Shown here: positions 1 to 64,000 of the stretch, piece by piece | Layout: each line of letters starts with the position of its first letter | Position numbering within the stretch: the stretch's first letter is position 1 | DNA from: Hyphomicrobium album | Lineage (GTDB): Bacteria; Pseudomonadota; Alphaproteobacteria; Rhizobiales; Hyphomicrobiaceae | DNA length: 64,000 bases | NCBI RefSeq assembly: GCF_009708035.1 | Contig: NZ_WMBQ01000001.1 | Span: forward strand, 2,113,501 to 2,177,500 | Direction: 5' to 3' | Position numbers and translations under genes: made by a program | Notes under the pieces: model-generated | What the model saw: the letters and a program-made list of their open reading frames with translations, nothing else | Databases searched by the model: none | What the model was told of the DNA's origin: nothing

Positions 1-2
1 AC

Positions 3-707
3 CTTGAGGGTCAGCGCCGCATCGGTGCGCCGGTGGAGCTTGCAGCAAACTACTATGCGCAGGGCGTCGACGAGGTGCTGTTCATGGACTCGGTCGCCAG
101 CCTATATGGGCGTAGCAATCTATTCGATACGATAACCGAAGCGTGCAAGCAGGTGTTCGTGCCGATAACCATCGGTGGTGGCCTGCGCAGCGTCGAGGAC
201 GTGGAGCTTGCGCTGGCCGCTGGTGCCGACAAAGTGGCGGTGAACAGCGCGCTCGTGCGTACGCCGGAGCTGGCGACCCAGATCGCGACGCTCTATGGCC
301 GCCAGTGCCTAGTGGCGTCCATAGAGGCTAAGCGCGTCGCGAGCGGCTGGGAAGCCTACATCAGCAACGGTCGTGAGCCGACTGGTCGTGACGTTCTTGA
401 TTGGGTTCGCGAGCTTGAGCGGCGGGGAGCGGGCGAGATTCTGCTGACGTCGGTTGATCAAGAAGGAACGCAGCGCGGCTTTGATATCGAGCTCTGCGAG
501 GCTGTTGAGAAAGCCGTACGCATTCCTATTGTTGCCTCGGGAGGAGCGGGCAAGGTGCGGCATCTGTCACAGCTTGATCAGACGGTGCACCTGCAGGGCA
601 TCGCGATCGCGTCTTTGCTGCACTATGGAAAGGCCACGGTGGCGGAGCTGAAGTCGGCCCTCTCGGACGCTCACGCGAGGAAGTGGGTTGGTGCGTGCTC
701 GCAATAA
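3..707 (+). CDS. hisF: HisF-like cyclase subunit paralogue 1 (5' partial)
   Basis: The reading frame is open to the left edge of the window (the residues before the internal GTG at 33 read LEGQRRIGAP, as expected inside HisF), so the gene is cut off and lacks its N-terminus. It is a (beta/alpha)8 phosphate-binding barrel of the HisF family, with the ammonia-channel/PRFAR-type landmarks GGGLRS, ADKVAVNS, GAGEILLTS and VASGGAG. The second catalytic aspartate of true HisF (TmHisF D130, normally in AID) is glutamate here (ASIEAK), whereas the D176 equivalent (SVDQEGT) is kept. It overlaps the following hisH by 13 bases and sits in a nonulosonic-acid operon, so I infer that it is the surface-glycan paralogue that relays ammonia to an N-acetyl-sugar amidotransferase rather than a histidine-biosynthesis enzyme. 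A matching amidotransferase may lie upstream of the window. Confidence 0.85.
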   Translation, partial: LEGQRRIGAPVELAANYYAQGVDEVLFMDSVASLYGRSNLFDTITEACKQVFVPITIGGGLRSVEDVELALAAGADKVAVNSALVRTPELATQIATLYGRQCLVASIEAKRVASGWEAYISNGREPTGRDVLDWVRELERRGAGEILLTSVDQEGTQRGFDIELCEAVEKAVRIPIVASGGAGKVRHLSQLDQTVHLQGIAIASLLHYGKATVAELKSALSDAHARKWVGACSQ

Positions 708-1309
708 TTGACTATGGCCTAGGCAATGTTCGCAGCGTCCTGAACGCCCTTGAGCACATCGGCGCGAAAGCTTCCATCACGCGTGACGCAGCAGTTCTCA
801 AAAGCGCCGACGGTCTCATTCTACCTGGCGTTGGCGCATTCGGCGCCGGCATGAGTCGCTTGCGGCAATACGGTCTCGCTGACTTGATCACGCGGATGGT
901 GGGTGAGGGACGACCACTCCTCGGGATCTGCCTTGGATTTCAAATGCTGATGCGTTCGAGCACGGAGGATGGCGAGACCGAGGGGCTCCACCTGATGCCG
1001 CATCCGGTCGTAAGGTTGCCGGTCGAAGCCCGTCTGCCCCACTATGGCTGGTCGCAGGTCATCTCTGAATCACGCGAGAAGGCTCCCGCCCTCATGAAGG
1101 GACTGGAAGGAGATTGGTTCTACTTCGTGCATAGCTACGGTGTCGTTCGGCCCCAGGCGCCAATGGTTGGCGGAATTACCCGGTACGATGGTTGTGAGCT
1201 CCTTGCGCTGGTCGAGCATGGGAATGTTTTCGGCACCCAGTTCCATCCGGAGAAGAGCGGCGAGGCGGGTCTCGAGATGCTCCGCAATTTCGTGGATTTG
1301 GTGCGGTGA
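695..1309 (+). CDS. hisH: HisH-like glutamine amidotransferase paralogue 1
   Basis: This is a class I glutaminase of the HisH family. From glutamine it releases ammonia, which the HisF partner channels onward. The nucleophile elbow GICLGFQM carries the catalytic Cys, and TQFHPEKS carries the His and Glu of the triad. The PGVGAF oxyanion segment and FVHSYG are also present, and the length (204 residues) is normal for the family. I chose GTG at 695 because it gives the family N-terminus MLAIIDYGLGN; a longer GTG start at 683 is possible. An AGGAA stretch lies about 12 bases upstream of 695. It overlaps hisF at its 5' end and the next gene by four bases (GTGA), so translation is probably coupled. 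The context points to amidino-group formation on a sugar rather than histidine synthesis. Confidence 0.88.
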   Translation: MLAIIDYGLGNVRSVLNALEHIGAKASITRDAAVLKSADGLILPGVGAFGAGMSRLRQYGLADLITRMVGEGRPLLGICLGFQMLMRSSTEDGETEGLHLMPHPVVRLPVEARLPHYGWSQVISESREKAPALMKGLEGDWFYFVHSYGVVRPQAPMVGGITRYDGCELLALVEHGNVFGTQFHPEKSGEAGLEMLRNFVDLVR

Positions 1310-2022
1310 CGGCTGACGGACATACAGGCAAGGGCTATCTGGCGATCGTGACCGCGCGGGCCGGCAGCAAACGCCTGCCGGGAAAAAATGTCAGGGATCT
1401 GTGCGGCAAGCCGCTCTTCGTATGGTCTGTGGCGTCAGCATTGGATTGTCCCGAGATTGCACGGGTCATCGTGACCACCGACTCCCGGGAATATCAGAGC
1501 ATCGCCCGCGAGGCGGGCGCGGATTGCCCGTGGCTACGCGATGCGGCTCTGGCGGCCGACAGCAGTACAAGTGCGGATGTGGTGCGTGATGTGCTGGACC
1601 GGCTCGGTGCCGAATCGGCCACCTACAAAGGTCTCGTTCTCTTACAGCCGACTTCCCCATTGCGGACCGCCGCCGATATTTCGGCCGCGATAGCCTTGCG
1701 AGAGTCGCACGGCGCATCGGCGGTCGTGTCAGTCAGTGAAGCTGAATGTCCACCCGCCTGGGTGGGACGGATCCCGGAAAACCTATGCATGGACGGATTT
1801 CGGAGTTCCGCCCCCGCTGGAAACGCAGGCGGCGGGACGTGGTGGCGGCTAAACGGTGCCGTCTATGTCATCGGCATTGCCGATTTCCTAAGTGCGCACG
1901 ATTTCATGCCGCAAGGCACATTGGCTTACCAGATGCCGCGCGAGCGTTCCGTTGATGTCGATACCGAGTTCGATCTTGAACTCGCTCGGCTTCTGATGAG
2001 CAGAAATAGACGCGGGTCGTAA
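1306..2022 (+). CDS. CMP-N-acylneuraminate-type cytidylyltransferase (NeuA/LegF-like)
   Basis: This protein is predicted to activate a nonulosonic acid (sialic, legionaminic or pseudaminic type) with CTP, giving the CMP-sugar donor. The N-terminal nucleotide-binding signature TARAGSKRLPGKNV is clear, as are LLQPTSPLRT (residues about 105-115) and the C-terminal VDVDTEFDLELA segment typical of the NeuA family. At 238 residues it has family length with no added domain. The GTG start overlaps the hisH stop and the stop overlaps the start of the ABC transporter (TAATG), so it belongs to one operon. A second cytidylyltransferase, PseF, lies two genes downstream, so this one may serve a different nonulosonate. 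The exact substrate cannot be told from the sequence. Confidence 0.85.
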   Translation: MTADGHTGKGYLAIVTARAGSKRLPGKNVRDLCGKPLFVWSVASALDCPEIARVIVTTDSREYQSIAREAGADCPWLRDAALAADSSTSADVVRDVLDRLGAESATYKGLVLLQPTSPLRTAADISAAIALRESHGASAVVSVSEAECPPAWVGRIPENLCMDGFRSSAPAGNAGGGTWWRLNGAVYVIGIADFLSAHDFMPQGTLAYQMPRERSVDVDTEFDLELARLLMSRNRRGS

Positions 2023-3812
2023 TGCACTCTGAGACCTCCTTCCGCAGTGTGATCGCGAGATGCTGGCGCCTTCTGTCGCGCAGAAGACGCATCCAGGTGT
2101 TCATGCTTCTTGTTCTCATGATCGCGTCCACCTTCGCAGAGGTTCTGAGCATCGGCGCCGTGCTGCCGTTTCTGAGCGTTCTGGTCAAGCCGCAAATGGT
2201 CTTCAACCACCCAGCGGCCCAACCCGTGATCAGCGCTCTTGAAATCACCGAGCCGAGGGGCCTACTGCTCCCGATCACGGCATTTTTCTGCATCGTTGTA
2301 GTTGGGGCGACCGTAACGCGGCTCGCGCTCATGCTGGCGCAGACCCGTTTTGGCGCCGCGCTCGCCACCGATTTCAGTATTGCAGCTTACAATCGAACGC
2401 TTTTTCAGCCCTACGCGACCCACGTTTCCAAGAACAGCAGCGAAGTCATTGCGGGCGTGAACAAGGCCGGTCACCTTGGCGAGGCGCTTGTCACGCCGTG
2501 CCTTGTCATCCTGAGTTCGAGCTTCCTGTTGGCGACCATCCTGGCGTTGCTCGTATGGGCCCAGCCGATCGTGGCGATCAGCGCATTTGGGGGATTTGGC
2601 CTGATCTATGCCGGAATAACCTTATTGGCGCGTCATCGTTTGGCGGCCGAGGGTCAGGTCATCAATCGCGAGTCGGGCCGCATGATAAAGGCGCTGCAGG
2701 AAGGGCTGGGAGGGATTCGCGACGTTCTCATTGATGGAAGCCAACACGTCTATACCGGTCTTTTTCGCGGCTCGGTCGCTCCCCTCCATCACTCCAGCGC
2801 AAATATCCTGATCATCAGCCAGAGCCCGCGCTACGCCGTCGAAGGATTAGGCGTCGTGTTGGTGGCCATCATCACTTTCTTTCTGGCCAGTAGAGGCGAG
2901 GGATTCTACGACGCGATTCCGATCCTGGGAGGGCTGGTCGTGGGCGCACAGCGTATGCTGCCGGCTATCCAGCAAGCATATTCCTCCTTTACGTTCCTTC
3001 GGGGCCGGCTCCCGCTGACCGCTGATGCGCTGAGCGTACTGGAGCAGCCACTTCCCGCCTTTGCTCAACAGCCTCCGCCGGCACCCATTCCGTTCAAGCG
3101 GACAATCAGGCTGGATGGTCTGAGGTTCCGCTACACGATAGAAAGACCATGGGTCTTGGATGGTCTTGATCTTACAATCAAAAGGGGGGAGATGGTGGGG
3201 TTCGTGGGGGTCACGGGCGCGGGAAAAAGCACTCTTATTGACATCATCATGGGCCTGCTCGAACCAACGGAAGGATCGCTGCTAGTCGACGGCGAACGTA
3301 TCTCAACTGACAATCAGCGTGCGTGGCAAGCACATATTTCGCACGTGCCACAAGCCATCTACTTGGCGGACGGGACAATCGCTGAGAACATTGCATTCGG
3401 CGTGTTGCCGCATGAAATTGACTTCGGGCGCGTCAAGGTCGCTGCGCGTATGGCGCAGATAGCCGACACGATTGAGGCCTGGGACTCTAAGTACGACACC
3501 GCCGTCGGCGAACGGGGTGTCCGCCTCTCGGGCGGACAGCGTCAGCGGATAGGCATAGCGCGCGCACTCTACAAGCGTGCCGATGTCATCATCCTCGACG
3601 AGGCCACCAGCGCGCTCGATAACGAAACGGAGCAGTCAGTCATGGCGGCCATAGATGGGTTTGGCGCTGAGGTTACGATTATCATGATTGCCCACCGTTT
3701 GACCTCACTCAGGAATTGCGATCGCTTGGTCGAGCTTGCGAATGGAAGGATCGAGCGCATCGGAAGCTACAGCGAGATTGTGGAGAACGCTGTCGCTATT
3801 TCCGGGCATTGA
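2022..3812 (+). CDS. ABC transporter, fused membrane and ATPase domains (PglK/MsbA-type flippase)
   Basis: This is a half-transporter of exporter type. An N-terminal six-helix membrane domain (residues about 1-330, hydrophobic stretches at about 27-47, 80-100, 165-205 and 270-305) is fused to an ATP-binding domain. Walker A is GVTGAGKST near residue 395, the ABC signature LSGGQRQR lies near 501, Walker B is VIILDEAT near 525, and the H-loop is in MIAHRLTS. The size and architecture match PglK/WlaB- and MsbA-like lipid-linked glycan flippases. Because it lies inside a nonulosonic-acid operon with one-base overlaps, I infer that it moves a lipid-linked glycan across the inner membrane. Export of another substrate cannot be excluded. 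Confidence 0.85.
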   Translation: MHSETSFRSVIARCWRLLSRRRRIQVFMLLVLMIASTFAEVLSIGAVLPFLSVLVKPQMVFNHPAAQPVISALEITEPRGLLLPITAFFCIVVVGATVTRLALMLAQTRFGAALATDFSIAAYNRTLFQPYATHVSKNSSEVIAGVNKAGHLGEALVTPCLVILSSSFLLATILALLVWAQPIVAISAFGGFGLIYAGITLLARHRLAAEGQVINRESGRMIKALQEGLGGIRDVLIDGSQHVYTGLFRGSVAPLHHSSANILIISQSPRYAVEGLGVVLVAIITFFLASRGEGFYDAIPILGGLVVGAQRMLPAIQQAYSSFTFLRGRLPLTADALSVLEQPLPAFAQQPPPAPIPFKRTIRLDGLRFRYTIERPWVLDGLDLTIKRGEMVGFVGVTGAGKSTLIDIIMGLLEPTEGSLLVDGERISTDNQRAWQAHISHVPQAIYLADGTIAENIAFGVLPHEIDFGRVKVAARMAQIADTIEAWDSKYDTAVGERGVRLSGGQRQRIGIARALYKRADVIILDEATSALDNETEQSVMAAIDGFGAEVTIIMIAHRLTSLRNCDRLVELANGRIERIGSYSEIVENAVAISGH

Positions 3813-3856
3813 TGGAGTTGACCCTGCAGCGATAGCGCAGGCTTCTGGGAACAAAG

Positions 3857-4567
3857 ATGAACATTGCAGTGATCCCGGCGCGCGGTGGTAGCAAGCGGAT
3901 ACCTGGAAAGAACATCAAGATGTTCTCCGGCAAGCCGATGATCGCCTACGCCATCGCTGCCGCCCGCTCGTCCGGCCTTTTCAAGCACGTCATCGTATCC
4001 ACGGACGACGATGCCATCGTGCGGGTCGCCCAAGACCTGGGAGCTGAGGTGCCCTTCCGCAGACCTACAAACCTTGCTGACGACCACACCCCTACGGTTC
4101 CCGTCATTGCCCACGCCATCGAGGCGTGCGCGAGCCTAGGCTGGAAAATCGACAACGTCTGCTGCATTTATCCTGCCGTTCCCCTTATTGACGTGGGGGA
4201 TTTGCGCGCGGCTCTGGAACTCCTTACCGCGTCCGGAGCCGAGTACAGCTTTCCGGTTGCGGCGTTCCCGTCGGCGATTCAGCGCGCGTTGAAGCTGAGC
4301 AGTTCCGGACTTGTTGCTTCCTACTTTCCTGAGTTCGAACTCGTGCGCACACAGGATCTCGAGCCCGCCTTCCACGACGCGGGCCAATTCTATTGGGGAG
4401 GGCGCGACGCTTGGCTCAATAATCCTCGGGTACACAAGAGTGGGGCTGCTCTCGTAATACCGGCTTGGCGTGTTGTTGACATCGACACACCTGAGGACTG
4501 GGTGCGTGCCGAGATGCTACACCGCGCCATAACATCCTGGACACACCCCGCACAGGCCGACCAATGA
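3857..4567 (+). CDS. pseF: Pseudaminic acid cytidylyltransferase PseF
   Basis: PseF condenses pseudaminic acid with CTP to give CMP-pseudaminic acid, the donor for glycosyltransferases. The signature PARGGSKRIPGKNIK begins at residue 7. The later motifs VSTDDDAI, LADDHTP, YPAVPL and GQFYWGGRDAW are the ones that set PseF apart from NeuA, and the C-terminal VDIDTPEDW is typical. Its 236 residues are normal. It overlaps the next gene, the pseudaminic-acid methylase, by four bases (ATGA). The matching biosynthetic genes pseB, pseC and pseI are on the opposite strand 6-9 kb away. Confidence 0.93.
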   Translation: MNIAVIPARGGSKRIPGKNIKMFSGKPMIAYAIAAARSSGLFKHVIVSTDDDAIVRVAQDLGAEVPFRRPTNLADDHTPTVPVIAHAIEACASLGWKIDNVCCIYPAVPLIDVGDLRAALELLTASGAEYSFPVAAFPSAIQRALKLSSSGLVASYFPEFELVRTQDLEPAFHDAGQFYWGGRDAWLNNPRVHKSGAALVIPAWRVVDIDTPEDWVRAEMLHRAITSWTHPAQADQ

Positions 4568-5181
4568 ACGAGCAGGAAAACTTCTGGGCCACCAAGTACG
4601 CCCGCGAATATATTGAGAACAACGCGAGCTTCGACCACGAGCGCGGCGTTGAGGCTTGGCGGGAGATGCTTGGTAAGGCTACCAACCTCGCATCCATCCT
4701 TGAATGCGGCTGCAATATCGGGCGCAACATCGAGTTCCTGAATGTACTGCTGCCCGACGCTTCGAAGTCGGTTATCGAGATCAGCCAACCTGCGTTCGAG
4801 TATGTGACGCGACGGCATGCGTTGGCGTACGCGTTCAATGGGTCGATCGAGGCATCCGATCTCGACGACACGTTCGACCTCGTCTTCACCATGGGTGTCC
4901 TCATTCACATTCACCCGGACGACCTGCTGAAGACCATGCAGAAAATGTTTGCCTATTCCAGCAAGTACATTTTGTTGGGCGAGTATTTCAATCGGACCCC
5001 TGTCATGCTGGAATATCGCGGCGAGCAAAACAAGTTGTTCAAACGCGACTTCGGAAAGCTATTCGTTGAAAACTTCCAGGTCGAAATAGTCGACTACGGG
5101 TTCCTGTGGGGTCACGTCTACGATGCGGCAGGCTTCGACGACATTACCTGGTGGCTGTTTCGCAGACGGGAGCAGGAATAA
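4564..5181 (+). CDS. Pseudaminic acid biosynthesis-associated SAM methyltransferase
   Basis: This is a short class I SAM-dependent methyltransferase that matches the family usually found beside pse genes. SAM-binding motif I is degenerate: ILECGCNIGRN (residues about 44-54). It is followed by an acidic loop, VIEIS, and by FTMGVLIHIHPDD, a hallmark of this subfamily. Its position directly after pseF with a four-base overlap supports a role in methylating pseudaminic acid or an intermediate, although the modified position is unknown. It ends 47 bases before the second hisH start. Confidence 0.8.
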   Translation: MNEQENFWATKYAREYIENNASFDHERGVEAWREMLGKATNLASILECGCNIGRNIEFLNVLLPDASKSVIEISQPAFEYVTRRHALAYAFNGSIEASDLDDTFDLVFTMGVLIHIHPDDLLKTMQKMFAYSSKYILLGEYFNRTPVMLEYRGEQNKLFKRDFGKLFVENFQVEIVDYGFLWGHVYDAAGFDDITWWLFRRREQE

Positions 5182-5228
5182 GTGCGGGACTAGTGAGCTC
5201 TCGCGTCTCGCATGAATGGTTCCTAAAT

Positions 5229-5858
5229 ATGATCGCGATCATCGACTACGGCATGGGCAATGTCCGCTCGGTTCTCAACGCCTGCGAGAGCCTTGGGGTT
5301 ACGACCGAAGTCACGAGCGATCCCGAGCGGCTGGCCGCAGCCAATGGACTGATCCTCCCCGGCGTAGGCGCCTTTCCCGACGGCATGAAGGCCCTTCGGG
5401 AGCGCGATCTCGTTCGCGTCCTGAACCGAGAGGTGATCGAGTGCCGGAAACCGGTGCTTGGAATTTGCCTCGGCATGCAGATGTTCGCGTCGCAGGGGAC
5501 GGAACATGGCGACCATGAGGGCCTCGGCTGGATAAAAGGGGTGGTGACGCTCATGGACGTGCCTGCGGGGCTACCGGATGTACGCCTGCCGCACATCGGG
5601 TGGAATACTGTGCACTTCACCAAGAGCGATGGAATGTACGCCGGGACGTCAAAGGAAGCCGATTTCTATTTCGTGCATAGCTACGTGCTGGTGCCGGACG
5701 ATCCGACCGTCGTGAGCGGCGAATGCGAGCACGGCGCTCGTTTCGTTGCCAGTGTTCAGCACGAGAATATCTGGGCCACCCAATTCCACCCCGAGAAGAG
5801 CCACAAGAACGGCCTGGCGCTGTTGGGCAACTGGTTCAAGAGCGCCGGCGTATGCTGA
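5229..5858 (+). CDS. hisH: HisH-like glutamine amidotransferase paralogue 2
   Basis: This is the second HisH-type glutaminase of the locus. The ATG at 5229 gives the family N-terminus MIAIIDYGMGNVRS and 209 residues; the open frame extends further upstream but has no family similarity there. The catalytic Cys is in GICLGMQMFAS, and the His and Glu are in TQFHPEKSH. It overlaps the following hisF-like gene by seven bases, as expected for a stoichiometric HisH/HisF complex. With that partner and the adjacent amidotransferase it forms the three-gene set known from Pseudomonas B-band LPS (wbpG-hisH2-hisF2), which converts a sugar N-acetyl group to acetamidino. Substrate assignment here is inference. 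Confidence 0.9.
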   Translation: MIAIIDYGMGNVRSVLNACESLGVTTEVTSDPERLAAANGLILPGVGAFPDGMKALRERDLVRVLNREVIECRKPVLGICLGMQMFASQGTEHGDHEGLGWIKGVVTLMDVPAGLPDVRLPHIGWNTVHFTKSDGMYAGTSKEADFYFVHSYVLVPDDPTVVSGECEHGARFVASVQHENIWATQFHPEKSHKNGLALLGNWFKSAGVC

Positions 5859-6640
5859 AGCCGCGCCTTATTCCGGTTCTCCTGCTGCAGAATGGGCATC
5901 TCGTGCGCAGCGAGCTCTTCAACATCCACCAAATTATCGGCAACCCGGTCCACGAGGCCGAGCGGTTCAATCATTGGGGAGTCGACGAGCTGATCTATCT
6001 CGACATCAGCAGATCGGATGAATACGACCTTCGTCGCGACGACCAGAAGGTGCGTCACCTGAACACCATTACCCGTATCCAGGAAGCCGTGAGCCGCACC
6101 TGCTTCATACCCTTGACGTGGGGCGGGCGTATCCGGACGCTCGATGACATGGCTTCCGCGTTCGCTCACGGCGCCGACAAGGTAGCCGTCAACTCGCAAG
6201 CACTCCGCACCCCCGAGTTGATCGCGCAGGCTTCGATACGATTCGGCAAGCAGGCCATCGTCGTAAGCATCGATGTGCTGCGTCACGGCGACGGCCGATG
6301 GGAGGTGTTCATCGACTGCGGTCGGACGCCGACGGGGCGGGATCCAGTCGATTGGGCGATCGAAGCGGAGAGGCTTGGCGCCGGCGAGATCCTCCTCCAG
6401 AGCATCAATCGCGATGGAACAGGCGACGGTTACGACCTCGACCTAATTCGTGCGGTCGCTGGCGCAGTTCGCATACCGTTGATTGCCTGCAGCGGCGTTG
6501 GCCGCTACGAAGACTACGCGGATGGCCTGCGCTCAGGTGCTGCCGCCGTGGCGGCCGCCAACATCTGGCATTTCAAGGAAATGGCGGACCGCGGGGGAAA
6601 GCGGGCCCTCGTCAGGGCCGGCTTCAACGTGCGTATCTGA
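5852..6640 (+). CDS. hisF: HisF-like subunit paralogue 2 (catalytically altered)
   Basis: This is a (beta/alpha)8 barrel of 262 residues in the HisF family. ATG 5852 overlaps the hisH stop and gives the N-terminus MLKPRLIPVLLLQNGHLV. In true HisF this segment reads CLDV-DGRVVKG, with the catalytic aspartate D11; here that position is leucine. The D130 equivalent is present (VSIDV), while the D176 equivalent is Asn (SINRDGT). Phosphate-binding and channel motifs (TWGGRIR, ADKVAVNS, GAGEILLQS) remain. I infer that it no longer makes imidazole glycerol phosphate but keeps the ammonia channel that links HisH to the downstream amidotransferase, which begins 11 bases later. Confidence 0.88.
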   Translation: MLKPRLIPVLLLQNGHLVRSELFNIHQIIGNPVHEAERFNHWGVDELIYLDISRSDEYDLRRDDQKVRHLNTITRIQEAVSRTCFIPLTWGGRIRTLDDMASAFAHGADKVAVNSQALRTPELIAQASIRFGKQAIVVSIDVLRHGDGRWEVFIDCGRTPTGRDPVDWAIEAERLGAGEILLQSINRDGTGDGYDLDLIRAVAGAVRIPLIACSGVGRYEDYADGLRSGAAAVAAANIWHFKEMADRGGKRALVRAGFNVRI

Positions 6641-6651
6641 AAGGTGCCGGT

Positions 6652-7878
6652 ATGACCGCTGCAGACGCTGCCTTCAGCCGATCTTTGGGGATCAATCCGA
6701 TGAAGTACTGCTCGCGATGCGTTGTGCCAGGCATGTCGGCAGTGCCGTTGACGTTCGATGACAAGGGGGTCTGCTCGGGGTGCCGCGTATCCGACACCAA
6801 GGCTACAATAGATTGGGACAAACGAGGGCGCCTATTGAGGGAACTCGTAGACGAATATCGGACGAGTTCCAACTACGATATCGTCATTCCGGTCAGTGGC
6901 GGCAAAGACAGCTACTACCAGACGCACGTCGCCACCAAGGAGCTCGGCCTCAAGGCGCTGCTCGTCACATATCATGGCAACAACTACTTGCCCGAAGGCG
7001 AGTACAATCTGCAGCGGATGCGGGAGGTTTTCGATGCGGATCACATCATCGTTCGCCCGTCGGTGGAAGCGCTTAAAAAGATGAATCGTCTTGGGTTCAG
7101 AATTCAAGGCGATATGAATTGGCATGCACATTGCGGTATTTTCAGCGCTCCGATCCAGGTGGCGCTCCGCTACAAGGTTCCACTCATCATGTGGGGCGAG
7201 CACGGTTTCCTCGATCTTGGGGGAATGTACTCGCTGAACGATTTTGTGGAGTTCACCGCAAAACACCGTCTTGAGCATCTCCTTCGCGGGTATGATTGGT
7301 ATGACTTCACCGACGAGGGGCTCGAGAAACTGGGTAGACCCGAAGCCAAGGAGGGCTTGACTGCCAAAGACCTGCTTTGGGCAAAATATCCTTCAGACGA
7401 AGAAATCGACAGCATTGGAGTGCGGGGTATCTACCTTGGCAACTTCGTCAATTGGGACGGCAACAGCAATGCGGAGCTCGTGGCGGCCAAGTACGACTGG
7501 AAAGCCTCCGAAGTTCCCTTTGAGCGCACCTATCGCCTCGCCTCGAACCTCGACGACATGCATGAGAACGGAATTCACGATTATCTGAAGTTCGTCAAAT
7601 TCGGGTATGGGCGCGCGACCGATCACTCGTGCAAAGATATCCGTTCGGGGCGCATGACCCGAGATGAAGGCATTGCCATGGTGCGCAAATACGATCATGT
7701 GAAGCCGCGCCGAGACCTCGAGCGCTGGCTGACTTATGTGGACATGAGCGAGGAGGAGTTTGATCGCGTCTGCGATACTTTCCGCGACCCGCGCGTGTGG
7801 CGCATAGAGGATGGTTACTGGGTGAAAGACAACGTCTGGGGCGAGCCGAGCCAGTATGGCAAGGCGCACGTCGCATAA
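6652..7878 (+). CDS. N-acetyl-sugar amidotransferase (WbpG/PseA family)
   Basis: The protein belongs to the PP-loop ATP-pyrophosphatase group that adenylates an N-acetyl group on a sugar and replaces the oxygen with ammonia, giving an acetamidino group. An N-terminal zinc-knuckle-like pair (YCSRC at about residues 18-22 and GVCSGCR at about 41-47) precedes the PP-loop VIPVSGGKDSYYQ near residue 82. NWHAHCGIF, MWGEHG and GYGRATDH are family landmarks. ATG 6652 gives 408 residues; a start at 6700 (MKYCSRC) is also possible. It follows the hisH2/hisF2 pair, which would supply ammonia. Homologues act on pseudaminic acid (PseA) or on aminouronic acids (WbpG). The pse genes favour the former, as inference. 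Confidence 0.87.
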   Translation: MTAADAAFSRSLGINPMKYCSRCVVPGMSAVPLTFDDKGVCSGCRVSDTKATIDWDKRGRLLRELVDEYRTSSNYDIVIPVSGGKDSYYQTHVATKELGLKALLVTYHGNNYLPEGEYNLQRMREVFDADHIIVRPSVEALKKMNRLGFRIQGDMNWHAHCGIFSAPIQVALRYKVPLIMWGEHGFLDLGGMYSLNDFVEFTAKHRLEHLLRGYDWYDFTDEGLEKLGRPEAKEGLTAKDLLWAKYPSDEEIDSIGVRGIYLGNFVNWDGNSNAELVAAKYDWKASEVPFERTYRLASNLDDMHENGIHDYLKFVKFGYGRATDHSCKDIRSGRMTRDEGIAMVRKYDHVKPRRDLERWLTYVDMSEEEFDRVCDTFRDPRVWRIEDGYWVKDNVWGEPSQYGKAHVA

Positions 7879-7896
7879 GCTTGGGAACGTGACGCC

Positions 7897-8904
7897 ATGG
7901 CCCTGACCGAAAACGAGATCCGGCCCGACGATCTGATGGCCGGACAGGCGGAGCGGTTTGCGAACGATGTTCGCCGGCTGAACGAGCGGAAGGGCGAGTT
8001 TGTCGTCGCGCCTTGCCCCGCCTGTGGTGGCGAGGAGTTCGAGCCTCGTTTCGGCAAGTACGGCATGTCGTACGTCGATTGCACGCGATGCGGTACGCTC
8101 TATGTGTCGCCGCGTCCGCCCCCATCGGTCCTGGACTGGTACTACGCCAATTCGGAGAACTACGCCTACTGGAACCAGTATATTTTCCCGGCTTCGGAGA
8201 ATGCCCGGCGGGAGAAGATTTTTCGGCCGCGGGCCAAACGCCTAGCGGAGGCGTGCCGCAAATATGATGTCGGCCGTGGGATGCTGATCGAGGTCGGCGC
8301 GGGATTTGGGACGTTCGCCGACTGCGTGCGCGACCTCCAGATATTCGATCGTCTGGTTCTCGTCGAGCCGACGCCCGGTCTTGCCGCGACGTGTCGCGCG
8401 AAGGGGTTCGAGGTTGTGGAGAAGCCAGTCGAGCACATCGACCTCTCCAAATACCAGGCCGATGTCGTGGCGAGCTTCGAGGTGATTGAGCATCTCTTTT
8501 CGCCATTAGAGTACCTAAGAGCTTGCTACAGCGTGCTGCGGCCCGGCGGCATTGTAATGCTCTCCTGCCCCAACTCGCGCGGCTTCGACATCGAGGTTTT
8601 GCAGGAGAACGCGAGCGCGGTGGATGTCGAGCACCTGAATTATTTCCATCCTGCTTCCCTCTCCCATCTCGCGCAACGTTGCGGGTTCGACGTCCTCGAA
8701 ACATCGACCCCAGGTGAACTCGACGCCGAGATCGTTCGGAAGAGAGTCCTCTCGGGGGATTTCAGTCTCGCAGGCGACCGTTTCTTGCAGCGCGTCCTGA
8801 TCGATGAGTGGGACCGTCTCGGCGCAGCTTTCCAGCGGTTCTTGGCCGAAAATCAATTCTCGGGACACTTGACCCTGATTGGCCGGAAGCCCGTTTCCAC
8901 CTAA
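7897..8904 (+). CDS. Class I SAM-dependent methyltransferase with N-terminal zinc-binding motif
   Basis: The first 70 residues carry two CxxC knuckles (CPACGGEEF and CTRCGTLYVSPRP), resembling the metal-binding N-terminus of small-molecule and sugar C-methyltransferases. The SAM domain follows: motif I is LIEVGAGFGTFAD near residue 130, the acidic loop is LVEPTPG, and a post-motif reads ASFEVIEHLFSPLEYLR. A conserved tail, SCPNSRGFD...VEHLNYFHPASL, completes a methyltransferase type-11/23 profile. It is the penultimate gene of the nonulosonate operon, 18 bases after the amidotransferase, so it probably methylates a glycan sugar or its amidino group. The acceptor is unknown. Confidence 0.75.
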   Translation: MALTENEIRPDDLMAGQAERFANDVRRLNERKGEFVVAPCPACGGEEFEPRFGKYGMSYVDCTRCGTLYVSPRPPPSVLDWYYANSENYAYWNQYIFPASENARREKIFRPRAKRLAEACRKYDVGRGMLIEVGAGFGTFADCVRDLQIFDRLVLVEPTPGLAATCRAKGFEVVEKPVEHIDLSKYQADVVASFEVIEHLFSPLEYLRACYSVLRPGGIVMLSCPNSRGFDIEVLQENASAVDVEHLNYFHPASLSHLAQRCGFDVLETSTPGELDAEIVRKRVLSGDFSLAGDRFLQRVLIDEWDRLGAAFQRFLAENQFSGHLTLIGRKPVST

Positions 8905-8928
8905 GTGCCGCCGGAGATCGAACTCTGA

Positions 8929-10419
8929 ATGACGAAACTACTGCTCTCCTCGTCGTTGCGCGTCCTCACCGAAGCAGTCAGCGCCCTAGAGCGTGAGGGC
9001 GATGTCGAGGAAACGATCTTGGCCACCTTCGGCGCGCCGCACGGAGAGTATGAAGGCTGGGAACACATCGACCACGCGTTGCTCCTCCAGTCTGGCCTGA
9101 ACGGGACCTTCGAAGGCGTCGATCTCAGATATCTGTCCGTGAATCTGCTTGAAAGCGCCGCGCCGGCGGAAAAGTACATCTACCAAATGATGGATCGGGT
9201 TGATCCCCTAAAGAACCAGACGCATGCCCAGAGGCGATTTCTCTACCATTATCTCCTCTGCTACTGGGCCGCGACGCTCGAAGCAAAGAAGCCAGACGCC
9301 GTTCTGTTCGGCAGCGCGCCCCACGAGGTTTCGGACTTCGTTCTGTATGCGATTTGCAAGAGCCGAGACATACGAACGTTGATATTCAACTACACCCGGC
9401 TTCCGGGCATATGCTTCCTCGGCGTGGACTTTAGCCCGAGTGGCATAATTCCCTCTGGCAGTGACGGGACGCTCGCGCACTCTGCGGCGGTCGACGACTA
9501 CGTCGCAAAGCTTCAGAAGGATTACGCGACAGCAATTCCGACGGACGCCAAAGAGATTCTGCATAATTTCGAAAGCGAAGCCGAACAGAGTAGGCCGAGG
9601 TTGGGCAACCTAAAGACCCTCGCTGGCCGGGTGCTCAACATGGGACGCGCCGGGCTGGCGTTGCTCGCCGAGTTCCAGATGGAGAAGATCAAGGAGTTTG
9701 CGCAGCACAGGCTAAACGGGGCGGAGTGGAGTGCAATAAAATTGGAATACGCCGTGCGGGCAAGCGCGTTCAAGAAGCCGAGACGCTACGTTTATTTTTT
9801 GCTGAACTTCCAACCTGAAAGCACCACGAGCCCGCTTGGCCGCAGGTTCGTCGACCAGTACCTGGCTGTTGCCATGATCGCCAAGTTCCTTCCGGCGGAT
9901 TACGCGATTGTCGTGAAAGAGCACCCGGTCCAGTTCGTAAATTTCAGTCACTACAATCACATTGGCAGAGACAAGAATTACTATGGACGCCTCGCGAGAA
10001 TACAGGGCGTGACGTTTGCTCCATTTGAAGCCGATCACTTCGAGCTGTTGGATGGCTCAATGTGCGTCGCCAGCGTAAACGGTACCGTGGGCTGGGAAGC
10101 TGTGGTGAGGAAGAAGCCGGCGATGGTGTTCGGGGAGGCATGGTACCAAGATGCACCAGGCGTTCTCAAGGTCGAGTCCGACGAAGACTGCGCGCGGGCG
10201 ATCACGCAAATGCTCGGCGGTGTCGTGATCACGGACGATATGATCAGGGGCTTTCTCGAAGGCTTCATGGCCAATTGCTCGCGGTTGTCTTTGAATGAAG
10301 AAGATGCCCGAATTGCTGGTGTGCCATTCGATTTCGACGAGAACGTCGCCGAAGCTAAGAGAATGATCAGACGTGGTCTCCGGGCCGTGCCTCGGTCGTC
10401 CGCCAGCCACTCAATCTGA
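8929..10419 (+). CDS. Putative capsule-type glycosyltransferase (KpsC/KpsS-like)
   Basis: This 496-residue protein has no signal peptide or membrane helix. Its C-terminal half shows KEHP followed by SVNGTVGWEAVVRKKPAM, the histidine-proline and asparagine-glycine-glutamate pattern of the capsule polysaccharide (KpsC/KpsS, Kdo/beta-Kdo) glycosyltransferase fold. A block reading LNFQPESTTSP resembles the family's QPE motif. The N-terminal half (about 1-280) is not familiar. Placement as the last gene of the nonulosonate operon suggests that it transfers the CMP-activated acid, or a neighbouring sugar, to the glycan. This is a remote resemblance only; a sugar-processing enzyme of another type remains possible. 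It converges with pseC, 34 bases away. Confidence 0.55.
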   Translation: MTKLLLSSSLRVLTEAVSALEREGDVEETILATFGAPHGEYEGWEHIDHALLLQSGLNGTFEGVDLRYLSVNLLESAAPAEKYIYQMMDRVDPLKNQTHAQRRFLYHYLLCYWAATLEAKKPDAVLFGSAPHEVSDFVLYAICKSRDIRTLIFNYTRLPGICFLGVDFSPSGIIPSGSDGTLAHSAAVDDYVAKLQKDYATAIPTDAKEILHNFESEAEQSRPRLGNLKTLAGRVLNMGRAGLALLAEFQMEKIKEFAQHRLNGAEWSAIKLEYAVRASAFKKPRRYVYFLLNFQPESTTSPLGRRFVDQYLAVAMIAKFLPADYAIVVKEHPVQFVNFSHYNHIGRDKNYYGRLARIQGVTFAPFEADHFELLDGSMCVASVNGTVGWEAVVRKKPAMVFGEAWYQDAPGVLKVESDEDCARAITQMLGGVVITDDMIRGFLEGFMANCSRLSLNEEDARIAGVPFDFDENVAEAKRMIRRGLRAVPRSSASHSI

Positions 10420-10453
10420 CTTCCGCAGCAGCCATCTCCTCCGATGGTGCATT

Positions 10454-12639
<2,186 letters not shown>

Positions 12640-12823
12640 TCAGGGCCAAACGTGAGCTGTCGCAGCATCGAGCGGGATGCGGCGGTCGAGATCGACACTT
12701 ATTCCAGCCCTAGGGAAAGGTTGGGACCGAGTACAAGATTCGACGGTAGTCCCGTCGGAGGTGACGTTTATGGCAATCGCTCGTGTTGTTCAATCGATTC
12801 GAATACTTGCTTAATTACGACGC

Positions 12824-13888
12824 TTAGAGGACGACGTCCCACGAAACGGCCGTACCTTTTGCCAGATCGCGCTTCGCGCGGGCGCCAAGCACGACGTTGT
12901 AGAATTTCGGCGGCAAGCCGAAGCCGGGCCGGATGATGCGAAGGTTGCGCGTCGAGAACACATCTCCCGATCGCATGTCCTCGGCCACGTAGAGCGAACG
13001 CCGGTACGCCAGCGACGACACCTCGTTGGCACTGGGTCCGAAAAACACCTTTCCAAGCGATTCGAACGCCTGGCGTGTCTCACGGACCAGCTGCGCGAGT
13101 TCGGCAGGCTCTAGCGAAAACGCGGCGTCCACGCCGCCTTCGGCCCGCGACAAGGTTAGGTGCTTTTCGATGACGGAAGCACCGAGCGCAACCGCGGCGA
13201 CCGACACTCCGATACCTAGCGTGTGATCCGATAGGCCGACCTCGCATTGAAACGCCGTTTTCAGCTCCGGAATGGAAAGAAGGTTCGAGTCGGCCGGGGT
13301 TGCCGGGTAGGTGCTGGTGCACTTGAGCAGCACCAGATCCCTGCAGCCTGACGACCTCGCTGCAGTGACAGCGTCATGGATCTCTCCGATCGTCGCCATC
13401 CCCGTCGAGATAATGACCGGCTTGCCGGTGGCGGCGACTCTGGCAATCAGCGGCAGGTGCACGTTTTCGAAGGAGGCAATCTTGTAGGCCGGCACATCTA
13501 GCGCCTCAAGGAAATCGACGGCTGTCTCGTCGAACGGCGTCGAGAAGACCACGAGTCCGTGCTGACGGGCACGTTGCATGATAGGCCCGTGCCACTCCCA
13601 TGGCGTATGGGCCTCTTGGTACAGGTCGTGCAGCGTTCGACCCGACCACGGGGTATTGCCTTTGACGACGAAGTCAGACGCATTGACGTCGATTGTGAGG
13701 GTGTCGGCGGTATAGGTCTGCAGTTTTACCGCATGAGCGCCGCTCGCGGCCGCCGCATCGACCAGCAACAGCGCACGATCCAGTGAGCCCTTGTGATTGC
13801 CGGACATCTCGGCGATGACAAAAGGGGGATGGCCGGCACCTATCCGCGCCGACTCGATCACAATCGATCCAGTGGTCATTTCGAGCAC
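12824..13888 (-). CDS. pseI: Pseudaminic acid synthase PseI
   Basis: PseI condenses phosphoenolpyruvate with the 6-deoxy-AltdiNAc sugar to make pseudaminic acid. The NeuB-type TIM barrel spans residues about 20-275 (FVIAEMSGNHKGSLDRAL, VKLQTYTADTLTID, STPFDETAVDFLE, ISTGMATIGEI, GLSDHT, EKHLTL). A C-terminal SAF/antifreeze-like domain occupies about 293-354. SGNHKGSL and the IDVNASDF region favour pseudaminic over sialic or legionaminic synthase. It runs in the same direction as pseB but is separated from it by 205 bases, in which I see no other gene, so it may have its own promoter or terminator. Confidence 0.94.
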   Translation of the reverse strand: MLEMTTGSIVIESARIGAGHPPFVIAEMSGNHKGSLDRALLLVDAAAASGAHAVKLQTYTADTLTIDVNASDFVVKGNTPWSGRTLHDLYQEAHTPWEWHGPIMQRARQHGLVVFSTPFDETAVDFLEALDVPAYKIASFENVHLPLIARVAATGKPVIISTGMATIGEIHDAVTAARSSGCRDLVLLKCTSTYPATPADSNLLSIPELKTAFQCEVGLSDHTLGIGVSVAAVALGASVIEKHLTLSRAEGGVDAAFSLEPAELAQLVRETRQAFESLGKVFFGPSANEVSSLAYRRSLYVAEDMRSGDVFSTRNLRIIRPGFGLPPKFYNVVLGARAKRDLAKGTAVSWDVVL

Positions 13889-14206
13889 CTAGTTTTCTTG
13901 CGCAGGATTATCTCGAATCGCTCGCCGAACAAGTCGAAGAAGCTCCGCGCGCATGCAGGCCCGACGAGCCCGGCTCCTGATTGCGATCCACGGCAACAGC
14001 AATGGAGCCGGCATCGGATCCGGCGCGGTAGAGCGTAGGGCAAATCAGATGTTGGCGGCAAGATAAGCAAGGAGCCGGGTGCTAGACGGGCGGTGAGTGG
14101 GGTTGAGGGCATTGCCGTGGCGTCGTCAGCTCTCAATTTGGCTAGGACTACTGTCCACCGCGTCCATTTTGGAACCCGCTCAGTGCGACACGTGACGCGT
14201 AACCGT
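13889..14206. other. Intergenic stretch upstream of pseI
   Basis: This 318-base gap lies between fcl (which ends at 14207) and the pseI start. Both neighbours read leftwards, so it should hold the pseI promoter. The short frames present show no signal peptide, motif or good ribosome-binding site. I see no tRNA, clear hairpin terminator or repeat. Confidence 0.5.
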
Positions 14207-15166
14207 TCAGGAATAGGTGTCTAGCAGAGCGCTGTAGGCGTCTCTCAGGCCCTCCCGCAAACCGATGCGCGGGCGCCAACCGAGCGCGCGCAACTTGTCG
14301 CCGCTCATGAGCTTGCGCGGCGTGCCGTCGGGCTTCGAAAGATCGTTAGTGATCTCGCCCTTGAAACCCACGACGTCACAAACGACGCGCGCCAGCTCGC
14401 CAATCGTCAGGTCCTCTCCCGATCCGACATTGATGTGCTCGTCGTCCGAGTAGCGCTGCATGATCAGCACCAGGGCGTCGGCGCAGTCGTTGACGTGCAG
14501 GAATTCCCGCCGCGGCGTGCCGCTGCCCCAGATCACCATCTCCTTGTCGCCCCGCTCATTGGCCTCGTGCGCCTTGCGGATCAGCGCCGGAATGACGTGA
14601 CTCGAAGTGAGATCGTAGTTGTCGCCCGGGCCGTAGAGATTGGTCGGCATGGCGGAGACGAAATCGCGACCGTGCTGCTTGCGATAGGCCTGGCACAACT
14701 TGATGCCGGCTATCTTGGCGATTGCATACCACTCGTTAGTCGGCTCGAGCGGACCGGTGAGCAGTGCATCCTCGGCAATGGGCTGCGGCGCGAGCTTCGG
14801 ATAAATGCAGGACGACCCCAGGAACAAGAGTTTCTCGACGGGCGCTTCAAAGGCCGCGTGGATGATGTTGGCCTCGATCATCAGGTTGTCGTAGAGGAAA
14901 TCCGCCGGATGAGTGTCGTTGGCGAGAATGCCCCCGACCTTGGCGGCGGCAACGAACACGGCGTCGGGCGCGTTTGCCTTCATCCACCGCTCGACGTCCC
15001 CCTGGCGGCGCAGATCCGCGTCGCTCCGGTCGGCGACGAGGATCTCACAGCCCTCGCCGGCAAGGCGCCGGACCAGGGCCGCACCGACCATGCCCCGATG
15101 CCCTGCCACCCATACGCGCTTGCCCTTTAGACTGTAGTCGCCGGTGTCTTTGCCTTCACCTTGCAT
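14207..15166 (-). CDS. fcl: GDP-L-fucose synthase
   Basis: This epimerase/reductase converts GDP-4-keto-6-deoxy-D-mannose to GDP-L-fucose with NADPH. The Rossmann loop is VAGHRGMVGAALV near residue 19. The Ser-Tyr-Lys triad is visible as GSSCIYP and the YAIAK motif after LEPTNEW. MPTNLYGPGDNYD and HVIPALIRK are strong family blocks. The stop-to-start junction with the upstream gmd is a one-base overlap, so gmd and fcl are translationally coupled. The stretch before the Rossmann loop is about ten residues longer than usual. Confidence 0.94.
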   Translation of the reverse strand: MQGEGKDTGDYSLKGKRVWVAGHRGMVGAALVRRLAGEGCEILVADRSDADLRRQGDVERWMKANAPDAVFVAAAKVGGILANDTHPADFLYDNLMIEANIIHAAFEAPVEKLLFLGSSCIYPKLAPQPIAEDALLTGPLEPTNEWYAIAKIAGIKLCQAYRKQHGRDFVSAMPTNLYGPGDNYDLTSSHVIPALIRKAHEANERGDKEMVIWGSGTPRREFLHVNDCADALVLIMQRYSDDEHINVGSGEDLTIGELARVVCDVVGFKGEITNDLSKPDGTPRKLMSGDKLRALGWRPRIGLREGLRDAYSALLDTYS

Positions 15167-16275
15167 CAGCGCGCCGTCGGGTCGTTGCGCGGCTTTTCGA
15201 ACTCTATAGCGCGCAAATCGCTCTCAACCATCTCGACCACCAGCTCGTCGAACGTCGTCTTGGCCTCCCAGCCGAGCTTGGTTCTGGCCTTCGTGGCATC
15301 GCCGAGCAGCAGGTCCACCTCCGTCGGCCGGAAGTAGTTGGGATCGACGGCCACGAGGACTTTGCCACTCTTCTCGTCCACGCCCACCTCGTCGACGCCC
15401 TCGCCGCGCCAGACGATGCGCCGGTCGACGCAGGCGAACGCGCGCTCGACGAACTCGCGCACCGAACGTGTTTCTCCCGTCGCCAGCACGTAGTCATCAG
15501 GCTCGGGCTGCTGCAGGATCATCCACATGCCTTCGACGAAATCCCGCGCATGCCCCCAGTCGCGTTTGGCATTGAGATTGCCGAGGTAGAGCCGCTCCTG
15601 GCGCCCGCGCTCGATGGCGGCGACGGCGCGCGTGATCTTGCGGGTCACGAACGTCTCGCCGCGCATGGGACCCTCGTGATTGAAGAGGATGCCGTTCGCG
15701 GCGTAGATGCCGTAGGCTTCGCGATAGTTCACGGTGATCCAGTACGCATAGAGCTTGGCGACACCGTAGGGAGAGCGCGGGTAGAAGGGCGTCGACTCCC
15801 GCTGCGGCGTTTCCTGCACCTTGCCGTAGAGTTCCGACGTCGACGCCTGATAAAAGCGCGTCTTGCCCTCGAGCTTCAGGATGCGGATCGCCTCGAGCAG
15901 CCGCAGCGTCCCCAGCGCGTCGGAGTTGGCCGTGTATTCCGGCGTCTCGAAACTCACCTGCACGTGGCTCTGAGCGGCGAGGTTATAGAGCTCGTCCGGC
16001 TGGATCTCCTGGATGAGCCGAATGAGGTTGGTGGCGTCCGTCAGATCGCCGTAATGCATGAAGAAGCGGGTCGCGTGCTCATGCGGATCGACATACAGGT
16101 CATCGACGCGCGCGGTGTTGAACGACGATGAGCGGCGCTTTACGCCATGCACGACGTAGCCCTTGTCGAGCAGCAGCCGCGCTAGGTGCGCGCCATCTTG
16201 GCCCGTGACACCGGTAATTAGGGCTATTTTCTGGGGCAAGCTCGGTCCTCGCAAGCGACGATTCCCGCCACACAT
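15166..16275 (-). CDS. gmd: GDP-mannose 4,6-dehydratase
   Basis: Gmd converts GDP-D-mannose to GDP-4-keto-6-deoxy-D-mannose, the first committed step to GDP-fucose or GDP-rhamnose. The family opening [19 protein letters not shown], the specificity block [14 protein letters not shown], and the catalytic Thr-Glu and YxxxK residues ([22 protein letters not shown]) are intact, as are [12 protein letters not shown] and [13 protein letters not shown]. The start is ambiguous. ATG 16275 gives 369 residues. A TTG at 16239, six bases after a good GAGGA, gives [10 protein letters not shown], which matches the usual family N-terminus better. It is coupled to fcl, and manC downstream makes the GDP-mannose substrate. 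Confidence 0.94.
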
Positions 16276-16573
16276 ACTTGCCAGACCCCCAGGTGCGCAA
16301 CCGCTATGCCGCTATCCGGCCACAAGGAACATGCTGGCCCGGAACCGCCCAGAGGGCCGATGCCCAAAAGCCCGCCCGGAACCGCAACCGGCCCGTGCCT
16401 CACCCGCCCGCACACCGACTGAGATCACCGCCTAGACGTTTATTGAGAGGTTGCGACGCGGCGTTGAGCGGAGACGATCCGATCGACGGCAACTTGACGA
16501 TGTTGTTTAGCCTGGACCGACTATCGTAGTAAAACCCAGTCGCACCACACATCAGGCCGAAAGAATTCCTAAC
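16276..16573. other. Divergent intergenic region between gmd and a methyltransferase gene
   Basis: These 298 bases (334 if gmd starts at the TTG) separate two outward-reading genes and so must hold promoters for both directions. The right third, from about 16,440, is clearly richer in A and T (TTTATTGAGAGG, TTGACGATGTTGTTTAGCCT) and contains a TTGACG box near 16,494. I cannot assign a convincing -10 partner, and I see no RNA gene or repeat. Confidence 0.4.
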
Positions 16574-17395
16574 GTGTCCAAGCTCTACGCCAGCTCGATC
16601 CACAAAGCAGGGATAAGGCCAGGCGATACCGTGCTCGTAGTTTGCGGCGGTCCCTATGATCGGGCCGTCCTGTTGAACGCAGGCATCGACAACGCCGTCA
16701 TCTCAAATGTTGATTTCCATGACGACGTCACGGACTACAAGCCTTTCGAATGGCAACGGCAGGATGCTGAAGCGCTGACGCTCGCTGATGCCTGCTTTGA
16801 TTGGTGCGTAGTCCACGCCGGCCTTCACCATTGTGCGAGCCCTCACCGCGCTCTGTGTGAAATGATGCGCGTGGCCCGAAAAGGCGTCGTGGTTATTGAA
16901 TCTCGCGATAGCGCATTGTTGCGTTTCACTGCACGCCTTGGATTAGCGGCGACCTATGAGCTTGAGCCGGCTGCTCTCAGCGATGGCCGGTATGGCGGAT
17001 ATCGCAATACCCACATCCCCAACTACGTTTTTCGGTGGACGGAGCGCGAGGTTGAGAAGACGGTGCGCGCTTACGCTCCGCACGAGAAGCCGGTCATCGA
17101 ATACTCTTACGGCTATGCGATTCCCTTGCAGCGGCTCTCAATGTCAAAACGACCTTTCTTGAGGTTGCTTGGACAGATCGCCGCTTTAGCCACCGGCTTC
17201 GCCGAAGTCGTGTTCCCCCGACAGGGCAACCTGTTTTCGTTCGTAATCAGGAGGGGAGGAGAATTGCAGCCTTGGTTGCGCACGGCAGCAGACGGCCCAC
17301 AAGTGGATATGGACTTCATCCTCAGGATATACGACCCCGCCAAGTATAGTCGCCCGCCGGCAAAGGTTGGTGGCGACCCCACACAAGGGGACTAG
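16574..17395 (+). CDS. Putative class I SAM-dependent methyltransferase
   Basis: The protein has a degenerate SAM-binding motif I (VLVVCGGPYDRAVL, about residues 20-33), an acidic post-I region (ISNVDFHDD), and the motif CVVHAGLHHCASPHRAL, which resembles the helix after motif III in type-11 methyltransferases (usually VLHHxxdP). GVVVIESRDSALLRF follows. The GTG start at 16574 is the only reasonable one. It reads away from gmd, and the context suggests a glycan or lipid methyltransferase. The last 60 residues carry no motif I know. Confidence 0.6.
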   Translation: MSKLYASSIHKAGIRPGDTVLVVCGGPYDRAVLLNAGIDNAVISNVDFHDDVTDYKPFEWQRQDAEALTLADACFDWCVVHAGLHHCASPHRALCEMMRVARKGVVVIESRDSALLRFTARLGLAATYELEPAALSDGRYGGYRNTHIPNYVFRWTEREVEKTVRAYAPHEKPVIEYSYGYAIPLQRLSMSKRPFLRLLGQIAALATGFAEVVFPRQGNLFSFVIRRGGELQPWLRTAADGPQVDMDFILRIYDPAKYSRPPAKVGGDPTQGD

Positions 17396-17546
17396 ACCGC
17401 ACGCTACCCTTCCTGCAATCGGCGATCCCGGGCCGCCGTCCCCACTCGTCAACTGCTCGTCCACGCCGCGGCGAGATCATCCTGTCGCAAGTTGGCCGCA
17501 AATTTCTTGGCCTATCCGCTCAATACGAGTTTTGATTGGGGAAGGG

Positions 17547-18383
17547 ATGGGCAGATTTCATTCATGTGCGCAACGAGGCGGGTGCAGGCTTGCACTCCTT
17601 GCGGTGCTTCTTCTCTTCGCCAATGGGGCATCGCTTGCCCGCGACCTGAAGATCCTGCCCGACAGTGTCGAGGCCCACTACCGCATCGACTTTACTGTTC
17701 TTGGCAATATCGGAAAGTTTCACTTCAAGTCGGATCTGTCCGACGGCAGATACACGCTCAACGCCGACGCGAAGGTGAGCGCGACTGTCTTCAGTTACAA
17801 AGCCCAAATGACCAGTGCCGGCATGTTAAGGGCTGACAGCGTCCTGCCTTCTGCCCATTCCTACGGCTACAAGCAGAAGGCGCTGCTTGGAAAGAAAAAG
17901 CAGAGAACCACGAACATCGCCTTCAATGCGACTGGCGCAAGCGAGGTGACGTTCGTGCCGCCCGACGCGCCATCAAGCCGGGCGGTGCCGGTTCTTCCGG
18001 CTCACCTACGCGATGTACTCGACCCGCTGAGTGCGGTGATGTCACTGTCGCTCGGCAACCTAGCCAAGCCGTGCGACCGGCGCTTGGCGATCTACGACGG
18101 CAAGCAACGGTTCGATGTCGTTTTCACTCCGCTGCGCCGCGCCGGCTCCGACCACGTCTGCCGCGTGCGCCTGGTACCGATCTCGGGTCACAAGCCCGGC
18201 GAGGGACCCGCCTCGGTCGTCACCGGCACGATCGAGCTCGTCATGCGACCGGTCCCCAAGGCCAACGTCGTCATTCCTTTGCGCGTGACGGTGCCAACCA
18301 CCGTAGGTACAGCTGTGCTCGGTGCCGAACAGATCGCTATCACGATGCCGAACCAGCCGCGCTACACCCTGTCCGGGATTTAG
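17547..18383 (+). CDS. DUF3108 family exported protein
   Basis: ATG 17547 gives a 278-residue protein with a clear signal peptide (hydrophobic LALLAVLLLFANGASLA, cleavage near residue 31). The mature part begins with HYRIDFTVLGNIGKFHF and continues with alternating beta-strand-like blocks, as in the periplasmic DUF3108 family of alphaproteobacteria. Conserved Cys residues occur at KPCDRRLAIYDGKQRFD and HVCRVRLVPI. The frame is open further upstream, but that part has no signal or composition of coding. The function of the family is unknown; it is often found near cell-envelope genes. Confidence 0.75.
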   Translation: MGRFHSCAQRGGCRLALLAVLLLFANGASLARDLKILPDSVEAHYRIDFTVLGNIGKFHFKSDLSDGRYTLNADAKVSATVFSYKAQMTSAGMLRADSVLPSAHSYGYKQKALLGKKKQRTTNIAFNATGASEVTFVPPDAPSSRAVPVLPAHLRDVLDPLSAVMSLSLGNLAKPCDRRLAIYDGKQRFDVVFTPLRRAGSDHVCRVRLVPISGHKPGEGPASVVTGTIELVMRPVPKANVVIPLRVTVPTTVGTAVLGAEQIAITMPNQPRYTLSGI

Positions 18384-18395
18384 CTCCGCGACGGA

Positions 18396-19310
18396 TTACC
18401 TTGGAACGAATAGCAGCATGTCCGTTCTCTGCCGTCCCAATAAGGCATCGCGCGGACCCACCGGAAGCACCTCGCACCGGCTCTTGTTTTGGTGGTCGGT
18501 GAGAAGGAGGGCGTCGTAGCCATGATCGAAAATCAGCTGGGCGACGTCTTGCCGGCGCATTCCGAACCGCTGCTTCTCGTCCTTGTGGAGCTCGAGCAGG
18601 ATGAAGGGACGCGCTGAGCGAAGAGTATCGTGTGCCCCGCGCAGCACTTTGCCCTCATAACCCTCGACATCGATCTTGATAATATCGGGCAGTCGGCGAG
18701 ATCGCTTCGTAAAGCCATCGATGCTTATTACAGGCATCCACACTGTCGAAAGACCCCGGCTTCGATCGTTGCGAAGCCAGAACTTCGCTCGCCGCCACCA
18801 GGCTTCCTCGTACTGTAGGGGCAGAGGCTGCTCCTCGAATAACAAACTCCGAGCGAGCCAGACCTGGACGCTTTCTGCATCCCTGTCGCTGACACTGGCC
18901 AGGTTCAAATTGATGCGCGGAGCAAATTGATCATTCTCCATTGCGCGCCGCATGGCAGCAGCCGCAGTGGGGCGCATCTCGAAGGCATCAACTTGCGGCG
19001 CTGAACCACGGTACGACGCGGCAACGCGCGAGAAGTAGCCATCGCTGGCGCCGATATCAAAGCAGCTTGTGGGCCGAAGGCGCTTGAGCAGGTAGTCAAG
19101 AACGAGCGTCGATGTCTCTTCGTAGAATGCGGTGCCCGTCTTCCGCGAGGGCGAGGGCGGGCATTCGAACGGAACGTGTCCTGGGATCACCAGATAGGTC
19201 CGGCCGCGGTCGACGACAAAACTCAGGGTCGTCTCGCGGAGGTGGCTAGCGAGATCCGCCTGAAGTTCTGACAAACACGGCCGACAAAGCTCTTGCGCGG
19301 TTGTCGTCAT
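18396..19310 (-). CDS. FkbM family methyltransferase
   Basis: This is a SAM-dependent O-methyltransferase of the FkbM type, common in polysaccharide loci, where it methylates sugar hydroxyls. SAM-binding motif I is CFDIGASDGYFSRVA (about residues 83-97), the acidic loop is VDAFEMRPT, and the hallmark IIKIDVEGYEGKVLRGA is present near residue 222, followed by ILLELHKDE. The 304-residue length is typical. It converges with the DUF3108 gene (13 bases apart) and lies between gmd-fcl and manC, which points to methylation of fucose or a related sugar; this is inference. Confidence 0.85.
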   Translation of the reverse strand: MTTTAQELCRPCLSELQADLASHLRETTLSFVVDRGRTYLVIPGHVPFECPPSPSRKTGTAFYEETSTLVLDYLLKRLRPTSCFDIGASDGYFSRVAASYRGSAPQVDAFEMRPTAAAAMRRAMENDQFAPRINLNLASVSDRDAESVQVWLARSLLFEEQPLPLQYEEAWWRRAKFWLRNDRSRGLSTVWMPVISIDGFTKRSRRLPDIIKIDVEGYEGKVLRGAHDTLRSARPFILLELHKDEKQRFGMRRQDVAQLIFDHGYDALLLTDHQNKSRCEVLPVGPRDALLGRQRTDMLLFVPR

Positions 19311-19548
19311 GAACCCCCGTTACCGAGGAACTGTGAAGATTCGAGGGCTTATGCGATCAGCGTGTCATTGGGTTCCAGGTCGCAGATTTCCGGCAGCCTC
19401 CGCCAACGGGCCCGCGTCAAGGCTGACGCGCCGTGGAACCCAGCCACGCTCCAGATCTTTCCCTTCGTGCTGCACTTAGAGCAGCCTAGACCGTCCCAAC
19501 GTAGGCCCGATGGTTACGGGGTAAGGTGAAGGAGTCCTTGCTTCACGC

Positions 19549-20988
19549 TCATCGCGTCTCGTCCGGCGCCCGGTGATACACGTCGTCCGAGCGGATGATG
19601 TCGTCCTCACCGAGGTAGCTGCCGATCTGCACCTCGATCATCTCCAGCGGCACCTTTCCAGGGTTCTCCAGCCGGTGCCATTGCGTCGCGGTGATGTAGA
19701 CGCTCTCGTTCTCCTGCACGAGCTTCTCCTCACCGCTGATGGTCACCTTGGCCGTTCCCCTTACCACGACCCAGTGCTCGGAGCGGTGATGGTGCATTTG
19801 CATGGAGAGCTGGCCGCCCGGCTTGACGTGCAGCAGCTTGACCTGGAAGCGCGACCCGGTGCCGAGCTGCTCGAAGAAACCCCAAGGCCGATAGCTCTTG
19901 ATGTGCTGCGCATACTCCTTGCGGTTGAGCTCCTTGAGCCGCGTCACGAGGGCCGAGACGTCCTGCGCCCGGTTCTGGTCGGCGACCAGTAGGGCATCCG
20001 GCGTGTCGACGATGACGAGGCCATTCAATCCGATGGTGGCGACGAGCGATCGCTCGCTATGCACCAGGCAGTTCTCGGTATCGATGAGGATGGCGTCGCC
20101 CTCGACGGCGTTGAGCTTCTCATCGCGCGGCGCGCTTTCCCAAAGCGACGACCAGGATCCCACGTCGCTCCAACCGACGTCGATGGGCATCATCGCCGCC
20201 TTGCCGGTCTTCTCCATCACCGCGTAGTCGATGGAAATATTCGGCGAGCGCGCGAACGCGTCGCGGTCGAGGCGCAGGAAGCCCAGGTCCTCCTGCGCAT
20301 CGCTCAACGCGGCGCGTGCAGCAGCCAGGATCTCCGGCGCCAACTGCTCCAGCTCGTTGAGGAACGTGCGCGCGTGCAGCACGAAGATGCCGCTATTCCA
20401 GAAATAGTTGCCGTCGGCGAGGTAGGATTGCGCCGTGGCCTTGTCGGGCTTCTCGAAGAACGCGTCGACGGCATAGCCGCCCGCTGGCCCATCGAGCCCG
20501 GCGCCGCGACGGATATAACCGTAGCCGGTATGCGGGCTGGTCGGTGCGATGCCGAACAGCACGAGCTTCCCCGTTGCCGCCACCGCTGCCGCGCGCTCCA
20601 GAGCGGCGACGAAATTCTGCGTGTCCTTGACGATGTGGTCCGATGGCATCACGGCGATGATGGCGTCGGGCGATTTTGCGACTGCCGTGAGCGCCGCGAC
20701 GGCAACTGCCGCGGCGGTGTTGCGTGCTACCGGCTCGAGAATGATCGCTTCGGGCGCGATGGCCGCGCGCGACAGCTCCTCGCGCACCAGAAAGCGATGA
20801 TCGTTGTTGCAGATGACGACGGGTGGCGAGAAGGCGCTACCGTCGATCCTGAGCAGGGAAGCTGCGAGCAGGCTACCCTTGCCGTTGAAGAACTTGATGA
20901 ACTGCTTGGGATACATGCTCCGCGACAGCGGCCATAGCCGCGTGCCGGAACCACCTGACAGAATTACGGGAATTATCGAACGAGTCAT
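19549..20988 (-). CDS. manC: Mannose-1-phosphate guanylyltransferase / mannose-6-phosphate isomerase
   Basis: This is a bifunctional enzyme (ManC/CpsB/AlgA type) supplying GDP-mannose. The nucleotidyltransferase domain (residues 1-340) has LSGGSGTRLWPLSRSMYPKQ at 9-28, EPVARNTAAA and NSGIFVLHA. The C-terminal cupin isomerase domain (about 360-479) has YRPWGFFEQL, KPGGQLSMQMHHHRSEHW and the HRLENPGKVPLEMIEVQIG block. It can carry out Fru-6-P to Man-6-P and Man-1-P to GDP-Man; the intervening phosphomannomutase (ManB) is not in the window. Gmd and Fcl, 3-5 kb away, would use the product. Confidence 0.93.
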   Translation of the reverse strand: MTRSIIPVILSGGSGTRLWPLSRSMYPKQFIKFFNGKGSLLAASLLRIDGSAFSPPVVICNNDHRFLVREELSRAAIAPEAIILEPVARNTAAAVAVAALTAVAKSPDAIIAVMPSDHIVKDTQNFVAALERAAAVAATGKLVLFGIAPTSPHTGYGYIRRGAGLDGPAGGYAVDAFFEKPDKATAQSYLADGNYFWNSGIFVLHARTFLNELEQLAPEILAAARAALSDAQEDLGFLRLDRDAFARSPNISIDYAVMEKTGKAAMMPIDVGWSDVGSWSSLWESAPRDEKLNAVEGDAILIDTENCLVHSERSLVATIGLNGLVIVDTPDALLVADQNRAQDVSALVTRLKELNRKEYAQHIKSYRPWGFFEQLGTGSRFQVKLLHVKPGGQLSMQMHHHRSEHWVVVRGTAKVTISGEEKLVQENESVYITATQWHRLENPGKVPLEMIEVQIGSYLGEDDIIRSDDVYHRAPDETR

Positions 20989-21071
20989 GTTGGCAGTTTA
21001 GTCGCCCCGCCGGGTGCCGCAAGGCTGCGGTTGTGGACTGGTTTCCAGTCGACCCGCCCATTCCGACCCCG

Positions 21072-21530
21072 CTACTCGAGGGCGACGGTGCCTTTGTCGA
21101 CATTAACGCGCAGCTTCAAGGGCGCGCCTGGGGCAGAATCCGCCGCCTCGTTGAACACTCGCGTGGGAATGGTGAGCAGCAACCCCTTCTGGGCATCGTC
21201 CTCGGTCGTCGTCTCGTCGAGCTGTACGGAGGCAACGCCAACGATGGCGAGGCATTGGTTACCACCCGTCTCGTCAGACATGTCGGGAATGACGAGGGCG
21301 ACACCGGCGGCACAACACACCGGCTCGACGGTATCCACCGCGTAGAGGCTGATCTTGCCGTCCTTGTAGGTCTTGCTGTTGCTGGCGACCGGCGCAATGA
21401 GCTCGGTCAGCCCGATGTGGGCGTCGTCGCAGCTCTTGATCTCGAGTGCCGCCGCCTGTTGCGCCCAGAAGACGGCAGCCATGAGCGCGCCTGCGCGCAG
21501 CAGCCGCAAACCTAATGTCGGACGGATCAT
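21072..21530 (-). CDS. Small exported protein coupled to a ParA-type ATPase
   Basis: ATG 21530 overlaps the stop of the ParA-like gene by four bases (ATGA), which fixes the start. The product is 152 residues with a signal peptide (LRAGALMAAVFWAQQAAA, cleavage near residue 28) and a mature chain beginning LEIKSCDDAHIGL. It contains a CC pair (PVCCAAGVALVIPD) and a charged TTTEDDAQKG segment. I recognise no family. The long overlapping frame reaching to 21938 is a shadow of the ATPase gene. The coupling suggests co-production with the ATPase, but the role is unknown. Confidence 0.6.
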   Translation of the reverse strand: MIRPTLGLRLLRAGALMAAVFWAQQAAALEIKSCDDAHIGLTELIAPVASNSKTYKDGKISLYAVDTVEPVCCAAGVALVIPDMSDETGGNQCLAIVGVASVQLDETTTEDDAQKGLLLTIPTRVFNEAADSAPGAPLKLRVNVDKGTVALE

Positions 21531-22402
21531 GCGCTGGCTGCCGCCGGCTCCTTGGCCTCGACCTTCGGGGCGTTGCGCGCACTCACTCGTGACATGACCT
21601 CGTCGGTCAACGCCCGCACCGCCGTCCCGACCTGCCCTGGATACTTCGCGAGATAGCTGCGCTCGTAGCCCTGGTAATTGGCGGCGTCTTGCAGGGCCGG
21701 CATGCGCGGGATGGCCTGCGCGAAGCAGGCGTTCTCGGCGTTGGCCTGTAGCCAGCGGTGATATTCCTCGTCGGAGGCGGAGTTCGCCTCCTTCATGTTG
21801 ACGATGACGCCGAGGTTCTCGGCAAACCCCATCTCCGGGTTGAGACCCTTGAACCGGCGAAACACTTCCAGGCCGCAGACCGACACATAGTCGGCCTTGG
21901 TCGGCGAGATGTGGAAATCCGCCTCGCGCAGCCAGCATTCGGTGAGCACCGACAGCCCGGGTGGGCAGTCGATGAGCACGACATCGAACACGCGGCGCAC
22001 GCCCGTGAGCAGCTCGCCGATCACCTCGCGCAGCCGTGCGTGCAGGTTCTCCTTGGAGACCTCGCGTTCCAGCAGCGTGAGTTGCATATCGCTCGGCAGC
22101 AGGAACAGCGAGCGGGAGTCGTCGACGTCGGAAACATTGCGGACGATGAACTTCGGCCAGTCGATCGTCTGGCCCTTGAGCACCCGGCCGTGCAGGTAAT
22201 CGACGATCGTCGCCCCTTCGGACTGCAGCTTGTAGAGACTCGACACGCTCATCAGCATGCTCGACACGCTGGCCTGCGCGTCGCTGTCGATCACGAGCAC
22301 ATTCTTGCCGTGGTAGGCCGAGATCGTCTCGGCGAGCGCCAGCACCAGCGTCGACTTGCCGACGCCACCCTTGGTGTTCATGACGGCGATTGAATTGCGC
22401 AT
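21527..22402 (-). CDS. ParA/MinD-family ATPase (orphan)
   Basis: The N-terminus SIAVMNTKGGVGKSTLVLAL holds the deviant Walker A motif of ParA-type ATPases, VLVIDSDAQASVS is the A' motif and VVLIDCPPGLS is Walker B. At 291 residues it has no DNA-binding N-terminal extension, unlike plasmid ParA, and no parB-like gene is beside it. LREADFHISPTKADYVSVCGLEVF matches chromosomal orphan ParA proteins that position large complexes or cargo. It begins 233 bases from the divergent lemA-like gene. Its partner is unknown; polysaccharide export and envelope genes nearby leave room for a link to glycan assembly, which is speculation. Confidence 0.85.
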   Translation of the reverse strand: MRNSIAVMNTKGGVGKSTLVLALAETISAYHGKNVLVIDSDAQASVSSMLMSVSSLYKLQSEGATIVDYLHGRVLKGQTIDWPKFIVRNVSDVDDSRSLFLLPSDMQLTLLEREVSKENLHARLREVIGELLTGVRRVFDVVLIDCPPGLSVLTECWLREADFHISPTKADYVSVCGLEVFRRFKGLNPEMGFAENLGVIVNMKEANSASDEEYHRWLQANAENACFAQAIPRMPALQDAANYQGYERSYLAKYPGQVGTAVRALTDEVMSRVSARNAPKVEAKEPAAASA

Positions 22403-22635
22403 ATCAGCTTGGACTTCCCCACCGGCCCATCGGTCCTCGTCCTAAGGACCCGACTCCCTGCATGGCGCGGGAATATGGCAACCATGGGATCGCGCCACAA
22501 TCGCGCTTGGCGACGCACGCAAATTTGCGACGAATAGTATCCGACCGTAAACCGGCCGCGGGGAGGCGACTTGCTCCCGCCTTCAACAAACAATAGGACA
22601 AAGGCGTGTTTGGTCCCCCTGGAGGCCTTTCCGTC

Positions 22636-23265
22636 ATGGCTCACGCGTCGGCGCTTCGCTTCGTTCGCCCCCTGTCCGCGATCCTGCTCGCAACCGTATC
22701 GCTTGCCCTCGCAGGTTGCGGCATAAATACCATCCCCACCTATGAGCAGAACGCCAAGGCGGCGTGGTCGGAGGTGTTGAACCAGTACAAGCGCCGCTCG
22801 GACCTCATCCCGAACCTCGTCGAGACCGTCAAAGGTTTCGCCGACCAGGAAAAGACCGTGCTGACCGAGGTGGTCGAGGCGCGCGCCAAGGCAACGCAGG
22901 TGCAGGCGAACGTGCCGGCGGACATCCTCACCAATCCGGAAGCGATGCAGAAATTCCAGGACGCGCAGAACCAACTCGGGGGCGCGCTCGGGCGGCTGCT
23001 CGCGGTGGTCGAGCGCTACCCGGATATCAAGTCCGGCCAGAACTTCCTCGCCCTGCAAAGTCAGATCGAAGGCACGGAGAACCGCATCGCCATAGCGCGG
23101 CGCGACTACATCCAATCCGTACGCGCCTATAACACCGAAATCACCACCTTCCCCGGCCGCATCTGGCGCGCCGTGATGTATCCGTCGGCCAAGGAAATGG
23201 CGACGTTCGACATCGCCGCGGAAGAAATGAAGGCGCCCAAAGTCGATTTCGGCACCAAGCAGTAA
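22636..23265 (+). CDS. LemA family lipoprotein
   Basis: LemA proteins have an N-terminal membrane anchor followed by a helical bundle. ATG 22636 lies after a GGAGG ribosome-binding site and gives 209 residues; the open frame ten codons longer lacks one. The lipobox LALAGCG around residue 30 predicts a lipoprotein in place of the usual transmembrane helix. The family core is well kept: NQYKRRSDLIPNLVETVKGF, EVVEARAKA, YPDIKSGQNFLALQSQIEGT, ENRIAIARRDYIQSVRAYN and TFPGRI. It is followed at 25 bases by a TPM-domain gene, the usual partner. Confidence 0.93.
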   Translation: MAHASALRFVRPLSAILLATVSLALAGCGINTIPTYEQNAKAAWSEVLNQYKRRSDLIPNLVETVKGFADQEKTVLTEVVEARAKATQVQANVPADILTNPEAMQKFQDAQNQLGGALGRLLAVVERYPDIKSGQNFLALQSQIEGTENRIAIARRDYIQSVRAYNTEITTFPGRIWRAVMYPSAKEMATFDIAAEEMKAPKVDFGTKQ

Positions 23266-23290
23266 CGCCGCTCCCTAGAGGAGACGCTCG

Positions 23291-24109
23291 ATGTCGGCCC
23301 GATGCGCTTTGCCATTGAGCTGGGCGCCGCGCGCGGCCGCAGCATTGTGCCTTGTTCTCGTGGGCGTCGTCGTTGCCGCAGCGGCGGCAACGGCCGAGCC
23401 GACCTTTCCGGTGCTGACCAACCGCATCACCGACCAGGCCGGTCTGTTGAGCGCCGAGGACTACACTGCCATCCAGGCCGAGCTCACCGCGCTCGAGCAA
23501 AAGTCGACGGATCAATTCGCCGTCGTCACCGTCAAGTCGCTCGACGGCTATCCGATCGAAAACTACGGCTATCAGCTCGGCCGCAAATGGGGCATCGGCC
23601 AGGAAGGCAAGAACAACGGCATCCTGCTGATCGTGGCGCCGAACGAGCGCAAGGTGCGCATCGAGGTCGGGCGCGGCCTGGAGCCGATCATGACCGACGC
23701 CATGTCGAGCTTGATCATCCACAACGCCATCATGCCGGAGTTCCGCAAGGGCGATTATTCGGCCGGAATCCGCGCCGGTGTACGTGACATCAAGGATGTG
23801 CTGCTCGGCGACGCCGAGGAGGTGAAGGAACGGGCGCGGGTGCACGAGCAGGGCCTCGACACCTGGTCGATCATCCTCATCATCTTCTGGGTTTGCGTCG
23901 TCCTGTTCGTCCTTTTCGCCGTCGTCCAGTCCATCAACAACCAGCCGCAAGCGGTCGCCGGGCGGCGCCGACGCGGCAGCGGTCCCGTCGTCGTGCCGAG
24001 CGACTATGGCGGTTGGGGCGGCGGGTGGTCAGGCGATAGCGGCGGCGGTGGCGGCTGGTCGGGCGGCGGTGGCGATTTCGGCGGCGGCGGGTCGTCGGGG
24101 AGCTGGTGA
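23291..24109 (+). CDS. TPM domain protein (YgcG-like), exported and membrane anchored
   Basis: The protein has a signal peptide (residues 1-36), a TPM domain (about 37-165, opening with FPVLTNRITDQAGLLS and containing GIGQEGKNNGILLIVAP and VRIEVGRGLEP), one membrane helix (about 196-216, WSIILIIFWVCVVLFVLF), and a glycine/tryptophan/serine-rich tail (GGGWSGGGGDFGGGGSSGSW). This is the architecture of the YgcG/TPM family commonly paired with LemA. The domain has been linked to phosphatase activity in plants and to membrane-complex repair; the bacterial role is not settled. It lies between lemA and a second TPM gene in one operon. Confidence 0.9.
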   Translation: MSARCALPLSWAPRAAAALCLVLVGVVVAAAAATAEPTFPVLTNRITDQAGLLSAEDYTAIQAELTALEQKSTDQFAVVTVKSLDGYPIENYGYQLGRKWGIGQEGKNNGILLIVAPNERKVRIEVGRGLEPIMTDAMSSLIIHNAIMPEFRKGDYSAGIRAGVRDIKDVLLGDAEEVKERARVHEQGLDTWSIILIIFWVCVVLFVLFAVVQSINNQPQAVAGRRRRGSGPVVVPSDYGGWGGGWSGDSGGGGGWSGGGGDFGGGGSSGSW

Positions 24110-24146
24110 TGGGTAAGGTCACACAATTTTCGCGGGAGACACGGGC

Positions 24147-24764
24147 ATGAGGCTGTTCTCGCCGGGCGACGAGCAACGCATCTCCGCGGCCATTGCCGAT
24201 GCCGAAAAGAGGACGTCGGGTGAGATCGTCGTTGTCGTCGCCGCCCAGAGTGACGGCTACCACTACGTGCCGCCGCTGGTCGCCGCGATCGTGAGCCTGC
24301 TCGTGCCGTGGATCCTGATCTTTTTCACCGCCCTCGGTCTGGTCGAGATCTACCTCATCCAGCTTGCCGTTTTCGCCATCGTCACAGCCCTGCTGATGCC
24401 GGCGTCGGTGCGCACCGCCCTGGTGCCGCCCTCCATTAAGCATTTGCATGCGCGGCGTCGGGCGCTCGAGCAGTTCCTCGTGCAGAACCTGCACACCACC
24501 GCCGGCCGCACCGGCGTGCTGCTGTTCGTCTCGGTGGCCGAGCGCCACGCGGAGATTGTCGCCGACAAAGCCATTAACGAACTCGTGGCCCAGGGCACCT
24601 GGAAGGCGATCATCGACGGCCTCACCGCTGCCATCGGTCAGGGCAAGGCAACGGAAGGGTTTGTCGTCGCGATCGGGGCCATTGGCACCGCACTGGCCCA
24701 GCATTTTCCGCCGGGGGCGCACGACCCCAACGAGCTGCCCGATCACCTGATTATCCTGCCTTAG
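24147..24764 (+). CDS. Second TPM domain membrane protein
   Basis: This 205-residue protein starts with a TPM-like segment (FSPGDEQRISAAIADAEKRTSGEIVVVVA), has two hydrophobic helices at about 46-70 and 74-93, and continues with LFVSVAERHAEIVADKAIN and WKAIIDGLTAAIGQGKATEG, both typical of the C-terminal half of the TPM family. There is no signal peptide or glycine-rich tail. It is the third gene of the lemA-TPM-TPM cluster, 37 bases after the previous stop. The split of the domain by membrane helices is usual for this subfamily. Confidence 0.85.
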   Translation: MRLFSPGDEQRISAAIADAEKRTSGEIVVVVAAQSDGYHYVPPLVAAIVSLLVPWILIFFTALGLVEIYLIQLAVFAIVTALLMPASVRTALVPPSIKHLHARRRALEQFLVQNLHTTAGRTGVLLFVSVAERHAEIVADKAINELVAQGTWKAIIDGLTAAIGQGKATEGFVVAIGAIGTALAQHFPPGAHDPNELPDHLIILP

Positions 24765-24859
24765 GCCGGCCGTTTGCTCCGCCGGCCAACGCCGTCGCAA
24801 GCCCGGCTATTTTTCCGTGCTATAGGGGCTCGCTCCGGGACGAGGATGGGGAAATCACC

Positions 24860-26251
24860 GTGGATATGGCTACGACCGCTCAGCAGGCGCCGATCGCCCG
24901 CGCACCGCTCTCCGCCCGCGTCTCCTGGATGCTGTTCGACTGGTCAGTGCAGCCCTTCTACACGCTGATCCTGACGTTCCTCTTTGCCCCCTACTTCGCC
25001 AACATCGTCGTCGGCAACGGTCCGAAGGGCCAGTCCATGTGGGGCTTCGGCGCCGCCGTGGCCGGCGTCCTGATCGCCGTCGGCAGCCCCTTCCTCGGCG
25101 CCTTTGCCGACGGGCGCGGCCAGCGCAAGCCGTGGATCGCGCTGTTCTCGGTGATCCTAGCAGCCGCCATGGCATCGCTGTGGATCGCCACGCCGTCGGC
25201 GCCACCCTCCACGATCTACCTCGTGCTCTTGGCCTTTGTCATCGCCACGGTGTGCGCGGAATATACGGCGGTCTTCACCAACGCCATCATGCCGAGCCTC
25301 GTACCCCACAGCGAGCTCGGGCGGCTGTCGGGCGCCGGCTGGGCGTGCGGCTACTTCGGCGGCCTGGCGAGCCTGTTCCTCGTGGCCGGCCTGATTGTGC
25401 CGATGGGCGACAGCGGCCAAACGATGTTCGGCCTCTCGCCGCTGCTGACGCTCGACACGACCGCCCGCGAGGGCGACCGCATCGTCGGCCCGCTGTCGGC
25501 CGTCTGGTACCTCGTGTTCATGATCCCGTTCTTCCTGTTCGTGCCGGACGTCCAGAAAAAGCGGGCGCACGACGCGCGTCCGGCGACGGCGGAGCTGTGG
25601 GACACGGTGCGCTCGCTGCCGCAGAACCGCGACATGCTGCTCTTCCTGATCGCGCGGATGATCTATACCGACGGGCTCACCGCCATCTTCACGTTCGGCG
25701 GCATCTACGGTGCCTCGGTATTCGGCTGGGGGCCGCTCGAACTCGGTCTGTTCGGCATCGTCCTGACGCTCGTTGGCGCGTTCGGCGCGCTGATCGGCGG
25801 CGTGCTCGATGACCGCATCAGCGCCAAGTTCGTCATCGTTTCGGCGCTTGCCGTACTGCTCGTCGGAGCGCTCGGCATTCTCTCCGTCGACGGCTCGCAC
25901 GTCTTGTTCTTCTTCGACGTGGACCCGAAAGCGCCCGGCTCCTCGCCGTTCTCGTCGGCCGGCGAGCGCGTGTTCCTCGCCTTCGCCATCGTCGTCGGCC
26001 TCGTTTCGGCGCCGGTGCAGGCGTCCAGTCGCTCGCTCCTTGCGCGCCTCGCCCCGCCCGATAAGATCACGCAATACTTCGGACTATTCGCGTTCTCCGG
26101 AAAGGTTACGGCCTTCCTCGCTCCCCTCCTCGTTGCGCTGGTCACAGCGGTAACGCAGAGTCAGCGCCTCGGAATGGCGGCGATTATCCTATTCCTCATT
26201 ACCGGCATCGCGCTGATGTCGCCCGTGCGCGTGCCGAGCCGCGACGCCTAA
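24860..26251 (+). CDS. MFS transporter, UMF1/Atg22-like family
   Basis: The protein has about twelve hydrophobic segments over 463 residues. The opening VSWMLFDWSVQPFYTLILTF is the hallmark of bacterial relatives of the yeast vacuolar amino-acid effluxer Atg22. The loop FLGAFADGRGQRKPW matches the conserved GxxxDxxGxRK motif between helices 2 and 3, and a second basic loop reads GGVLDDRISAKF. GTG and ATG starts lie two codons apart; the GTG at 24860 gives the longer form. The substrate is unknown. It follows the TPM genes by 95 bases. Confidence 0.85.
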   Translation: MDMATTAQQAPIARAPLSARVSWMLFDWSVQPFYTLILTFLFAPYFANIVVGNGPKGQSMWGFGAAVAGVLIAVGSPFLGAFADGRGQRKPWIALFSVILAAAMASLWIATPSAPPSTIYLVLLAFVIATVCAEYTAVFTNAIMPSLVPHSELGRLSGAGWACGYFGGLASLFLVAGLIVPMGDSGQTMFGLSPLLTLDTTAREGDRIVGPLSAVWYLVFMIPFFLFVPDVQKKRAHDARPATAELWDTVRSLPQNRDMLLFLIARMIYTDGLTAIFTFGGIYGASVFGWGPLELGLFGIVLTLVGAFGALIGGVLDDRISAKFVIVSALAVLLVGALGILSVDGSHVLFFFDVDPKAPGSSPFSSAGERVFLAFAIVVGLVSAPVQASSRSLLARLAPPDKITQYFGLFAFSGKVTAFLAPLLVALVTAVTQSQRLGMAAIILFLITGIALMSPVRVPSRDA

Positions 26252-26323
26252 CGTCCGAGGCCTAGTCCCGGACGACCTCGCCCCCCATGTTTTCGGGCAA
26301 GGCACCAACAGGAGTGATTGCCG

Positions 26324-26839
26324 ATGAACCGCATGCTTCCCCTGATGGCAGCGTTGTTGCTGCCTGCGGCCGCCGTCGCCGAGGAGAGGACCACCGCGGC
26401 CGCCGATCCACCGGCGCTCGCCGCACCCGAGCCGCCCGCCCCGCCGCCGCGTACCGCGAGCGAGGTAATCGACGACGCCAAGGACGCCACCAACGCCGCC
26501 ATCGAGGCCGCCAAAGAGGCGATCCTCAAGGCCATCGACGAGGCGAAGGAAAATACCAACGCCAAGCTGGACCAGGGCAAGAAGGCGAGCGAGGACGCCC
26601 TCGACAAGGCGCAGGATGCAACCAGCCTGCTCGACAAGGCAGCCCAGGCAGCGCGCGACGTGCTCGATAAGGCCAAGCAGGCGACGTCGGAAGTGTTCGA
26701 CAAGGCCAAGGAAGCGGCGAACGAGCTCAAGCAGAGCCAAAAGTCGACCGACGCAGCGCCGCCTCCGAGCGACGCCGCCCCAAACGACAAGGGCCCGCGC
26801 GATACGCGCGAGCCCCAGCCGGAGTCAAAGTGGCACTAA
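26324..26839 (+). CDS. Alanine/lysine-rich exported protein with amphipathic helical repeats
   Basis: ATG 26324 is preceded by AGGAG nine bases upstream. The 171-residue product has a signal peptide (MNRMLPLMAALLLPAAAVAE), a proline/alanine-rich linker (about 25-45), and then an uninterrupted run of 11-residue-like repeats (IDDAKDATNAAIEAAKEA, ILKAIDEAKENTNAKLDQ, LDKAQDATSLLDKAAQ, LDKAKQATSEVFDKAKEA). The repeats resemble apolipoprotein-like or LEA-like amphipathic helices. I cannot name a family with certainty. A periplasmic, membrane-associated or stress-protection role is possible, as inference only. Confidence 0.7.
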   Translation: MNRMLPLMAALLLPAAAVAEERTTAAADPPALAAPEPPAPPPRTASEVIDDAKDATNAAIEAAKEAILKAIDEAKENTNAKLDQGKKASEDALDKAQDATSLLDKAAQAARDVLDKAKQATSEVFDKAKEAANELKQSQKSTDAAPPPSDAAPNDKGPRDTREPQPESKWH

Positions 26840-26851
26840 CGGCCTAGTGCC

Positions 26852-27142
26852 TCAGGGCGACGGAGCCGGAGGCGTCTCGGCCGGCGGCGCGGCCGGTGCA
26901 GGCTCGGCAGGCGCCATCGGCTCGGCGGCCGGAGGCGGCGTGGCGGGCTCTGCCGGAGCAGGTGCCGGTTCGGCGGCGGGCGCCGGAGCGGTCGTTTCGG
27001 CGGCAGGCGTGGGAGCCGTGGCCGGCATGGGCGTATAGACGTAGACGATCCCAGCGACGATGGCCGCCAGGATGATGATGAAGATGATTGCTCGGACGAC
27101 TGTATTCACTGTGCTGTCCCCCAATACTGGATGATCGCTCAC
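26852..27142 (-). CDS. Small single-pass membrane protein with Pro/Ala-rich tail
   Basis: This 96-residue product has one membrane helix (VVRAIIFIIILAAIVAGIVYVY, residues 15-36) followed by a tail made almost wholly of proline, alanine, glutamate and threonine (PAAEPAPAPAEPATPPP). Low-complexity tails of this type can be spurious in GC-rich DNA. However, the helix is well formed, and the gene begins with a reasonable ATG 52 bases before the convergent neighbour's upstream region. No family recognised. Confidence 0.55.
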   Translation of the reverse strand: MSDHPVLGDSTVNTVVRAIIFIIILAAIVAGIVYVYTPMPATAPTPAAETTAPAPAAEPAPAPAEPATPPPAAEPMAPAEPAPAAPPAETPPAPSP

Positions 27143-27194
27143 ACCTTACGGCTTTTGTGACAGAACGACAATAAAGCGTGGTGCCGCACACGTC

Positions 27195-27707
27195 CTAGCG
27201 CCGTGGACGCTCGGCGAGCATGAACCATGACGGCCCCATGTGCGGGTCGTTCCAGATGCGCTGCCAGCGGAATCCGGCGCGTTCATAAGCCCTTACGGCG
27301 CGCTCGTTGCGGATTGACGGAAACACGCACACGGCCGTCGCGAGTGTCGTGCCGAATACTTCATCCTTCAGTTGTGACAAGGCGGTCTGCCCGACGCCCC
27401 GACCGCGGTGCTCCTCTGACGCAATGAACAGGTCGAGATCCCAGGTACCCGGCGCCAGGTCTTGGGGGAGCTCGTCGCCCCACATCGTGGCATCGACCGC
27501 GTGCGCATAGCCAACGGCCATGCCGCCCGCCTCGATGATCCGGCAGAGCGCATGGCCGGAATTGAGAGCGATGTTCACTTCCGCCTCGGTGGCGGCGCGC
27601 GGCCCCCACCAGGCCTCGATGTCCGGGCGCGCCAGCCAGCCGCGGATCAGGTCCCAATCGGCGCGGCGCGCGGGGCGCAGACGGACTGTCTCGCTCTCCC
27701 CGGACAT
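27195..27707 (-). CDS. GNAT family N-acetyltransferase (AAC(6')-like fold)
   Basis: This is a 170-residue acetyl-CoA-dependent acetyltransferase. [25 protein letters not shown] resembles the N-terminus of the RimJ/RimL and AAC(6')-Ib-type GNATs, [18 protein letters not shown] is the acetyl-CoA pyrophosphate-binding motif A, and [13 protein letters not shown] is motif B. The substrate cannot be deduced; the resemblance to AAC(6') does not by itself mean aminoglycoside resistance. It starts two bases after the purH stop and is the last gene of the htpX-rsmB-heparinase-purH operon. Confidence 0.82.
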
Positions 27708-27709
27708 GC

Positions 27710-29286
<1,577 letters not shown>

Positions 29287-29290
<4 letters not shown>

Positions 29291-31002
29291 TCGTGGGGTC
29301 CTTCAGCCTGCCTCTCGACGGCCCAGTTTACCTCGGTTTCGCCGAAGGTAACTCCGCGCAGGACGATCTGTAACGCCGCACGCGGCCCGCCGCTTTCGGC
29401 GAAATAGGCGCTGTCCTCGACGCTGAGCATCGCTCCGGTGGCGCTCAGCAGCCAGTTCTGTCCGTCCTTCAGGGTTATTCTCGCCTGGTCGTGCGCCTCG
29501 AGGCAGCAGCTCACTCCGGGCATAAGGTGGAAATGAATGGCGTATGGCAGGTCGGCGCGGAGCCGTACCTTGGCGCCCATGCCATCGAGGCGGTCGCAGC
29601 CTTCCAGGCGCTGCCCGTCCGCGGCGAGGCGGAGCCGGCGCTTGTGCACCAGCTCGTGGCGACGATGATAGCCGTCGTGCTCGGCCTCGAGGATCGTCGC
29701 GCCGGCCTCGTCGTCCAAGCGCCAATCGACGCGATCGGGATAGCGGAGCGGCGGCGCGCCCGTGAGCGCTTCGAGCTTGCGGTGCGTGATGAGGCGCGAC
29801 GACGATCTCTCGGCCAAGGTCAGTGCATTGTGGCTCGCGGTGGCGCGCGATGCGGGCAGCCAGTCGGCGGACGCCGGAGCCGGCACGCCGCCGTTGACGA
29901 ACAGCAGCTCCTTGCCCGCGCTCATCTCGAATGACAGGCACCCGGCCTGCGCGGTGGCGGAAAACGCCAGGGCCGGCGGCCGGCCGACGTCAGCGATGAC
30001 GACCGTGTCGCCGCAGGCGAGCCGGGCATAGCCGGAGGCGCGCGCCTCGCGCAGCGGCGCCAATGAGCCGTCGTCGTAAGCGACAACCGTGGCAACGCCG
30101 GCCGTCAACGCGCCGGACACGCCGTTAAAGCGCGCCAGCGTACCGTCGCCGAGGCGCAGATAGCGCAACATCGGCAGCATGCTCTGGATCGCGTCGCTCA
30201 GCTGGTCGGGAAGTGCGCGATCACGGGCGGTAAAGCATTGGCTGAGCGGCAGGAGGTCGAGTAGCACTTCGACCAGCAGGGCCGGGTTGCGGGTGACGTG
30301 GCCGCCATCGGGGAGCACCTGCCAGGCGAGCTCGGCGGCGAGGCCGGTCTCGATGTCTTTGAGCTGGCGGTCGTGCCCGGCGAGCGACAAGGCGGCGAAT
30401 CCCAGCGCCATCAGGGCGAGCAACCGCTCATAGCCGGCCGGCGTATCGCGCCAGCTGCGGTTGAGCTGCGCGAACTGGCGGCCGAGCGAGGCAGTGATGA
30501 GGCCGTACGTCTCACCGTCGGCGTCTTCGAGCAGCAGGTTGGCGTGCGACAGCCACGCGATGAGACGGCGCGCGGCGACCGCGGGCTCTGCCGCCACGCC
30601 CTCGCGCCGATTGCCGAAGCGGATCGTCCACTCGAGCGCCAGCCGCCGTCCGGTTTCGCGCGCTTCTTCCGTGTCGACGGCGGCGAGATTGCGCAACCAG
30701 CCGAACCCGTGCAGCTCCCGCGCCCAGGCGATGCTCGGCGCGGTAGCCTCGAACGGCGAATCCCCGCGCAGCGACACGATGCTTCCAGCCAGGCCGAACT
30801 GGCCGTGGGCGATCTCGTCCCAGAAACTCGGATCGGCGACCCGCAAGTCGGTCGGCACGATGAGCAGGTGATCGACCGGCGTCGACGGCTCGGTCCAGCG
30901 CTTCAGTGGCCCCGCCAGTGCGGTGACGATCGTCGATCGCTTCGTCGTCTCGACGGTGAGCGCTGCCTTGCGCAGCCGTTCCTTCAGCGTCAGTTCTGCC
31001 AT
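29287..31002 (-). CDS. Heparinase II/III family protein
   Basis: This 571-residue protein has an all-helical N-terminal (alpha/alpha) toroid ([33 protein letters not shown]) and a C-terminal beta-sandwich of the heparinase II/III type ([63 protein letters not shown]). It lacks a signal peptide, unlike secreted heparin lyases. In alphaproteobacteria this gene is regularly placed between rsmB and purH, as here; its substrate is not known and may be an endogenous glycan. It is coupled to purH by a four-base overlap. Confidence 0.88.
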
Positions 31003-31124
31003 GCGAGCCCCGCGACGCCTGCGCGGCCGGAATTGCCGCGCCCTTGGTCCGGACTAACCCCGCGAATCGGTCAACACAAGGCACGCGTTGCGTATGCCTG
31101 TGAGCGAATCCCTCTTGGGCCGAA

Positions 31125-32522
31125 TCAAGCTGTGCGAACGAGGCGCGCGGCGTAGAAACCATCCATGCCGGACAGCTGCGGGGTGTCGCCCGCAAGGTGG
31201 AAGGGCAGCGTGCGCAGCTCGCCGGCGGGTGTAAGCCACTCGGCTGCGATGCCCACTTCGCCGGGCGCGATCGGCGCAGGAGAAAATCCATTGTTGCGAG
31301 CGAGGAACCGCTCGATCTGCTGGGAGCCTTCCTCTGGCTCCAGCGAGCAGCTGCAGTAGAGCAGCGTGCCGCCCGGCGCGACGAGCTTTGCCGCGTTGTC
31401 GAGGAGCCGCGTCTGGATTGCCGCCAGCGCGGCGACGTCATCCGGCCGCTTCAAGCGGAGGATGTCGGGATGGCGGCGGATCGTGCCGGTCGCCGTGCAG
31501 GGCGCGTCGAGCAACACGGCATCAAATGTCCGCGCGGGCGCCCACGCGCCGGCGTCGGCTTCCACTAGCTCAGCCTTCAGTTGCAGCCGTTCGAGATTGG
31601 CGGCGAGACGCTGCAAGCGTGCGCCCGAGAGATCGATGGCGGTGACGTTGGCACCGGCAGCGGCGAGCTGGGCCGTTTTGCCGCCCGGTGCGGCGCACAT
31701 GTCGACGACCGACTTGCCCACGACTGAGCCGAGGAAGTGGACGGGAAGCGCCGCGGCTGCGTCCTGCACCCACCACCCGCCGTCAGCATAGCCGGGCAAA
31801 TCCTCGATGCGGCCGCCGGCAGCGAGCCGCACCGTGCCTGTCGGTAGTACGCGGCCGCCGAGGCGCTCGGCCCAGGTCTCCGGCGCGTCCTTGACGCTCA
31901 GATCGAGCGGCGCTTCGGTGAGCGACGCGTCGGCAATGCGCCGCGCCGTCTCGGTGCCGTACGCTTTCGTCCAGCGCTGTAACATCCACGCAGGTGTATT
32001 GAGCGCGACGCCGTCCTTCGCCTGCAGGGTCGCGGCGCCCTCGCGCGCCACGCGCCGCAACAGCGCATTGACCAGCTTGTCATAGCGCCCCGCGTGCCGG
32101 TCCCGCCGCACTTGATCGACGGCGAGCCCGACCGCGGCGTGCGGCGGCGTTTCAAGAAACAGGAGCTGCGCCGCGCCCGACAGCAGGATGGGCCAGAGTG
32201 CGCCCTTCTGCTTGGGAAGCGGCTTTTCGAGATAGCTGTTGAGCACGGCTTCCAGCTCACCCAGGCGGCGCAGCACCGTCGCGGCGATGAGGCGGGCGAG
32301 GGCGCGGTCGCGCGGCTCGAGGGCGCTTCCCTGGAATTCCTTCGCCACCGCGCCGTCGAACGCGTGCCCATCGCCGAGCACGTTCGTCAGCAGGCGCACG
32401 GCGGCTTCACGCGCGGGCAAGCCGGCGGGCGCCGGGGGAGGCGGTGGCTTTGGCTGCGGCTTATGTTGGCGCGGTGGCGGACGCCAGTGCTTGTTCGAGG
32501 TCGGCGCGTTCGGTTTTCTCAC
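31125..32522 (-). CDS. rsmB: 16S rRNA (cytosine-C5) methyltransferase RsmB-like
   Basis: This enzyme methylates C967 of 16S rRNA in the E. coli numbering. A basic, proline-rich N-terminus (about 1-35) precedes a NusB-like RNA-binding domain (about 36-170, LLSGAAQLLFLETPPHAAV and YDKLVNALLRRVAREG). The SAM domain follows, with VDMCAAPGGKTAQLAA, the PC motif in LLDAPCTATGTIRRHPDI (near residue 341) and the nucleophilic cysteine in LLYCSCSLEPEEG (near 391). The order htpX-rsmB-heparinase-purH is typical for the order. The htpX stop is six bases upstream. Confidence 0.93.
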   Translation of the reverse strand: MRKPNAPTSNKHWRPPPRQHKPQPKPPPPPAPAGLPAREAAVRLLTNVLGDGHAFDGAVAKEFQGSALEPRDRALARLIAATVLRRLGELEAVLNSYLEKPLPKQKGALWPILLSGAAQLLFLETPPHAAVGLAVDQVRRDRHAGRYDKLVNALLRRVAREGAATLQAKDGVALNTPAWMLQRWTKAYGTETARRIADASLTEAPLDLSVKDAPETWAERLGGRVLPTGTVRLAAGGRIEDLPGYADGGWWVQDAAAALPVHFLGSVVGKSVVDMCAAPGGKTAQLAAAGANVTAIDLSGARLQRLAANLERLQLKAELVEADAGAWAPARTFDAVLLDAPCTATGTIRRHPDILRLKRPDDVAALAAIQTRLLDNAAKLVAPGGTLLYCSCSLEPEEGSQQIERFLARNNGFSPAPIAPGEVGIAAEWLTPAGELRTLPFHLAGDTPQLSGMDGFYAARLVRTA

Positions 32523-32528
32523 CCTGCG

Positions 32529-33503
32529 TCAGCCCCACGGGCCGGAAGCGTCGCGGGAGCGCTGCTGCGCCCAGGGACCGGGGTCTTTATCGTTTCCGAC
32601 GTTGCTATCGCGGCCAAGGCCTCCGTCGTCACGCGGGCCGCCGGGCTGCCCCATCTCGCGCGCCAGCGCCTCGAGCGCCGCGATGCGGTTCTCGGTGTTT
32701 GGATGCGTCGAGAACAGGTTGTCCATGCCCTGGCCGGTCAGCGGATTGATGATGAACATGTGCGCGGTGGCGGGTGCCATCTCCGCTTCCTCGTTGGGAA
32801 TGCGGTGCGCGTAGTTCTGGATCTTGGCGAGCGCGGAAGCAAGCCACATCGGGCGGCCGCAGATCTGGGCGCCCACGTCGTCGGCGACGTACTCGCGCGA
32901 GCGGCTGATCGCCATCTGCACAAGCATGGCGGCAAGCGGGGCGACGATGATCGCCATCAGCGTGCCGATCATGCCGAGACCGCCACGGTCCTCGCGATGA
33001 CCGCCGAACATCGCGCCGAACTGCATGTACTGGGCGAGCATGGAGATGGCACCGCCGATGGCCGCGGCGATGGTCATGGTCAGCGTGTCGTGGTTCTTGA
33101 TATGGGCAAGCTCGTGCGCCATCACGCCGGCGACCTCGTCGCGGCTCAAGGCCTGCAAGAGGCCGGTCGAAGCGCAGACGGCGGCGTTGGCGGGATTGCG
33201 GCCCGTGGCAAACGCGTTCGGCTGCGGACTGTCCATGACATACACCTTCGGCATGGGCAGCCCGGCGCGCTGCGCCAGCTCGCGCACGATGCCGTAGTAC
33301 TCGGGTGAGGAACGTTCATCGACCTCGTGCGCGCCGTACATGCGCAGCACCATCTTGTCGGAGTTCCAATAGCTGAAGAAGTTCATGCCCAGCGCGAACA
33401 CGAACGCGATCACCATGCCCGTCTGACCGCCGATAAGGGCGCCCACCGCCACGAAGATCGCGGTAAGAACCGCGAGTAGCATGGCCGTTTTGACATAGTT
33501 CAT
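32529..33503 (-). CDS. htpX: Membrane zinc metalloprotease HtpX
   Basis: HtpX is an inner-membrane M48 protease that removes misfolded membrane proteins. ATG 33503 gives the family N-terminus [17 protein letters not shown] and 324 residues. Two helices lie at about 6-25 and 27-45, the zinc motif HELAH is at residues 130-134 ([14 protein letters not shown]), and two further hydrophobic segments lie at about 145-160 and 180-200. [17 protein letters not shown] supplies the third zinc ligand (glutamate in SREY). The C-terminal tail ([14 protein letters not shown]) is polar and unconserved. It diverges from the DUF1674 gene; 83 bases separate the likely starts. Confidence 0.96.
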
Positions 33504-33586
33504 CGTTGTCGCAGCTCCGCCTTGAAGCAATCTCGAGATGCTATATGGAGCTTACGCCCGGCGACCACCAGTCCGAGATTGAGGTT

Positions 33587-33769
33587 ATGAAATCGGAAAA
33601 AGACCAGCGCCCACTCAGTCCCGCAGCGCAGCGTGCGCTGGCCGAGGCCGAGGCGCGCCGGAAGGCCGAAAAAGCCAAGCAGGCCGAAGCTGAGGTGGGC
33701 GGCCGCGAGGGACCCGATCCAGCGCGCTACGGAGACTGGGAAAAGGGCGGCATCGTCTCCGACTTCTGA
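33587..33769 (+). CDS. DUF1674 family protein (SDHAF4-like succinate dehydrogenase assembly factor)
   Basis: The short product ends with the family signature EVGGREGPDPARYGDWEKGG...SDF, known from the mitochondrial complex II assembly factor SDHAF4 and its bacterial relatives. The first half, RPLSPAAQRALAEAEARRKAEKAK, is the usual charged helix. I chose ATG 33587 (60 residues) because conservation begins there; ATG 33545 or the start of the frame at 33506 would extend it. Gene position opposite htpX is common in Hyphomicrobiales. A role in flavinylated SdhA assembly is known for the family and inferred here. Confidence 0.85.
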   Translation: MKSEKDQRPLSPAAQRALAEAEARRKAEKAKQAEAEVGGREGPDPARYGDWEKGGIVSDF

Positions 33770-34231
33770 CGGCGGAGCGGCGAAGATGACTTATCCCCGT
33801 TCCCACAGCGCCATCTAAAATCCCGCCAGCCCACCCGACGACGCGGGGTGCAGACGTGCGCTGGCGGATTTGCATTGGGATGGGCCGGCAGGCAATGCGC
33901 GGGACCCCTAAGCTGGTCTCATGACTTCACTGTCGCCAGCGCGAAAATGCTGGTGAGCCCCGGGCAGGGATGCGATTCGGGGAAGACGGTAGTCGGCAGT
34001 GCCTATCCGGGTGGGGCGGCGATGGCTGCATCCACACGAACAAATAGAAGGGCCAGGACCGCCTCGCCCCCGTGTCGATAGCCCCGGGCTTGCCGCCGCG
34101 GGGACGTCTGGGCGTCGACGCAGGTGACGGCGCGGCAACGGTGCGTGCAATTCGCGTGACGGGCGGCCGGTGCTGCTTGGCGCGTCGAGCCTGACCCTAT
34201 ACTGAAAGCTGAACACTGACGGGATTTCTCC
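33770..34231. other. Intergenic stretch without a recognisable gene
   Basis: There are 462 bases between the DUF1674 gene and the extensin-like gene. Short frames in both directions have no start with a ribosome-binding site, no signal peptide and no motif. I find no tRNA-like arm, repeat or T-tract hairpin. The final 60 bases should contain the promoter for the downstream gene. Confidence 0.5.
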
Positions 34232-34942
34232 ATGCGCCGTAGCGGCCGGAACTTTCTGCGCGCCCTCCTCGGCCTGCTTCTACTCACCGTGGTGTTTGCC
34301 GCCTTCTGGTTCGGCCTCGTGCCGCAGCGCTACTCGCCGTTCGCGGCGCTGTCGCTCGCCGACCCGCCGTCGTGGTTCGTCGATCCGCGCCTCGCCGCCT
34401 TGCGCCATGATCCGGCGCTGTGCCGTGCGGTGCTGCAAGCGCCGCACATCGTCGCCACGCCGATCTCAGACAATGTGCAGAGCAACGGCTGCGGTTGGAC
34501 GAATGCTGTGCGCGTCGCCGTGGTGGGCGGCGTCGACATCGGTCTGGAGCAACTCACCTGCGAGGCCGCCGCGGCGCTGGCGCTATGGGTCGAGCAGGAT
34601 GTGCAGCCGCTCGCCGAGAGCATGTTCGGCAGCCGCGTGACCTGGATGCAGGACATGGGCACCTACTCGTGCCGCAACATGATCGGCAACAAGCGGTGGA
34701 TGAACATGCGCAGCCAGCACTCGCTGGCCAACGCCGTCGACATCGGCGCCTTCCGCCTCGCCAACGGCAAACAGATCAGCGTCACCGCCGACTACAAGAG
34801 GGACACGCCCGAGGGGCGCTTCCTGCGCGAGGCGCACATGCGCGCCTGCCGGTACTTCCGCGTCGCCATCGGGCCGGAGTTCAACGCCGCGCACCACGAT
34901 CACCTGCACTTCGACCGCGGCATTCTCACGCGCTGCCAGTAA
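34232..34942 (+). CDS. Extensin-like C-terminal domain protein
   Basis: This 236-residue protein has an N-terminal membrane anchor (LLGLLLLTVVFAAFWFGLV, residues 12-30) and the bacterial extensin-like domain, related in fold to M15/LAS metallopeptidases. NGCGWTNAVRV, GTYSCRNMIGN, MRSQHSLANAVDIGAF and AHHDHLHFDRG carry the two Cys and the His/Asp/His residues that would bind zinc (SQHS...D...HDHLH). A periplasmic peptidoglycan or peptide hydrolase role is likely from the fold but unproven. It converges with the next gene, which ends four bases later on the other strand. Confidence 0.87.
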   Translation: MRRSGRNFLRALLGLLLLTVVFAAFWFGLVPQRYSPFAALSLADPPSWFVDPRLAALRHDPALCRAVLQAPHIVATPISDNVQSNGCGWTNAVRVAVVGGVDIGLEQLTCEAAAALALWVEQDVQPLAESMFGSRVTWMQDMGTYSCRNMIGNKRWMNMRSQHSLANAVDIGAFRLANGKQISVTADYKRDTPEGRFLREAHMRACRYFRVAIGPEFNAAHHDHLHFDRGILTRCQ

Positions 34943-34946
34943 GCGG

Positions 34947-35822
34947 TCAGACCTTGCGCGGCGCCTGGCCCGCGGCGAATTCCTCGATGGTCGTCGTCGG
35001 CCGCCCAAGCTCGCTCCACGTTTGACCGGCTTTGAACTCCTCGGGGTAAGAAAGAACGGTGCCCATGATGTTGGCATTGAAGCGCAGCGAGTTGGAGAAC
35101 ACCCCGCCGATGCGCGCCAGCCAAAGCGGCACGCGTACGACGAACGGCGAACGGTGCAGCGCCTGCGCGTAGCGCACCGCGGCGCCGTCGTAGGTGAGCG
35201 GCTCCGGCCCCTGGATGTAATACTCGCGGTTGGCGGCGCGCGGCTCGGCGAAGGCGCGGGCGACCTGGCGTCCGAAGTCGCTGCCGGCGATCCAGTAATT
35301 CGGGTAGAAGGCGCGTCCCAACATGACGAACAGGCTGCCTGTCCCGTGCCGCTCCGCCAGCGTCTCCATGAAGTTCGTCGGATAGAAGATAGTGTAGGGG
35401 ATGCCCGACTTTTTGATGCGCGCCAGCGCCTGCCGCCACACATCGAGCACCCACCAGCGGCGCGGGGAGTCGTGCACCATCGCCGACAGATAGGCGACGC
35501 GCGCTATCTTTTCCTCACACGCGGCGGCGAGGACGTTCTCCAGGCCCTGGCTCTCGGTGTGCAAGTCACCCTTGCGCGCACCGGGCGCCACAGACAGGCT
35601 GAGATATAGGCCGTCCTGCCCGCGCAGTCCGGCGCGCAGGCTCTCCTCGTCGCGCACGTCGGCCGCGACGACGCGGATCGCCGCCGGCAGCACCCGGCGC
35701 GCCTGCTCGATGTTGCGAGCGAGCGCCGTCACCTCGAACCCGGCTTCCATCAGCGCGACAGAGACGGGGATGCCGAGCATCCCCGTAGCACCGACGACGG
35801 CGATCTTCTTGATCGGGTTCAT
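34947..35822 (-). CDS. NmrA/atypical SDR family NAD(P)-binding protein
   Basis: ATG 35822 overlaps the stop of the upstream FAD oxidoreductase by four bases, which fixes the start. The 291-residue product has a Rossmann loop (KIAVVGATGMLGIPVSVALM, residues 6-25), ARNIEQARRVLPAAIRVVAADVRD after strand two, and YLSAMVHDSPRRWW, IPYTIFYPTNFMETL downstream, as in NmrA-type and NAD-epimerase-like proteins. The usual YxxxK catalytic pair is not evident, so it may be a redox sensor or a non-classical reductase. It is the second gene of a two-gene operon. Confidence 0.8.
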   Translation of the reverse strand: MNPIKKIAVVGATGMLGIPVSVALMEAGFEVTALARNIEQARRVLPAAIRVVAADVRDEESLRAGLRGQDGLYLSLSVAPGARKGDLHTESQGLENVLAAACEEKIARVAYLSAMVHDSPRRWWVLDVWRQALARIKKSGIPYTIFYPTNFMETLAERHGTGSLFVMLGRAFYPNYWIAGSDFGRQVARAFAEPRAANREYYIQGPEPLTYDGAAVRYAQALHRSPFVVRVPLWLARIGGVFSNSLRFNANIMGTVLSYPEEFKAGQTWSELGRPTTTIEEFAAGQAPRKV

Positions 35823-37159
35823 GTCGATTGCCTCCGATCGCACCACCAGTCGTCCAGCGCCATGGCGGCAGTGACGGCCTTGGCGCCGAGCGAGCCGATC
35901 GGCTCGGGCGGCAGCGGCATGGCACGGCGGTTGACGAACCAAAGGTCGGTAAGATCCGTCGAGCGCCCGAGCACGAGGTCGCACAGGATGCGGCCGTTCA
36001 TATGCGTCATGGCCACCCCGTGGCCGGTGCAGCCGACGGAATAGGCCGCGGCGCCGCCATGCAGCGTGCCGATGAGCGGTGTGGAGTCGGCGGTGACGGA
36101 GAATGCGCCGCCCCACCTATAGGCAATCGGAATGCCGCGCAGCGTCGGGAACGTTATGCCGATGAACTCTTCCAGATGTTTCCAAGCGGCTGGATCGGCG
36201 TCGTGGTGCATGCGCCCGCCGAACGGCACGAAGCCGGGGCCGCCGCCCATGAGGATGCGGTTGTCGGGCGTCAGCCTGTAGAAGTGCATGAAGTTGCGGC
36301 CGTCCTCGATGCCTTCGCGCCCGGCCCAGCCGATCGAGGCGCGCTGCTCCGGCGTCAGCGGCTCGGTAACGACGATGGAGACGAAAGCCGGCAGCTGTTT
36401 GGAGCGCATGCCGGGAATGAGGTGGGTGTAGCCGTTGGCAGCGAACACGACCTTGTCGGCCGTGACCGTCCCGTTCGCGGTGACGAGGCGGAATTTGCCA
36501 CCCTCGCGCCGCACCTCGCCAACGCGCGTGCGCTCGTAGAGCTGCGCGCCGTGGCCCAGCGCCAGCCCGGCCAGCGCGTCCACCCACTTGCGTGGATTGA
36601 TCAGCCCGCAACCGGGCTCCAGGCAGCCGCCGAGGAACGTCGGCGATCGCACGCGGCCGGCAAGCTCGCCGACGTTGAGCCAGCGATAGCCTTCGATGCC
36701 CAGTTCCTCCAACAGCGCGATCTCGTCCTTGATGCGCGCGGCGTAGCGCGGCGAGGTCGCCACCTTGAGAAAACCCGAGCGCTCGTAGTCGCAATCGAGC
36801 TTGTGCTTGGCGAGCATCTCCTCGAGGCCGGCAATGCACCGCTCCATGTAGTGATGCGCCGCGCGCACCTTGTCCTTGCCATGCAGCGTTTTCATCAGAC
36901 CCAGCGACGCGCCGAACAGCGTCATGACAAAGCCGGCGTTGCGACCGCTGGCGCCGAAGCCGACGGTCTCGCTTTCAAGCACGACAACCTTGAGCGACGG
37001 CTCGGTGGCCTTGAGTTGATAGGCGGTCGATAGCCCCGTGTACCCAGCGCCGATGATGGCGACGTCGACCGAGACGTCGCCCGCCAAGGGCGGGGCGACG
37101 GTGCGCGGCTTCTTGCTGGCGTCCCAATAGTTGGCGACGCGCGCCTGCTCTGCGGTCAT
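35819..37159 (-). CDS. FAD-dependent amine oxidoreductase (DAO family, PuuB/OrdL-like)
   Basis: The protein has an FAD-binding loop VDVAIIGAGYTGLSTAYQLK (near residue 31), GASGRNAGFV, ERSGFLKVATSP, GCGLINPRKWVDALA and the C-terminal GCTGHGVAMTHMNGRILCDL block typical of gamma-glutamylputrescine oxidase-like enzymes. The substrate is probably a secondary amine or an amino acid. The open frame extends to 37270 through a perfect inverted repeat that looks like a terminator of the upstream gene, so I prefer ATG 37159 (446 residues, MTAEQARVANYWD). It is coupled to the NmrA-like gene by a four-base overlap. Confidence 0.85.
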   Translation of the reverse strand: MTAEQARVANYWDASKKPRTVAPPLAGDVSVDVAIIGAGYTGLSTAYQLKATEPSLKVVVLESETVGFGASGRNAGFVMTLFGASLGLMKTLHGKDKVRAAHHYMERCIAGLEEMLAKHKLDCDYERSGFLKVATSPRYAARIKDEIALLEELGIEGYRWLNVGELAGRVRSPTFLGGCLEPGCGLINPRKWVDALAGLALGHGAQLYERTRVGEVRREGGKFRLVTANGTVTADKVVFAANGYTHLIPGMRSKQLPAFVSIVVTEPLTPEQRASIGWAGREGIEDGRNFMHFYRLTPDNRILMGGGPGFVPFGGRMHHDADPAAWKHLEEFIGITFPTLRGIPIAYRWGGAFSVTADSTPLIGTLHGGAAAYSVGCTGHGVAMTHMNGRILCDLVLGRSTDLTDLWFVNRRAMPLPPEPIGSLGAKAVTAAMALDDWWCDRRQST

Positions 37160-37256
37160 TCCATTGCTCGCGGGGTCAAAGTTCGGTGCGTTGACGATAC
37201 CGAAACGGTCGTCAGTGCCCAGGTGTAGCACAAGTGGCGCTGCGCCAATGATGATC

Positions 37257-37302
37257 GGGCCGCGCCCCACGAAGACGCTCAGTCTCGTTGGGGGCGCGGC
37301 CC
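37257..37302. terminator. Perfect 12-bp GC inverted repeat after the esterase gene
   Basis: The arms GGGCCGCGCCCC (37257-37268) and GGGGCGCGGCCC (37291-37302) are exact reverse complements separated by 22 bases. The hairpin begins 14 bases past the stop of the leftward-reading alpha/beta hydrolase gene, a usual terminator position, but neither side has a T-tract. It may therefore be a transcript-stabilising 3' hairpin or a Rho-assisted stop rather than a classical intrinsic terminator. Confidence 0.6.
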
Positions 37303-37315
37303 GCAGCCTTGCGGC

Positions 37316-38164
37316 TTAAGCGGCAACCGGCAGGGCCGGGGTGGCGATGTGGCAGACTTCCTCGACGATGCGAGCGATGAAGGCGCGGGTGCGGTCGACG
37401 ACCACCTGACGCTGCTTGTCGAGGGTCACCATGTGGTAGCTGTCATTCAGCACCACCATGTCGACCTTGCCGTGGATCTCGCCCTGCAGGTAGTGAGCGT
37501 TGTTGATGTTGGCATAGTCGTCTTCCAGGGAGTGCACGATCAGCGTCGGCTGCTTCACGCGGTGAAGGAGCTTCATCGCGGCGTCGACCATGCGGCGGTG
37601 CTCGAGAACCATCGTCGCCGGGACGCCCGAGCGGCCGAGGTCGGAACCTTCGGTCTCCAGAGCCTGCTTCACGAACTGGCGAACGCGCGGGCATTTGATG
37701 CCCAGCGACTCCGCGTCCGGGAAGTGGATGAAGTTGGCGAGCCAGCGCGAGCGGACCAGCTTGAAGAGGCGCATCGTCCAGGGCATCGCCCAGCCGTTGA
37801 TCCAGAGCGTGGGCGAGAAGAGCGACACGCCCTGCACCTTGCCCGGGTTGCGGGCTGCGAGGTGGAGGCCAAGGATGGCGCCCATGCAGAGGCCGCCGAC
37901 GATCACCGTGTCGCACTCCTTGCGGATGTCGTTGAGAGCCTGGCGGGCCGAGAGGTACCAATCCTGCCAGCGGCCCGAGTTGTCGTCGCCGTGGCCGGCG
38001 AGCTGGGGAGCGTGAACCGTGTAGCCGGCGCGGGCGAGACCCATGGCGACGAAGCGCATCTCCGCGGGGGTGCCGCACAGGCCGTGCAGGAGAAGAACGC
38101 CGACCTTGCCACCGGCGATGCGGAGGCTCTGGTCCTTCGAGGTGTTGGTCTGGGCGGCGGTCAT
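37316..38164 (-). CDS. Alpha/beta hydrolase with Cys at the nucleophile elbow
   Basis: ATG 38164 follows a strong AGGAG and gives 282 residues. The fold is that of carboxylesterases (VGVLLLHGLCGTPAEMRFVA, residues 21-40; YTVHAPQLAGHGDD). The nucleophile elbow reads GGLCMGAILG, putting Cys93 where esterases have Ser. The Asp (D215 or D216 in HSLEDDYANI) and His (H244 in NDSYHMVTL) are in place. Cysteine at this site is known in PHA synthases and dienelactone hydrolases, so the reaction may be acyl transfer rather than simple ester cleavage. It is a single-gene unit bounded by hairpins on both sides. Confidence 0.85.
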   Translation of the reverse strand: MTAAQTNTSKDQSLRIAGGKVGVLLLHGLCGTPAEMRFVAMGLARAGYTVHAPQLAGHGDDNSGRWQDWYLSARQALNDIRKECDTVIVGGLCMGAILGLHLAARNPGKVQGVSLFSPTLWINGWAMPWTMRLFKLVRSRWLANFIHFPDAESLGIKCPRVRQFVKQALETEGSDLGRSGVPATMVLEHRRMVDAAMKLLHRVKQPTLIVHSLEDDYANINNAHYLQGEIHGKVDMVVLNDSYHMVTLDKQRQVVVDRTRAFIARIVEEVCHIATPALPVAA

Positions 38165-38305
38165 TGGTGATCTCCTTGTTCGATGGAGACAACCTACGGA
38201 CCGGGGCCACTGGACGCTGTTCCGCAAGAGACTCGCCGCGGTGCGGCGAAAGATTTTTCTTGGTGATCGCCTAAGCCAAGGAAATCGCTAGAGTAAATAG
38301 ATGCG

Positions 38306-38342
38306 AAAAGGGCGCCACCGATCTCCGGCAAGCGCCCTTTTT
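38306..38342 (-). terminator. Intrinsic (Rho-independent) terminator
   Basis: The arms AAAAGGGCGC (38306-38315) and GCGCCCTTTT (38332-38341) pair perfectly around a 16-base loop. On the minus strand the stem ends in TTTT, and on the plus strand in TTTTT, so it can act in both directions. It stands 24 bases beyond the stop of the 52-residue gene and insulates that gene from the hydrolase promoter. Confidence 0.85.
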
Positions 38343-38365
38343 CAGGTCGTCGGGAACGCCGGGGA

Positions 38366-38524
38366 CTACTCGGCGGCGTCGATCGGCGTGATCTTGGCGT
38401 GGGCCTCCCAGATCAGGCGGCGGATGACTTCTACGCGCGAGGGGACGTTGGGATGCGCCCGGCGCAGGTTGTCGAGCTGCTTCAAGGTGTCGACATCCAT
38501 GCCGACGTTGACGATGTGTTCCAT
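38366..38524 (-). CDS. 52-residue protein, ribbon-helix-helix-like
   Basis: The frame starts at ATG 38524, six bases after a good AGGAG, and ends at TAG 38366. The product begins MEHIVNVGMDVDTLKQLDNL, continues with RRAHPNVPSRVEVIRRLIWE and ends AHAKITPIDAAE. A short beta-type N-terminus, then a helix, a turn with P-S-R-V-E-V-I-R and a second helix is the pattern of MetJ/Arc (ribbon-helix-helix) DNA-binding proteins. The gene has its own ribosome-binding site and a terminator directly after it, which supports reality despite its small size. No antitoxin/toxin partner is adjacent, and the target is unknown. Confidence 0.75.
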   Translation of the reverse strand: MEHIVNVGMDVDTLKQLDNLRRAHPNVPSRVEVIRRLIWEAHAKITPIDAAE

Positions 38525-38614
38525 TGCGACTGCTCCTGGCGTTGCTGACTGAGGATTTGCAGCTTGCCGATAGAGTAGCCGCGTCGCGCCTGCTGTTCCC
38601 CGCGTGACCTTGCC

Positions 38615-40567
38615 TCAGCCGGTGCGACGGTTTTGCCGGTTGTCGATGAGATCCTGCACGACCGCCGGGTCGGCGAGGGTCGAGATGTCTCCCAAGTTGG
38701 AGTACTCGTCCTCGGCGATCTTGCGCAGAATACGGCGCATGATCTTGCCCGAACGCGTCTTCGGTAGCCCCGGCGCGAACTGGATGAGGTCGGGCGAGGC
38801 GATCGGACCGATCTCCTTGCGCACGTGCGCGGTGAGCTCCTTTACCATCTCCGGGCTCCAGGCCTCGCCGGCGTTGAGCGTGACGTAACAGTAGATGCCC
38901 TGGCCTTTGAGGTTATGCGGGTAGCCGACGACGGCCGCCTCGGCGACTTTCGGATGCGAGACGAGCGCGCTTTCGACTTCCGCCGTGCCGAGCCGGTGGC
39001 CGGACACGTTGATCACGTCGTCGACGCGACCGGTGATCCAATAATACCCGTCCTCGTCGCGGCGGCAGCCGTCGCCGGTGAAGTAGGTGCCGGGATAGGT
39101 CGCGAAATAGGTCTGCACGAAACGCTCGTGGTCGCCGTAGATGGTGCGCGCCTGCCCGGGCCAGCTGTCGAGGATGACGAGGTTGCCGGTCGCGGCGCCG
39201 GACTGCACCGTGCCCTTGTCGTCGACGAGCTCGGGCTGCACACCGAAGAACGGCAGCGTCGCCGATCCGGGCTTCAACGCCGTGGCGCCGGGCAGCGGGG
39301 AGATGAGGATGCCACCCGTCTCGGTCTGCCACCAGGTGTCGACAATCGGACTGCGGCCTTCGCCGACGACGTTGTGATACCACTCCCACGCCTCGGGGTT
39401 GATCGGCTCGCCGACGCTGCCGAGCAGGCGCAGAGATGACCGATCGGACGACTTTACAAAGTCGTCACCGGCGCCCATGAGCGCGCGGATGGCGGTCGGC
39501 GCCGTGTAGAAGATGTTGACCTTCCATTTGTCGACGACGTTCCAGAAGCGCGACATCGTCGGATAGTTGGGGACGCCCTCGAACATCAGCGTCGTCGCAC
39601 CGTTGGCGAGAGGTCCGTAGACGATGTAGCTGTGCCCGGTGACCCAGCCGACGTCGGCGGTGCACCAGTAGATGTCGCCGTCGTGGTAGTCGAACACGTA
39701 CTGGTGGGTGAGCGCCGCGTAGGTGAGGTAGCCGCCCGAGGTGTGCAGCACGCCCTTCGGCTTGCCGGTCGAGCCCGACGTATAGAGGATGAACAGCGCG
39801 TCCTCGGCGTTGATCTCGGCAAGCGGGCAATCGGCCGAGACCCTCGCCGTCTCCTCGTGCGCCCAGAGATCGCGCCCCGCCGTCCACGGCACCGGGCGCC
39901 CGGTCCGTCGCACGACAAGCACCGTCTCATCGCCCTTGCCGGCCTTGGCGAGCGCATCGTCGGTGTTCTTCTTCAGCGGGATGAACTTGCCACCGCGCAC
40001 GCCTTCATCGGCGGTGATGATGAATTTCGATTGCGCGTCCTCGATGCGGCCGGCGAGAGCTTCCGGCGAGAACCCGCCAAACACGACCGAGTGGATGGCG
40101 CCGATGCGGGCGCAGGCGAGCATCGCGTAGGCCGCCTCGGGGATCATCGGCAGGTAGATGGTGACGCGGTCACCCTTCTTGACGCCGTGCGCCTTGAGGA
40201 CGTTGGCGAACTTGCAGACACGCTCGTGCAGCTGCCGATAGGTGATCTGCTCCTCCTGGGTGGGATCGTCTCCCTCCCAGATGATCGCCACCTGATCGCC
40301 GCGGGTGGCGAGGTGCCGGTCGATGCAGTTGGCGGCGACGTTGAGCGTGCCGTCCTCGTACCATTTGATCGACACGTCTCCCGGAACGAACGAGGTGTTC
40401 TTTACCCGCGTGTACGGTTTGATCCAGTCGAGGCGGCGTCCGATCTCACCCCAGAAGCCCTGCGGATCGGAGATAGAGCGCTTGTAGAGCGCGTCGTAGG
40501 CTTTCGCGTCGAGCCAGGCGCGCTCGCGCCATTCACCGGCGGGTACCGGGTAAAGCTTCCCCGACAT
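38615..40567 (-). CDS. acsA: Acetyl-coenzyme A synthetase
   Basis: Acs activates acetate with ATP and CoA. The 650-residue length and the motifs are standard: [20 protein letters not shown] (adenylation P-loop), [50 protein letters not shown] and the C-terminal [17 protein letters not shown], whose lysine is the known acetylation target. The start MSGKLYPVP fits the family. It is monocistronic, with 90 bases between it and the small RHH-like gene and 99 to the next gene upstream. Confidence 0.96.
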
Positions 40568-40666
40568 TGGCGTTCTCCCACGGATTATTTGTCGTTGGCG
40601 CCATTATGGGCGCGCGGCCGGAGGAGGGCAATTTGGCTGTTGGGCGAATGCGACGCTTGTGCAGGA

Positions 40667-41086
40667 TCAAAGACCCAGCCAGCCGACAATGGCGCCTTGC
40701 AGCAGAAGCACGCCCAGCCAATGGCCGCCATCGATCAGGGTGAGTTCGCGCTTGGCGCCGCGAAATGCGTTGTTGACGGCCATCGTAGTCATGACGAAGC
40801 CGAGCCACATGAAGGCGCCGGTGACTATTCCGTCGCCCATCGTCATGCCGGGCCCGTAGATGTGGCGCAGCACGCCGGCGAGAACGCTCGCCATGACGAC
40901 AAGGCCAACGAAGCTGATGATGAACGGCGTGGGGCTCGGATTGTCGGCGTGCACCTCCTCGCGGGTCTTTCCGCACGCCAACAGCCATGCGTCCGAGAAC
41001 AGAATGCCGTACCACAGCCACCCGAACATGAAGCTCACCACCGCGGCAAGCACGACGGCGAGCAGGTTCATACCGGCGAATTCCAT
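40667..41086 (-). CDS. DUF1761 family membrane protein
   Basis: This 139-residue protein has four hydrophobic helices (about 6-28, 52-75, 85-103 and 117-138). FGWLWYGILFSDAWL, NPSPTPFIISFVG, GAFMWLGFVMTTMAVNNAFRGAKRELTLIDGGHWL are the conserved family blocks. Function of DUF1761 is unknown. It is a single gene upstream of acs in the same direction, with no overlap. Confidence 0.9.
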   Translation of the reverse strand: MEFAGMNLLAVVLAAVVSFMFGWLWYGILFSDAWLLACGKTREEVHADNPSPTPFIISFVGLVVMASVLAGVLRHIYGPGMTMGDGIVTGAFMWLGFVMTTMAVNNAFRGAKRELTLIDGGHWLGVLLLQGAIVGWLGL

Positions 41087-41152
41087 GCGCTTGGGCTCCG
41101 TTGAGGTTCGCGACGCGGAGTCTAGCAGATCGGGGGTGCCACGTCGTCGGGT

Positions 41153-41830
41153 TCAGCCCAGACGCCACACTGCGGTGCGCTTGATCTCGGCGTCCTCGAG
41201 CTCGCGCGTCACCGGCACCCGGTATTCCGCGGCGGCGGTAAAACGGCCCTTGGGGAAGTAATTGCGCTGTGGATCGCCGATGAGGATAAGCGCGCCGCCG
41301 GCGACCGCCTCGTCGATGAACCGCGTCACGTGTTCGGCCAACGCCCGCTCGTAGAACAGGTCGCCGACGAGCACGACGTCCCACGCCTCGGCCGGCTTGG
41401 CGAGCAAATCCTCCGCCGTCGTGCGCACCACGACGCCGTTGTGGCTGGCATTGAGCAATACGGCGGCGAGCGCCAAGCGGTCGATGTCGGCGGCGAGCGT
41501 TTCAGCAGCACCGGCTTTCATCGCTGCAATCGCCGTCAGCCCGGAGCCGGCACCGAGATCGAGCACCCGCTTGCCGGCGAGCAACGCGGCGTTGTCGAGG
41601 ATGTAGCGGGCGAGCGCCTGGCCGCCGGCCCAGGCGAACGCCCAGTACGGCGGCGGCACGTTTATCTGACCCAACTCGTCCTCGGTCTTCTGCCAGATCG
41701 GCAGCGACTCCTCGGCGAGGTAGAGAAGGATCTCCGGAACGAGCGGCGGCGCCAGCGGCCGCGTATTGGCGACAATGAATGCTTCGGCCGAGCCGGGAAC
41801 GGCAGGATCGAGCCGGGCGGGGGCGTTCAC
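41153..41830 (-). CDS. ETFB lysine methyltransferase-like SAM methyltransferase
   Basis: GTG 41830 overlaps the stop of the EVE-domain gene (GTGA) and gives 225 residues; the frame upstream of it is only a shadow. The chain opens with AFIVANTRPLAPPLVPEILLYL, then PPPYWAFAWAGGQALARYIL, the pre-motif typical of METTL20/ETFB-KMT and PrmA-like protein methyltransferases. Motif I is VLDLGAGSGLTAIAAMKAG, with AADIDRLAL after it and VVLVGDLFYE as the acceptor-binding D/E-x-x-Y-E region. The substrate is inferred from the family: a lysine of the electron-transfer flavoprotein beta subunit. Confidence 0.85.
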   Translation of the reverse strand: MNAPARLDPAVPGSAEAFIVANTRPLAPPLVPEILLYLAEESLPIWQKTEDELGQINVPPPYWAFAWAGGQALARYILDNAALLAGKRVLDLGAGSGLTAIAAMKAGAAETLAADIDRLALAAVLLNASHNGVVVRTTAEDLLAKPAEAWDVVLVGDLFYERALAEHVTRFIDEAVAGGALILIGDPQRNYFPKGRFTAAAEYRVPVTRELEDAEIKRTAVWRLG

Positions 41831-42276
41831 TTCTTCTTCGCCGGCTTCTTCGCCGCGCCGGACGTGCCGGCCATGCGGCACACCTCGGCCCACTCGGCGG
41901 CGGTCACCGGTTGCACCGACAGCCGCGAGTTGTTGACCAGCACCATCTTGGCGAGCTTCGGGTTGTCCTTGATCTCGACGAGCGTCACCGGCCGCGGCAG
42001 CTCCTCCACCGCCCGCATGTCGACGCACTTCCAGGTGCCGGTGTCGTCTTTGGGATCGGGGTGGGCGAGCTTCACCACCTCCATGATGCCGACGACCTCC
42101 TTGCCCTCGTTCGAGTGGTAGAAGAAGGCGAGATCGCCGAGCTGCATGGCCTTCATATTGTTGCGGGCCTGGAAGTTGCGCACGCCGTCCCAGGCCTCGC
42201 CCTTCTTGCCGCGCGACTTGAGCACCTGAAACGAAAAGACGTCGGGCTCCGACTTCATCAGCCAGTAGGCAGGCAT
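41827..42276 (-). CDS. EVE domain protein
   Basis: This 149-residue protein has the PUA-like EVE fold, which binds modified bases or nucleotides in nucleic acids. AYWLMKSEPDVFSFQVL at the N-terminus, WDGVRNFQARNNMKAMQLGD, FFYHSNEGKEVVGIMEVV and LVEIKDNPKL are the full family set. A basic tail (KKPAKKK) follows. The stop overlaps the start of the methyltransferase gene. Neighbouring tsaD and gpsA make this a usual core cluster in the order. Confidence 0.93.
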   Translation of the reverse strand: MPAYWLMKSEPDVFSFQVLKSRGKKGEAWDGVRNFQARNNMKAMQLGDLAFFYHSNEGKEVVGIMEVVKLAHPDPKDDTGTWKCVDMRAVEELPRPVTLVEIKDNPKLAKMVLVNNSRLSVQPVTAAEWAEVCRMAGTSGAAKKPAKKK

Positions 42277-42501
42277 CGCGTGCGTCCCGTTGAACTGCTC
42301 AACTGGGCCTCGCGCACCGGGGCCTGCGTGTCAAGCGAAGACGACGGTGCGGCGGCGCCCTACCATCGCCTTGGCCCATCGATCCTGGCGGCGAACAACT
42401 TCCTCCACGCTCCGGCCGCCGAAGCTGAGCCGCCGTTCCTCGAAGCGGTGCCGCTAGCGCAGCCGACGCCGCTCAAGGTGTGGCGCGTCGTTCCCTGACG
42501 T

Positions 42502-43497
42502 TCAATCTTCCGCCTTCAGCGGCCGCTGCATCAGCTGGCCGATCGCGTCCTTGACGCTGGTGCGTCCATCGATGATGTCGCACACCGCGGCGCAGATAGG
42601 CATGTCGATGCTCTTATCATCGGCAATGCGCCTCACGGCGGCAGCGGTATAAACGCCTTCGGTCACGGCGAGCTTGCCGGCGAGCGCCTGAGGCAGCGTT
42701 TCCCCCCGGCCCAGCGCGCGGCCCAGCGACATGTTGCGCGACTGCGGACTGCCGCAGGTGAGGATCAGGTCGCCCAGCCCCGAAAGGCCGATCAGCGTTT
42801 CGGGGCGAGCGCCCAGCGCCTTGCCGAGGCGGCGCATCTCGGCGAACCCGCGCGTGACGAGCGCCGCGTGTGCGCTCGCCCCGAGCCCCTGGCCGTCGAC
42901 GATGCCGGCGGCGATGGCAAGCACGTTCTTCACCGCGCCGCCGAGCTCGACGCCGACGAGATCGTTCGTCCAGTAAAGGCGGAACATCGCGCTGCCCAGC
43001 CGCTCGGCGAGAAGCTGACCCGCGGCTTCGTCGGCACAGGCGATGGTCAGCGCGGCCGGCAAGCCTCGCCCGACATCGGCGGCGAAGCTCGGACCCGACA
43101 GCACCGCCGGGATGACCTGCGGCAGCTCGGCGGCGAGAACCTCGCCCATCATCTGGCCGGTGGCCTGCTCGATGCCCTTAGCGCACATGACGACCGGTTG
43201 GCCGGTGCGCAGCAAAGGCTGCAGCTCGTGCGCCACGGCTCGCACGTGCTGGGCCGGCGCCACCAGCAAGAGGGCGTCGCACGCTGCTGCGTCGCCGAGC
43301 TTCGCGGTCGCGCGAATGCCCTGGTCGAGCGCGACGCCAGGCAGGAATGCCGCGTTGACGTGGCGGGCGTTGATCGCCGAGACGACTTCCGTCTCGCGCG
43401 CCCAGAGAGCGACATCGCGGCCGGCGCGCCGCATGGCCTGCGCCAGTGCAGTACCCCATGCCCCGCCGCCGATGATGCCGACGCTGTCGATGTTCAC
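42502..43497 (-). CDS. gpsA: Glycerol-3-phosphate dehydrogenase [NAD(P)+]
   Basis: GpsA reduces dihydroxyacetone phosphate to sn-glycerol 3-phosphate for phospholipid synthesis. The N-terminal dinucleotide loop is VGIIGGGAWGTALAQAM (residues 6-22), the substrate lysine is in MCAKGIEQAT, LSGPSFAADVGRGLPAAL is a family block, and VELGGAVKNVLAIAAGI contains the catalytic lysine. SGLGDLILTCGSPQSRN and EGVYTA follow. Length is 331 residues. It lies 46 bases after tsaD in the same direction. I see no gene in the 225 bases before the EVE gene. Confidence 0.96.
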   Translation of the reverse strand: MNIDSVGIIGGGAWGTALAQAMRRAGRDVALWARETEVVSAINARHVNAAFLPGVALDQGIRATAKLGDAAACDALLLVAPAQHVRAVAHELQPLLRTGQPVVMCAKGIEQATGQMMGEVLAAELPQVIPAVLSGPSFAADVGRGLPAALTIACADEAAGQLLAERLGSAMFRLYWTNDLVGVELGGAVKNVLAIAAGIVDGQGLGASAHAALVTRGFAEMRRLGKALGARPETLIGLSGLGDLILTCGSPQSRNMSLGRALGRGETLPQALAGKLAVTEGVYTAAAVRRIADDKSIDMPICAAVCDIIDGRTSVKDAIGQLMQRPLKAED

Positions 43498-43543
43498 AGG
43501 TGCTCCCCGCCGCTCGCATTCACCGCTGATGCTAACACGACTT

Positions 43544-44647
43544 TCACGCCTTCACGCCCGCACCGATGGCCGGAGCCGCGTTGAGGTCGAGCGGCCAGCG
43601 CGGCCGTACTTTCGCGTCGAGCTGATCCGTCAAACCCTCCGCCAGCCGCTCTGCCCCGGCCCAGGCGATCATCGCGGCATTGTCGCCGCACAAGCTGACG
43701 GGCGGCGCGTGGAAGGAAAAGCCACGCGCTGCGGCGAGCTCGCTCAAGGCCGCCCGCAATTGCGTGTTTGCCGCGACGCCGCCCGCCACAACGAAGCGGC
43801 GCGGCGCCAACGGGTCTAGACGCGCCACGGTTAGTTCCATTGCCCGCGCGCAGCGATCCGCCACCGACGCGGCAACTGCAGCCTGGAACGACGCGGCGAT
43901 GTCGGCCGCGTCCTGCTCGCTGAGCGGGGTCAGTTTCTCGGCCGTGCGCCTCACTGCCGTCTTGAGGCCGGCAAAGGAAAAGTGCGGCTCCTCGCGTCCG
44001 AGCATCGGGCGGGGAAGGTCGAACCGGCGCGGATCGCCGCGTTGTGCCAGCTTCTCGACCGCCGGACCGCCGGGAAGGCCGAGTCCCAAGAGCTTTGCCG
44101 TCTTATCGAAGGCTTCGCCCAGTGCATCGTCGATGGTCGTTCCCAGCCGCTCGTAAACGCCGACGCCGTGCACGATGAGGAGCTGCGTGTGGCCACCCGA
44201 GACGAGCAGCAGCAGGTAGGGCGGCCGCACGCCTTCGGTGAGGCCGACGGTCAGCGCGTGCGCTTCGAGGTGATGCACGGCGATGAACGGCAACCCGCGA
44301 GCCAGCGCCAGCGCCTTGCCGGTGATCGCGCCGACGATGAGCCCACCGATCAACCCCGGCCCGGTCGTCGCCGCGACAGCCGTCAAATCGTCCAGCCCCG
44401 CATCCGCCTCGCGCAGCGCATCGCGCACGATGAGGTCGAGGCATTCGACGTGCGCGCGGGCGGCAATCTCCGGCACCACGCCGCCGAACGGCCGGTGCTG
44501 CTCCCACTGTGTCCGCACGATGCTCGACAGAATGCGGCCGGCGCCATCGGGCTCGCGCAACACCACCGCCGCCGCGGTCTCGTCGCAGCTCGTCTCGATG
44601 CCGAGCACGAGGCTCGGCCTATCGCGGATATGCTGTTCGTTTGCCAT
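43544..44647 (-). CDS. tsaD: tRNA N6-adenosine threonylcarbamoyltransferase TsaD
   Basis: TsaD transfers threonylcarbamoyl to A37 of ANN-decoding tRNAs, with TsaB and TsaE as partners. ATG 44647 gives the N-terminus MANEQ and the ATPase phosphate loop [15 protein letters not shown] (residues 15-29). The iron-binding HLEAH is at 126-130, and [30 protein letters not shown] and [13 protein letters not shown] follow. Length is 367 residues. It diverges from hemC; a longer frame starting at 44743 lacks family similarity before residue 33. Confidence 0.96.
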
Positions 44648-44757
44648 GCGCTGGCGTGGCGATCTCGCGTTTGCGTTCCCGTGGCCGCAGGGGCATAGAT
44701 GGCGCCGCGTCGAGGCCAAGCCCGGGGTCCCGTCGCCTAGCACCCGGAGAGAACGGC

Positions 44758-45684
44758 TTGCAAGCTGGCAAAATCCGCATCGGAACGCGGGGCTCGCCTT
44801 TGGCCCTGGCCCAGGCGCGCCAAGTGGCGGCGCGCCTTGCCACCGCGCACGGGCTTTCTGCCGAGCAATGCGAGCTGGTCGTCATCAAGACGACCGGCGA
44901 TAAGGTCACCGACCGGCCGCTCATCGAGGCGGGAGGCAAGGGATTGTTCACCAAGGAGCTGGAGGAGGCGCTCTTCGCCCGCGCCATCGACTTGGCCGTA
45001 CACTCGATGAAGGACATGCCGGCGCAATTGCCGGAGGGGCTGACCATCAGCGCCATCCTCGAACGCGAGGACCCGCGCGACGCCTTTGTCAGCCTCAAAT
45101 ACTCCTCGCTCGAGACGATGCCGCGCGGCGCCGTGATCGGAACCTCGTCGCCGCGCCGCCAGGCGCAGGCGCTGCGGGCGCGGCCCGACCTGCTGGTCGT
45201 TGGATTCCGCGGCAACGTCGAGACGCGGCTGCGCAAGCTCGAGGAAGGGGTCGCGGACGCGACGTTCCTCGCCTGCGCCGGCCTCTACCGCCTCGGCCTG
45301 GCGAAGCACATCACGCAGAAGATGCCCACCAGCGTCATGCTGCCGGCTGTGGCGCAGGGCGCCATCGGCATCGAGATTCGCGCCGATGACGTGGAGACGG
45401 CGGGGCTGCTGGCTCCGCTCAACGACGCTAATACCGCAACGTGCATCGCTGCCGAGCGCGCCTACCTCGCGCAGCTCGAAGGCTCGTGCCGCACGCCCAT
45501 CGCCGGGCTCGCCGAATTGCGCGACGGCAACGTGTATTTGCGGGCGGAGATTCTCTCTACCAACGGAACGCATGCGCAAGCGCTGGCGGGAACCGCGAGC
45601 GCCGCCGACGCCGTGCAGCTCGGCGAGAGGGTCGCCGCCCAAATTCTCGAACGCGCCGGACCCGACTTCTTCGCGACAGCCTGA
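44758..45684 (+). CDS. hemC: Porphobilinogen deaminase (hydroxymethylbilane synthase)
   Basis: HemC joins four porphobilinogens into hydroxymethylbilane. No ATG or GTG fits the N-terminus; the TTG at 44758, preceded by GGAGAG, gives [20 protein letters not shown] and a normal 308 residues. Conserved blocks are [42 protein letters not shown] and NVETRLRKL. Cys 244 in [11 protein letters not shown] is the attachment site of the dipyrromethane cofactor. It is coupled to hemD (TGATG). Confidence 0.95.
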
Positions 45685-46421
45685 TGCATGTGCTCATCAC
45701 CCGTCCCGAGAGCGATGCCGCTGCCTTGCGCGGCGAGCTCGAAGCGCTCGGCCACACCGTGACGGTCGAACCGCTGCTGACGATCCGAGTTTTGCCGGTG
45801 GCCGCCGACGCCGTCGAGGGCATCGCCGCACTCGTCGCGACGAGCCGCAACGCCCTGCGCGCGCTTGCCGAGGGCCCGGCCTTCGATGCGGCCAAACAGC
45901 TACCGCTCATCGCCGTCGGACCGGGCACGGCCAGCCTTGCGCAGGAATTCGGCTTCACGCGAGTGACCGTCGGTAAAGGGACCGGCGCCGACCTCGTGCC
46001 GGTCATTGTCGCCACGGCACGGAAGCTCGGCGGACCCATCGCCCACGTGCGCGGCAAAGACGTGGCGTTCGACCTCCACGGGGCGGTGCAGAGCCAAAGC
46101 GTGGACCTGCGCGAAATCGTCTCCTACGAGGCCGTTGCCGCCGACCGTTTCCAGCCTGCTACGCGGGACCTCATCGCCTCGGGCGTCGTTAACGCCGTCA
46201 TCTTGATGTCACCGCGAACCGGGTCGATTTTCAGTAGGCTGGCCCGTGCCGAGGGGTTGTCGAAGGCCGCGCAAAGCCTCGGCTTTCTGTGCCTCTCGCC
46301 GGCCGTAGCAGCTACCGTCGAACCACTCGGCCCGGCGCGAGTTGAAATTGCCGAGAGCCCCGATGCCACGGCGATGCTGGCCGCCGTTACCCGAGTAGCA
46401 ACGCTATGGTCAGGAGTGTAA
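45684..46421 (+). CDS. hemD: Uroporphyrinogen-III synthase
   Basis: HemD cyclises hydroxymethylbilane with inversion of ring D. The start codon shares one base with the hemC stop. The family is poorly conserved; the visible landmarks are HVLITRPESDAAALRGELE, VATSRNALRAL, LPLIAVGPGTASLAQEFGF, VRGKDVAFDLHGAV, YEAVAA and LMSPRTGSIFSRL. At 245 residues it is normal. Position between hemC and the mitofilin-like gene confirms the call. Confidence 0.92.
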   Translation: MHVLITRPESDAAALRGELEALGHTVTVEPLLTIRVLPVAADAVEGIAALVATSRNALRALAEGPAFDAAKQLPLIAVGPGTASLAQEFGFTRVTVGKGTGADLVPVIVATARKLGGPIAHVRGKDVAFDLHGAVQSQSVDLREIVSYEAVAADRFQPATRDLIASGVVNAVILMSPRTGSIFSRLARAEGLSKAAQSLGFLCLSPAVAATVEPLGPARVEIAESPDATAMLAAVTRVATLWSGV

Positions 46422-46503
46422 GTTAGCGTCCGACCCGCGTGCTACAGCTCATCCCCGAAAAGGGCATGCAGCGCGATCCTTCCGCAGCGAGGTACTTGCA
46501 CAC

Positions 46504-48231
46504 ATGACTGCGAACAAGAACGAGCCCGACAAGAAACCCGCGGGCTCCCCCCCATCGCAGGCGGGCAACCGTCCGCACGCGACCATTGACCTCAAGGCGA
46601 CGGAAGTGGCGCCGCCGGCCAAGGACGACGCCAAGGACAAACCCTCGGTTGCCGAGGCATCCGACAAGCCGAAGGTCTCGGCGCAGGCTGCAGCGACTGC
46701 CGGCGCGCCGGCAGCCAAGTCCGCCGCGAGCGGGCCGGCACCATCGAGTAGCTCCACCAAACCGGACACCCAGGCCGGCAAGCCCTCCGGCACCCCGCCT
46801 GCCGCATCCTCGACAGCGCGTCCGGCCCCGCGCGGGTCAGGTGGCTTCTTCACGCACCTGGCTGCCGGTCTCGCCGGCGGCATCGTGGCGCTGCTGGTCG
46901 CCGATATCCTTGCCGGCCAGCTCGGTTTCGAGACAGCCGACAAGCCGGAGAACGTCGCCGCCCTCGAGCAGCGTCTGGGCGCCCTCGAGCAGGGCCGCAA
47001 TCAGCGCGCCGTCCCATCGAACCTCGCCGCGCGCCTCGCGGCGGCTGAGGCGAAGCTCGGCAACGTCGAGCGCGCCGACGCCAGCATCGATGGCGTGAGC
47101 AAAAAGCAGGTGGAACTCGAGAAGCAGTTGGGCGCGCTCTCCGACAAGGTCGGCGAGGGCGCCGACGCCCAGGCGACGGGGCGCATTGCCAAGCTCGAGG
47201 AGCAGCTGACGCTCATGGCGTCGGCCGGTGCGAACGACCCGCGCAGCGGACCGGTGCCGCAGCTCGCCGCCATCTCTGGCAAGATCGCCGATCTCGAATC
47301 GACGATGGCGACTCAGCTCGACGCGCTGCGCCAGAGTGTCGCCCAAGAGCTCGACCAGCGTCTCGGTGCCGCAACCGAAGCGGCGCAGGCCTCACGTTCC
47401 GGTACGCAGCGCATGGACCGCGAGCTATCGACGCTCAAGGCCGAGACGGCCGAAATGCAATCCGGCATCACTGGCGTGAAGACGGATAGCGACCGCGCCG
47501 CAGCCGCCCTCAAAGCCACGCAAGAGGATCTGAAGCGCCTCAAGACTGATCTCGACACGCGGCTCGCCGCCTTCGCCAAGCCAGAGGACGTCACGTCGGT
47601 CGTGGGCCCGATCAGCAGCCGGCTGTCGGCACTGCAGGAGGACGTGCAGGGCGTCATCAAGAGCGAAGGCGATCGCCGCACGACGGCGGAACGCATCGTT
47701 CTGTCGCTGGAGCTCGCCAACCTGAAACGCGCCATCGATCGCGGCAAGGCCTACGCCCCCGAGCTGGAGCAGGCGCAGAAGGTTGCCGGCGCCATCGTCG
47801 ACCTGTCGCCGCTAGAGCGCTTCGCGCTCGATGGCGTCCCGACCTCGACCGAGCTGCGCGCACAGTTCAAGCCGGTCGCCTTCAAGATCATCGATTCTGA
47901 GGAGCAGCCTACCGACGCGTCGATCGTCGACCGCCTGCTTGCCGGCGCCAAGTCGGTGGTGCGGGTGCGCAAGACGAACCACGCCGCCGACGACAAGAGC
48001 ATCGAGGCCGTCGTCGGCCGCATGGAGACGGCGCTCAACGAGGACCGCCTTGCCGACGTTCTCGTTCAGGCGAAGACGCTGCCGCAGCCGGCTCAGGATG
48101 CGGCGCAGGAGTTCCTCGCCAAGGTGCAGGCGCGCGACGCTGTCGATCGCGCGGTGGCCTCGGTCGAGACCCAGCTCAAGTCATCGCTTGCCGCCGCCCC
48201 GGCAGACCCCAAAGCCAACGCGGCCCAATAG
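46504..48231 (+). CDS. Mitofilin/Mic60-like membrane protein
   Basis: This 575-residue protein has a long disordered cytosolic N-terminus rich in Pro, Ala, Lys and Ser (1-110), one membrane helix (GFFTHLAAGLAGGIVALLVA, about 114-133), a periplasmic coiled coil (about 150-380), and a C-terminal domain with LSLELANLKRAIDRGKAYAP, resembling the mitofilin signature. Alphaproteobacterial relatives of mitochondrial Mic60 occur at exactly this place, between hemD and hemY, and shape inner-membrane folds in some species. Whether this organism makes intracytoplasmic membranes cannot be seen here. Confidence 0.85.
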   Translation: MTANKNEPDKKPAGSPPSQAGNRPHATIDLKATEVAPPAKDDAKDKPSVAEASDKPKVSAQAAATAGAPAAKSAASGPAPSSSSTKPDTQAGKPSGTPPAASSTARPAPRGSGGFFTHLAAGLAGGIVALLVADILAGQLGFETADKPENVAALEQRLGALEQGRNQRAVPSNLAARLAAAEAKLGNVERADASIDGVSKKQVELEKQLGALSDKVGEGADAQATGRIAKLEEQLTLMASAGANDPRSGPVPQLAAISGKIADLESTMATQLDALRQSVAQELDQRLGAATEAAQASRSGTQRMDRELSTLKAETAEMQSGITGVKTDSDRAAAALKATQEDLKRLKTDLDTRLAAFAKPEDVTSVVGPISSRLSALQEDVQGVIKSEGDRRTTAERIVLSLELANLKRAIDRGKAYAPELEQAQKVAGAIVDLSPLERFALDGVPTSTELRAQFKPVAFKIIDSEEQPTDASIVDRLLAGAKSVVRVRKTNHAADDKSIEAVVGRMETALNEDRLADVLVQAKTLPQPAQDAAQEFLAKVQARDAVDRAVASVETQLKSSLAAAPADPKANAAQ

Positions 48232-48244
48232 AGATCGTCCCGGC

Positions 48245-49951
48245 ATGTTGCGTCTCATCGCATTCCTTATCGCCATCGCCCTCATCGCCGCCGGCCTTGC
48301 GTGGCTCGCCGACCGTCCCGGCGAGCTCGTCGTGCAATGGCAGGGTTATCAGATAGAGACGAGCGTCTTCCGCGCCATCGTCATTCTGGTGGCGTTCGTC
48401 GCTCTGGCGCTGCTCTGCTGGTCGATTGTCCGCAACATCTGGTACAGCCCCGCCGTCGTCGGCAACGTGCTCAGCAAGCGGCGGCAGAAGCTCGGCATCG
48501 ACGCGCTGTCGAGCGGCATGATCGCGCTCGGCGCCGGCGACAAGGCCGCCGCCATGCGCGCCGCCATCCAGGCGCGCAAGTCGCTGCCCAACGAGCCGCT
48601 GACGCATCTGTTGCGCGCGCAGGCCGCGCAGCTCACCGGCGACCGCACCACCGCGCGCCGCATCTTCGAGGCGATGCTCGCCTCCCCCGACACCGAGCAG
48701 CTCGGCCTGCGCGGCCTGTTCCTCGAAGCGCAGCGCGAAGGTGAGACCGAGGCGGCGCGCCACTTCGCCGAGCGCGCGGTCGCGCTAAACCCCAAGCTTG
48801 CGTGGGCGGTCGATGGACTGTTCGATCTGCAGTGCCGCAACGGCGACTGGGCGGCCGCCCTTGAAACGGTTGCGGTCGCCCGCAAGAACGGCCACATCGA
48901 GCGGGCACAGGCGGATCGCCGCCGTGCCGTCCTGCTCGCGGCGCAGTCGCAAGCCGCCGAGGAGACTGATCCGGAACGGGCGCTGACCCTGGCTCTCGAG
49001 GCGCATGGCCTCGCCCCGAACCTGGTTCCCGCCGCCGCTATCGCCGGTCGCCTGCTCGCTTCGCGCGGAAACACCCCGCGCGCCGCCAAGGTCCTGCAGC
49101 GCACGTGGAGCCGCTCGCCGCAGCCCGACCTCGCTACCGCCTACGCCTATGCGCGCATCGGCGACAGCCCGCGCGACCGGCTCGACCGTGTCCGTCAGCT
49201 CGCCGCCCTCAGCCCCAACTCGCTCGAAGGTCCGATCGCCGTCGCCAACGCCGCCATTGAGGCGCGCCAGTTCGACGAGGCTCGCGCCGCACTCGAGCCG
49301 CTCATTCCCTCGCGCATGACGCAGCGTGTCGCCACGCTGATGGCGCGCATCGAAGGGGAGCAGCACGCCGACAAGGGCCGCGTCCGCGAATGGCTGGCAC
49401 GGGCGGTGAATGCGCCGCGCGACCCGGCCTGGACGGCCGACGGGTACGTCGCCGACCGCTGGATGCCGGTCTCGCCGGTGTCCGGTACGCTCGACGCCTT
49501 CCAGTGGCGGGTGCCGGTCGAGGCGGTCGAGAAGAGCGGGGACGAGGCGCTCGCGAGCAAGCTCGAGGAGCTGGTCGCCCTCGGCAAGCGTCCCGCCGAG
49601 CCGGACGACACGCCGGCGGAGCCACGGCACGAGGAGCCGCCTGCCCCGCGCGTTTCTGCCCACGAGGCCGCGGCTCGCGCCCGAGCCGTCGAACCGCCGA
49701 AGAGCGCCGCGCATCAAGCCAACGTCGAGGATGTCACGACCGTGCCCGCGACCGGTCCGGCTCGTCGCCCCGCCGAGACGGCGGCACCGCGCACCCAACC
49801 GGCCGAAGCCGCAACGACGCCGAGCCGCCGCAAGAAACCGGCAGCCGACGATGCTCACGTCTTTGTTCCGCCCCACGCGCCGGACGATCCCGGCACGGAA
49901 GCGAGCGAGCCGGAGAGTGTCGACGGACCGCTACGCCCGCAGCGGGCCTAG
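48245..49951 (+). CDS. hemY: HemY-type heme-biosynthesis-associated TPR protein
   Basis: ATG 48245 is 13 bases after the mitofilin-like stop. Two membrane helices (LRLIAFLIAIALIAAGLAWL, 2-21; AIVILVAFVALALLCWSIV, 40-58) with the periplasmic loop DRPGELVVQWQGYQIET between them form the HemY N-terminal domain. Tetratricopeptide-like helices fill about 80-440 (HFAERAVALNPKLAWAVDGL, ALTLALEAHGLAPNLVPAA). The tail from about 465 is acidic and Pro/Ala-rich. This is the HemY of the hem operon, not the protoporphyrinogen oxidase that shares the name; its molecular role is not settled. Confidence 0.9.
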   Translation: MLRLIAFLIAIALIAAGLAWLADRPGELVVQWQGYQIETSVFRAIVILVAFVALALLCWSIVRNIWYSPAVVGNVLSKRRQKLGIDALSSGMIALGAGDKAAAMRAAIQARKSLPNEPLTHLLRAQAAQLTGDRTTARRIFEAMLASPDTEQLGLRGLFLEAQREGETEAARHFAERAVALNPKLAWAVDGLFDLQCRNGDWAAALETVAVARKNGHIERAQADRRRAVLLAAQSQAAEETDPERALTLALEAHGLAPNLVPAAAIAGRLLASRGNTPRAAKVLQRTWSRSPQPDLATAYAYARIGDSPRDRLDRVRQLAALSPNSLEGPIAVANAAIEARQFDEARAALEPLIPSRMTQRVATLMARIEGEQHADKGRVREWLARAVNAPRDPAWTADGYVADRWMPVSPVSGTLDAFQWRVPVEAVEKSGDEALASKLEELVALGKRPAEPDDTPAEPRHEEPPAPRVSAHEAAARARAVEPPKSAAHQANVEDVTTVPATGPARRPAETAAPRTQPAEAATTPSRRKKPAADDAHVFVPPHAPDDPGTEASEPESVDGPLRPQRA

Positions 49952-50117
49952 CCGGCGCGGCCGACCCCTATTGTGACAGTCCTTGTCGCAACCTGTCCGA
50001 GCACGGTGGCCGACTTTCCACAACAGTTGCACGTACCCCGCTAACACTTTGAGCGTGCTGGGCGTAGGTTTCGCGCCGCCCGGCGGCGTCGTGCTGCCGG
50101 TGAAACCGGAGACTGCG

Positions 50118-50390
50118 ATGTCGCAAACTTCCATTTCCTTCGTGGCCCTGATCGCCGCCACGCTTCTTGTCGGGCCGGCGGTAGCCGATACGACGGAGGA
50201 CGATGTCAAATGGATCAACCAGTGCATCGCCGACAACAAGAAAGAAGGGGCGACCGAGGACGTGGTTCGCAAATACTGCGTCTGCATGAACAACGCCATG
50301 GCCGACAGCGAGACAAAGTCCATCACTGAATGGGAAAAGACCCATCCGGACGAGACCAAGGCTTGCGACAAGGAAGCGGGCTGGAAGTAA
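50118..50390 (+). CDS. Small cysteine-containing periplasmic protein
   Basis: ATG 50118 follows GGAG at a six-base spacing and gives 90 residues. A signal peptide (SFVALIAATLLVGPAVAD, cleavage near residue 24) precedes a 66-residue mature chain with four cysteines (INQCIADN, RKYCVCMNNAM, KACDKEAGWK), a pattern that could form two disulfides or bind a metal or haem-like ligand. No CxxCH is present. I do not recognise the family. The open frame upstream of 50118 looks non-coding. Confidence 0.7.
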   Translation: MSQTSISFVALIAATLLVGPAVADTTEDDVKWINQCIADNKKEGATEDVVRKYCVCMNNAMADSETKSITEWEKTHPDETKACDKEAGWK

Positions 50391-50459
50391 TTTGAGCGCG
50401 CCTCGCGGGCAATTGTTCAGCCAATCCTGCGAGGCGCCCTACGCGCAGCGGTTAGAGCG

Positions 50460-51107
50460 CTAGGCGCTCGTCTTGGTGGCGTTGGTTGGTAAGTGCTGGA
50501 TGGCGATGCGCATCAATTCCGGCAGCGTGCGCACGCCCAGCTTCGCCTTCAACTGCGCGCTGGTGTTGACGACCGTCTTGTAGCTGACATGCAGCTCCTC
50601 GGCGATCGAGATGTAGGGCTTTCCCTCGGCGATCAGCGACAAGGTCTGCAGCTCTCGCAGCGTCATGCGACTCAACGGATTGCGATCGCCGCGCGCCTCC
50701 ATAAAGGCGATCTGCGAGGCAAGCTCGTGGTTCAGATAAGGTAGACCGTCGCGCACGCGGCGGAATGCCTTCACGAACTCCTCCGATGACGTATCCTTCA
50801 GCAGGTATCCGTTGGCGCCGACCTCCAGCGCCCGGCTGACGATCATGCGATCGGAATGCATGCTGAGCACCAGCACCGGCGTGCGCTCGTCGTGCACGCG
50901 CAGGCGGCGAATGAACGACAGGCCGCCCAACGCACCGGCCTGCATCGACAGATCGACGATGATCATGTCCGGACGCTTCTGCCGGTAGGTGCGGAAGCCT
51001 TCCGACAGGCTGGCCGCGACGAAGATTTCGTCGACCCCCATATCCTCGAGCAGCCGACGGCATCCCTGGATGACGATCGGATGATCGTCGATAACAAGCA
51101 CCTTCAT
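50460..51107 (-). CDS. NarL/FixJ-family response regulator
   Basis: The receiver domain (residues 1-120) has the acidic pocket VIDDHP at 5-10, phosphoacceptor Asp52 in IIVDLSM, the conserved Thr/Ser strand VLVLSMHSD and Lys in YLLKDTS. The C-terminal GerE/LuxR helix-turn-helix spans about 143-205 (RMTLRELQTLSLIAEGK, ISIAEELHVSYKTVVN, LKAKLGVRTLPELMRIA). The start overlaps the stop of the kinase gene by four bases, so they form one two-component operon. The signal and target genes are unknown. Confidence 0.93.
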   Translation of the reverse strand: MKVLVIDDHPIVIQGCRRLLEDMGVDEIFVAASLSEGFRTYRQKRPDMIIVDLSMQAGALGGLSFIRRLRVHDERTPVLVLSMHSDRMIVSRALEVGANGYLLKDTSSEEFVKAFRRVRDGLPYLNHELASQIAFMEARGDRNPLSRMTLRELQTLSLIAEGKPYISIAEELHVSYKTVVNTSAQLKAKLGVRTLPELMRIAIQHLPTNATKTSA

Positions 51108-52555
51108 TTCACGCGGCCTTCCATCACCTTCGTTTCGGCAGCAATTTCACCCTTGCGCGGTTCGAGCGGCACCACCATCGAGACGGTCGTGCCCTGACCC
51201 GGTGCGCTGTCGATGCTGGCGGTGCCCCCGAGACCACCGACCCGCTCGCGCATGGCGGTCATGCCGATGCCCATAGAGGCGCCGGGAGCGAATCCGGCGC
51301 CGTTGTCGCGGATGGTGAGGCGCACCTTGCTCGAGGGCGCCTGCGACCCATTGGGCGCGCCCTGCTCCTCCCGGATATCGATGCTCATGCGCGTTGCCTT
51401 GCCATGCCGCATGGCATTGGTGAGTGCCTCTTGCACGCAGCGGAACAAAGTCAGGTCTACGGCCTCCCCGTAACTGTGCGCAAGGGAACCAATGGCAACG
51501 CTGAATGTCACTTCCGGATGCCGGCGACCAAATCCTGCAACCAGGCTGTCGATCAACTCCGCGAGGGGTATGCGGCCGAGTTCGACGGGGCGCAGCCGCC
51601 GCAGCAGGTCCCGGTTTATGGTCTTCAGCCGCTCGGTGATCGTATGGATCTCGCCGACCCGCTGCTTGACCTGAGCCCCCTGCGCCTCCGGCATCTGGTC
51701 GGCCAGCCGGCCGATGGAGGAGACATTGGCGGTTATGCCGAACAGGCACGGCCCCGCCTCGTCGTGCAGCTCGTTTGCTACCTGGCGGCGCTCGTCCTCC
51801 TGCACCTCGATGACGTGGCCGTAGAGGCGGCTGTTCTCCGCCCGCGCCTTCTCGAGCGCCTCGGCGAGCGTATTGAAGCGCGAGGCAATGACTGCCAGCT
51901 CGCGCACGCGCGGCTCGGCAAGCCGCGTCCCGTAGCGGCCGTCCTCCAGCTCCTGCATCCCGCCGGCCAGATTGACCAGCGGATTGAGCAGCCTCCCGAG
52001 CACGATGTAGAGCAGCGCCAGCATCATCGCCGTGATGGCGAGCCAGATTACGGCGCGCCGCGACACCTCCTCCCACACCTCGCCGAGCTCATCGCGCGGC
52101 TCGCCCACGATGTGGATCGTGCCCATCCGGTTGTCGCCCAGCATCACGCGGATCTCGCGCGTGCCGACGCTCGGTCCGACCAGATTTGTGAACCACTGAG
52201 GCGCCCGCTCCGGATGCTCGAACAGACGCCGCTCCACCTGCTCGTCCGGCGCGATTTGCATCAGGTCGCCCTGCTCATCGCTGATCAGGATGCGCGAATG
52301 GCGCACGTACTTGAGCTGCTCGGGCATCACCTTGCGCAGGTCATCGATGTGATTGTCGGCGGCGAGGCGCTTGACCAGGTCGTTGACCAGCTGGAGGGAA
52401 AGCTCCATCGATGCGTTGACCTCCACCTCGACGCGGCCACGCGCGTCGTAGACGGCGAGCGCCACGGAGAGCAGCACGGCGCTTACGCTGATGATCGAGA
52501 TGGAGATCATCAGCTGCCACCGGACCGGAAGGTCGTTCCACCACTGTCGATGCAT
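51104..52555 (-). CDS. NarX/UhpB-type sensor histidine kinase
   Basis: The protein has two membrane helices (about 13-35 and 167-188) that bracket a periplasmic sensor of about 130 residues, followed by HAMP (about 188-240), a HisKA_3 dimerisation helix with His264 in RRQVANELHDEAGPCL, and a HATPase domain (about 340-470; NAMRHGK, NGAGFAPGASMGIGMTAMRERV). The layout is that of kinases paired with NarL-type regulators. The cognate regulator follows with a four-base overlap. The sensor domain is not one I recognise. Confidence 0.92.
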   Translation of the reverse strand: MHRQWWNDLPVRWQLMISISIISVSAVLLSVALAVYDARGRVEVEVNASMELSLQLVNDLVKRLAADNHIDDLRKVMPEQLKYVRHSRILISDEQGDLMQIAPDEQVERRLFEHPERAPQWFTNLVGPSVGTREIRVMLGDNRMGTIHIVGEPRDELGEVWEEVSRRAVIWLAITAMMLALLYIVLGRLLNPLVNLAGGMQELEDGRYGTRLAEPRVRELAVIASRFNTLAEALEKARAENSRLYGHVIEVQEDERRQVANELHDEAGPCLFGITANVSSIGRLADQMPEAQGAQVKQRVGEIHTITERLKTINRDLLRRLRPVELGRIPLAELIDSLVAGFGRRHPEVTFSVAIGSLAHSYGEAVDLTLFRCVQEALTNAMRHGKATRMSIDIREEQGAPNGSQAPSSKVRLTIRDNGAGFAPGASMGIGMTAMRERVGGLGGTASIDSAPGQGTTVSMVVPLEPRKGEIAAETKVMEGRVK

Positions 52556-52888
52556 GTGTCGGGATTTCTTGGCGTGAGGGCGCTAGGCGAAGTCTACGTC
52601 ACAATCTGCCTTACGCGGGGCGGCGGATGTCGGGCAGGTGAATTCGCGCTGGCTTGGCCGGGAGACTTTCCCGGCCGCCTCGGGCTGCTGTTCCCGTAAG
52701 GCGGCCGGCGGCGCACCGCGGCCCAGAGCACCTTTCGGCGGGGCGGGAGGCACTCGCGGACCTTGAATGGCCCCCGAACTTGGTCTATTCCGCTCGCTCC
52801 CGGGCTGCTCGAGGCCGAGCGCCGGGTCTTCGGCTGTTCTCGATTACCTCGGTGCACGGCACCTAAGGTGTTGTTTAAGCAGAAGAAA
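52556..52888. other. Intergenic stretch before the tRNA gene
   Basis: These 333 bases separate the kinase start from the tRNA. They should contain the leftward promoter of the two-component operon and the rightward promoter of the tRNA. Short frames present carry no coding signal. No repeat or terminator with a T-tract was found. Confidence 0.5.
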
Positions 52889-52964
52889 GCCGCAATAGCT
52901 CAGTCGGTAGAGCACGTCATTCGTAATGACGGGGTCGGGGGTTCGATTCCCTCTTGCGGCACCA
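52889..52964 (+). tRNA. tRNA-Thr (anticodon CGU)
   Basis: The 76 bases fold into a full cloverleaf. The acceptor arms GCCGCAA and TTGCGGC pair, the D stem is GCTC/GAGC, the anticodon stem CGTCA/TGACG closes the loop TTCGTAA with anticodon CGT, and the T arm is GGGGG-TTCGATT-CCCTC. The discriminator A and CCA are encoded (52961-52964). The anticodon reads the threonine codon ACG. Confidence 0.96.
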
Positions 52965-53017
52965 CTACTTAGCTTCTTTTGAGCGACACCCTTTGTGACT
53001 TTGGCCGGAATCTGAAG

Positions 53018-53932
53018 TCACAGCGCGCAGCAGCTTAGGTTCCGGACCTTCCGCCAAAGTCGCCTTCCAGCGATGCGTAGTCGCCGCCCCCAGCGGCTGC
53101 GCTTGAGGCGCTCGTCGGGGAGTGGGACGAACATGCCCAACCATTCTGTGTAACCTTCTGCACGTGGCATGAGCCCACCAGCTTCGGCGGCTGCGAAGCT
53201 TGGCGTCGTCATCCGCGGAGCGGTGATTCCGAATTCCTTTTTGAGGGCGGCCCTATATCGCTCCCCATGCACCGCCACGTCCTCGATGAAAAGCTTGCTA
53301 TAAAAGATGCAATTGTCGAGCTGTTGGGGGATTGCCTCCATGAATGAGGCGTAGCGCGCATCAACACTGCCCTCGCCATCGGGGTGTGCGAAGTACCACT
53401 GCACCCGCTCTTGATGAGTATGAGGCGCGGTGGTTCTAAACTCCTCAATGCACTTGTTTCGCTCCCGGATAGAACCATTCAGGGAGTGCGCATTAGCGAT
53501 GAGGGTGAACACCGTTGCAGAGGGCCGTGTCGGGAGTGACAGCTTTTCTGAAGCTACCAGTTGCAGCCGGTCCAGCGGCAGCACTAGCTCCTCAAGAGTG
53601 TTCAACTCCATCGGTACGTGAAATTCTGCATTGGGTGGGTTCAAACCGCTTCGTTGTCGGTCTTCGAAGGCCCCAAACTCATTGCGAAGCCGCACATACC
53701 CTTGCGCCATGCCTCTTACGTGCTGAGCCTTAAGACTCAGCGACGTGTTAGCGATAAACAGCGCGAGAGCTATCGCCGAGTTTGCATGACGTACTTCGTC
53801 TCGCAGACGTTCGCGCCTGGCGCCTCGTTCAACAATTCGCTGAGCGAAGTAGGCGCCGGCCCAAGCTCCTGCGCCAGCGCCGAGCAGTGAAGTCACAAAG
53901 GTAGAGTTCAATATGTTGGCGATCATTCCCAT
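53018..53932 (-). CDS. Hypothetical protein with N-terminal membrane anchor
   Basis: The 304-residue product has a hydrophobic N-terminus (FVTSLLGAGAGAWAGAYFAQ, about 12-31) followed by a charged helical region (RIVERGARRERLRDEVRHANSAIALALF) and a long soluble part without recognised motifs; the C-terminus is very basic (RSRWGRRLRIAGRRLWRKVR). A single membrane helix plus a helical body resembles many phage- or island-borne proteins of unknown function. It lies just beyond a tRNA gene and is less GC-rich than the core genes, so horizontal acquisition is possible. No function can be given. Confidence 0.65.
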   Translation of the reverse strand: MGMIANILNSTFVTSLLGAGAGAWAGAYFAQRIVERGARRERLRDEVRHANSAIALALFIANTSLSLKAQHVRGMAQGYVRLRNEFGAFEDRQRSGLNPPNAEFHVPMELNTLEELVLPLDRLQLVASEKLSLPTRPSATVFTLIANAHSLNGSIRERNKCIEEFRTTAPHTHQERVQWYFAHPDGEGSVDARYASFMEAIPQQLDNCIFYSKLFIEDVAVHGERYRAALKKEFGITAPRMTTPSFAAAEAGGLMPRAEGYTEWLGMFVPLPDERLKRSRWGRRLRIAGRRLWRKVRNLSCCAL

Positions 53933-53959
53933 GATCTTCCCGTCACCTCGGACACGAAC

Positions 53960-54165
53960 CTATCTCGACACGCCATCGGATTTCGGCAGCGCAGACCCAT
54001 GCGCCTCCTTCGGCGGCTTCCGCGTGAACTCCCACTTCGCCAGCTTCTGCAGCACCCGCGCGCGCCGAGCTGGTAACACGCCTCGATCGGCAGCTTCACG
54101 CCGGCGCGCTTGAGCCCGTATCCCAGGTCGAAGATCGGCTCGTCGTCGGGCGTGCGGTTGGGCAT
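53960..54165 (-). pseudogene. Small gene disrupted by a GC-repeat frameshift
   Basis: ATG 54165 opens MPNRTPDDEPIFDLGYGL...EACYQLGAR and then meets the tract GGCGCGCGCGGG (about 54056-54067). Removing one GC unit restores a smooth frame continuing VLQKLAKWEFTRKPPKEAHG to TAG at 53960, 67 residues in all. As given, the frame instead runs into arginine/serine-rich nonsense. The restored frame ends 28 bases before the hypothetical membrane protein's start. It may be a real mutation, a phase-variable tract or a sequencing error. I do not recognise the family. Confidence 0.6.
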
Positions 54166-54326
54166 GACCTCACATTAGTTCTCTTTATGTTCTGGTCAAG
54201 ATCAAGCAACACCACCCGGGCGTGCACACCTATTCCCCTTCCGGCGTTACCGCGCGCTTCGTGGTGAAGCGCGAATCGCGATTCCGTCTCCGCGTGTTTT
54301 GCAAAGCCATTTTGAGGGGACGGCCC

Positions 54327-54713
54327 ATGACGAGATTGCTTATCGCTATTGCGCTACTTCCCATCGCCGCAGGTTGCGCCGGACCCGAGCTAGTTGCGGT
54401 TCGTACCGATGGGCAGCGCATCGCTGCCAGCCCCATGTTGCGGCAGAACTACGAGGCCGATCGGACGGTGTGTCTCGGCGAAACGCAGAAGGCGAATCTC
54501 ACCCGGACTCCAAACTACTACGGAGGCTTTGCCGCGATCGCCAAGCAGGCCGAACAAGATCAGGCCGCCAGCGACGTGTTCGCAGGCTGCATGGCCCAGA
54601 AGGGATACGCGATGGTGGAGAAGGAGAAGGCGGACGCCAAGATTGCGGAGTACGGCGCGACCGCGCAAGCCATCGCCCAAGAGAAGCAGATGATGACCGG
54701 CTCAGTCCGGTAG
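54327..54713 (+). CDS. Small putative lipoprotein
   Basis: ATG 54327 follows GAGGGGA at a suitable distance; the open frame begins earlier but without coding features. The 128-residue product has a signal peptide with lipobox LLPIAAGCAG (Cys17), then YEADRTVCLGETQKANL, YYGGFAAIAKQAEQDQAA, VFAGCMAQKGYAMVEKEKAD and a helical C-terminus. The C-x(n)-GCMAQKGY arrangement recurs in small alphaproteobacterial envelope lipoproteins of unknown role. It is a single gene. Confidence 0.7.
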   Translation: MTRLLIAIALLPIAAGCAGPELVAVRTDGQRIAASPMLRQNYEADRTVCLGETQKANLTRTPNYYGGFAAIAKQAEQDQAASDVFAGCMAQKGYAMVEKEKADAKIAEYGATAQAIAQEKQMMTGSVR

Positions 54714-55148
54714 CCATTGCGGCGTGCCGTCAGCTTAACGGCGCTCCATCTTCTCAAAACGATCCTTGTTCGCTTCCTTCCACGCCGGGCACTTCGTCTT
54801 GATCCAATCGGTGCTGCGGCCTGAGCAGTACTCTCTCTCTGGGCTGGCCGTTCAGATCAGGCCCAATCAGCGCACATCAGATCGACGCGCGCCAACTGAC
54901 ACTCGGGGCCAGGAGCAGACTTCGTCACTGCACCGGCGGGCAAGTGAGTTCCCGGAAAGGGACATTGGGTTGGCGTTCCACAACCCCGCGATCGGGGGTT
55001 CAGCCGTCGCCCGAGTGCCGGGGTCGCTCCCTCCGTGCGCAACCCGGCGACCGTTTGCTTTCCGCAACCAGCAACGCAAAAGGGCGGTCGCATGCGGCCG
55101 CCCCGGAGTTCTCTCGAATGTGTGTCGGCGCGCAAGTAGCGCGTCAGT
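54714..55148. other. Intergenic stretch with a CT dinucleotide run
   Basis: These 435 bases hold no gene I can support. Several minus-strand fragments look partly coding by composition, but they are interrupted by stops and no frame has a ribosome-binding site. A short (CT)n run lies near 54,830-54,840. No RNA gene or hairpin with a T-tract is visible. Confidence 0.45.
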
Positions 55149-55304
55149 TCACTTCGACATGGTGCATGTCATGGTCTTTTCGTCCCACGTGCCCTTGGCC
55201 TTCTCGCAGTCGGCCTTGGTCGTTGGTGCTGGATCCTGGGCAAACGCCGGAGCTGTGAATGCTGTTGCAAGAGTCAAAACCAGAAGCGAGATGACAGTCT
55301 TCAT
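55149..55304 (-). CDS. 51-residue secreted protein
   Basis: ATG 55304 comes six bases after GGAGGA, a near-perfect ribosome-binding site, which decides the start over the longer open frame. The product is a signal peptide (MKTVISLLVLTLATAFTAPA, cleavage after AFA near residue 22) followed by a 29-residue mature peptide ending TKADCEKAKGTWDEKTMTC-TMSK. The two cysteines spaced 14 residues apart (C-x14-C) occur in many tiny alphaproteobacterial periplasmic peptides. Function unknown. Confidence 0.75.
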   Translation of the reverse strand: MKTVISLLVLTLATAFTAPAFAQDPAPTTKADCEKAKGTWDEKTMTCTMSK

Positions 55305-55459
55305 GGTGATTCCTCCAAATGGAGTTCTCGTCATTGCCCCGCCGGCGCAGAAACGGGTCACGCCAACTAAAGGTTCCAAATGAACACATGTGGCGCGCCC
55401 GCGGGCGCCGGGGAGCGTCTATCTGGCGGAGATGCGTCGGCTGGTGTCCTGAACCTCGC

Positions 55460-56032
55460 TTAGGAGATCTTGCTGAGCAGCTCAGGGAATTCGTGGGTGC
55501 CCATATCGGAAATTGTGTAGTGACCCTTGCCGGGCAGATGAACGACGTCTCCGGCTAGCGCCGCGTGATAGATTGCGAGACTCTTCTTTCCATCGTCCTT
55601 CTCGGTATCCGAGGTGAACATGAGAATCCGGCGCACACGGCGCTTGATCGTCTCATCAATAGGATAATCGTAAAACGCCTTCCGTTTGGCATCTCCCGCC
55701 CTGGGTATCTTCCACGGCGCGACGAGCACGAGCGTGTCGATCTTCCGCTTCGACTCGCCAAGCCAACGGACGAGAAATGCGCATCCGCAGCTATGACCGA
55801 TCAGGATCGTCCGCTCCGAAACGGGATGCTTCTCGAATTCCTGCCGGAAGTTCGTGTAGTCGGGCGCCCACGGGTTCGGCATGAGCGGCGTGAGCGTCGG
55901 AATATTCCGTTCGATCAGCCTTTCCCGCACCCACGGCATCCAATGCTGGTCATAGGATCGCGTCTCGACATGAAGCTCTCCTTCGGGACCTGCGGGACAG
56001 CCATGGACGATGATGCAATTGCGCTCGGGCAT
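55460..56032 (-). CDS. RBBP9/YdeN-family alpha/beta hydrolase
   Basis: This 190-residue serine hydrolase has the short-chain layout of the RBBP9/YdeN family: N-terminal CIIVHGCPAGPEG, WMPWVRERLIERN, PNPWAPDYTNFRQEFEKH, nucleophile elbow ILIGHSCGCAFLVRWL with Ser81, and the terminal His in LPGKGHYTISDMGTHEFPELL. The acidic residue is probably in MFTSDTEKDD. The substrate is unknown. It is a single gene, with no close partner on either side. Confidence 0.88.
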   Translation of the reverse strand: MPERNCIIVHGCPAGPEGELHVETRSYDQHWMPWVRERLIERNIPTLTPLMPNPWAPDYTNFRQEFEKHPVSERTILIGHSCGCAFLVRWLGESKRKIDTLVLVAPWKIPRAGDAKRKAFYDYPIDETIKRRVRRILMFTSDTEKDDGKKSLAIYHAALAGDVVHLPGKGHYTISDMGTHEFPELLSKIS

Positions 56033-56223
56033 GCGCGTCGGTCCTGATGTTCAGATTGCTCGATCTCTATCCACGTGCACAAATCGGCGCCAAGGTGGCG
56101 GGCTCAGTAGGACTGATGGACAGTGGACACCCCAGTGTCGGCTCCGCAATATCAATTGCAGTGCGTTCAGGTGCCATTCAAGATTGATCCTTGAAACTTC
56201 TCGCTTAATGCGAGGATCAGATC

Positions 56224-57798
56224 GTGCACCGCCGCACCTTCTTGGCGACTGGACTGGCAGCTCTAGCCACACTGAGGTCCGACCTCGCTTTAAGTCGCGG
56301 TCAGCTTCAAGTTGCCGAGCGGCATGCGGCTCCAGCCAGCGAGAGCGCGACCGCGGCGCTCGTACGCAAGCGCGCCCAAGAACTCTCCCTCCGGGACTTC
56401 GAGCCTCCGCGTGAGACGCTCGCCCCATCGCTCGCGGGAATGGGCTACGACGAGTACCGGGATCTTCGATTTCGCCCCGAACGAGCCATATGGCGCGGAG
56501 AGGAGTTAGGATTCGAGCTCCAGTTCTTTCCGTCGGCATACATCTACCGGGCTCCCGTCGAGATCTTCCTCGTCGAGAAGGGCTCCATCCGGCTGCTCAA
56601 CGCTGACCGCGCGTTGTTCGATTTCGGCCCGCAGCACGGCAAGGTGCCGCTGCAGGCACCTCTCAGCTTTTCCGGTTTCCGCATCCACGCCCCCCTCAAC
56701 CGGCCGAACTACTACGACGAGCTGCTGACGTTTCAGGGTTCGAGTTATTTCCGCGCCCTGGGCAGGAACCACAGCTATGGCCTCTCGGCGCGCGCCCTGG
56801 CGCTGAACACGGACGGCCCCGAGCCGGAAGAGTTTCCCTTGTTCAGGAGCTTCTGGATCGAGCGCCCGAAGGATCAGAGTTCGATCACTGTGTACGGGTT
56901 GCTCGACGGCCAGTCGATAACGGGCGCTTACACATTCGTGATTGTGCCGGGCGCGCAAACGGCGATGCACGTCGACGCTCACCTGTTTCCTCGGCGTGAT
57001 CTGTCAAAGGTCGGGTTCGCGCCGCTGACCAGCATGTTCTTGAAGGATACGCACGACAGCGATGGACCCATGGACTTCCGGCCAGCGATCCACGATTCGG
57101 ATGGGTTCGCGGCGTGGAACGGTCGCGACGAACATCTCTGGCGCCCGCTGGTCAGCCCGTCCGAGGTGCAGAGCAGCTGCCTCCGGGACAGCAGGCCCAA
57201 GGGCTTCGGACTTATTCAGCGTGATCGAACATTCAATGGGTATCAGGATCTCGAAGCGCGTTATCAGGACCGTCCGAGCGCCTGGGTCGAACCCAAGGAC
57301 AGTTGGGGCAATGGGTGCGCGCAGCTCATCGAAATTCCCACGCAGGCCGAGTACTTCGACAACATCGTTGCGTTTTGGCGCCCCGACGCCCCACTGCGCG
57401 CCGGTCAGGAATACTCAATCGACTACCGGCTTACCTGGTGCGACGACGTACCTGCCTGGAACGGCTATCGGGTAGGAAAAACTCGCGTCGGTGTGGGCTC
57501 ACGGCCGGAGACTGTTCGCTTTGTTGTCGATTTCCACGACTGGCGAAGCTCCAAGCTGGAGCAGGTCGCGTCAGTCGGCGTCTCCGACGTGCCGTTACGG
57601 CCGTTGCCGGAAGCCGTGATCAGTTCCAGCGCGGGCGTCATTGGCAAACCGCTCGTGCAACGCAACCCCGACATCGGCGGCGTTCGGGCGACCTTCGAGT
57701 TCAATCCGCAAGGTCGCAAGGAAAGCGAGCTGCGCCTTTCGTTGGTCGCCGAGGGGGAGCCGACGTCGGAGGTCTGGCTCTTCCGCTGGCGCCAATAG
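56224..57798 (+). CDS. OpgG/OpgD-family periplasmic glucan protein (GH186-like), Tat exported
   Basis: This family shapes osmoregulated periplasmic glucans, and the E. coli members OpgG/OpgD were shown to be beta-1,2-glucanases (GH186). The GTG start gives MHRRTFLATGLAAL, a twin-arginine signal as in OpgD. The 524 residues carry the family blocks YDEYRDLRFRPERAIW, LPFSYGLSARALAL-like HSYGLSARALALNTD, EEFPLFRSFWIERP, GLLDGQSITGAY, FAAWNGRDEHLWRPL, RDSRPKGFGLIQRDR and PSAWVEPKDSWGNGCAQLIE. No opgH synthase is in the window. It diverges from a sugar ABC/glycosidase operon ending 24 bases away, so a shared glucan substrate is plausible. Confidence 0.9.
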   Translation: MHRRTFLATGLAALATLRSDLALSRGQLQVAERHAAPASESATAALVRKRAQELSLRDFEPPRETLAPSLAGMGYDEYRDLRFRPERAIWRGEELGFELQFFPSAYIYRAPVEIFLVEKGSIRLLNADRALFDFGPQHGKVPLQAPLSFSGFRIHAPLNRPNYYDELLTFQGSSYFRALGRNHSYGLSARALALNTDGPEPEEFPLFRSFWIERPKDQSSITVYGLLDGQSITGAYTFVIVPGAQTAMHVDAHLFPRRDLSKVGFAPLTSMFLKDTHDSDGPMDFRPAIHDSDGFAAWNGRDEHLWRPLVSPSEVQSSCLRDSRPKGFGLIQRDRTFNGYQDLEARYQDRPSAWVEPKDSWGNGCAQLIEIPTQAEYFDNIVAFWRPDAPLRAGQEYSIDYRLTWCDDVPAWNGYRVGKTRVGVGSRPETVRFVVDFHDWRSSKLEQVASVGVSDVPLRPLPEAVISSSAGVIGKPLVQRNPDIGGVRATFEFNPQGRKESELRLSLVAEGEPTSEVWLFRWRQ

Positions 57799-57822
57799 TC
57801 CCTGTCGGCAGACTAAAAGTTC

Positions 57823-60800
57823 TTAGCCCGCGTCTTCGCTGGGCCCGGCCGTCTGCTCGATCAGGATCTCGACGGGGAGGTCCCGAATGTGCAGCTCGCC
57901 ATTCTGCCAAGCCAGCGGCTGCCCATCCGGCCGGCGCGCGTCCGGAAGATGCGGCCGAGGCCAAGGCAGGAAGAAGCCGCCCGGCGGTTGCGCATTGCCC
58001 GCAAGGCTGACGACGAGGTCCTTGCCGCGGCGCCGGAAGGACATGTTCAGCGAGCCGTAGGGTGTGCGCAGGTTCTTGGCTGCAAAGCCCGGTCCTCCAT
58101 ACCAATCGCTTGGAATCCCTGCCGCCAGCACGAGTGACTTATCGCTCTGGCGCTCGTACGCGAACATGTCGAGCGCCGAGCGGATGTAGTCGGAGGCAAT
58201 CCAAGCGTGCGGCATGTCGCCGATAAAGCGCGGCTGTCGCGGCTCGCGGCCAACGACCTCTGCCCACTGGTTCCAGGCCGCAGGGCGTTGATCCCTGAAG
58301 AAGTAGTCAAGAAGTTCGCGTGCGCGCTCGCGCCATCCGAGGCGAACGAAGGTGCCGACGACGCGAAGCTCATAGGGGGTATAGACGTCCCAGCTCAATT
58401 TGCCGTCGCGGCGATCGGTGAAATTGCGCCAATAGCGCTCGAACGTCTCCCGCAGGAGATCGTCGGGTACGTTGTGCTCCTCGCCGGCGGGCGCCAGGGC
58501 AATGGTCGTCGAAGTAGCATCAAAGTCGCCAAGGTCGGCGGCGCCCGGCACGTAGGAGATGCCGTGCACCTCGGCGGCGGCGCGCACCGAAGCATGGAAG
58601 TCGCGCCTGAACTCGTCCTGCGCGTGCGCGAATTGTTTCGCGGCACTGCGCTTACCGAGCGCTTCGGCGATCGCAACCGCATCCTTGTAGCCGAGGAGGC
58701 CCCAGAACACGTCCCAATACGAATAGGCCGGCTTGCTTGCGTAGCCCTCGTGGCTGATGGAGGGAGGAAGCAGGCCATAGAGCATGCGGCGCTGCGCCGT
58801 GAGATTGGCCGAGGTACGCTCAGACGCCCTCAGGCCGTCCATGTAGTGCACGGCCGCTTCGACATGCGGCCAGACTGCCTCGAGCAGTGCGCGATCGCCG
58901 GTATAACGAAAGACTTCAGCGGCGAGGAAGATGAGCTGCCCGTTGCTGTCGTTCTCCGGAACGGGATCGGCGCCCCTAACGTCGACGCAGCAGGGCACCT
59001 TGCCGTTTTCGAACTGGTGCGGAGCGAACCAGCGGAGATAATCCGCTGCGATGTTGGCGTGCCCCAGCCGGACCAGCGACTCCGACATCATCGCCCCATC
59101 CCGAATCCATGAGCGTCCGTAGGAACGCGTACCAGGCCGCAGAATGGGACCGTCGCGCGTCATCAGGATGTGCGCGAGAGAGGAACGCAGCGTATTGATG
59201 AGGTGTCGACCGCCGGCGGGAACGTCGAATTCGACGAGGTTGAGCTTGGCGCGCCAGTCGGCCTCGACCAGCCGTTGCTGCGCCTCGATCCATTCTTCGG
59301 CGGACCGGTCCGCAAGGTCTGGCCTTGTCGCCATGCCTGCAAGCGGAGCCACGAAACCTACCGTGCGGCTTTCCCGCGGCGCCAGTTTCAATTCGTAGGT
59401 GAGCGCTGCGGACGCGAAGCCGGTGTCGTCCGTGACGTCGTTGGTTGTGTCTTCGCCGACAACGAGCAGCTTGTCGGGATAGCTGCCAGACTCGAAGGGA
59501 GACGCTGAAAATCGGTCGGGCGCAGCAAGTGGCACGATCTTGGTGTGCCCGTTGACCGAGAGCTTCGTTCCGTCCCAGGCAAGCGACCTGATCGCGCTGA
59601 CGCCGCCGGTGATATTGAGAAACTGCGTCGGCGGATTGACCTGGAACGGCCGTGCGGCAAGCACGAGCTGCAGGGATTGCGGTTTGTCGGTCGTGTTGAT
59701 GACCGTGTAGCGCGCCACGAGTTCGGGAGCCTCGCGCGTGCCGCGCGCAAAGGCCGTGACACGCATACTCCACTCGGGATGCTGCCAGGCGACGCTCGGC
59801 ACCGGCAGATAACCGTCCGCCAGGGATTGCGTTGCCTTGACGTCGGCCCACGTGATCAGGCGCGTGCCCGACATGATGTAAGGCTCGATCGAAAATCCGC
59901 CTCGCCCGATCTCGACTGCACCATCCTCGGAGAGGAGCGCGCTTTCGGCACCGCCATCGACGCCGACAAGCGTCCAATACGCCTGCTCACCGGAAAAGCC
60001 GCGAGGATAGATGCCGCGCGGCACGTCCTTCGCCAGGGCTTGGAAAAATGCGTTGGGCGAAGCGCCGTATGCCACGTCCTTTATCGCCAGCTCGGAAAGT
60101 GCGTAGCCACCTTTTGCGCCGTCGCGAAGATTGACCCTGAGGAAGCGCGCTTCCTCGTCCGGCAGAAGCAACGCGTCCTTGGCGCCGTTGCCGTTCATCA
60201 CCCGCCGCAGCACCCGCCAGGCAACACCGTCCCTGGAAGCCTCGACGTCGTAGCGGCGCGGTCGCGCGTCCTCTTGCCAGCGGAGTTCGAGGCCGCCGAA
60301 CTCGCGCACCATGCCGAGATCGACGTTGAGAGTTTGCGTCGGCCCTGCCTTTGGATCGCTGCGCCAACTGGTGCGCGCGTCGCCGTCCACCGCGCGGCCC
60401 GGCTCGGCACCGCTCAAAGACGAACTCGCCGTCGCCATCAGGGGCGGGAAGTGCGTTGGCGAGGGAGGTAGCTCGCGAAACGTCAGATCGTCAATCTCGA
60501 TCGAACCGCTGCCGCCACCGCTACCGGCAGCAACCACGAACTCCAGCCTATCAATGCGGCGCAGGGAACGGTCCTCGGTGGGACCCCAAGCAAACGTGAT
60601 CTGTCGCTTCTTGATCCTGACGCGGTGCCACTCGCTGGGGAACACGAAGTCAGGACGCTGAAACCACCAGACATTGTCGCCGCTGGCGTCGGCAAGCTTG
60701 ACCTCGAAGTTGTTTGTCGGCGAATTCCCCCGCAGATTGAACGAAATCTCGTAGTTCTCCGGCAGATCGAGCGGCAACTCGCGACGCACAAAGGCGTAGC

Positions 60801-61053
60801 CCGCGGACCTGCCAAAGTCGAAATCAAGCCGTAGGGCGCGCCCGTCAACGCCAGCGGTAGACCGAGCTGAGGCTTTCACGCCGTCAGAGGCATCGGCCGT
60901 CCACGCGCCGAGCTGCTCAAAGTTATCAAGCAACTGAACTTGATCGCCCACCTGCGCACCACTCGAGCCAGCACCGACCGCCACAAGCGCGAAGGCTGCG
61001 ACCAGAATTTGCGCGCGCCACCCACGCAAGCCGGAACCACAAGCCTCACTCAT
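57823..61053 (-). CDS. Large exported glycosidase-like protein with discoidin domain
   Basis: This 1,076-residue protein has a signal peptide (about 1-34), a carbohydrate-binding beta-sandwich (about 38-195, FDFGRSAGYAFVRREL), an F5/8-type C (discoidin) domain (about 205-335, GRAVDGDARTSWRSD), a GH-type N-terminal beta-domain (about 345-600) and an (alpha/alpha)6 barrel (about 620-1,000). The barrel has GRSWIRDGAMMSESLVRLG near 645, as in GH15- and amylo-glucosidase-like clans, and VPENDSNGQLIF near 700, candidate catalytic acids. It is coupled (four-base overlap) to the permease genes. I cannot assign a CAZy family; the substrate may be a glucan. Confidence 0.75.
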   Translation of the reverse strand: MSEACGSGLRGWRAQILVAAFALVAVGAGSSGAQVGDQVQLLDNFEQLGAWTADASDGVKASARSTAGVDGRALRLDFDFGRSAGYAFVRRELPLDLPENYEISFNLRGNSPTNNFEVKLADASGDNVWWFQRPDFVFPSEWHRVRIKKRQITFAWGPTEDRSLRRIDRLEFVVAAGSGGGSGSIEIDDLTFRELPPSPTHFPPLMATASSSLSGAEPGRAVDGDARTSWRSDPKAGPTQTLNVDLGMVREFGGLELRWQEDARPRRYDVEASRDGVAWRVLRRVMNGNGAKDALLLPDEEARFLRVNLRDGAKGGYALSELAIKDVAYGASPNAFFQALAKDVPRGIYPRGFSGEQAYWTLVGVDGGAESALLSEDGAVEIGRGGFSIEPYIMSGTRLITWADVKATQSLADGYLPVPSVAWQHPEWSMRVTAFARGTREAPELVARYTVINTTDKPQSLQLVLAARPFQVNPPTQFLNITGGVSAIRSLAWDGTKLSVNGHTKIVPLAAPDRFSASPFESGSYPDKLLVVGEDTTNDVTDDTGFASAALTYELKLAPRESRTVGFVAPLAGMATRPDLADRSAEEWIEAQQRLVEADWRAKLNLVEFDVPAGGRHLINTLRSSLAHILMTRDGPILRPGTRSYGRSWIRDGAMMSESLVRLGHANIAADYLRWFAPHQFENGKVPCCVDVRGADPVPENDSNGQLIFLAAEVFRYTGDRALLEAVWPHVEAAVHYMDGLRASERTSANLTAQRRMLYGLLPPSISHEGYASKPAYSYWDVFWGLLGYKDAVAIAEALGKRSAAKQFAHAQDEFRRDFHASVRAAAEVHGISYVPGAADLGDFDATSTTIALAPAGEEHNVPDDLLRETFERYWRNFTDRRDGKLSWDVYTPYELRVVGTFVRLGWRERARELLDYFFRDQRPAAWNQWAEVVGREPRQPRFIGDMPHAWIASDYIRSALDMFAYERQSDKSLVLAAGIPSDWYGGPGFAAKNLRTPYGSLNMSFRRRGKDLVVSLAGNAQPPGGFFLPWPRPHLPDARRPDGQPLAWQNGELHIRDLPVEILIEQTAGPSEDAG

Positions 61054-61871
61054 CCTTTGACGCCCCCCGCCAAGAGACCAGACAGGTACTGGCGCTGCAG
61101 GACGAGAAAGAGCAGCAGCACGGGAAGTATTGTTACGACCGAGCCGGCCATCATGAGTTCATTGTCTTGCACATGCTCGCGCGACAGCGAGGCCAGTGCG
61201 ACGGGGAGCGTATAGAGGCTCTCATCCGACAGCACGATGAGCGGCCACATGAAATCATTCCAGGTACCTAGGAACGTGAAGGTCGCGAGCGTCGCCAGGA
61301 TCGGCCTCAGCGTGGGAACGACAATTGAAACAAAAATCCTAAACTCACTGGCGCCATCGACGCGCGCAGCTTCGAGCATCTCGTCGGGTATTGAAAGCGC
61401 GTACTGGCGCACCAGCGCAATGCCGAAGATCGTGGCGAGCACCGGCACGAGAACACCGGCATATGTGTTGACCAAGCCCATGCTCTTGAGGAGCAGAAAG
61501 AGCGGTAGCATTGCCACCTGCGCCGGAATGACGATGGCGCCCAACAGCGCGCGGAAAATCTCTTCGCGCCCCTTGAAGCGCAGCTTGGCGAAAGCATAGC
61601 CAGCCATGACGTTGAACGTGAGAGCGATAAGCGTGGCACACGCGGCGAGCAGCAGGCTGTTGGCGAAGTACCGGCTCATCCCTTCGCGCGCGAATAGCTC
61701 GCGGTAGTTGGCGAGCGTGGGCTCCTGCGGAAATATCGGTGGGGGAAAAGCGCTCGCCTCCCCCGGAGCCATGAACGAGACCGAGAGCATCCACACGAGC
61801 GGAAATAGCGCGAATGCCGCCGCTGCGATGAGCGCCCCGTTTATGGCGATGGCTGCAGGGCTCAGCTTCAT
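61050..61871 (-). CDS. ABC sugar transporter permease (MalG type)
   Basis: This 273-residue inner-membrane permease has six hydrophobic helices. The EAA loop VRQYALSIPDEMLEAARVDGASEFRIF (about residues 160-185) matches the MalG-type motif that contacts the ATPase. NYRELFAREGMSRYFANSLL and TFLGTWNDFMWPLIVLSDE are typical of CUT1 permeases. Four-base overlaps join it to the neighbouring permease and glycosidase genes. The ATPase is not in the window. Confidence 0.93.
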   Translation of the reverse strand: MKLSPAAIAINGALIAAAAFALFPLVWMLSVSFMAPGEASAFPPPIFPQEPTLANYRELFAREGMSRYFANSLLLAACATLIALTFNVMAGYAFAKLRFKGREEIFRALLGAIVIPAQVAMLPLFLLLKSMGLVNTYAGVLVPVLATIFGIALVRQYALSIPDEMLEAARVDGASEFRIFVSIVVPTLRPILATLATFTFLGTWNDFMWPLIVLSDESLYTLPVALASLSREHVQDNELMMAGSVVTILPVLLLFLVLQRQYLSGLLAGGVKG

Positions 61872-62746
61872 GACGTTTCTCTAAGGCGTGCCACGTAAAG
61901 CTGCAGCATGGTCACGACGAACATCAACACGAAGAGCACGAAGGCAATGGCGGAGGCGAAGCCGAGGTTCCACCATTTGAAGCCCTCTTCATACATGAAG
62001 TAGAGCACGCTCACGGTGCTTTGCAGCGGACCGCCCTGGGTCATCACGTAGGGCTCCGCAAAGAGCTGGAAGTAGCCAGCCATCGTGAGCACGCTCACGA
62101 GCAACACAACGGGCGCTAGCGAGGGAAGCGTCACGTGGCGGAGCTGCTGCCAGCTCGATGCGCCATCGATGCGCGCCGCTTCGTAAAGCTCTTCCGGAAT
62201 ACTCTGCAGCCCGGCGAGGAATATGATCATGTTGTAGCCGAAGTTCTTCCACACCGCGAAAAGGATGATCGCCGGCATGGCCCAATGGGGATCGCCGAGC
62301 CAGTCAATTGGCGCCAGCCCCAAACTTTCCAGGCCATAGTTGATAAGACCGCTCTTCGTGTGCAGCAGGTAGCGCCAGACGATCGCAACCGCGACGAGGG
62401 TGGTGACGACGGGCGCAAAGAGGGCTACTCGAAAGAAGGGCCTGAACCTCGCGAGCCTCGAGTTCAAAAGCAACGCCGCACCGAGCGAAGCCGCGATCGA
62501 CAACGGCACGCCTACACCCACGAAGTACAGCGTATTGCCCAATGCCTTCCAGAACAGCGGCGTTTGCAATAGCTCCACGTAGTTCGCCAGACCGACGAAG
62601 CGAAGATTGCCGAGGTCGGCGAGCGCGTAGATATCGAAATCGGTAAAGCTCAGTGCAAACCCGGCCAGCACGGGCAGGAAGAAGAAGACGGCGATCACCA
62701 TCAATGCCGGAGCCACGAACACCCACGCTGCCCAATTGAGCTTCAC
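61868..62746 (-). CDS. ABC sugar transporter permease (MalF type)
   Basis: This 292-residue permease has six helices, with the EAA motif as FLAGLQSIPEELYEAARIDGASSWQQL near residues 180-205. WRYLLHTKSGLINYGLESLG and YVMTQGGPLQSTVSVLYFMYEEGFKW are CUT1 landmarks. It pairs with the MalG-type gene to form the membrane channel and overlaps the binding-protein gene by four bases, so all four genes are one transcript. Confidence 0.93.
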   Translation of the reverse strand: MKLNWAAWVFVAPALMVIAVFFFLPVLAGFALSFTDFDIYALADLGNLRFVGLANYVELLQTPLFWKALGNTLYFVGVGVPLSIAASLGAALLLNSRLARFRPFFRVALFAPVVTTLVAVAIVWRYLLHTKSGLINYGLESLGLAPIDWLGDPHWAMPAIILFAVWKNFGYNMIIFLAGLQSIPEELYEAARIDGASSWQQLRHVTLPSLAPVVLLVSVLTMAGYFQLFAEPYVMTQGGPLQSTVSVLYFMYEEGFKWWNLGFASAIAFVLFVLMFVVTMLQLYVARLRETS

Positions 62747-63993
62747 GGCTGCTCCTTGCGCGCCAGCAACCAGCGCCGCTTCTCGAGAATGCGGTCCGCG
62801 CGTCGGTCAATTTCGGCAGCTGCCTCGTCTATCGTCAAGCCACTGCCCTGCACCATGTGTTCGACGACGAGCTGCATGTCGGTGGCAATGCGCTCCCACT
62901 CCGGCACTTTCGAAGCAGGCTTGACGCGCTCGAGCTGATCACGAAAGGCCCGCGCGTGGACGTCGCTGCGGAGGCGTTCGTCGTTCCACGCGCTACGCCG
63001 CGGCGGCAAGTTGCCTGTGAGCGTGTGAAAGCGCAGCTGAACCTCGCGTTGAGACAAGTATTGTACGAGCTGCCACGCGGCCTTCTTCCGCGGCGAGTCG
63101 CTGAACACGACGAGGCTCGAGCCCCCTGCAACGGAATAGCTCGGGCCCGCCGGCCCCGGCAGCGGCGCCGTCATCCAGCTCGCTTGCAGGCTCGCTGGCA
63201 ATCGGCGCTTGAACTCGCCAATGCTCCAAGGCCCGGTGATATAGAAGGTAAAGGATCCCCGCGCGAACTCGTCCCAGACATTGGAAATCTGATTTGCGTT
63301 CGTCGCCGGCGCAAAGCCGTTGTCGAACATGTCCCGATAGAACCGGAGCGCGCGCTTGAAGTCCTCGCTGCGAAAGTTGCCGCGCGTGTCCCCGTCGCGC
63401 AGCAGCGGCGCCTCTTGCTGCAGCGCCAGTGCCAGCAACGGTTCGTACTCGTTGAGCGGCAAGAGCGCGCCATAACGGTGAGGTCCGCCGCGCCGCTTGA
63501 TTGCCCGCAGCATGTCAGTCCACTCACCCCATGTAGTTGGGGGACGTTCGTGTCCCGCCGCGGCAAGGAGATCGCTGCGATAGAATAGGAGACGCGTGTC
63601 GACGTACCAGGGAACCCCGTAGGCCGTTTGGTCGACAACGTTTGTCTGCCAAATTCCGGGGAAGTAGTCGCTGGCGTCGACCACGGACGGCTCGACGGGA
63701 TCGAGCGCGTGAAGGGCGGCAAATTCCGGAAGCCAAGTGTTGCCGAGCTGAGCTACGTCGGGTAGCGCATCGCCCGCAAATGCGGTCAGCAGCTTTTGGT
63801 GGGCGGCCGACCAAGGAAGCTGTTGCACCTCGGCGCGGATGCCGGGATGCGCGCGCTCGAAGTCGGGTATGAGCTCGCGGACGACCTCGCCCTCGCGCCC
63901 CATGGCCCAGAACTGGACGACGGTCGGGTTGCCCGGAGGCTCCTGGCAACCAGCAACAATCCAAGCGACCACAAGTGTCAGGATGATGCGCAT
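62743..63993 (-). CDS. ABC sugar-binding lipoprotein
   Basis: This 416-residue solute-binding protein is predicted to deliver sugar or oligosaccharide to the permeases. The signal peptide ends in a lipobox, WIVAGCQ (Cys16). The mature part starts with VVQFWAMGREGEVVRELIPDFE and contains FAGDALPDVAQLGNTWLPEF, DYFPGIWQ, YGVPWYVDTRLLFYRSDLL, WGEWTDML and FARGSFTFYITGPWS, the pattern of cluster-B/CUT1 binding proteins. The first codon lies seven bases from the window end; its promoter is off the edge. Confidence 0.93.
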   Translation of the reverse strand: MRIILTLVVAWIVAGCQEPPGNPTVVQFWAMGREGEVVRELIPDFERAHPGIRAEVQQLPWSAAHQKLLTAFAGDALPDVAQLGNTWLPEFAALHALDPVEPSVVDASDYFPGIWQTNVVDQTAYGVPWYVDTRLLFYRSDLLAAAGHERPPTTWGEWTDMLRAIKRRGGPHRYGALLPLNEYEPLLALALQQEAPLLRDGDTRGNFRSEDFKRALRFYRDMFDNGFAPATNANQISNVWDEFARGSFTFYITGPWSIGEFKRRLPASLQASWMTAPLPGPAGPSYSVAGGSSLVVFSDSPRKKAAWQLVQYLSQREVQLRFHTLTGNLPPRRSAWNDERLRSDVHARAFRDQLERVKPASKVPEWERIATDMQLVVEHMVQGSGLTIDEAAAEIDRRADRILEKRRWLLARKEQP

Positions 63994-64000
63994 TACAATC

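Follow-up and report, generated by a model that had tools for sequence, protein, structure and literature searches.

Two amidination triads in Hyphomicrobium album that likely serve a neuraminic-type and a pseudaminic-type nonulosonate

Described amidination systems

In Pseudomonas aeruginosa, HisH2 and HisF2 deliver ammonia to WbpG, an amidotransferase of the WbuX family whose substrate is a diacetamido mannuronic acid and not a nonulosonate. Campylobacter jejuni possesses a single extra HisH-HisF pair, which is shared. PseA and PtmG of Campylobacter are described as acetamidino synthases, two amidotransferases for pseudaminic acid (Pse) and legionaminic acid (Leg) (PMC13317340, PMC13130089). 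In Legionella, the legionaminic acid of the LPS is linked to NeuA, NeuB and NeuC together with a PtmG homologue (PMC3766260). Amidinated nonulosonates from nature, as far as the literature consulted names them, are either di-amino sugars (Leg, 8eLeg and Pse) or a 9-deoxy sugar from Fusobacterium.

Like Campylobacter, the H. album locus described here encodes two amidotransferases, apparently for two nonulosonates; unlike Campylobacter, it provides each amidotransferase with its own HisH-HisF pair, and the first sugar pathway is found without LegB or LegC matches over cut-off. As in P. aeruginosa, ammonia would be fed by HisH/HisF to a WbuX-family enzyme, but the substrates here are predicted to be nonulosonates. 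The Fusobacterium sugar, which we take to be fusaminic acid, is likewise an amidinated nonulosonate with no C7 nitrogen in its name; it is 9-deoxy, whereas the sugar predicted here would keep the 9-hydroxyl. The combination of NeuA/B/C with an acetamidino enzyme is shared with Legionella, whose precursor is UDP-diacetylbacillosamine, unlike that of the route proposed below for the first triad (PMC3766260).

Organization of the locus

The window analyzed is a stretch of 64,000 nucleotides on contig C1, and the first cassette begins upstream of it. This upstream part comprises the amidotransferase gene WbuX1 (C1:2107093-2108295), NeuB1 (C1:2108305-2109354), a polysaccharide pyruvyl transferase-like gene (C1:2109318-2110508), a BFO_1060-like glycosyltransferase gene (C1:2110513-2112282) and NeuC (C1:2112279-2113427). 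Within the window, on the plus strand, follow hisF1 (1-707; 254 amino acids, with its true start 57 bases upstream of the window), hisH1 (683-1309), encoding the glutaminase partner of HisF1 (TIGR01855, 202.9 bits, cut-off 105.4; GICLGFQ and HPE motifs), and a CMP-nonulosonate synthetase gene (1306-2022) that scores 124.9 bits on the PseF profile, under its cut-off of 205.7. A PglK/MsbA-type ABC flippase gene (2022-3812), under the cut-offs of the families reported, lies between the two cassettes.

The second cassette continues on the plus strand with pseF, for CMP-pseudaminic acid synthetase (3857-4567; TIGR03584, 283.3 bits, cut-off 205.7), a pseudaminic acid biosynthesis-associated methylase gene (4564-5181; TIGR03587, 163 bits, cut-off 112.05), hisH2 (5229-5858), encoding the glutaminase partner of HisF2 (TIGR01855, 230.7 bits, cut-off 105.4), hisF2 (5852-6640) and the PseA-like N-acetyl sugar amidotransferase gene WbuX2 (6652-7878). 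A SAM methyltransferase gene (7897-8904) adjoins WbuX2 in the same order as in loci L177 and L178, and a Capsule_synth-like protein (8929-10419; PF05159, 34.6 bits) is the candidate CMP-sugar transferase of cassette 2. A relative of this protein adjoins PseI in L063; its structure model, built from two sequences, has a mean pLDDT of 49.6 and is too poor to use. On the minus strand lie pseC, an aminotransferase gene (10454-11608; TIGR03588, 529.3 bits, cut-off 423.5), pseB, a 4,6-dehydratase gene (11605-12618; TIGR03589, 506.6 bits, cut-off 407.75), and pseI, for pseudaminic acid synthase (12824-13888; TIGR03586, 483.2 bits, cut-off 340.25).

A first-pass annotation had noted a hisF-hisH pair at the left edge and a second hisH-hisF pair 4.5 kb on, which is the distance from the hisH1 start to the hisH2 start. 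It had also seen a single WbpG/PseA-type amidotransferase and suggested a second one upstream. A genome search bears this out: WbuX2 is the only WbuX-family gene within the window, and WbuX1 ends 5.2 kb before position 1. The two amidination systems that it proposed are supported, as is the non-histidine nature of their HisF/HisH. Both enzymes belong to the WbuX family TIGR03573 (WbuX1 348.3 and WbuX2 325.3 bits, cut-off 203.2) and keep the PP-loop motif SGGKDS and two CxxC pairs. Across the six hisF, hisH and WbuX genes of both triads, best NCBIfam matches range from 203 to 348 bits and are not due to chance.

A proposed dual amidination pathway

We consider it likely that two amidination triads, each complete and dedicated, are encoded at this locus, for a neuraminic-type and a pseudaminic-type sugar of one surface glycan. 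In each triad, HisH would release ammonia from glutamine, a HisF barrel that has presumably lost its cyclase activity would relay it to WbuX, and the PP-loop enzyme WbuX would spend ATP to convert one N-acetyl group of a nonulosonate to an acetamidino group. Triad 1 (WbuX1, HisF1 and HisH1) would work with the NeuC-NeuB-CMP-synthetase pathway, most likely from UDP-GlcNAc through ManNAc and Neu5Ac to 5-acetamidino-neuraminic acid, and triad 2 with the pseudaminic acid pathway (PseB, PseC, PseI and PseF). Separate transferases would then place both activated sugars in one surface glycan.

We found no description of 5-acetamidino-neuraminic acid in the literature searched. Loci of several phyla contain a compact NeuB/NeuC/HisF/HisH/WbuX operon, often with a CMP-sugar synthetase. 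Our more tentative proposal, which we hold at slightly less than even confidence, is that this operon makes 5-acetamidino-neuraminic acid, joined in H. album by an amidinated pseudaminic acid from an independent triad. If true, a branch of bacterial sialic acids with changed charge, a positive charge beside the carboxylate, would be spread over several phyla. Such a sugar would be easily overlooked; DMB methods would show amidinated neuraminic acid 0.98 mass units below Neu5Ac, by analogy with the values of 451.18 for PseAc2 and 450.20 for LegAmAc (PMC7371886), whereas amidinated Leg or Pse would be expected at about 450.20.

The sugar of the first triad

Beside triad 1 lie genes for NeuB and NeuC and for a CMP-sugar synthetase of its own. 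NeuB1 falls in a clade of 62 sequences (support 0.976) with the Neu5Ac synthase NeuB of Neisseria meningitidis (nmNeuB) and has the nmNeuB substrate loop; all five synthases of the legionaminic set fall outside this clade, forming another NeuB group whose substrate loop differs. On TIGR03569, NeuB1 scores 346.9 bits, under the equivalog cut-off of 399.65. At nmNeuB position 184 it has a serine, as opposed to the asparagine or tyrosine reported for Neu enzymes; the reported tyrosine is likewise missing from the five legionaminic-set synthases. NeuC scores 375 bits on TIGR03568 (cut-off 235.9) and so classifies as a hydrolysing 2-epimerase by a profile that may also cover LegG enzymes. The NeuC tree, in which NeuC does not group with GNE and one legionaminic-set locus sits at the base of the NeuC clade, is not decisive. 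The WbuX1-to-HisH1 cassette recurs in Hydrogenophaga (L020) and Microcystis elabens (L022) at 58-81% identity, and in the latter a CMP synthetase with 59% identity to that of cassette 1 occupies the same gene position. Triad 1 probably acts on a true sialic-acid-type sugar, and its product is likely 5-acetamidino-neuraminic acid.

An alternative we regard as unlikely is that triad 1 makes 5-acetamidino-legionaminic acid, with NeuC acting as LegG, NeuB1 as LegI and the diacetylbacillosamine precursor made elsewhere; the locus would then resemble Campylobacter in its acetamidino Pse and Leg. Some WbuX relatives at 49-52% identity do have LegB- and LegC-like neighbors (L120, L126) or, in L125, a LegC-like neighbor alone, and NeuC scores nearly as well against PDB 5xvs, a diacetylbacillosamine 2-epimerase presumably from A. 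baumannii (164.5 bits), as against PDB 4zht, a GNE-type epimerase that we take to be human (179.5 bits). Also in its favor, Legionella NeuC, NeuB and NeuA use UDP-diacetylbacillosamine (PMC3766260). Type-A loci have a Neu-type NeuB despite carrying LegB, so that NeuB type alone cannot settle the substrate. Against the legionaminic product stand the grouping and substrate loop of the five legionaminic-set synthases and the lack of LegB and LegC over cut-off in this genome (best LegB match 119.8 bits, cut-off 475), which leaves the LegB plus LegC pathway unrepresented.

A survey of related genomes covered 41 of the 49 loci listed as type B by a motif defined after inspection of the alignment (L024, L026, L033, L050, L069, L083, L087 and L089 were left out), and seven genomes set as type A. 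Five of these seven have a locus that includes LegB; the other two, L047 and L076, are typed neither A nor B in the locus listing. LegB-level matches (at least 421 bits) occur in three of the 41 type-B genomes (same module), are absent from the other 38, and occur in six of the seven type-A genomes, a profile control and not independent evidence because type-A loci were picked partly by LegB. Type-B isolates lacking LegB include Methylobacillus gramineus and Sphingomonas sp. Root720. LegC-class matches of at least 300 bits occur somewhere in nine of the 41 type-B genomes, which favors the legionaminic product. Just two of the seven type-A genomes reach that score; the LegC profile is a weak yardstick, which counts against the neuraminic reading. 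Of the 41 type-B genomes, 18 lack both LegB (E<=1e-55) and all LegC/PseC-class aminotransferases (E<=1e-60), each single absence being weak because many of the assemblies are MAGs whose completeness is unknown.

The pseudaminic acid half

Triad 2 (HisH2, HisF2 and WbuX2) is accompanied by PseB, PseC, PseI and PseF, the members of the pathway (PseB, C, H, G, I, F and A) that score over their cut-offs. This genome has no PseG match, and its PseH matches are weak GNAT hits, all below cut-off. With five PseG and PseH queries, tblastn gave no hit in the window, in the 19 kb upstream of it or in L128, whereas the control L177 matched; a PseG hidden in the cluster was rejected on this result. The absence of PseG and the weakness of PseH leave the second pathway partly unexplained. 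These same results would fit a pseudaminic half that is a partly lost remnant, with PseG and PseH gone and only triad 1 active. We think this improbable, given that PseB, PseC, PseI, PseF, HisH2 and WbuX2 all score over curated cut-offs, that HisF2 is full length, and that none of the seven has internal stops.

Three relatives match WbuX2 at 72-76%, and the clusters around two of these contain PseB, PseC and PseG-like genes; in L177, WbuX2 lies alongside PseB, PseC, PseG and PseI. Among 11 WbuX2-relative loci, PseB and PseC at 42% identity or more are in view in four (L177, L178, L179 and L183), and no Pse gene is in view in L180, L181 and L185. Plasmid searches with WbuX2 matched 14 records, all under 60% identity and none close. 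Elsewhere in the genome, a weak PseH-like gene lies at C1:1873138, with no Pse neighbors recognized.

Pairing of HisF with its amidotransferase

The pairing tree (FastTree, midpoint-rooted for reading, as were the other trees) holds 98 sequences, with those of 250 residues or fewer after trimming left out. WbuX1 falls in a clade of 81 (support 0.991), 69 of which have a HisF within 7 kb; Asp11 is present in 68 of these and gapped in one. The WbuX2 clade holds 13 sequences (support 0.981), and all eight with a HisF nearby lack Asp11 and keep Asp130; four sequences lie outside both clades. Natural fusions of HisF2-type to WbuX2-type proteins occur in three genomes. Since each HisF type is tied to its own amidotransferase clade, and since these fusions exist, the triads appear dedicated. 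Most likely, judging by gene content, they serve two nonulosonates.

The first-pass annotation had left open whether the two systems act on two different nonulosonates or on two N-acetyl groups of one sugar, and gene content favors the former. A single sugar amidinated by both triads is very improbable and was set aside on gene content: both triads do share one cluster, and Pse genes lie near some WbuX1 loci (e.g. L034, L056), but synthases, CMP synthetases and candidate transferases are each present in two copies. Moreover, other loci show WbuX1 triads beside NeuB and NeuC with no Pse genes in view (e.g. L028, L030, L032), or WbuX2 beside Pse genes with no NeuC in view (L177, L178).

Both HisF proteins fall outside the clade of 11 histidine-operon HisF sequences (support 1.0). 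At positions 11 and 130, presumably the catalytic aspartates, the signature is D/D in all 11 of these, D/E in HisF1 and L/D in HisF2. HisF1 and HisF2 score under cut-off on the histidine profile TIGR00735 (259.4 and 216.6 bits; 294.55), on WbuZ TIGR03572 (253.8 and 242.9; 299.7) and on the AglZ-HisF2-type NF038364 (180.2 and 201.6; 310). Despite falling under the latter two cut-offs, they would act like acetamidino HisF proteins, as pairing and fusion suggest, and both HisH proteins keep the GxCxGxQ and HPE motifs. That HisF1-HisH1 is a spare histidine-biosynthesis pair brought into the cluster, as the slightly higher histidine-profile score of HisF1 might hint, can be dismissed on its tree position, sub-cut-off score and changed Asp130, and because the genome has a HisF of its own at C1:2483785-2484549 (361.9 bits). 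Two findings had been named beforehand as contradicting the first-pass annotation, a lack of any upstream amidotransferase and a grouping of HisF1 with histidine genes; both were looked for, and neither was observed. The HisF signature offers a simple rule for assigning each HisHF pair to its amidotransferase.

A second amidotransferase cassette upstream of the window

The first-pass annotation had predicted that a second amidotransferase lies upstream of the window, and the prediction was correct: compared with the whole genome (3.9 Mb in 3 contigs, the window being C1:2113501-2177500), the reading frame of the amidotransferase in view, WbuX2, matches two places, itself and C1:2107225-2108271 (29% identity, E 8.4e-40). 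The upstream protein, WbuX1, scores 348.3 bits to the amidotransferase family TIGR03573, over a cut-off of 203.2. Among this genome and 79 relatives, WbuX over the cut-off occurs in 9/80, this genome included, and one other genome has a second WbuX match, below the cut-off.

The left window edge truncates hisF1, and its cassette is visible in 19 kb read further left. Cassette 1 comprises, in order, genes for WbuX1, the synthase NeuB1, a polysaccharide pyruvyl transferase-like protein, a BFO_1060-like glycosyltransferase and NeuC, then hisF1, hisH1 and a CMP-sugar synthetase gene. These genes share a strand, and neighbors overlap slightly or lie no more than 15 bases apart. An ABC flippase gene (2022-3812) follows directly, and after it come pseF, a Pse-associated methylase gene, the second triad of hisH2, hisF2 and WbuX2 (5229-7878), a methyltransferase gene and one for a Capsule_synth-like protein; the opposite strand carries pseC, pseB and pseI. 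Upstream of the window, C1:2096660-2100225 encodes RmlB, RmlA, a 126 aa protein and a DegT aminotransferase (the last named by profile, the others by reading), which probably make a dTDP-amino sugar that enters the same glycan. Relatives of the 126 aa protein and the DegT aminotransferase immediately precede WbuX1 in Hydrogenophaga (L020).

Evidence for two dedicated triads

The catalytic aspartates of HisF are Asp11 and Asp130 (Thermotoga numbering). Both are present in 11/11 histidine-operon HisF, from 10 genomes plus the HisF-LUCA protein of PDB 4evz; HisF1 has Asp/Glu at these positions and HisF2 Leu/Asp. Loss of the Asp/Asp pair is usual, not universal, among 74 non-duplicate HisF from the WbuX1-search loci and the genome HisF search, since 5/74 keep it. 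A tree built from 101 HisF sequences (some duplicates) sets the 11 histidine-operon proteins apart from the remaining 90 (support 1.0), bearing out the earlier reading of both copies as something other than histidine-pathway HisF; judged by sequence, HisF1 and HisF2 are not histidine enzymes. At E<=1e-40, three HisF matches are found in this genome and in that of a Leptospiraceae MAG (L063), and two in the other eight of the 10 genomes searched.

HisF type follows amidotransferase type. Of 98 WbuX sequences placed in a tree, 81 form the WbuX1 clade (support 0.991), and 69 of these have a HisF at most 7 kb away; Asp11 is present in 68/69, with a gap there in one. The WbuX2 clade has 13 members (support 0.981), and all eight HisF found within the same distance lack Asp11 and keep Asp130; 4/98 sequences fall outside both clades. 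In three genomes, two of the same genus, HisF2-type and WbuX2-type domains are fused in one protein (L180:604-3021, L181:8407-10644, L183:9583-11646; one also checked by profile), each domain 51-55% identical to its counterpart and the HisF part carrying the Leu/Asp signature. The clade-wise pairing and the fusions support a dedicated triad for each HisF-amidotransferase set rather than a common ammonia supply.

Probably two sugars rather than one

Two amidination steps had been proposed, either on two different nonulosonates or on one doubly amidinated sugar; the gene content of relatives' loci favors the former and speaks against the latter. WbuX2 relatives at 72 and 74% identity lie near PseB and PseC in L177 and L178, the former also holding HisH, HisF2, PseG over its cut-off and PseI slightly below its own. 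Among 11 WbuX2-relative loci read, four have PseB and PseC at >=42% in view and three (L180, L181, L185) show no Pse gene in view. WbuX1 relatives in named genomes (61-79% identity) occupy 127 stretches. Among the best 80 of these, 49 are type B (NeuC at >=39% without LegB at >=45%), five have LegB at >=45% and 26, short contigs among them, have neither. Counterparts of the genes WbuX1 through HisH1, 58-81% identical, occur in Hydrogenophaga (L020) and also in Microcystis elabens (L022), the latter with the CMP synthetase as well.

More than one HisF occurs only in L063, L097 and L035 among these best 80 loci. In L063, NeuC-HisF-HisH-WbuX1 adjoins a HisF2-type gene, PseG/PseH and PseI, and a protein related to the one at 8929-10419 is encoded there too, with no WbuX2, PseB or PseC within the stretch examined; two modules side by side thus arose or were kept in another phylum. 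Between PseG/PseH and PseI, L063:2375-3782 holds PIG-L-type deacetylase-like and formyltransferase-like genes (named by reading), which suggest another N-acyl form of pseudaminic acid. L097:591-12265 carries tandem WbuX1-type amidotransferases with a HisF each, the first adjoining PseB/PseC-like genes and the second NeuB.

Gaps in the pseudaminic acid pathway

PseB, PseC, PseI, PseF and PseA-like genes are present (window 3857-13888). PseG has no match anywhere in this genome, and PseH only weak ones (29.8 and 23.7 bits, cut-off 93.1). Five PseG/PseH queries that did detect the positive control gave no hit in the window, in the 19 kb upstream of it or in the surroundings of the best PseH-like gene. 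Either an unrecognized enzyme performs these steps or the pathway is broken.

Nature of the first sugar

The simplest reading of cassette 1 is that its product would be derived from Neu5Ac. The best PDB match of NeuB1 is N. meningitidis NeuB (420.4 bits; PseI 8h2c, 116.7), and a tree built from 80 NeuB-family proteins puts the two in a 62-member clade (support 0.976) that excludes 5/5 synthases of a legionaminic set (L120, L126, L129 and L130, which carry LegB- and LegC-like genes, and L125, which shows just a LegC-like gene). Both also share the loop at positions 70-85, which PMC7371886 relates to the substrate's C4-C6 end; its motif is found in 41/44 type-B NeuB and 0/5 of the legionaminic set. 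In this genome LegC has no match over its cut-off and LegB reaches 119.8 bits at best (cut-off 475).

Across 48 genomes reached through the loci (7 set as type A, five of them with LegB in the locus, and 41 type B), LegB at E<=1e-55 occurs in 6/7 type-A genomes. A LegB-level match (421-490 bits) occurs in 3/41 type-B genomes, each on a contig that differs in length from the cassette's, leaving out a fourth within the E-limit at just 190.7 bits. Neither LegB nor a LegC/PseC-class aminotransferase at E<=1e-60 is found in 18/41. Against a Neu5Ac-derived sugar, LegC-class matches reach >=300 bits in 9/41 type-B genomes, although LegC is a weak yardstick because only 2/7 type-A genomes reach that score. 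Likewise, NeuB1 falls below its equivalog cut-off and has Ser at position 184, and the NeuC tree does not cleanly separate NeuC from LegG.

Within the limited literature collection searched, neither amidinated neuraminic acid (Neu5Am; acetamidino with NeuC and ManNAc) nor any three of amidotransferase, N-acetylneuraminate synthase, HisF and nonulosonic acid in combination were found. Of the name variants tried, only '5-acetimidoylamino' retrieved literature, including PMC7371886. In the portions retrieved, amidinated sugars comprise 8eLeg5Am7Ac (PMC7371886), Leg5Am7Ac (PMC3766260), acetamidino Pse (PMC13317340) and derivatives of hexosamine and hexuronic acid (PMC3210612); the retrieved portions of PMC3438082, PMC11340318, PMC8055020, PMC13130089, PMC12648312 and PMC3694923 do not name amidinated neuraminic acid. 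An amidinated sugar of Fusobacterium appears as a reference title in the retrieved part of PMC7371886.

A second kind of WbuX1 locus (L031, L042, L044, L051, L062) has LegB, PtmE-like and LegG-like genes, yet a Neu-type NeuB; L031 and L042 have an additional SDR and no LegC in view. These loci could direct synthesis of an amidinated 9-deoxy sugar resembling the one in Fusobacterium.
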